A stretch of 24,815 nucleotides of DNA. Source: a virus. How positions within the stretch are numbered: position 1 is the first letter of the stretch; every line of letters starts with the position of its first letter. Positions 1-24,815 of this stretch are shown here, one piece after another. Both the position numbers and the translations under genes were made by a program. Under the pieces are notes generated by a model. It saw only the letters and a program-made list of their open reading frames with translations. It did not search any database and was not told the DNA's origin. The stretch spans positions 1-24,815 of IMG/VR virus record IMGVR_UViG_3300010297_000079; one strand, given 5' to 3'.

Positions 1-7
1 TCCTTTT

Positions 8-35
8 ACTATGCGTGATAACGCTTATTTGTCAA
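8..35 (-). promoter_or_regulatory. Candidate sigma70-type promoter firing off the left edge
   Basis: On the minus strand a perfect TTGACA (35..30) is followed after 16 bases by CATAGT (13..8), a 4/6 match to TATAAT. It lies downstream of the stop of the 329-aa gene and points left, so it would serve a gene starting just outside the window. The same CTTGACAAA string occurs upstream of other minus-strand genes here. The -10 match is modest. Confidence 0.45.
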
Positions 36-73
36 GATTTAATTTGCACGCAAAATTTCGGCCTCGCCCCGTA

Positions 74-1063
74 TTACAAAAGTCTCCACAAATCGTAAGC
101 TGAACTCATCATCTTCGTGGAGTAAGGGAAAGGGCCTAATTCTTGATAGGTTTTATGGTACTGAAAGGGTGGAGATGAAACGGTATAAATTTTATTGGCG
201 CAAACGTCCATAAAAGCTCCCTCTTTACCCTCAATTCGTGGCGTGACAAACTCATCTGCGGGGAAAATCAATTTCTGCAATTGGCGCAGTATGGGAATTT
301 TTGTAGCGTCCTTATAAGGCCAGTCTTCGGGGCTATAGAAATAATTAAGATAGCTTTGATAGGCTTGATGCAATACGTCAAGAGTCTCGTTCGGCAAATT
401 TTCTCTTTCGTTCGTTAATGTAACCATAGTGCGGAGTAATGCCCCAAGGTGTAAGTAGGTATAATATAGCCCCTTTTTGTTTCGCAGATTCTCTACCCAA
501 ATTTCATTTTTTTTGCCACACCAGCGGTCTTTATTTAATATAGCCTTCTTTGCTCGTTTCGTAATTTTTTTTACACAGGCATGGAGCCGAGCCTTGTGGT
601 AGGGCTGAATGGCGACATTGCCTCGATGATGAATAATATATTTGTGTGCAATACATTCCCCCATTAATCCCAGTGCTCCATGGTTTGAATATTTATGAAA
701 CAGCCCCTCTTGTAAAGACTTGCAGTAAGGGAGATAAGTATGGGTGATAAAATTTTCTATTTTGGCGACTGTCGCCGTATGCAATATTTCGCAGTCTTTT
801 CCTGTTGAAAATTTATATTGCCATATTTGCATGGCGGTAATTGCCACATGATAGCGAGAGACCACCACAAATCTTGTATCGTCCCAAAACTTGGGCTCGA
901 AATTAATAGAAAACAATTCTGAAACCTTTTGATTGAGGTTCTCAGAAGTTTGTCCCGTAAGAATAATCTCCATTATTTGGCGGATTCGTTCTTCCAGATA
1001 GGCCGTGGCTTTTTCGCGGCCTTCCTTGTCGCGATAGTATGCGGGTATTGACATTGTCTTCAT
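74..1063 (-). CDS. Accessory protein, possible alginate-lyase-fold (PL5-like) protein
   Basis: A 329-aa protein that I do not recognise outright. It has no signal peptide or membrane segment and is helix-rich and basic in the middle. One signature stands out: an S-N-H triplet (N127, H128) in a helical context, then R194 and Y201 in an aromatic stretch (GLYYTYLHLGALL). In PL5 alginate lyases such as Sphingomonas A1-III the catalytic set is Asn-His, then Arg and Tyr seven residues apart; R194 to Y201 has that same spacing. The Asn-His to Tyr interval is about 20 residues longer than in A1-III. The fold assignment is therefore an inference. The gene sits with one other minus-strand gene just before the tail-tip operon, where polysaccharide depolymerases are often found. 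The start is the first ATG after the upstream gap; it has no visible ribosome binding site. Confidence 0.75.
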   Translation of the reverse strand: MKTMSIPAYYRDKEGREKATAYLEERIRQIMEIILTGQTSENLNQKVSELFSINFEPKFWDDTRFVVVSRYHVAITAMQIWQYKFSTGKDCEILHTATVAKIENFITHTYLPYCKSLQEGLFHKYSNHGALGLMGECIAHKYIIHHRGNVAIQPYHKARLHACVKKITKRAKKAILNKDRWCGKKNEIWVENLRNKKGLYYTYLHLGALLRTMVTLTNERENLPNETLDVLHQAYQSYLNYFYSPEDWPYKDATKIPILRQLQKLIFPADEFVTPRIEGKEGAFMDVCANKIYTVSSPPFQYHKTYQELGPFPYSTKMMSSAYDLWRLL

Positions 1064-1144
1064 GGTATTAGTTACACTTATCGAGGGCCAGTAGAATTTG
1101 TATCTCTACGCTCTATAAAAGTACCCTCATAAAAATCAATATGC

Positions 1145-1684
1145 TCATTTTTCTGTATTATGATATATTTTTTCGTCTGACCAGAACATCCAATCAGGAG
1201 TAAGTGAATAGCGCCAGCGGGCAAAGGGTTTGTCATATTTATAATAAAGGCGATACTTGCCAACTTCATTGCATTTCTCAAAAAATGCGCTTTGACGGCA
1301 TTTCGACTCTTCGTTGATAGCGATAGCAAAAGGGGTTAAACCTATTTTTTCATAGGGGTTATGATTTGATGCCCATCGAACAAACGGAACGGAACCATGG
1401 GGCTTCATATTTCTCTGTAACCTTTCTTTTTCCATGGACAGAGCGTGTACGGCCAACCATTCTAGATTCTCATGGGATTGACGAACCCATTTGCTACAAG
1501 GATGATTAATATGGGTATGGCCTCGAACCTTTCCGGTCACCGTTTTAGGTGCGCCTACTAGAATATTTGGGTCGAAACAATTCGCAAGCATCTGTGCGGA
1601 TTCAGTGAGCATTTTACTAATATGGGCATCGCACAAATATTTGGCGGCAATGGCTGGATTTTTATCCAGAATAAAAAGGTTCAT
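1145..1684 (-). CDS. Conserved phage protein of the LDK(N/D)P...CD.H..KM family
   Basis: A 179-aa protein starting with the hallmark of a family common in phage genomes: an N-terminal F-x-LDKNP, then CDAHISKML-x-ESAQML (residues about 18-33), and later NHPCSKWVRQSHENLEWL (about 60-77). The conserved Cys, His, Lys and Glu look like active-site or metal-site residues, but I know of no demonstrated function. Some database entries of this type carry a DNA glycosylase label that I would not rely on. The His/Cys/Trp-rich C-terminal half is likely globular. It is transcribed divergently from the tail operon, with a TTGACT box 28 bases upstream of the ATG and no Shine-Dalgarno. Confidence 0.85.
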   Translation of the reverse strand: MNLFILDKNPAIAAKYLCDAHISKMLTESAQMLANCFDPNILVGAPKTVTGKVRGHTHINHPCSKWVRQSHENLEWLAVHALSMEKERLQRNMKPHGSVPFVRWASNHNPYEKIGLTPFAIAINEESKCRQSAFFEKCNEVGKYRLYYKYDKPFARWRYSLTPDWMFWSDEKIYHNTEK

Positions 1685-1739
1685 GCGTCTATTTGAGCAG
1701 ATGCACTATAAAAGTCAAGATTAATGTGTAATATATTTT
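1685..1739. promoter_or_regulatory. Divergent intergenic region between accessory genes and tail operon
   Basis: These 55 bases separate the minus-strand 179-aa gene from gene L and must hold control signals for at least the tail operon. The region is AT-rich. It contains TATAAA on the plus strand (1708-1713), TTGAGC (1693-1698) before it, a TAATAT close to the L start, and TTGACT on the minus strand (1718..1713). No pair has good consensus spacing, so I cannot fix a promoter. A phage-specific or late promoter is possible. Confidence 0.45.
1713..1718 (-). promoter_or_regulatory. CTTGAC box upstream of the 179-aa gene
   Basis: TTGACT on the minus strand, preceded by C, lies 28 bases before the ATG at 1684. 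It is one of five boxes at 27-31 bases from a minus-strand start. It is likely a -35-like element of a short-leader promoter, or a regulator site. The -10 at the expected distance (TCAAAT) is weak. Confidence 0.35.
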
Positions 1740-3563
1740 ATGGCCAAAGGGGTTAATAAGGAATTGATGAGGGGGCTTTTAGAATTAGAGCCCACGGCAA
1801 AATTGGAATTTTTTATAATTTACTATAATTATGAAGAAAATCCGGCAGAATTTATTGCTATTCATTCGGGCTCTAATGGCGTCGGCGTTCCTATTTATTG
1901 GCAGGGGGTAAGATATATCCCCTTTAATATAGAAGGTTCGGCGTGGGAAAAATCGAACGACCAGAGATTGCCGCGCCCGAAGATTAGGGTTTCTAATCAA
2001 GGAATGGTCGTAAGCACTTTGCTTCGAAAATATAAAAACCTCAGCGGGGCTAAGGTGGTGCGAAAAAGAACCCTTGCCAAATTCATAGACAATGCCAATT
2101 TCCCTAATGGACAAAACCCCTATGGGGCAGAAAATTTTAACGCTGGATTTGCTGATGAAAAATACTATATTTCTCATAAAATAAGCGAGACTAGGGAAGA
2201 AGTGGAATTTGAACTAGTTACTCCGCTTGAACTAGAAAACCAAAAAATTCCCAATCGAAAAGTCCATAGCTTAAGATGTGGATTTGTTTATCGTGGTTAT
2301 GGGTGTCGATATGCTGGCCCTCCTGTTGCCGATTTGGATGACAATATGCTGGTCGAATCAAGCATTGGAGCTTCGACTACCGCAGATTTGATATTAAAAG
2401 CCGAAAATAATTTTATTGATACGTCCAAAAGCGAATTACATTCTAAAAACTTTAACAGCGAAAACAATTTTGGCTCTCCACCGTTTAATCAAGTTGGGTT
2501 ATACAGCATTGGGGATTCTGGGCATTACCCATCAACTGGTGCGGCGCAAGTTACTCCGTATTCCGATTCGTCATTTTATTTTGATGGAAGCGGGGTCATA
2601 TGCCTGTCAACTGGATTTGTTCCCTCTAGCTATTCTCCACAATTAACTCATGGCTCAGGCTTAAACCAAATGTCTAGAACTGTTGCTTTCTGGTGTTATC
2701 CTTACAGCGGGGCTGACCATAATCCCTCTGGAATTAAAGTGGCCGTAGACTTTGGGGATTTGAACGGGGGGTTCTCTATTTATACGGAGGGCTCAGGAGC
2801 AAATAGCACGGGGTATGTGGGCGTAATCAGAATATCTGGAACGGGCGCGGGAGACCCTAGAGTATGGACTGTTCCCTCACAAGCAGACCCATCGATATTC
2901 AATAAATGGACTCATGTTGCATTTTCTTATACCATGGGAGAGGAGACAGACGAAAGGAATTGGGCAAAACTATACTTAGATGGGAAGCTTAAGGGGTCTG
3001 GAGCCCTGTGGACTAAAAACGGAACAGGATTTGATATAGACGTTCGAAAAACCGCGGTATCAACGGGGGCAAATGGCATAGGTAGCGCGTTAGATTTTTG
3101 GGCAGGAGATGTTGGTGGTACGCATTCGGGAATAAATGCCGCCGCATTTCGGGGATACATGGAAGATTTTCGAGTATATAACGACGAATTGCCTGCTAGT
3201 ATTATTAATGAAATCTATCAATACCAAAATATCATAACCTTAACAGAGGGGGATTTAGTTGACAAAGGGGAGTGGGAGAAGGGAGTAACATATAATAAGG
3301 GGAATGTTGTAAGTATCGAAGGAACAAAATACAAAATGTTTTCCCGAAAAACAGCCAGTGGATTCGTAGGTATTAAGTTTAAATTTATTTGCCTAAATGA
3401 TAATACCGATACCGACCCAAGGTCAGATTCTGTTAATTGGCGCAAAGACGCCTGTAGTAAAAGTTTGCAAGGGTGCTCTTTGAGATATGGCGATAGCCTA
3501 CCTTTTGGGGGATATCCGGGCACACACCGTTACCCCTTCTCAGCAAGACAAAATGGATATTAA
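1740..3563 (+). CDS. L: Tail tip protein L with LamG-like and CBM-like insertion
   Basis: Homologue of lambda gpL, which joins the tail tube to the J trimer and carries an Fe-S cluster. Residues 1-200 follow the L family, including the PRPKIRVSN block and C180-x8-C189 within CGFVYRGYGC. The second Cys pair, C572-x6-C579 in CSKSLQGC, is followed by PFGGYPG as in L proteins. Both spacings equal those of lambda L, but there the pairs are only about 22 residues apart; here 382 residues intervene. The insert holds a LamG-like beta-sandwich (about 270-490, with FYFDGSG, W-THVAFSY, LYLDGKL and a closing RGYMEDFRVYNDEL) and a CBM5/12-like module (about 505-570, W...Y..GNVVS.EG..Y pattern). The protein is 607 aa against 232 in lambda. 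It is the first gene of the tail-tip operon, and its stop overlaps K by 11 bases. A glycan-binding role is inferred. Confidence 0.93.
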   Translation: MAKGVNKELMRGLLELEPTAKLEFFIIYYNYEENPAEFIAIHSGSNGVGVPIYWQGVRYIPFNIEGSAWEKSNDQRLPRPKIRVSNQGMVVSTLLRKYKNLSGAKVVRKRTLAKFIDNANFPNGQNPYGAENFNAGFADEKYYISHKISETREEVEFELVTPLELENQKIPNRKVHSLRCGFVYRGYGCRYAGPPVADLDDNMLVESSIGASTTADLILKAENNFIDTSKSELHSKNFNSENNFGSPPFNQVGLYSIGDSGHYPSTGAAQVTPYSDSSFYFDGSGVICLSTGFVPSSYSPQLTHGSGLNQMSRTVAFWCYPYSGADHNPSGIKVAVDFGDLNGGFSIYTEGSGANSTGYVGVIRISGTGAGDPRVWTVPSQADPSIFNKWTHVAFSYTMGEETDERNWAKLYLDGKLKGSGALWTKNGTGFDIDVRKTAVSTGANGIGSALDFWAGDVGGTHSGINAAAFRGYMEDFRVYNDELPASIINEIYQYQNIITLTEGDLVDKGEWEKGVTYNKGNVVSIEGTKYKMFSRKTASGFVGIKFKFICLNDNTDTDPRSDSVNWRKDACSKSLQGCSLRYGDSLPFGGYPGTHRYPFSARQNGY

Positions 3564-3927
3564 AAAACAACTTATTAATGCGGCCGAGCCTCACATTCAA
3601 GATGAAATCTGCGGTTTCATTTGCCTGAAGGAGGAGAAATATTACTACGTTCCGGTAAAAAATCGCTCCCCCCATCCCGACCAATTCTTTTACATATCGG
3701 CAATAGATTTTTTGCAAATTCAGAAAGAGCATAACCTTATTGGGATATTTCATAATCACGCTAAAGAAGACGAGATGCCAAGCCAGTTCGACAAGACCTT
3801 GGGTGAAAATATTTGCTTCCCCATGGTTATTTATAGTAACCTTTCTAAAAAATTTCATATTTTTATTCCTAAAGACATAGATTGTGATGTAAAACTTGTG
3901 GAAGGTCTTAGGGACAGGTTATTATGA
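3553..3927 (+). CDS. K: Tail assembly protein K, JAMM (Mov34/MPN) peptidase domain only
   Basis: 124-aa protein with a complete JAMM metalloprotease signature: E18 in EICGF, then H67-N-H69-x7-S77-x2-D80. This is the zinc site of the N-terminal half of lambda gpK. Lambda K also carries a C-terminal NlpC/P60 peptidase domain; this protein ends right after the JAMM fold, so that half is absent or encoded elsewhere. I start it at ATG 3553, giving an 11-base overlap with L. An in-frame ATG at 3487 would add 22 residues lying entirely within the conserved L C-terminus. The stop overlaps the next start as ATGA. Its usual role is in tail-tip assembly; its substrate is unknown. Confidence 0.9.
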   Translation: MDIKKQLINAAEPHIQDEICGFICLKEEKYYYVPVKNRSPHPDQFFYISAIDFLQIQKEHNLIGIFHNHAKEDEMPSQFDKTLGENICFPMVIYSNLSKKFHIFIPKDIDCDVKLVEGLRDRLL

Positions 3928-4637
3928 CAGAGGTAATTTTACATGGAGCATTAGGCAAAAGGTTTGGGCGTTTCCATTCCTTTAATATCGGCAAGCCGAT
4001 TGACGCCATTCGCGCCCTTATCGCAAACAAGAAAAGCTTTCGTCATGTTCTTAAGTCATGGGGTAGAAAGGGTAGGCTGTATGAAATAATCTGTGATGGG
4101 CAATTGATTACAGACGAAACAGAACTAATAAACCCTAGAAAGATAAAGCTCGTGGAAATTGTCCCTATAATAATAGGCACCAGTAGGGCTTTAAAAATTG
4201 TAGTGGGCGCTATTTTAGTTATTGTTGGGGCGGTAACGGGTATCAATTTTTTTGTAAACATAGGTGTAGCACTTATTGTTGGGGGCGTTATGGAATTATT
4301 ATTTCCCGTCCAAACGCCATCTTTTCATACGGAGGCTCAGGCGAAATCTTTCTTATTCTCTTCTACGCAAAATTCAACAAGCAGGGGTCAACCAGTACAA
4401 ATAGGATATGGAAGATTAAGAGCGGGAAGCCAAGTTATAAGCACATCATTAGAACCATCGAGGCTCGGCGGGGCAAACACAAGAATGATGACAGGGCAAG
4501 AACGGGAAGCAAAGTGGGATGAATGGTTGGCCAATCAGCAGGGACGGTGGAAAGGATTTATGGCTATAGCTCCTTTTGTGATTTATAGCAACAGGCGCGA
4601 CCATTATCTCCCCCCAGAATTACCAATCACAGCATAA
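3924..4637 (+). CDS. I: Tail assembly protein I, first copy
   Basis: 237-aa homologue of lambda gpI, needed for tail-tip assembly. The N-terminal 85 residues form a ubiquitin-like/beta-grasp type region (V-ILHGALGKRFG, then PIDAIRAL). A hydrophobic Gly-rich segment follows (about 92-125, with VVGAILVIVGAV and IGVALIVGGV) and could insert in a membrane. Next comes the I-family hallmark IGYGRLRAGSQVIS (about 159-172). The C-terminus continues with MMTGQEREAKWDEW and ends near PPELPITA. It starts with an ATGA overlap from K, behind a good Shine-Dalgarno-like AGGGACAGG, and ends in TAATG shared with the second copy. It is paralogous to the following gene along its whole length. Confidence 0.9.
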   Translation: MTEVILHGALGKRFGRFHSFNIGKPIDAIRALIANKKSFRHVLKSWGRKGRLYEIICDGQLITDETELINPRKIKLVEIVPIIIGTSRALKIVVGAILVIVGAVTGINFFVNIGVALIVGGVMELLFPVQTPSFHTEAQAKSFLFSSTQNSTSRGQPVQIGYGRLRAGSQVISTSLEPSRLGGANTRMMTGQEREAKWDEWLANQQGRWKGFMAIAPFVIYSNRRDHYLPPELPITA

Positions 4638-5377
4638 TGACAAAAATTATTTTACATGGAGCGTTAGCCAAACAATTTGGTAAGGAGCACAACTTCCTAA
4701 TAAGGAAGCCGATTGATGCTATTCGGGCGCTAATGGCCAACAAGAAGGGGTTTAGACACGCATTTAAAACTTGGGGGAAAGAGGGAAAGCTATATGAATT
4801 AATTTGTGACGGCAAAAAAATAGATTCGGAGCAAGACTTGGCTAGTCACGGGGACTATCAAGAGATACACTTTGCGCCTCTTATAATTGGAACAAGTAAT
4901 GCCGGGAAAATAATTGTTGGGGCGCTATTAATAGTCGTTAGCGTATTATATCCAACACTGGGAACATTTGGACAGGCACTTATGGGCGCAGGAGTATCTC
5001 TTGTTTTAGGAGGAATTATGGGCTTGTTATTTCCCCCTCCGACCCCTACATTTAACGCGGAGGCATCTCCGAGGTCGTTTATTTTCTCAACCTTGGAAAA
5101 CGCCGCAACGCAAGGGGCTTCTGTTCCCTTGGGTTACGGAAGAATAAGGGTGGGAAGTAAAGTAGTATCTACTTCTATAGAGCCTCAGCGATTAGGCGGG
5201 GCAAACAAAAGAATGATGACAGGGCGTGAATCGGAGGCAAAGTGGGATGAATGGAAAAACTATCAACTGGAGGAATGGAGAGGAATTATGGCTATAGCTC
5301 CCATTGTAATCTGGAAAGACAGGGGAAATTTACCTTTGCCTCCAGAACTCCCAATCACAGTAGTGGAAACAGAATGA
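4637..5377 (+). CDS. I: Tail assembly protein I, second copy (paralogue)
   Basis: 246-aa second copy of the I-type protein. It keeps the beta-grasp-like start (KIILHGALAKQFG), the KPIDAIRALMANKKGFRH block, a longer hydrophobic Gly-rich segment (about 92-135), the SVPLGYGRIRVGSKVVS hallmark, and GGANKRMMTGRESEAKWDEW. It differs from copy one by an altered loop before the hydrophobic segment and an extended C-terminus (ITVVETE). Translation is coupled to copy one through TAATG and to J through an ATGA overlap. Lambda uses one I gene, so the two copies may be redundant, form a heteromer, or serve at different assembly steps; I cannot tell which. Confidence 0.9.
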   Translation: MTKIILHGALAKQFGKEHNFLIRKPIDAIRALMANKKGFRHAFKTWGKEGKLYELICDGKKIDSEQDLASHGDYQEIHFAPLIIGTSNAGKIIVGALLIVVSVLYPTLGTFGQALMGAGVSLVLGGIMGLLFPPPTPTFNAEASPRSFIFSTLENAATQGASVPLGYGRIRVGSKVVSTSIEPQRLGGANKRMMTGRESEAKWDEWKNYQLEEWRGIMAIAPIVIWKDRGNLPLPPELPITVVETE

Positions 5378-8300
5378 ATATAAAAACAACAACAAAGGAT
5401 TTTCTTAAAACAAGATTAGTGGGCGCTGGAAATGACGTAGTATTAAAGGCCCCCAATAACACTTCTCAACTTCTAATGTCTGTTGAGTCGTTCTCTGTTA
5501 TAGATTTATTGGCAGAGGGGCCTATAGGTGGCGTTGTCGACCAAAAAGGAGCGTATGTTGGCGGAGACCGCCTGTTATGCGGGGTGTATATTGACCAAGT
5601 TCCAGTTAGAGAAACTTTAAGTCAGGAATCTTATATTTATAATAGCTTTCCTACGGGCGTTAATTCTACTCAGCCCTTTTCTAGGGATTTAACTGGGATA
5701 GCCAATATTTTAGATTCTTATGATTCTGCATTCCAAAGTATTTACAGAGATGAAGATGAAGAGATGCTGGATTTGGACAAAGCTTTTGCGGCCGGAGCAT
5801 ATCAACTTAACAAGGGCTTGCAATCACTTTTGCAATATACTTCAGAAGAAGAGGCGATGTTGCTTCGGGGGCAAAGTGCGTTTTTTGTCTCAGAAGATAT
5901 AAAATATGCATTTATTCCTTCTTCCGCGGTGGATATATCAAACTTGAATATTACGGAAAACAATACTTCTATTCAAGTTATGTATAGTGGGGCAAACGGA
6001 GAGATTGGAATTTTAAACAACAGGTATAGAAAAAACAGCAACAATGAAGGCGCCTTCAACCAAATGGTTGTTTCTAAAATCCCTGACCCAATTATTAATT
6101 TCTCCTATAAGTTTAATGCCCAAAGCACCAATGTAAGCGTGTCTGATATTCGAGATGGATATATTCTAATTCCGATAGCCAGCGGAGACACCTTGGCAAG
6201 CGTGGGAGGGAAGGTAAAGTTTACTTCAGTAGACAGCGAGTGTCTGGATTTCACATCACAAGAACTAAGCGGGGCATCTATATTTCTACAGTCATTTCGA
6301 GAAGATGCGTCTAATACATATAATTACGACAAAATTGACGTTGAGGTAAGGAATGGGGAAGAAAACCAGCTCCCATTGGACAATGTGATAGAGACCAGTC
6401 GTTCATATGACACAAATTTTACGCTGGTTGGCGCAGTAACTCCAGAAAGTTATCACGATAAAATCGACCCCCTCAAAGGTGAAAACGTCAAGCCCTCTAC
6501 AGCGGATTCTGCTTATACTTCCCAATCAAGGCTTGTGGAAGGCGGAGAAGATTATGCCCAATGGGCAAAGGACTCATTCAATAACTATAGAGATGAAAAA
6601 GCGGCGTACTCACATATTATTGAGAACCCAGCCGTGACCAAGGTTAGCGCCACATTTACTTTGGGTTCATTATACGACACGCAGGTTACGGAGAAACCGG
6701 AGGACAAAGCTGGAACACAAACCGTCGCTACCGTAGAAATGGGTATCGAGATAGGGCTGGAAGGAGACAATGACCCGAGCGACCCCTTGTACGAAACATT
6801 GAAACAGTATCATAAAGACATAACCTTTGGGATAGAAGGTCTTGTTAGGGGGACTCCATTCAGATTTAGAGTCGGGGGCGGCAATAATTCCGCGCGGGGC
6901 TCATGGATTGCGGGGACAAGGGGAACAAAGTTTTCTGACTTAAACGACCTTCCCTTGCCCGCGGAAGTCCAAGGCAGAAAAAGATATATAAAGATATATA
7001 GAAAAACGCCAGAGACTTTTAGCTCTAAAAGGTCAATCTCTATTACCCTCTCCGCTATTAATGAATATTATGGAAAGAGTTTTTCATATCCGCTTTCTGC
7101 CCACGCCGGAGTTATGATAGATTCTAGGGGGTTCTCTAGGGTTCCGAGTCGAGCATATGATTTGCGGCTAAAAAAAGTTTTAATCCCATCAAATTATTAT
7201 CCCCTTTATAATAACGGGATAGACAAAAGATTTATCTCTAATAAAAACGACTGGGACAGTAATAACAAGCCTAAAATATATAATGGCGATTGGGACGGGA
7301 CATTTAGATATGACTGGACAGATAACCCGGCGTGGATTTTGTATGACATGCTTATTGACCCAGTGTATGCTATCGGGAATCAGTTTGATGACCTACGAGA
7401 TATAAATATTTGGCAATTATATGAAATTGGGAAATTCTGTGACGCAATAAATGACGATGGAGAATTTATTGGAGTAAACGATGGGTATGGAGGTTTGGAG
7501 CCTAGATTCTCCTGTAATGTTATGCTTAATAACGAACAGGAAGCTTACGATATTCTAAATAGCATTGCCACAGTATTCAGGGGAACGGTATTTTACGCGG
7601 GTTCTGATGTCGATTTTTATTATGACGTAGAAGATGAGCCTGTGGCGACATTTAATAATCATAACGTGGATAATGGCTCGTTTACATATTCTGATTCATT
7701 GAAATCATCAAGATATACTGTAGTTGAAGTTCCATACATGGATAGGAAGGACAACTTCCTTCAAAAAGTCGAGTATTATGAAGACGAAGAAAGTATTCAA
7801 AGATATGGATACATTAAACACGTTTTTCAGGGGATAGGGATAACCTCTAGGGGGCAAGCTCAACGCTTTGCCAAGTATGCTTTGCTTTCCAATAAATTAG
7901 AAACTGAAACCGTTCAATTCGCTGCTGGCAGAGAAGCTATGCTGCTCCAGCCCAGTGATATTATTCGCGTAGATGACGAACTGAAAAAATTACAAGCAGT
8001 AGGAAATTACATAGCAGAAATTGATTATGATAATAAGCAGATAATTTTGCCGCATATGCCAACCGGAGGTTTAGATACTGAAATATATCTATACTGTCTT
8101 ACTGGCGAAAATACCTTAGACCAGCTTTTCCAAGACGCATATGATGAGGAGCTTTCTATCTCTCAAGGGAAAATAGACAACTTAAATACGCGAAAAATTA
8201 AACAGTTCAGCGTATCTTCTTATTCCTATACTGGAACCGATGGTGGGGGAACAGGGCTTGTCGTGAACATAGACCCTAGTCAAAGCGGCATAGCCAAATT

Positions 8301-11300
8301 CAACGATGTTTTAGTTGGCTCTCTTTGTTCTATAAAAACCACCGGCCGTAATGACAGTCTTTACAAAGTTATTTCCATGTCAGAAGAAGGAGAGGGAAAG
8401 ATAAACATTCTGGCATCCCAGTATGAACCCCAAAAATTCGGTCTTGTGGAAAGCGGAATAAAATTTTCGCAGGAGGAAGATTATTTTGCTAATCTGTCTG
8501 TAGACTACAACGATAACACTCCAGACCCTCCGCAGTCAGTAACGGTAAGCGGTGGAGTTAATGTTGTTGACGGCAAGGGAGGAATTTATTTGACGGGAAC
8601 AATAATAGAAAATGCAACCTATCCCTTGACTGAAAAATACCACTGCTATCTTACAACTCCGAGGGGGACAAAACTGACTAAGTCGATTTATAATTCATCC
8701 GCCTCAGAGCAAGTTGTTTTTGGGCCAATGTACGAATTTGGAACATATAATTTATCGGTATATGGAGAGAGCGCAGAGCCGTTGAAGCTACGCTCAGTAG
8801 GCGCAACTTCTTCTACTACTAGTATATCATTAAGCTCATCCGCCTATGATTACTGTGTTATAAATAGCGTATCATTTCAAAAGGGAGCGGGGGAATATAG
8901 CGCTCCAGAGGGCGAAAGTGAAAAAAATTCCGAAGGCACTTTTGAGCTGTATCAAGGGGATTTGAATATCGTTTGGACGGTGCGCGATAGGATTGGAAGG
9001 GTCATTACCACTGCCGAGGGAATGAGAACCAACTGGGATTATCCCAAGGTAAGCCTAGATATAAAGTACGACGATGGGACTTACGCCGCCAAGGACTGGA
9101 TTTATCGCTCCGAAAGCGTCGGGGCGTTAATTAGGCAAGAGCAATTGAATACATGGTTTAATGGTTCAATCCCACGCTCATTTGATATTGTGCTAAGAAT
9201 GACATCGGATTCTCAGCCAGAAGAGTCTATCGCCACAATTAATATTTTAAATCCTGAGCCTAAATTAGATATAGTAAGGGTATCCAGTTCCTACGACAGT
9301 ATAGCCAATGGATTTAATATTTTCGCCGATGCTCCAAAAAGATATAGAGATGATATTGAAAGGCTGTATCTATACACCGGAAACTCACAAACGGGCGTAG
9401 GAGAATTGTTCACGGAAATAGACATTGGAAATAAGAGCGCCTTGGCAAAAAAGGACTCGTTGCTTTTATATGGAGACTTATATGATAATATTACAGACAA
9501 TACTTTGTTATCTGTAGAGTCCCTGTATGACTCTCTATTCTTTAACGGAGAACCCGTTGAAATGAATAGTTTTGCCTCTCCTTCAGATTTTCCGGATGGA
9601 ATGTCTGGCGATACTGCGTACCAAATAGTGCTTGGGAATACTTTTAATTCCTTGCTATATTTAGACGCAAACCGAGGGTATTATAATACAGGCTTGGCAA
9701 TCAACAATCAGTCGTATTTGACGAATGCTGGCCTTCGACAATTAAATGATGGCTATTATCCCTTTGAAAGGCTAACAGGCGTTACGAGCAATACAGCAGG
9801 AGGAACAGGCTTAATATCGGGCTCAGACGTAAGCTATAGGTATCCTATCGTCAACGAATCTGCTGAGGGAGTTTGGATTTATAACGCGGCTTATTCTTCT
9901 TACGCTAATTCTGGATGGGTAAATACATCAGAATTGCCCGGAGGTTATGTAACGGGCAATATCAATAACGATGTTGGGGGCAATAGAAGCTGGTCAGACA
10001 ACTGGGTTTATTTTGGAAGCTTAAGCTCTTGGGTTTTTGTCGCAGACACAGAATACAGCTTTGGAGCAAACGCTAGTGTAGGCAAGTTCGAAACAAGTAA
10101 GTATTTTGATATAAGAAATAGAAATGGATTTAGGCTTGCTGAAGAAGAGCCTGCTGGTGTCAGCAACGCAACATTTCAATCTGGCACCGAGTCTTTCTCT
10201 GCCGTGGCGTGGGCCGCCCCGATGAAGACCCTTAATAAAATGTATTTATTTGATTGCGGCGGCCAATCAGGGGGATGGTCATTTTATTTAAGTGGACAGG
10301 AAACCGCTGGAAACCCGAGCGGAAGTTATAGATTAGATGTTAGACTATCTGACCAGCCTGCCGTGGGAAGCACGGGGGGATTAATCACTGTAACTGGCGG
10401 ATTAAATGCTTGGGAAATAGGAAAATGGTCTCACTTTGGCATTAATTTTTATACCATAACGGGTGCTGGGGGGAATACTGGTTATGCCGACGTTTATCTT
10501 AATGGGAAACTTGATAACTCGGGCGTTGCCTCGGGGTCTGGAACGAACCCACACAACGGAGCCTGTGGCATTGGAACTCAAATGGGACAATCTGTTTCTG
10601 GAGCGGGAAATAACGGAGGGGTCTCAGACTGGACGGACAATTACTTTTTTGGCCACATAACAGATGTCGGAATATTTGCGGCAAGTATGCTAGGGCAGGA
10701 AATGCAGGAACAATACTATGGGATAAGAAACCAATACTCCTTTAAGTTGTCTACTGGGGGTAATCTCATTCAAGAAATAACTGGAGAAAACCCATCTAAT
10801 CTCATTTCTGTTAACTCTCTAGATAATTCTATTATACAAGTTAGCGTTCAAAACGCTGCTGGGGCAGGAGCTAGTGAAAAGTCATTAATTGAAAAAATTA
10901 ATACATTAGGAATGACTGGTATCTATAAGCAGTTTACGCTTCGTAGCGAAGTCGACAGTGATAACGAAAAATTCCAAAACTTAATCAATGGAACTTTCTA
11001 CCTAGATGAGGCGGACTATTTGGGCAATGTTTATGACTGGCACAAAATTGGCGAAGAAGATATTGGTATCCGTTATTTAACTACTGGACAACTGGGTTCC
11101 CCTACTCCGAAATGGGGGAAATGGATATTGTATAGTGGGGAAACCGGAACGATTCTTTATCAATATACTGGAATTGATGCAGATAATGCTGGAGGTATCC
11201 ACGAGTCGGGAGGGGCTTCTGCTAGTGGAAAGGTTCCGATTGCGGTCAGGATGAAAACTGGGGCAAGTGGCAATACTCTGGGGTTCCCCGTGTCTCCGCT

Positions 11301-11994
11301 ACCGCAAATAATGAACACAAATATCTCTGACAACACAAGCGTACGGTTTGCCGACTTTTATCTTCGGGTTAAGGCGGAAGATTATTTGGGGCAAAGCGAA
11401 TCCTTTTATCCGCGAGTAGGTCTTCCTGCCGTGCAAGTTAATTTCGCAGAACTTAGTGATGTGGGAGCGAAGACAAAAGCCCAAGCTGGCTTAGCGGCTG
11501 GGGAACAGTTGCAGAACCTTATAGAAACTTTGAGAAGGGCCGGAGAAACGGGCGTGGACTACTATGGATTTCAAGCGGCTTTGTCAAACGGGGGATTTAA
11601 AGCCTTGGTTAGTGAAAGTCCGATTATAAAGGATACCGCGCCAGACGCCTATAAAACTTCCAAGCCGAACATAGAAACGTCGTTTCCTATTGTGTTGGAT
11701 GATATCGAATTCCGCTCTGATGGTTATACATTTGATTTAACAGTAACGGCATATCATGAAAGTTCAGATGCGGATATTTTCTTTTCTACTCTGAAATCCG
11801 ATGTTATCGCCGCAAGCCCAAGCCCATCGCTAAAGGGTACTCCTAGCGTTACTGATGCAAGATTTAAAACAAAAACCTTAACCGTTATGGACAGAAGCTC
11901 CATTTGGGTCACGGCAAAAACCCCCGGCAAGGCGATTTCTGAGTATGACTCAGAAAGGGTCTCTATTGAATTCCACAATGCTGTAGACCTATAG
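5374..11994 (+). CDS. J: Host-specificity / central tail fibre protein J, giant with LamG-like domain
   Basis: 2206-aa homologue of lambda gpJ, which forms the tip baseplate hub and receptor-binding fibre. Residues 30-60 carry the family start (SVIDLLAEGPIGGVV, then a VYIDQVPV-type strand). The conserved hub follows through about residue 870, with DPVYAIGNQ near 660 and a tail-tip core including RFAKYALLSN and LLQPSDIIRVDD (830-870). An FN3-like module starts near 1048 (PDPPQSVTV). A LamG/concanavalin-like domain spans about 1573-1788 (YFDIRN, W-SHFGINF, VYLNGKL). The C-terminal 350 residues are unassigned and probably contact the receptor or form the fibre tip. I start at ATG 5374, an ATGA overlap with I'; an earlier in-frame ATG at 5251 lies inside I' and adds no J-like sequence. 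Lambda J is about 1130 aa, so this one is nearly double. Confidence 0.93.
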   Translation: MNIKTTTKDFLKTRLVGAGNDVVLKAPNNTSQLLMSVESFSVIDLLAEGPIGGVVDQKGAYVGGDRLLCGVYIDQVPVRETLSQESYIYNSFPTGVNSTQPFSRDLTGIANILDSYDSAFQSIYRDEDEEMLDLDKAFAAGAYQLNKGLQSLLQYTSEEEAMLLRGQSAFFVSEDIKYAFIPSSAVDISNLNITENNTSIQVMYSGANGEIGILNNRYRKNSNNEGAFNQMVVSKIPDPIINFSYKFNAQSTNVSVSDIRDGYILIPIASGDTLASVGGKVKFTSVDSECLDFTSQELSGASIFLQSFREDASNTYNYDKIDVEVRNGEENQLPLDNVIETSRSYDTNFTLVGAVTPESYHDKIDPLKGENVKPSTADSAYTSQSRLVEGGEDYAQWAKDSFNNYRDEKAAYSHIIENPAVTKVSATFTLGSLYDTQVTEKPEDKAGTQTVATVEMGIEIGLEGDNDPSDPLYETLKQYHKDITFGIEGLVRGTPFRFRVGGGNNSARGSWIAGTRGTKFSDLNDLPLPAEVQGRKRYIKIYRKTPETFSSKRSISITLSAINEYYGKSFSYPLSAHAGVMIDSRGFSRVPSRAYDLRLKKVLIPSNYYPLYNNGIDKRFISNKNDWDSNNKPKIYNGDWDGTFRYDWTDNPAWILYDMLIDPVYAIGNQFDDLRDINIWQLYEIGKFCDAINDDGEFIGVNDGYGGLEPRFSCNVMLNNEQEAYDILNSIATVFRGTVFYAGSDVDFYYDVEDEPVATFNNHNVDNGSFTYSDSLKSSRYTVVEVPYMDRKDNFLQKVEYYEDEESIQRYGYIKHVFQGIGITSRGQAQRFAKYALLSNKLETETVQFAAGREAMLLQPSDIIRVDDELKKLQAVGNYIAEIDYDNKQIILPHMPTGGLDTEIYLYCLTGENTLDQLFQDAYDEELSISQGKIDNLNTRKIKQFSVSSYSYTGTDGGGTGLVVNIDPSQSGIAKFNDVLVGSLCSIKTTGRNDSLYKVISMSEEGEGKINILASQYEPQKFGLVESGIKFSQEEDYFANLSVDYNDNTPDPPQSVTVSGGVNVVDGKGGIYLTGTIIENATYPLTEKYHCYLTTPRGTKLTKSIYNSSASEQVVFGPMYEFGTYNLSVYGESAEPLKLRSVGATSSTTSISLSSSAYDYCVINSVSFQKGAGEYSAPEGESEKNSEGTFELYQGDLNIVWTVRDRIGRVITTAEGMRTNWDYPKVSLDIKYDDGTYAAKDWIYRSESVGALIRQEQLNTWFNGSIPRSFDIVLRMTSDSQPEESIATINILNPEPKLDIVRVSSSYDSIANGFNIFADAPKRYRDDIERLYLYTGNSQTGVGELFTEIDIGNKSALAKKDSLLLYGDLYDNITDNTLLSVESLYDSLFFNGEPVEMNSFASPSDFPDGMSGDTAYQIVLGNTFNSLLYLDANRGYYNTGLAINNQSYLTNAGLRQLNDGYYPFERLTGVTSNTAGGTGLISGSDVSYRYPIVNESAEGVWIYNAAYSSYANSGWVNTSELPGGYVTGNINNDVGGNRSWSDNWVYFGSLSSWVFVADTEYSFGANASVGKFETSKYFDIRNRNGFRLAEEEPAGVSNATFQSGTESFSAVAWAAPMKTLNKMYLFDCGGQSGGWSFYLSGQETAGNPSGSYRLDVRLSDQPAVGSTGGLITVTGGLNAWEIGKWSHFGINFYTITGAGGNTGYADVYLNGKLDNSGVASGSGTNPHNGACGIGTQMGQSVSGAGNNGGVSDWTDNYFFGHITDVGIFAASMLGQEMQEQYYGIRNQYSFKLSTGGNLIQEITGENPSNLISVNSLDNSIIQVSVQNAAGAGASEKSLIEKINTLGMTGIYKQFTLRSEVDSDNEKFQNLINGTFYLDEADYLGNVYDWHKIGEEDIGIRYLTTGQLGSPTPKWGKWILYSGETGTILYQYTGIDADNAGGIHESGGASASGKVPIAVRMKTGASGNTLGFPVSPLPQIMNTNISDNTSVRFADFYLRVKAEDYLGQSESFYPRVGLPAVQVNFAELSDVGAKTKAQAGLAAGEQLQNLIETLRRAGETGVDYYGFQAALSNGGFKALVSESPIIKDTAPDAYKTSKPNIETSFPIVLDDIEFRSDGYTFDLTVTAYHESSDADIFFSTLKSDVIAASPSPSLKGTPSVTDARFKTKTLTVMDRSSIWVTAKTPGKAISEYDSERVSIEFHNAVDL

Positions 11995-11996
11995 GT

Positions 11997-12452
11997 TTAT
12001 AACACTAAAGAATAAGACTTATCTTCTGGCTTGAATTTCATTTTTTTTAAAAGCTTTTCTACTTGAGGGGCAGAAGGGCTTTGCGTCAAAAAGCCGACGT
12101 TGATTACATCAACCCTTTTGCGCTTTAGGATATTAATGGCTTCCAAGAATACTTTAAGCCCATTCTTGTTGTTTTTTGATACCCAAAGGTATGATGTAGC
12201 AATAGATTTATTAACTCTAAAATCTGGGCCCACAACAAACCAACACAACGCGTCTATCTCTGTTTCACTGAGGAAGTTACAAACTAAAACACAGGTGTTG
12301 ATAAGCATATTTTCATTGCTCCACGCCGCCAGTATTACATCTGGCAGAAAGGGAAGCCCCCCATAATGTTTTACGGGGTGGTGCTTCGCCAGTTCTGCAA
12401 AATTGGCATGAACAATTTTAAAGTCGTCTAAAGAAGTAACTCTTTTAACCAT
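11997..12452 (-). CDS. Possible GNAT-type N-acetyltransferase
   Basis: 151-aa protein whose shape fits a small phage GNAT fold. A central strand (ALCWFVVGPDFRV) is followed by a helix-rich stretch with LKVFLEAINILKRKRVDVINVGF. The end, VEKLLKKMKFKPEDKSYSLVL, resembles the usual closing Y..k.GF...e..y...L of acetyltransferases. The acetyl-CoA loop Q/RxxGxG/A is not clearly present, so activity is uncertain. It is the last gene of the minus-strand block and overlaps the 280-aa gene by 8 bases. Its stop is only two bases from the stop of J. A GGGG run 9 bases upstream of the ATG could act as a ribosome binding site. Confidence 0.5.
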   Translation of the reverse strand: MVKRVTSLDDFKIVHANFAELAKHHPVKHYGGLPFLPDVILAAWSNENMLINTCVLVCNFLSETEIDALCWFVVGPDFRVNKSIATSYLWVSKNNKNGLKVFLEAINILKRKRVDVINVGFLTQSPSAPQVEKLLKKMKFKPEDKSYSLVL

Positions 12453-13287
12453 TATTAATTACCCCAATAATATTGCGGACTTCCGCCTTGGGGATGTCTG
12501 AAAAGTCAGACCAGTTGCCAATCTCTTTTACGTCTATCGTCGGGCGATATTCTTTCGCCTTATATAGTGCCCGAAGCTTACCAACAAATTCTTCGAAAGA
12601 GGTAATGTTCAGTTGTTTTTCGACCACCTTGCGCAAAATATCGCTAGGATTGGGCAATTTGTTTTTCTGGTCGCCACGAGCATCAACTAGATACTCTTTA
12701 TTCTTGTCGATTTCTTCGTCGCTACAGATATTAATGCCCAGAAAACCCCTTACGCAACGAACAAACGCGCGGTTCTCGGCAATGGTTTCGGGAAACTTCG
12801 CCACAAAATCTGACATATTTGAAATAGAAGCATTTGCCAGCGAAGAAAACGAAATATCTGAACCATATTTGCCTTGTCTGGTCTCAAAATTGTCAATAAA
12901 ACCAATTGTACATTTTACAGCCACATGTTCAGGGGTAGAATGCGGAGCCCACTCATAGTCCACATAAGAATAGCCGCGCAACTTAGCTATATGCTTAATT
13001 CCGCCGAGCATAACGAGAAGCTGTCTATCTTCAAGGCCTTCCGCCGTTTTTGGCACTGGCATATTCCGTGTTTCAAACCAATCTTTATTGGGATAAAGAA
13101 ATTCCTCTGGAATCATTGACCGCCAGTCTACCGTGCCATCTTCCTTAAACTTATATTCGACGCCCTTTAATAGTCCTCGCTCGTCTCTCAAAGAGTAGTG
13201 ATTATCAAATTTTTCTATGTCTGCACCAACAGCTGCGGAAGTTTCAGTAGTTTTGGCTGATTTAGGTTCAGTTTTATTTTTGCTCAT
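12445..13287 (-). CDS. Putative Rad52/Sak-type ssDNA-annealing protein
   Basis: 280-aa protein with a hydrophilic Lys/Thr/Ala-rich N-terminal 25 residues. A core region (about 95-195) follows: LGGIKHIAKLRGYS, beta strands around AVKCTIGFIDNFET, and a helix FPETIAENRAFVRCVRGFLGINI. The pattern of a strand-rich half followed by a helix with ENRAFVRxVRxxLGI resembles phage single-strand annealing proteins of the Rad52/Sak superfamily, but I assign this by pattern only. A C-terminal tail (about 215-275) looks like a separate small helical unit. Its place in a block with a replicative polymerase fits a recombination role. The start ATG lies inside the end of the GT9-C gene, with a TTGACT box 30 bases upstream and no Shine-Dalgarno. 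Confidence 0.45.
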   Translation of the reverse strand: MSKNKTEPKSAKTTETSAAVGADIEKFDNHYSLRDERGLLKGVEYKFKEDGTVDWRSMIPEEFLYPNKDWFETRNMPVPKTAEGLEDRQLLVMLGGIKHIAKLRGYSYVDYEWAPHSTPEHVAVKCTIGFIDNFETRQGKYGSDISFSSLANASISNMSDFVAKFPETIAENRAFVRCVRGFLGINICSDEEIDKNKEYLVDARGDQKNKLPNPSDILRKVVEKQLNITSFEEFVGKLRALYKAKEYRPTIDVKEIGNWSDFSDIPKAEVRNIIGVINNG

Positions 13288-14419
13288 AAAGATAAAAATG
13301 GTCTAGTTCTTCTAGAAAGTCAAGGCTTTTTATTATATTATTTCCTCTATCCATTGCGTCGAGGTGCGCCCTGCTTAGAAAAATTCCGTTTTTACAAAAA
13401 ATTCTTTTGTTTGACTTAAAATGAGTCGCATTTTTGAGTTCTTTTGGCCATTTTGTCGGCCGAATAATTCTATCAAAAGAAAAATCAAAATAGCGATTCA
13501 TTTCTTTTCGAAGTTCTTCGCTATCCGCTTCTGACGAATATAGTTTAAAAGGAACCCCGAGGGCTCCTAGCTTTTGAAGATATTCCTCGCTGGGAAATTC
13601 TCCCAGATTACAGAAAAAATTCACATAAGGAATGTTTCTGCGAAACTTAGCAATAATATCAAGGGAAATAGGCTTATTGGAGATTATAGAACACTTATTC
13701 GATTGTAGCCATTGACATAAAATATCTTCGTTATGGGCTTTATCCAGTCTAACGTTAAGAAGGCGTCCAGCAAGCTCTTTGATGGGATGGTAAAAATCCG
13801 GCACCACCTCTAAAAGCTCATGATGGTATGCTGGGCCGATATAATTGACCTTTTCCTTAGGGGGCGAAACAAAATCTACTAGCTTGCTCAGGCATTCTAC
13901 AATTCTATCTGGAAAGATGGAAAATATAACAGGGTTCTTTTCTTCCGCGGAAAAAGAAGGTTTTTTGTTTTTGTATTTAGGCTTAATGTTAATGTGATTG
14001 TCAGACCAAATCGGGCCGCAATATTCTGGAGAATTGTTGGAGTATAACACAACCAATGGGATTCCTTTGGCTGAGGCTAGGTGATGAGAAAATCCATTAA
14101 CACAAATATGGGCGAGCGAATTAACAATTACATAATTTACTTGTTTAATACTAAGGCTTCCTAATGCCAAATCTTCACCAATGCTTCTTGATTCTTTTGG
14201 GTTTGCTATCCGAACAATTTTAATGTCGGGCTCCATTGTCTTGCGAAGCAGCTTAACAACCTCTCTCCAATAGGGATACTGACTGGCCTGAGAGGAAGCA
14301 GAAGTATCAATGGTGATATACCTGCAAAAACCCACTACGGGGAAAAAGTGTTCCCCAATGATAGGTTTAGCGGGTTTGGCGCCACAGTGTCGAGAATATT
14401 CGTTTATTAAATGAGCCAT
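13274..14419 (-). CDS. C-terminal half of a GT9 (heptosyltransferase-type) glycosyltransferase plus unknown domain
   Basis: 381-aa protein. Residues 1-150 match the donor-binding Rossmann half of GT9 enzymes: CRYITIDTSA then YPYWREVVKLL (about 32-57), an oxyanion-type stretch SLSIKQVNYVIVNS, NGFSHHLASAKGIPLVVLY (108-126), and a CGP turn at 134-136. The acceptor half of GT9 is missing but is found at the C-terminus of the upstream gene. Residues 1-15 (MAHLINEYSRHCG) read as the direct continuation of that half. Residues about 185-381 form an additional domain I do not recognise, ending in SNKRIFCKNGIFLSRAHLDAM. Start and stop of the pair share TAATG, so the two products are probably made together and may associate. 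The sugar donor cannot be told. Confidence 0.75.
   Translation of the reverse strand: MAHLINEYSRHCGAKPAKPIIGEHFFPVVGFCRYITIDTSASSQASQYPYWREVVKLLRKTMEPDIKIVRIANPKESRSIGEDLALGSLSIKQVNYVIVNSLAHICVNGFSHHLASAKGIPLVVLYSNNSPEYCGPIWSDNHINIKPKYKNKKPSFSAEEKNPVIFSIFPDRIVECLSKLVDFVSPPKEKVNYIGPAYHHELLEVVPDFYHPIKELAGRLLNVRLDKAHNEDILCQWLQSNKCSIISNKPISLDIIAKFRRNIPYVNFFCNLGEFPSEEYLQKLGALGVPFKLYSSEADSEELRKEMNRYFDFSFDRIIRPTKWPKELKNATHFKSNKRIFCKNGIFLSRAHLDAMDRGNNIIKSLDFLEELDHFYLYEQK
13318..13323 (-). promoter_or_regulatory. CTTGAC box upstream of the 280-aa gene
   Basis: TTGACT on the minus strand, preceded by C, lies 30 bases before the ATG at 13287, inside the end of the GT9-C coding region. An internal promoter here would let the annealing protein and the GNAT candidate be expressed apart from the glycosyltransferases. 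Confidence 0.3.
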
Positions 14420-16113
14420 TAGTCGTCAAAAATATTTTTATCTACCCCGTTATGGGTATAGCAGGGGTTTCTTTGGGTTGTAATATAAGGAACATAAACA
14501 ATCTCAAACAAACCTTCTTTTTCAGATGTTCCTTCCATTTCTAATGAGTTCTCAAAAAAGGGATGGAAGGGTATTAATTTGTGAATATCTGGATGAGAGT
14601 CTATAGCACTAAACAGAGAGGGTTCTGTCGCAAAATATATATTGTATTCTGGATAATTTTTTTTGATATTAGATATCAGGGAATTAATTAAAATAATATC
14701 AGAAAGCGCTTCGGGTATAGCAATTAAAATTCTACGCCCCTTATCGTCTTTATCCAAAACGTCCATAATGGTCACGGGTTTAGATTCCCCATTAATTACC
14801 TCTTCCCAAGCAGAATCTTCTACAAGAGGGGCGGCGTCTAAAATTTCTTCGAGCTGCTTCCCTACCACTTCTATTGAATAATTATCTATTACGAACTGCC
14901 TAGCCTTTTGCCCCATTTTTTTTCTTTTGTCGGGCTTCATAAGAAATACTTTTTTAAGCTGCTTGGCGATGCTGGATGGATAGGTCGAGGCCTTGATAAA
15001 TTGAGTTCCCGGCTCGCGATATTCCGCCCATTCCAAGGGAAATCCTCCGCTTTCTGGCGTACAGTGGTCTTCTCCACAGGAATAGTCTGTAACCAAGGTA
15101 ATCAATTCGCAAAGCTTAGCCTCTTGGATGGGAATTTCTTGACCGCCACTAGTAAAGGGGTGAACGTAAACATCCATAAGATTATATATCTCATTTAATT
15201 GGATTTCATTAACGCCTTGTGCTATATTGGTAGTCTGTTGGGATTTGTGCGCACCACAGCGACAGTCCAGCCCCTGTCCAGAGAACGGTTTGATTTCATA
15301 TTGCCCGCATTTTGGACAAAAATAAGTAGTGAGAACAAGGTTTGTGGGAATGGATTTTTCCTCAAGCATTCGGGGGATATCCCATCCCTCAGACCAATGG
15401 GTATGCAAAAGAAGCTTGGCTTGTGCCTGAGGGTTTTGTTTTCTAAATTCCATAAAACCATCCAGCAGGTTCGGGACGGACTTGCGTAATTGATTCCTGA
15501 ATACGAAACCGATAATAAAATCATTTGGAGCTATTTTGTTTCTCGCTCGAAGTTCTGCGCGGTCTTTAATCGGGAAAAACGCAGAAGTATCTATGCTTCC
15601 ATGTAACGTAGATACATTTGGGCATTGTTTTTTCATTGCCTTTTCGGCAAAAGAGGCCCAGACGTGGAACCTATCCGTATGCTTTGCGCCATCAAAGGCT
15701 TGGGATAAAATCGGGAGGCTATCTAGCGTTGTCCACACCATAGGTGTTAAAGTTTTCCACCACGGTTTTTTCCAAAAATCAAGCCCCCAAATGTCCTCTA
15801 TTCCTATATATACATCTGGTTGAATTTCTGATATAACCTTGTCGATGCCAAAATGGCCATAACCCGCAAGCTTTTGCGATTGTGGGTCTTGAGCAATCTG
15901 CGCTAAAGTAGAGCGGTCGCTAGGCAAGGAACCTAGGCATTTCCAAGGAAGTAAATTATGAGCGTCTTCTTGGTAATGCCTGCCATTCGCAAGTTCAATA
16001 AGCTCATACTTGCCGGTATTAAAAAGATGCCTTAAAATATTCTTTTTGTGTTTTCCAAATCCTGTAAACGCCTTACAAAAATTGGAATGGACTAATACTT
16101 TTTTCTTTCTCAT
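14419..16113 (-). CDS. GT4 glycosyltransferase fused to N-terminal half of a GT9
   Basis: 564-aa protein. Residues 1-430 are a GT-B fold of the GT4 type: an N-terminal KVLVHSNF with a Gly-rich loop (FTGFGKHKKN), a donor-site stretch HPFTSGGQEIPIQEAKL (318-334), then VTDYSCGED. An inserted four-Cys zinc-ribbon-like loop (C266, C269, C284, C286) lies in the second Rossmann half. Residues 460-564 are the acceptor-side half of a GT9 enzyme (RRILIAIPEALSDIILINSL, then HPDIHKLIPF), ending at IFDD without the rest of that enzyme. The partner half begins at the next start codon. The start forms an ATGA overlap with the 150-aa gene. Phage glycosyltransferases modify DNA, capsids or host surface glycans; which one applies here is not shown by the sequence. 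Confidence 0.85.
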   Translation of the reverse strand: MRKKKVLVHSNFCKAFTGFGKHKKNILRHLFNTGKYELIELANGRHYQEDAHNLLPWKCLGSLPSDRSTLAQIAQDPQSQKLAGYGHFGIDKVISEIQPDVYIGIEDIWGLDFWKKPWWKTLTPMVWTTLDSLPILSQAFDGAKHTDRFHVWASFAEKAMKKQCPNVSTLHGSIDTSAFFPIKDRAELRARNKIAPNDFIIGFVFRNQLRKSVPNLLDGFMEFRKQNPQAQAKLLLHTHWSEGWDIPRMLEEKSIPTNLVLTTYFCPKCGQYEIKPFSGQGLDCRCGAHKSQQTTNIAQGVNEIQLNEIYNLMDVYVHPFTSGGQEIPIQEAKLCELITLVTDYSCGEDHCTPESGGFPLEWAEYREPGTQFIKASTYPSSIAKQLKKVFLMKPDKRKKMGQKARQFVIDNYSIEVVGKQLEEILDAAPLVEDSAWEEVINGESKPVTIMDVLDKDDKGRRILIAIPEALSDIILINSLISNIKKNYPEYNIYFATEPSLFSAIDSHPDIHKLIPFHPFFENSLEMEGTSEKEGLFEIVYVPYITTQRNPCYTHNGVDKNIFDD

Positions 16114-16562
16114 TCAGACTTGTCTTGACAAAGTTTAATAATAGAATCGTCGCAAAACTTTGACAAAACATACGCTTCGTTCGCTGAAAGCCCGATTCCA
16201 TATTTTTCCCCGCCCCGTGAAATAGATATGCTAAAAATAGGCGAACCACTTGACCTCGCAAACCATTTCATAGAAATGCTGGTTGTTGTCTCTTGAAACT
16301 TGTGAACAGTAGAAAAATCTTCTTTTTTTGAAAGGGCTCGAACAATTCCCGCCAATTCTACCGCATTAAATTTAATTGCGATATCATTATTAGGCTTCTC
16401 CGAGCGAAACCTCGCTGTCCGAGAGGATGAATCCCAACTAACTTGGCGGGCGATATTCAAATAAAATTGGTGGACTTTATGCGTTTCGTGAACGCGACAA
16501 GAAAAACCTGCGACAGCCCCTGTCACTTTCGGGGTGGGTTTATAAAATGTAATTGAACTCAT
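16110..16562 (-). CDS. Putative single-strand DNA-binding protein (PC4/Whirly-like pattern)
   Basis: 150-aa protein beginning SSITFYKPTPKVTGAVAGFSC, followed by strands around FYLNIARQVSWD. A KFNAVELAGIVRALSKK stretch comes next (about 64-80), then a second set of strands (TTTSISMKWF, PIFSISISRGG) and a closing helix (SANEAYVLSKFC). Two beta sheets each followed by a helix is the layout of PC4/Whirly-type ssDNA-binding folds, and the protein sits among replication genes. No catalytic motif is visible. I assign the fold by pattern only. A TTGAAA box lies 28 bases before the ATG; the stop overlaps the GT4 start as ATGA. Confidence 0.45.
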   Translation of the reverse strand: MSSITFYKPTPKVTGAVAGFSCRVHETHKVHQFYLNIARQVSWDSSSRTARFRSEKPNNDIAIKFNAVELAGIVRALSKKEDFSTVHKFQETTTSISMKWFARSSGSPIFSISISRGGEKYGIGLSANEAYVLSKFCDDSIIKLCQDKSE

Positions 16563-16579
16563 GCTAAAATAGTAGTTGT

Positions 16580-17623
16580 TTAAAGAAGTTTTTCAAGAAA
16601 AATCAAATCCAATTTATCCAAATTCTTTTTAAGGGATTCATGGAGGCAAAGGCGGCCGCGATAAGACTGGTATTTTGCCGCGTTTTGAAGTCTTCCAAGG
16701 TTATGAAAAGAAACTTCTAGCGAAGATAGCATCAATTCGTCTATAAGGGTCAAATAGAAGTCTACCATCCACGCAAATTTTGAGAGCTTGTCAAGCTGTT
16801 TGAATTTCCACTTATCGCTTCCGCTAAATTCTCTGTAAAATTTACTGCTATTAAGGCCAAGATAATATGGAAAGCACGCGACCTCAACAATAGGGTTGCC
16901 TTTCATAATATACGGATGGGTAATGATATATGGTATTCCTGTCGCTTTCGATATCACGACATTATCACTCTTGAGCGGGCCAAAGCACAAAGAACCTTCT
17001 TTTGTAGGAAATTTATCAAGAACATTTTCCTTAAACAAGGCGTGACATTCTTCCGATATCTCTTTTAGCAATTCTTTAATATCAATCGAATACTTTTTAG
17101 TAAGTTTGTTAAGAGCCTCCTTGGGAAGGACATCTATAAATTCATAGCTTTTAAATATGTCGCCGTAAACTTTTTCTTGGTTATCTAGGCCCTCCGTGGG
17201 ATACTGGCTTTGGCTGACTATTAACATCCCCGCAAAAAGGGTTATAATTTTATCCAAGGTTTCTTTGTCGATTTCGCCCGAGAAAACCGACGGCTCATGC
17301 CATGTTACAGAATAGTAAAACTTGTTTAAAATCTCGCCCTGATAAATATGTTGCCCTACGACGGGAATGTAGGAGCTCTGGGAGAGCGTTTTATCGTGTT
17401 TAAATAAAAAATCATGTGGAGAAAGCTTAACAAAGGCATACCTACTTTCATAGGTAACAACATATGTTGTTAAAAAGTAATCGTTGGCTGACCTAACGAC
17501 CCCGTCGGGGTCGGGGGTGGGAAGACCCGATTCTTTTGTGATGTCGCACACTAATTTATATTCTTCCTCGGACAATGAATTATCTACGGGGGAAATATTA
17601 AGGACTTGATTAAGTAGGTTCAT
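16580..17623 (-). CDS. Aminoglycoside-phosphotransferase-fold pseudokinase
   Basis: 347-aa protein with a kinase-like layout. It has an N-lobe strand with a lysine (RYAFVKLS, K66), a long helical insert, and a C-lobe block CFGPLKSDNVVIS (213-225), followed by PYIITHP (231-237) and GNPIVEVA (242-249). This matches the APH family order HGDLxxxN, IDFE, GDPxxDLA. The catalytic Asp of HGD is Pro here (FGP, P216), and the metal-binding IDxE is ITHP, so phosphotransfer is unlikely although the Asn is kept. A ligand-binding or scaffold role is inferred. I start at ATG 17623, since an in-frame ATG at 17656 would translate the terminator hairpin (GGLNSPPPFF). It follows the terminator directly and has no Shine-Dalgarno. 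Confidence 0.7.
   Translation of the reverse strand: MNLLNQVLNISPVDNSLSEEEYKLVCDITKESGLPTPDPDGVVRSANDYFLTTYVVTYESRYAFVKLSPHDFLFKHDKTLSQSSYIPVVGQHIYQGEILNKFYYSVTWHEPSVFSGEIDKETLDKIITLFAGMLIVSQSQYPTEGLDNQEKVYGDIFKSYEFIDVLPKEALNKLTKKYSIDIKELLKEISEECHALFKENVLDKFPTKEGSLCFGPLKSDNVVISKATGIPYIITHPYIMKGNPIVEVACFPYYLGLNSSKFYREFSGSDKWKFKQLDKLSKFAWMVDFYLTLIDELMLSSLEVSFHNLGRLQNAAKYQSYRGRLCLHESLKKNLDKLDLIFLEKLL
16591..16596 (-). promoter_or_regulatory. TTGAAA box upstream of the 150-aa gene
   Basis: On the minus strand TTGAAA, preceded by C, is followed after 16 bases by TACTAT, a 4/6 match to TATAAT, six bases before the ATG at 16562. It lies in the 3' end of the pseudokinase gene. If active, the transcript would be nearly leaderless. 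Confidence 0.35.
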
Positions 17624-17654
17624 AAAAAAAGGGGGGGGGCTATTAAGCCCCCCC
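17624..17654 (-). terminator. Strong intrinsic terminator between the 71-aa gene and the pseudokinase gene
   Basis: On the minus strand a 9-bp stem (seven G, C, T pairing with A, G, seven C) closes a TAAT loop and is followed by CC and seven T (17630..17624). The stop of the 71-aa gene ends 9 bases upstream. The T-run abuts the ATG at 17623, so downstream genes depend on read-through, antitermination or internal promoters. Confidence 0.85.
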
Positions 17655-17663
17655 ATTGAGCGC

Positions 17664-17879
17664 TTAAGCCGTTGTTACGGTGCGTCCACGAGAATGAATA
17701 GAGCGAATGTTATTCTTAGTGACTAAGCGTTCATTGTTTCTATTCCTGTCGAAAAAGCGAATCCCCTTGGGGGTCTCGCGAATAAGTCTAGCGTTAAAAG
17801 CTCGACCATCTTTTGTATAAAGGCCGAAAAATCGACCCTGAGTTGCGCGAATTGCGGGAAGAATATCTTTATTCATCAT
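17664..17879 (-). CDS. Small basic conserved protein, possible SH3-like fold
   Basis: 71-aa Arg/Lys-rich protein beginning MMNKDILPAIRATQGRFFGLYTKDG, with alternating short strands (RAFNARLIRETPKGIRFFDRN, ERLVTKNNIRSIHSRG) that fit a small SH3- or Sm-like barrel. The net positive charge suggests nucleic-acid or ribosome contact, but no function is known to me. I have seen small phage proteins of this shape with the GRFxGLYTKDG pattern. The start overlaps the 3' end of the Clp gene by 11 bases. A dedicated TTGACA box lies 27 bases upstream, and the gene is followed at once by a strong terminator. It therefore looks like a separately controlled, perhaps highly expressed unit. The second ATG (17876) is an equally possible start. 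Confidence 0.8.
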   Translation of the reverse strand: MMNKDILPAIRATQGRFFGLYTKDGRAFNARLIRETPKGIRFFDRNRNNERLVTKNNIRSIHSRGRTVTTA

Positions 17880-20178
17880 GTGTTAAGATGTTGATTATAA
17901 TGGATTTGTCAAGCATTTTTGCATGAAATTCTTCATTTTTATTAGTTTCATCTAATTTTTCATAAACTGCGCCAATGATATGTTCTTCAACCTTGGACAA
18001 TATAGGCCGAGCGCCGTCTTTGGGGTCACAGGAATCAGCCAAAAATCGAATCACTTCCTCGTCTGCCCGTATGGATAGCCCACATTGCGACAATCTGGTT
18101 CTGGCCAACGATTTTAGATGCCGATTGTCTAATTCATTAAACACCCAAGACCTGTCTACAGCGTCTATAATGTCCCTAGGAACGCGTTTGGTGTCCACGG
18201 ATACCATAGAACCCTCTCCGCCAAATCCAAGGCTGTCAGAACGGCTTATATGGCGAGTAGTAAAAAAGACTTTGGCCCTTGAGCAGTCGATTTTCTGGCC
18301 AATATTGTCCTGAAGAAAACCGTCATTAAGCATATTAACTAAAAGGTCTAAAACGACAGGGTGAGCCTTATCAATGTTTTCAAACAACAAAATTATTGTG
18401 GGATTGTTTTTTAACTTTTCGGTCAATATTCCTCCTTTGTCATACCCAACATAACCCGCAGAAGAACCGATTAGTTTATTAATTGACGTAGACTCGACAT
18501 AATGAGACATGTCGAAACAGGCCAACCCATCTTGTTTTAAGGGGCAGTATTCCGCGTACTGTGAGACAAATAGTGTTTTGCCTACCCCTGCGCCGCCAGC
18601 AAATAACGAACTAAACACTGGCTTGTTTTTGCGGCGTTGTGCGGCCATACCTCTCTCAAAAGAGCTAAACTCTTTAATAATATTGTCTTGCCCGCAAATT
18701 TTACTTTTTAAAAATTCTTCAAAAGTTTGTTTATTCTTTTCAAGTTTAAACTTTTGGGATATAAAATGACGAACGTCTTCTGCGGATGCGAGAACATTTT
18801 TAGAAATTTGCTCTGTCCATCTTTCCATTTCGATTTTATACAACTCTGCTTTTTTATCGTATTTTCCCAGCTTTTCGTCTTTTGGGACAGAAGAAACATA
18901 TTCTTTAAGTTCGTTTTCCAGTTGATTAATATGCGTTGGCCTTTTGCAGTGCCTAAGCTTTAAAAAAGTGCCAGCCTCATCAAGAAGGTCAAACGCCTTG
19001 TCTGGAAAGCGTCGATAGGGAACATTTACGTCTGCCGCGTGAACCAGCTCGGCAATTGCGCCATTATCAAATTCAATCCCATGATATTTTTCATAAGAAT
19101 CTTTACAATGAGATACGATGTCAATTGTTTCATCTACATCTGGCTCTTTGACATGGATTACCTCAAATCTCCTAGACAGCGCAGAATCTTTTTCAATATG
19201 CTTTTTATATTCAGCATAAGTTGTTGCACCTATGCAGGACAAATCTCCTCTTGCTAGGGCTGGCTTTAGAATATTGGCCGCATCCATGGCTCCATTATCT
19301 CCAGCGCCAACCACCATATGTATTTCGTCAATAAAGACAACGGTTTTCGCTGGAAAGGACTTAAGTTCTTCGACAGTTTGATTCAGTCTTTTTTCGAAAT
19401 CCCCTCGATACATGGCTCCAGCTACCATATCTGAAAGCTTTAATTCAAAAATTTCCATCTTGGGAAATGCAATCTCGGTATCTTCTGGAGGATTTTCCAT
19501 AGAAAGGGCAAGACCCTCAACAAGGGCGGTTTTCCCGACCCCAGCCTCTCCAACGAATAGAACATTGGATTTTTGTCTGCGACACAGCGCCGTCATGGCC
19601 GCATTAATCTCGTCCATTCTTCCAAAAAACTGGAAATTCCCATCTAAAATTCTGCTATTAATATGGTCGCAATATTGTTCTAAATATGACGTTTTTTCAA
19701 GGTTTTGTGCAGGGCCACGATGTGGGACATTCTCCTTGTTCTCGTGAAGTAAAGAGAGAAACTCTTGAAAGGTATCATAAAATTCTACTGCATCAATATT
19801 AACTTCCTGCAAAAAGCTTTTTACTTGTTGAGAGTTTTTGATGCACGAAGAAAAAATATGGTCTACGCCAATATAGGGGGTGCTGGAAATCTCTGCTTCT
19901 TTTTTGCTAAAGTCAATAACCTTAGACGATTCTTTCTTCCACGATATTTTTTTTCGGGGGGAGCGCTTGATGTCTGTACAATAACCTAGGCTAGACTGAA
20001 TCAAGCCTGCTGGGTCACTCGTACAGTTTGTTAAAAACATATGTATTACCTCGTATCCAGAAAGTAAAGATGATAAAAATATATCCATAGGGTGAACAGC
20101 GGTTCCCCCTAATTCTTTACAAATCTGTTTTGCTCTATCTATGCATTCTTTTGCTCTGGGATTATAATCTAAGTCCAT
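17869..20178 (-). CDS. Clp/Hsp100 (ClpA/ClpC-type) AAA+ ATPase with degenerate second ATPase site
   Basis: 769-aa double-ring unfoldase subunit. It has a Clp N-domain (about 1-145, double helical repeat) and a D1 AAA+ module with Walker A GEAGVGKT (about 209-216), Walker B VVFIDEIH, and sensor/arginine region IGATTYAEYKKHIEKDSALSRRF. A short middle region precedes D2 with Walker A GGAGVGKT (about 527-534). In D2 the Walker B reads LLFENIDKAHP: the usual Asp-Glu is Glu600-Asn601, so the catalytic Glu is gone. The stretch corresponding to FRPEFLNRID reads VPRDIIDAVDR, so the arginine finger appears lost. The sensor-2 GARP is kept, and a SLGFGG loop resembles the ClpP-docking loop. D1 probably drives activity while D2 only binds nucleotide. 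No ClpP is encoded in the window; a host ClpP or a chaperone role is possible. Start is coupled to the polymerase stop through TAATG. Confidence 0.92.
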   Translation of the reverse strand: MDLDYNPRAKECIDRAKQICKELGGTAVHPMDIFLSSLLSGYEVIHMFLTNCTSDPAGLIQSSLGYCTDIKRSPRKKISWKKESSKVIDFSKKEAEISSTPYIGVDHIFSSCIKNSQQVKSFLQEVNIDAVEFYDTFQEFLSLLHENKENVPHRGPAQNLEKTSYLEQYCDHINSRILDGNFQFFGRMDEINAAMTALCRRQKSNVLFVGEAGVGKTALVEGLALSMENPPEDTEIAFPKMEIFELKLSDMVAGAMYRGDFEKRLNQTVEELKSFPAKTVVFIDEIHMVVGAGDNGAMDAANILKPALARGDLSCIGATTYAEYKKHIEKDSALSRRFEVIHVKEPDVDETIDIVSHCKDSYEKYHGIEFDNGAIAELVHAADVNVPYRRFPDKAFDLLDEAGTFLKLRHCKRPTHINQLENELKEYVSSVPKDEKLGKYDKKAELYKIEMERWTEQISKNVLASAEDVRHFISQKFKLEKNKQTFEEFLKSKICGQDNIIKEFSSFERGMAAQRRKNKPVFSSLFAGGAGVGKTLFVSQYAEYCPLKQDGLACFDMSHYVESTSINKLIGSSAGYVGYDKGGILTEKLKNNPTIILLFENIDKAHPVVLDLLVNMLNDGFLQDNIGQKIDCSRAKVFFTTRHISRSDSLGFGGEGSMVSVDTKRVPRDIIDAVDRSWVFNELDNRHLKSLARTRLSQCGLSIRADEEVIRFLADSCDPKDGARPILSKVEEHIIGAVYEKLDETNKNEEFHAKMLDKSIIINILTHDE
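17907..17912 (-). promoter_or_regulatory. CTTGACA box upstream of the 71-aa gene
   Basis: A perfect TTGACA on the minus strand, preceded by C, lies 27 bases before the ATG at 17879. It sits inside the end of the Clp coding region, where it encodes Leu-Asp-Lys. A TATAAT at 17899..17894 lies only 7 bases after it, too close for a normal sigma70 pair, but could serve as an independent -10. Confidence 0.4.
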
Positions 20179-22736
20179 TAGTTAAGTTCTGATAATTTCA
20201 TATAGATTTTCTCATCTATAAGTTTTAGGGAATTAATAAAAAACGCGTCGCCGCTATACCTTCCGACAACCGTCAAAATACTATCCTTCTTGGGTTTTTC
20301 TCCTCCATTGTTTAAATAAGAGGTCAGGGTCTCCCTGTTTCTTCCGTCGGCCATAATGCCAACTAGGGAGCCTGTTTCGTCAGAGAGAAAAACTCTCATA
20401 TAGCGATTACCTGCCCTGCTTATCCCTATGGTTACATCATCCACAACGCCAACGATATGTCTTGTGTCTCGAAGGTCTCGTTGGACAAGGTCTCGAATAT
20501 TAATAAAATTCTTGTCAACAAACACATCGTTAAGTCTGTGGCTGTAAGAATAGCCTAAAATTTTACGCTCAAAATACCAATTAGCAAATTTTTCATGCCT
20601 TTTATTCAGGTCGTAAATTTCCTTATAGCGCCCGTACTTCCTTTTGAAGGTAGAAAATGTTTTTTCTGTAAAAATCGGACGATTATCATCTCCAGTAATA
20701 CCTTCTTTAACGCATTTGACAATTGAGTTAAGCACATCATATTCGTGCTTCTCTCCTAGTCTGGTGATATTTCTTTTTACTCTATCCGTAAGTAGATTAA
20801 ACGAGCAGGCGTGAAGAACCGTTTTGCTGCGGCAATTTGTCATGCTATCTAAGGCTCCCGCCTGTATAAGAGAGCTTACGATGCCGATATTAAGGCCGCA
20901 ATCCTTCGCTGTTATATAAACGTCATATATGTTATCGAATTTTTGACCGCGGAACTCTACAAGGTTAATTAGGCTCTTCTCCGAGACCCCTTTAATTGCA
21001 TTAAGTCCATACCTAATATTGTTACCCTCAACTGAAAAGTCTATGTCCGACTTACTCAAGTCGGGAGGCAGTAACTTAATATTGAATTGGCTTAGTTCCT
21101 TCTCTATCAAATTAACCTCTCGCAAGGGCTCTGGCTCAAACATAGCCATCTCCAAAAGGCTTAAAAAGAATTCCTGCGGATATTTGAATTTTAAATACAC
21201 AGTAATCGCAGATAAAATCGCATATGATACCGAGTGAGATAAATTAAAGGAATAATTGGCGCTGTCCTCGGCCACTCTCCATAAAATTTCGCCAACCTCT
21301 TCTGGGAGGTTTCTCTCTCGGATTTTTTCTTTGATTTTAGCCTCCCATGCGGACATTTCTTTTACTTTTTTCTTGCCCACAATGCGGCGTAATTGTTCCG
21401 ACTCGTCTAGGGTGAAGCCAATCTTATTGGCCATCTTCATCAACTGCTCTTGATAGAGTGGAATTCCCCCTGTATAATTTAAGACATCCGCAAAAAAATC
21501 ATGAACAACCTCAGGCCTTCCAGTTCTAACGTTTTCCGAATATTTATCCACAAAAGCCAATGCTCCCGGCCTAGCCAAAGCAATAACATCCGAAAGTTGT
21601 TGAATATTTTTAGGCGAAACTTTTTGACAAACACGAAAATTTGTATCAGCCTCAATCTGAAAAAGCCCCTTAGGGTTCTCAAGTTGGTTTAAGGCGGTAT
21701 AAATAAATGAATCATCTGGGTCGATATCATACATGGAAACCCCCAGTCTTTCGCAGGCCTTGTTCGCCACAGACAGGGTTCTGAGCCCCAGAATGTCAAA
21801 CTTAACCATCAACTCGGAAACTCCGTTCATATCATAACCAGAAACCAAGTGCCCGTCACCTGACGCTTGTAGTGGCATAATATCAGCAACAGGATAAAAG
21901 CTGATAGCAATACCAGAAGGATGTACTCCAGTGTTTTTATTGAGCCCCTCTAGCTTTTTAGCAATCTCAATAATCTTAGGGTTCTCTTCTGAGAATTTCT
22001 TGAATTCTTGAGATTCCTCTAGGGAGTCTGATATAGACACCACTTTCCCAAATTTTTTAGGAATCATGCCGCTTACCTGATTAGCCTTTTCCTCAGACAA
22101 CTCTCCAGCGAGTTTGCAACATTCTTTAAGGCATAGCTTACTACTTAAAGTGTTAAGGGTTAGGATTTTACAAGTGTACCCAGCAAATTTTTGCTCGATG
22201 TAATCAATAACTTCTTGGCGGCGGTCATAAGCAATATCGTTATCAACATCACAAAGGAGAGACCCATCAAGAAATGTATCGCCATTATGCTCAATTTTCC
22301 TAGCACGGCTTTTAGATACGAAACGCTCAAAAAACAAGTCATGTTTTATGGGGTCAACGCGAGTGACAGAAAGAAGGAATAAGACCAAGCTGCCAGCAGC
22401 GGAACCACGCCCAAAACCCGTAGGTATTTTTCTTTCGTGGCAATAATTAAGTATGTCCCAATTAAGCAAAATGTAGTCAGTAAAACCCAAATCATCCAAA
22501 ATAGAAAGTTCATAATCTAGCCTTTTGGTATATTCTTCATAAGTGTTTCCGAGCCGAGATTCCCTGTTGTTATAGTAGTCGTCTAAAGACTGTTTACACT
22601 TTGTCTGCAAAAACTGGAAGTTTGAGGCTTGTCTATTTAGCCCTAGTTCCTTGTAAAATTTATCTTCAATTTTTATGTTTGGAAGCTTTACCCCAGCAGG
22701 AAAAGGTTGTTTATATTTTTGAAATTTTTCCATCAT
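20178..22736 (-). CDS. dnaE: DNA polymerase III alpha (DnaE-type) without PHP domain
   Basis: 852-aa replicative C-family polymerase. It begins at the linker that normally follows the PHP domain (KQPFPAGVKLP), then palm and fingers: GFGRGSAAGS (107-116), the catalytic pair D163 and D165 in CDVDND, third Asp D314 in KFDILGLRTL, NTGVHPSGIAIS (268-279), and ALARPGAL. These correspond to the three catalytic aspartates of E. coli DnaE (401, 403, 555), so it should be active. A helix-hairpin-helix stretch (YGLNAIKGVSEKSL) and a C-terminal OB fold (about 755-850) follow. PHP and polymerase proteins together give about 1108 aa, the size of one normal DnaE. The start overlaps the exonuclease stop by 4 bases; tandem ATGs leave the exact start open by one codon. 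It copies the phage genome, probably with a host or phage clamp. Confidence 0.95.
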   Translation of the reverse strand: MMEKFQKYKQPFPAGVKLPNIKIEDKFYKELGLNRQASNFQFLQTKCKQSLDDYYNNRESRLGNTYEEYTKRLDYELSILDDLGFTDYILLNWDILNYCHERKIPTGFGRGSAAGSLVLFLLSVTRVDPIKHDLFFERFVSKSRARKIEHNGDTFLDGSLLCDVDNDIAYDRRQEVIDYIEQKFAGYTCKILTLNTLSSKLCLKECCKLAGELSEEKANQVSGMIPKKFGKVVSISDSLEESQEFKKFSEENPKIIEIAKKLEGLNKNTGVHPSGIAISFYPVADIMPLQASGDGHLVSGYDMNGVSELMVKFDILGLRTLSVANKACERLGVSMYDIDPDDSFIYTALNQLENPKGLFQIEADTNFRVCQKVSPKNIQQLSDVIALARPGALAFVDKYSENVRTGRPEVVHDFFADVLNYTGGIPLYQEQLMKMANKIGFTLDESEQLRRIVGKKKVKEMSAWEAKIKEKIRERNLPEEVGEILWRVAEDSANYSFNLSHSVSYAILSAITVYLKFKYPQEFFLSLLEMAMFEPEPLREVNLIEKELSQFNIKLLPPDLSKSDIDFSVEGNNIRYGLNAIKGVSEKSLINLVEFRGQKFDNIYDVYITAKDCGLNIGIVSSLIQAGALDSMTNCRSKTVLHACSFNLLTDRVKRNITRLGEKHEYDVLNSIVKCVKEGITGDDNRPIFTEKTFSTFKRKYGRYKEIYDLNKRHEKFANWYFERKILGYSYSHRLNDVFVDKNFINIRDLVQRDLRDTRHIVGVVDDVTIGISRAGNRYMRVFLSDETGSLVGIMADGRNRETLTSYLNNGGEKPKKDSILTVVGRYSGDAFFINSLKLIDEKIYMKLSELN

Positions 22737-23374
22737 ATGTCAAGGTCTCCGAGTTCTTTCCATAAGAGTTCGTGATTTTTGAGAATATCATATTCGGCGT
22801 CATGGAGTTTCGATGCATCATAAGGGATGTCATAATGCCTGAGCATTGCGGCCATATTAGTTCTGACTCCCCTTTTTCTGCTGTGGGCTAATTGATATTG
22901 CCAAGCCAGTAGATTACCATCGGCTAAAGTATGCGGACTTTGAAGGCCGTTCTTAATGGCAACAGCCAGCGCATTAGTATCCAATAGTCGAGAAAGATAC
23001 GACCAATCGGATTTAAGACCACAAAGACGGCGCAATGTGTTAATGATATAAATATCAAATTGAAGGAGGTTATGGCCCACTATTATAGTATCTTCTCTCC
23101 CCATTTCCGTCCACAGAAGATTAAAGACATGATACGGGTCTTCCCTCCTTTCGATATACTTTTTCTTGTTAAACCCCGTGACCCTTGCCGCCTCTGGGCT
23201 CACCTTCAAATCGTCCCAAGCAACAAAATGGTCGTGAATGGACTCTACCTTTTTTCCAGTAGAAATAAGCCAAGAAATTTGCCAAGGACGAGAAGAAATG
23301 AGATTCAGTCCTTCTGTTTCTGTGTCGAAAACGAGATATCTCTGGTCAAAATTAAATCTTAACAAATTTTCCAT
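22733..23374 (-). CDS. DEDDh 3'-5' exonuclease (DnaQ-like proofreading subunit)
   Basis: 213-aa exonuclease with the full DEDDh set, numbering from ATG 23374: D17 and E19 in VFDTETEGL (Exo I), D107 in GHNLLQFDI (Exo II), and H191-x4-D196 in LHDAEYDI (Exo III). This is the epsilon/DnaQ proofreading fold. An in-frame ATG at 23461 would add 29 residues that lie inside the PHP reading frame and precede the normal N-terminus of the fold, so I prefer 23374. The gene lies between the PHP and polymerase genes, overlapping the first by 23 bases and the second by 4. In PolC enzymes an exonuclease is embedded in the PHP domain; here the three parts are separate but in PHP-exo-pol order. It probably works with the polymerase as a proofreading complex. 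Confidence 0.9.
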   Translation of the reverse strand: MENLLRFNFDQRYLVFDTETEGLNLISSRPWQISWLISTGKKVESIHDHFVAWDDLKVSPEAARVTGFNKKKYIERREDPYHVFNLLWTEMGREDTIIVGHNLLQFDIYIINTLRRLCGLKSDWSYLSRLLDTNALAVAIKNGLQSPHTLADGNLLAWQYQLAHSRKRGVRTNMAAMLRHYDIPYDASKLHDAEYDILKNHELLWKELGDLDI

Positions 23375-24122
23375 GTTCTTGTTCCATATAAGATTGAAAG
23401 CAAAACTCGTTGCTTCCGAAATGTTGGAGGTTCGGGGCAGAAAGGTCGCAAGATTTTCCAAAAGAGCGGTTGCAGGTCATGCGATAAACCTGATATGCTT
23501 CGACATCTTCCCTGAGTTTATACAAAATAGTTTTGGTTTCTATCTTCTGACTGGGAAGAATCTCGTCGCGGGTATGAATCATGTTCTGAAATAAATTGTC
23601 AAAGGGCAGGCCATTCTCCTCAATGGAGAACAGTTCTCGTTCCTTTGGGAATGCACTATCAAAAATACAATTTTTGAAAAAATGAATATTATTCGCAAGA
23701 TAAGAATCGTAAAATGGATGTACTAACAAGAGGTTCTCTGTTTCGCATTTCCCCAATATGGACAAGTCCAAAAATCCCTCTCTTTCGGGGATGGAGAAAG
23801 CCTCAGAAAAAATATGGTACAACTCCTTGCAACCCTTATCGTTTAGGGCAAACAAAATTATTTTGTATGAACTTGTCTCCTTATCTTCGGTTACATCATT
23901 GCACATGTTCAGCCTAACCCCAAAACGCAGGGCTATTCCCTCTTTTGAGAAAGTTTTGTGCGATTCAAGGAAGCCTATCATGGAATCTTCAACGAGGTAA
24001 ACCTCTTCAAGGTTCGCTTCTTTGGCCATAGACAGAATATCTGCTGGCCCGCCATCATGGGTAGGCTTTATCTTTAAGATACTGCGGCCTAAGCTATAAT
24101 CTGAGACAAAAAATGGTATCAT
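23352..24122 (-). CDS. Stand-alone degenerate PHP-type domain of DNA polymerase III alpha
   Basis: 256-aa protein matching the N-terminal PHP domain of DnaE. It opens with FFVSDYSLGRSIL where DnaE has the HxHSxYSLLDG start. An EDSMIGFLESHKTFSKEGI region follows in place of the TDHGxxxGxxxFYxxAKKxGI motif, then GVRLN in the place of GxE. Near the end, DEILPSQ then REDVEAYQVYRMTCN corresponds to the NDVHYL...EAxEVL region. The metal-binding histidines of active PHP domains (first HxH, DHG) are absent, so phosphoesterase activity is unlikely and the role is structural, as in many DnaE proteins. It ends where the linker to the palm domain would begin. A Shine-Dalgarno-like AGGGA precedes the start, and a TTGACA box lies 31 bases upstream. 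Confidence 0.8.
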   Translation of the reverse strand: MIPFFVSDYSLGRSILKIKPTHDGGPADILSMAKEANLEEVYLVEDSMIGFLESHKTFSKEGIALRFGVRLNMCNDVTEDKETSSYKIILFALNDKGCKELYHIFSEAFSIPEREGFLDLSILGKCETENLLLVHPFYDSYLANNIHFFKNCIFDSAFPKERELFSIEENGLPFDNLFQNMIHTRDEILPSQKIETKTILYKLREDVEAYQVYRMTCNRSFGKSCDLSAPNLQHFGSNEFCFQSYMEQEHGKFVKI

Positions 24123-24153
24123 CTTGTCCCTAAAGTAGTTATATACAGGAGTT

Positions 24154-24159
24154 TGTCAA
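24154..24159 (-). promoter_or_regulatory. CTTGACA box upstream of the PHP gene
   Basis: A perfect TTGACA on the minus strand, preceded by C, lies 31 bases before the ATG at 24122, at the extreme 3' end of the 188-aa gene and the 33-base gap. A TATAAC follows after only 10 bases and TACTTT after 16. It is a candidate promoter for the replicase genes. Confidence 0.45.
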
Positions 24160-24722
24160 GAGTTTTTATGCCTAGGGCACCCAGAATATTCCATTTGTAC
24201 CCATATTTCGCCATCTTTCACGCAGGAGGGGTTGAAATCTTTTTCTAAATAGTTTTTGACAACATCTCCTTCTCCGTTTATTACTGAAAAATATTTAAAA
24301 TCAAATTTAAATGGACAGTGCCACATAACAGAGCCGTCTTTTTTGAGCTGTCCCTTCTTCTTTGCAAAGCCGCATAATAATTTTCCACCAAAAGTGTTGT
24401 CGCTGGGGAAATTTTTGTCAGACGCAAAATTACTACAGGCCGATGATTCATCAAAGTTTTCCACCATTTGCTGATAATGGCTTAACTCATACTCAAAAGC
24501 AGTCAACGCCTCATCTGGGATAGGCTTCATTTTTATTACCCCCTTGTCTTCGCCGTCCTCTTTAAACTTGAGTTTCATGTGTCGTAAAAATGGAAATTCA
24601 TTTTGCCTGAGGGAATACTCTCCAAATTTTTCCCTAATAGCCAGAGAATATATCCAGTCCTGCAAGTTGTCATCTATCTCGCTTCCAACGAAGGTTTTTG
24701 CGCTGGTTTTGAAATCCCTCAT
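24156..24722 (-). CDS. Conserved hypothetical protein with spaced cysteines
   Basis: 188-aa protein I cannot assign. It is mixed alpha/beta and carries several Cys in short turns: SACSNF, KLLCGF, WHCPFKFDF, PSCVK and GCPRH near the C-terminus. The LLCGFAKKKGQLKKDGSVMWHCPFK block looks like the best-conserved core. Four of the cysteines could bind zinc or an iron-sulphur cluster, but the spacing does not match a family I can name. There is no signal peptide or membrane segment. It is the most upstream gene of the minus-strand block seen here and precedes the polymerase parts by 33 bases, so a DNA metabolism role is possible but unproven. Confidence 0.8.
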   Translation of the reverse strand: MRDFKTSAKTFVGSEIDDNLQDWIYSLAIREKFGEYSLRQNEFPFLRHMKLKFKEDGEDKGVIKMKPIPDEALTAFEYELSHYQQMVENFDESSACSNFASDKNFPSDNTFGGKLLCGFAKKKGQLKKDGSVMWHCPFKFDFKYFSVINGEGDVVKNYLEKDFNPSCVKDGEIWVQMEYSGCPRHKNS

Positions 24723-24735
24723 TTTGGCAATTTTT

Positions 24736-24752
24736 TTTCTCTTATAGAGAAA
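24736..24752. promoter_or_regulatory. Perfect 7-bp inverted repeat upstream of the 188-aa gene
   Basis: TTTCTCT, a 3-base spacer and AGAGAAA form a perfect inverted repeat 14 bases before the ATG at 24722. Minus-strand TATAAT strings lie further upstream (82..77 and 77..72 of 247xx-248xx), without a good -35. The repeat could be an operator or a weak RNA hairpin near the ribosome site. The 93-base stretch from 24723 to the window end holds no gene. Confidence 0.4.
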
Positions 24753-24815
24753 TAGTTTATCTATAAAGCCAATTATATTATATCGAACGGGGTAATCGTT
24801 TTTTTCTAAAACGAA

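What the first reader, a model, noticed from the sequence alone, without database searches (positions are those of the whole stretch)
20178..24122. Replicative polymerase III alpha split into PHP and palm-to-OB genes, with the exonuclease gene between them
Seen: the gene at 23352-24122 covers only the PHP-type region of DnaE, and the gene at 20178-22736 starts at the PFPAG linker that normally joins PHP to the palm. A complete DEDDh exonuclease lies exactly between, and all three overlap. Known: bacterial DnaE is one chain with PHP at its N-terminus; PolC carries an exonuclease inside its PHP domain. Inference: a DnaE has broken at the linker and the proofreading subunit was placed at the break, a possible three-part, PolC-like arrangement. 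It is unlike intein-split cyanobacterial DnaE, which breaks much later in the chain and has intein halves.
Basis: partly seen in the sequence, partly recalled or inferred. Interest (0 to 1): 0.75.

Follow-up and report, generated by a model that had tools for sequence, protein, structure and literature searches.

The report
Phage replicase split into three genes
A large group of uncultured, mostly aquatic phages encodes its bacterial-type (DnaE) replication polymerase as separate genes, with the normally built-in PHP domain cut off and a proofreading exonuclease gene at the cut, so the question of what that domain does could be tested by adding or leaving out one protein.

Summary
On the minus strand of this IMG/VR phage contig lie three overlapping genes: a PHP-only gene (23352-24122), a DEDDh exonuclease (22733-23374, starting at ATG 23374) and a DnaE palm-to-OB gene (20178-22736). 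In relatives from 48 to 59% identical in the polymerase, all 174 loci (127 distinct) with enough upstream sequence carry all three genes; the order is the same in all 163 loci checked. Unrelated genes sit between them in a minority, so they are independent genes. PHP plus polymerase profiles are collinear with one-chain DnaE: a clean fission with no domain lost. All nine PHP metal positions examined are altered in 134 distinct PHP proteins, mostly to fixed Lys/Arg/Glu/Asp, yet the gene is under strong purifying selection. Exonuclease and polymerase active sites are intact. Best reading: a three-chain DnaE replicase core in which an inactive PHP subunit acts as scaffold; assembly is inferred. 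'PolC-like' holds only loosely. A PHP/polymerase split, without the exonuclease, also exists in cultured Rhodococcus phages (Grayson, Trina). I found no description of either split in the library I could search. New variant of a known kind.

The parts
23352..24122 (-). PHP gene (256 aa): whole DnaE-type PHP domain, metal ligands replaced
   Evidence: Pfam PHP 28.6 bits; PHROG405 N-term; AF2 model and Foldseek to DnaE PHP; hhalign to one-chain DnaE PHP, probability 96, E=3.5e-9; ligand table
22733..23374 (-). DEDDh 3'-5' exonuclease gene (213 aa), predicted proofreading subunit
   Evidence: RNase_T, phrog_192 DNA polymerase exonuclease subunit 1.5e-17, D17 E19 D107 H191 D196 invariant in 37 sequences, PDB 2p1j PolC exonuclease
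20178..22736 (-). DnaE-type polymerase gene without PHP (852 aa): palm, thumb, fingers, HhH, OB
   Evidence: Pfam DNA_pol3_alpha, DNA_pol3_finger, HHH_6; PHROG405 from position 324; palm D163, D165, D314 invariant; AF2 model matches DnaE structures
23352..23374 (-). 23-nt overlap of PHP gene end and exonuclease gene start
   Evidence: sequence; overlaps of 1 to 43 nt in most relatives
22733..22736 (-). ATGA: exonuclease stop and polymerase start overlap, likely translational coupling
   Evidence: sequence; the same -4 overlap in 72 of 113 distinct loci
24156..24815 (-). Upstream neighbour, conserved in position; nuclease-like (possibly RecB/Cas4-like), runs off the contig end
   Evidence: phrog_69 exonuclease, weak E=0.0065; present upstream of PHP in nearly all relatives with enough flank
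17869..20178 (-). Downstream neighbour: Clp/Hsp100-type AAA+ ATPase (769 aa)
   Evidence: AAA_2, AAA_lid_9, phrog_4871 ATP-dependent protease; follows the polymerase gene in nearly all relatives with enough flank

Best explanation
A phage DnaE was broken once, at the linker between PHP and palm, in the ancestor of a large clade of uncultured phages, with a DEDDh exonuclease gene at the break. The three genes are co-translated from overlapping frames and the products most likely reassemble into one replicase core: POL copies DNA, EXO proofreads, and the inactive PHP subunit docks on the palm side of POL as a structural scaffold that stabilises the polymerase and holds EXO near it. Shown here: the three genes, their domain content, conservation, intact polymerase and exonuclease active sites, loss of PHP metal sites, purifying selection on all three. 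Inferred: the physical complex, the scaffold role and proofreading by EXO.
For: Three genes always found together: 174/174 loci, 127 distinct, fixed order in 163/163, also in the deepest subclade at 48-51% identity. PHP and POL profiles are collinear with one-chain DnaE to within 0 to 5 residues in 16 of 18 cases. Mostly overlapping reading frames, EXO/POL ATGA in 72 of 113 distinct loci. dN/dS medians 0.08 PHP, 0.04 EXO, 0.03 POL. Catalytic residues invariant in EXO and POL. PHP ligands lost in 134 distinct sequences but replaced by the same K, K, E, D, R, K, so the site is kept as structure. In E. coli Pol III the inactive PHP domain supports stability and activity, and inactivity goes with a separate exonuclease (PMC3666897). 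A DnaB-type helicase gene in 23 of 23 long contigs fits a replication module.
Against: No complex was modelled or measured. EXO lacks the C-terminal tail by which E. coli epsilon binds PHP (only 17 residues follow its last catalytic residue), so the way it docks is unknown. In a minority of relatives genes are inserted between the three, so tight coupling is not essential. No beta clamp (PF00712) was found in 23 long contigs, so processivity is unexplained (the records may be fragments).
Confidence: 0.7

Rival explanations
1. Sequencing or assembly error: a continuous dnaE frame was broken artificially.
For: A single metagenomic contig can contain frame errors; a few individual relatives do show stops or gaps inside PHP.
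Against: 127 distinct loci keep three genes; unrelated whole genes (cupin-like, methyltransferase-like, IMP dehydrogenase/GMP reductase-like, homing-endonuclease-like) lie between them in several lineages; a 200-aa exonuclease cannot be a frame error.
Confidence: 0.01
2. The PHP protein no longer belongs to the polymerase and does a separate job (for instance regulation or capture of a host factor), while POL works without a PHP domain.
For: PHP diverges faster than POL (37-48% against 56-59% identity to the window protein) and has lost its catalytic site.
Against: It is kept as a whole DnaE PHP fold, always beside EXO and POL, under purifying selection. A PHP domain is described as strictly conserved in bacterial replicases (PMC3666897).
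Confidence: 0.15
3. The ancestor was one chain with the exonuclease domain inserted between PHP and palm, and this was later cut twice. This is a rival for the origin; the working of today's genes would be the same.
For: Other C-family enzymes carry fused exonucleases: PolC inside PHP (from knowledge), Flavobacteriaceae DnaE at the N-terminus.
Against: No fused PHP-EXO or EXO-POL frame in any locus. EXO keeps its own start with a conserved N-terminus (LLRF), as a stand-alone protein would.
Confidence: 0.15
4. PHP and POL are rejoined after translation by protein splicing or by trans-splicing of RNA.
For: Split inteins do occur inside POL in two relatives (L097, L260).
Against: PHP proteins (225-265 aa) and POL leave no room for intein halves; no Rfam match, group I or II introns included, in the window.
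Confidence: 0.02

Closest known systems
DnaE (DNA polymerase III alpha, C-family), one chain, as in E. coli or Patescibacteria
   Same: Same domains in the same linear order; collinear; palm aspartates conserved
   Different: PHP is a separate gene and an exonuclease gene lies between; no C-terminal domain beyond the OB fold
Rhodococcus phages Grayson, Peregrin, Weasels2 and Trina: two-gene DnaE
   Same: PHP domain encoded by its own gene (303 aa), polymerase in the next, overlapping frame
   Different: PHP ligands intact, no exonuclease between, break some tens of residues later in the chain, distant in the polymerase tree: an independent event
Cellulophaga phage phiST and Rossellomorea phage phiT1: two-gene DnaE
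   Same: DnaE in two genes
   Different: The break lies inside or after the palm, PHP stays fused to polymerase sequence; no exonuclease between
PolC
   Same: PHP, DEDDh exonuclease and polymerase all encoded together; EXO scores well with PolC exonuclease domains
   Different: PolC is one chain with the exonuclease inside PHP; the polymerase here is DnaE-type
E. coli Pol III alpha-epsilon core
   Same: Inactive PHP plus separate DEDDh exonuclease
   Different: PHP is part of alpha in E. coli; [quoted passage not shown]
Flavobacteriaceae chromosomal DnaE (Exo-PHP-Pol in one chain)
   Same: Exonuclease joined to the PHP side of DnaE
   Different: One chain, exonuclease at the N-terminus, before PHP
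Pbunavirus (phage SN) and Escherichia phage Bas98: exonuclease gene then one-chain DnaE
   Same: Exonuclease gene directly beside dnaE, overlapping by 4 nt or 1 nt
   Different: DnaE is in one chain; the exonuclease is upstream of PHP
Cyanobacterial split-intein DnaE
   Same: DnaE in two genes
   Different: Here no intein halves at the break, and the break is at PHP/palm, not far down the polymerase

Membership tests
DnaE (C-family polymerase) | palm, fingers, HhH and OB domains with catalytic aspartates | tested here: met
   Pfam; D163, D165, D314 invariant; AF2 model and Foldseek
DnaE (C-family polymerase) | PHP domain present | tested here: met
   in trans, as its own gene
DnaE (C-family polymerase) | PHP and polymerase in one polypeptide | tested here: not met
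   separate genes in 174 of 174 loci
Metal-dependent PHP nuclease | HHDHEH(C/H)DH-type ligand set | tested here: not met
   nine positions examined, none canonical in 134 distinct PHP proteins; motif from PMC12926913
DnaQ-type proofreading exonuclease | DEDDh active site | tested here: met
   D17, E19, D107, H191, D196 invariant
Bona fide Pol III epsilon | C-terminal tail that binds PHP | tested here: not met
   17 residues after the last catalytic Asp; definition from PMC3666897
PolC | PolC-type polymerase with the exonuclease inside PHP | tested here: not met
   DnaE models E about 1e-134, PolC about 1e-5; EXO is a separate gene after PHP
Split-intein DnaE | intein halves at the break | tested here: not met
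   no room at the PHP/POL break; compare true split inteins in L097 and L260
Three-subunit replicase core | physical PHP-EXO-POL complex | not testable with these tools
   no multimer prediction or biochemistry available

The most novel reading that the evidence does not exclude
A replicase core in which a stand-alone, catalytically dead PHP protein is an obligate adaptor, with the lost metal ions replaced by a fixed set of lysine and arginine side chains, and with PHP and EXO forming a proofreading module that can bind and leave the polymerase. That would make proofreading separable in a C-family replicase.
Probability: 0.25. Interest if true: 0.75.

Novelty: new variant of a known kind. Interest (0 to 1): 0.57.

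Why it matters
The bacterial replicase family is described as having its domains, PHP first, within one polypeptide, and a PHP domain is strictly conserved even where it is catalytically dead; its role is not fully understood (PMC3666897). Here nature supplies that dead domain as a separate protein, so its role in polymerase stability, activity and proofreading could be tested by leaving it out or adding it back. The arrangement is widespread in virus contigs but no close cultured relative was found, so it is probably hidden in annotation as hypothetical proteins. A second, independent PHP split in cultured Rhodococcus phages shows that the linker is a recurrent breaking point.

Tried and rejected
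Assembly error, polyprotein by frameshifting, intein rejoining and intron trans-splicing were considered and rejected. tBLASTn of PHP against cultured phages gave nothing, EXO only distant Microbacterium phages, POL only relatives at about 34% identity or less; deeper members gave little more. A search for an intermediate or one-chain sister found none; the stem of the clade is long (1.86 changes per column, support 100/100) and the placement of several outgroups is unsure. A one-chain DnaE on a Saprospiraceae MAG contig (L295) looked like an intermediate but groups with DnaE2 and lies beside an ImuB-like gene. Literature searches for a described split of PHP in phages found none, but the key paper on viral replicases (PMC3201878) is not in the library. 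Coevolution analysis was not run: too few independent sequences.

Full report
What is there. The window is a 24.8-kb IMG/VR virus record with siphophage-type tail genes on the plus strand and a replication cluster on the minus strand. Reading along the minus strand: a nuclease-like gene cut by the contig end (24156-24815), PHP (23352-24122, 256 aa), EXO (22733-23374, 213 aa), POL (20178-22736, 852 aa), and a Clp/Hsp100-type AAA+ ATPase (17869-20178). The last three junctions overlap by 23, 4 and 1 nt. The exonuclease start should be ATG 23374, not the longest ORF start at 23461: relatives are about 210 aa and share the N-terminal LLRF motif.

Domains. PHP is a full DnaE-type PHP domain: Pfam PHP over the cut-off, DnaE N-terminal profile match, AlphaFold2 model with pLDDT 86.6 and pTM 0.85, best PDB matches all DnaE or PolC chains, including E. 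coli alpha-epsilon chimeras, over the full length, and profile-profile match to the PHP part of one-chain Patescibacteria DnaE (probability 96, E=3.5e-9). POL has palm, fingers and HhH domains and its model (pLDDT 84.3) matches DnaE structures, with an OB fold at the end. EXO is DEDDh.

Is it real? 364 virus stretches match POL in a first scan. With later scans, 174 loci, 127 distinct by their POL 5' end, have more than 4.5 kb upstream of POL and every one has both PHP and EXO; in the 163 loci where all three could be ordered, the order is always PHP, EXO, POL. This holds for the deepest branches found (48-51% identity). In 113 distinct complete loci the EXO/POL junction is ATGA in 72; in a minority an unrelated gene sits between PHP and EXO or between EXO and POL. 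So these are independent genes. No frame fuses PHP to EXO or EXO to POL.

Clean fission. The family profiles for PHP and POL were laid on one-chain DnaE. The distance between the two hits equals the profile residues left over, with a difference of 0 or -5 residues in 16 of 18 cases. The two genes together equal a one-chain DnaE from PHP to OB, and EXO sits at the cut.

Function of each part. EXO keeps D17, E19, D107, H191, D196 and POL keeps its palm aspartates in all 37 aligned sequences. PHP has lost all nine metal positions examined in 134 distinct proteins; most replacements are themselves conserved: Lys (124 of 134), Lys (116), Glu (134), Asp (133), Arg (125), Lys (129), Ser/Thr (134). 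One-chain phage DnaEs with a degenerate PHP show other replacements. I infer that basic side chains took over the structural role of the metal ions. Median dN/dS is 0.08 (PHP), 0.04 (EXO), 0.03 (POL), from 13-17 pairs with high dS, so rough: PHP is needed. In E. coli Pol III, mutation of the inactive PHP site lowers stability and activity, and loss of PHP metal sites goes with a separate exonuclease (PMC3666897). The best reading is a three-chain replicase core with PHP as scaffold. The complex itself is not shown.

Relation to known systems. POL is DnaE-type, not PolC. EXO scores best with a phage exonuclease family and, among solved structures, with a PolC exonuclease domain, and lacks the epsilon tail. 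In the polymerase tree the family is one clade (100/100) on a long stem, apart from all one-chain DnaE sampled. Cultured phages examined mostly have one-chain DnaE. Exceptions: phiST and phiT1, cut inside the polymerase, and the Rhodococcus phages Grayson, Peregrin, Weasels2 and Trina, where PHP alone is a separate gene with no exonuclease between; in Grayson its ligands are intact. The 2026 paper on these phages does not remark on it in the passages found (PMC13313380). So PHP fission happened at least twice. In Flavobacteriaceae chromosomes the exonuclease is fused before PHP. Bacterial surveys describe inteins and frameshifts but no PHP split in the passages found (PMC3919608; PMC12926913).

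Limits. No multimer model, no biochemistry, no cultured member, host unknown: family contigs turn up in MAGs labelled Flavobacteriaceae, Saprospiraceae, Verrucomicrobiales and others, which is weak evidence from binning. That the phages are mostly aquatic is an impression from the MAG titles and contig set, not a tested count. Contigs may be incomplete. Whether the break or the exonuclease gene came first is open.

Noticed in passing
L097:5995-8982: A family member whose POL gene is itself cut at FNK^SHS, with about 98 aa of intein-N-like sequence at the end of the first half and about 40 aa of intein-C-like sequence at the start of the second: a split intein within a few residues of the motif where (from memory) the cyanobacterial DnaE split intein sits.
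   Followed up: partly
L260:5962-9042: Another family member with a split intein in POL at GRG^SAAGS (Pfam Intein_splicing and Hint matches below their cut-offs).
   Followed up: partly
L309:2965-6697 (Grayson), L311:3501-7279 (Trina): Rhodococcus phages with PHP and polymerase of DnaE in two genes; Grayson also has an intein-like insertion at FNK^SHS in the polymerase.
   Followed up: partly
window:23352-24122: Former PHP metal ligands are replaced by a conserved set of Lys, Lys, Glu, Asp, Arg, Lys in 134 distinct family proteins, as if side-chain charges replaced the metal ions.
   Followed up: partly
23 long contigs of the family (78-203 kb): No beta-clamp N-domain (PF00712) in any, DnaB-type helicase in all; how this replicase is made processive is unknown.
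   Followed up: partly
window:17869-20178: A Clp/Hsp100-type AAA+ ATPase gene directly follows POL with a 1-nt overlap, and in nearly all relatives with enough flank; a link to replication is unexplained.
   Followed up: no
L205, L208, L209, L210 between EXO and POL; L022, L046, L078, L143 between PHP and EXO: LAGLIDADG-like homing-endonuclease-type ORFs, and IMP dehydrogenase/GMP reductase-like genes, inserted at the junctions of the split polymerase (judged from sequence by eye).
   Followed up: no
window:3924-5377: Two adjacent genes both match the same tail assembly family (phrog_32), a likely tandem duplication; the next ORF (5251-11994, central tail fibre J-like, 2247 aa) overlaps the second by 127 nt.
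   Followed up: no
window:13274-16113: Two glycosyltransferase-like genes (GT group 1 and GT family 9) between the replication and tail modules.
   Followed up: no
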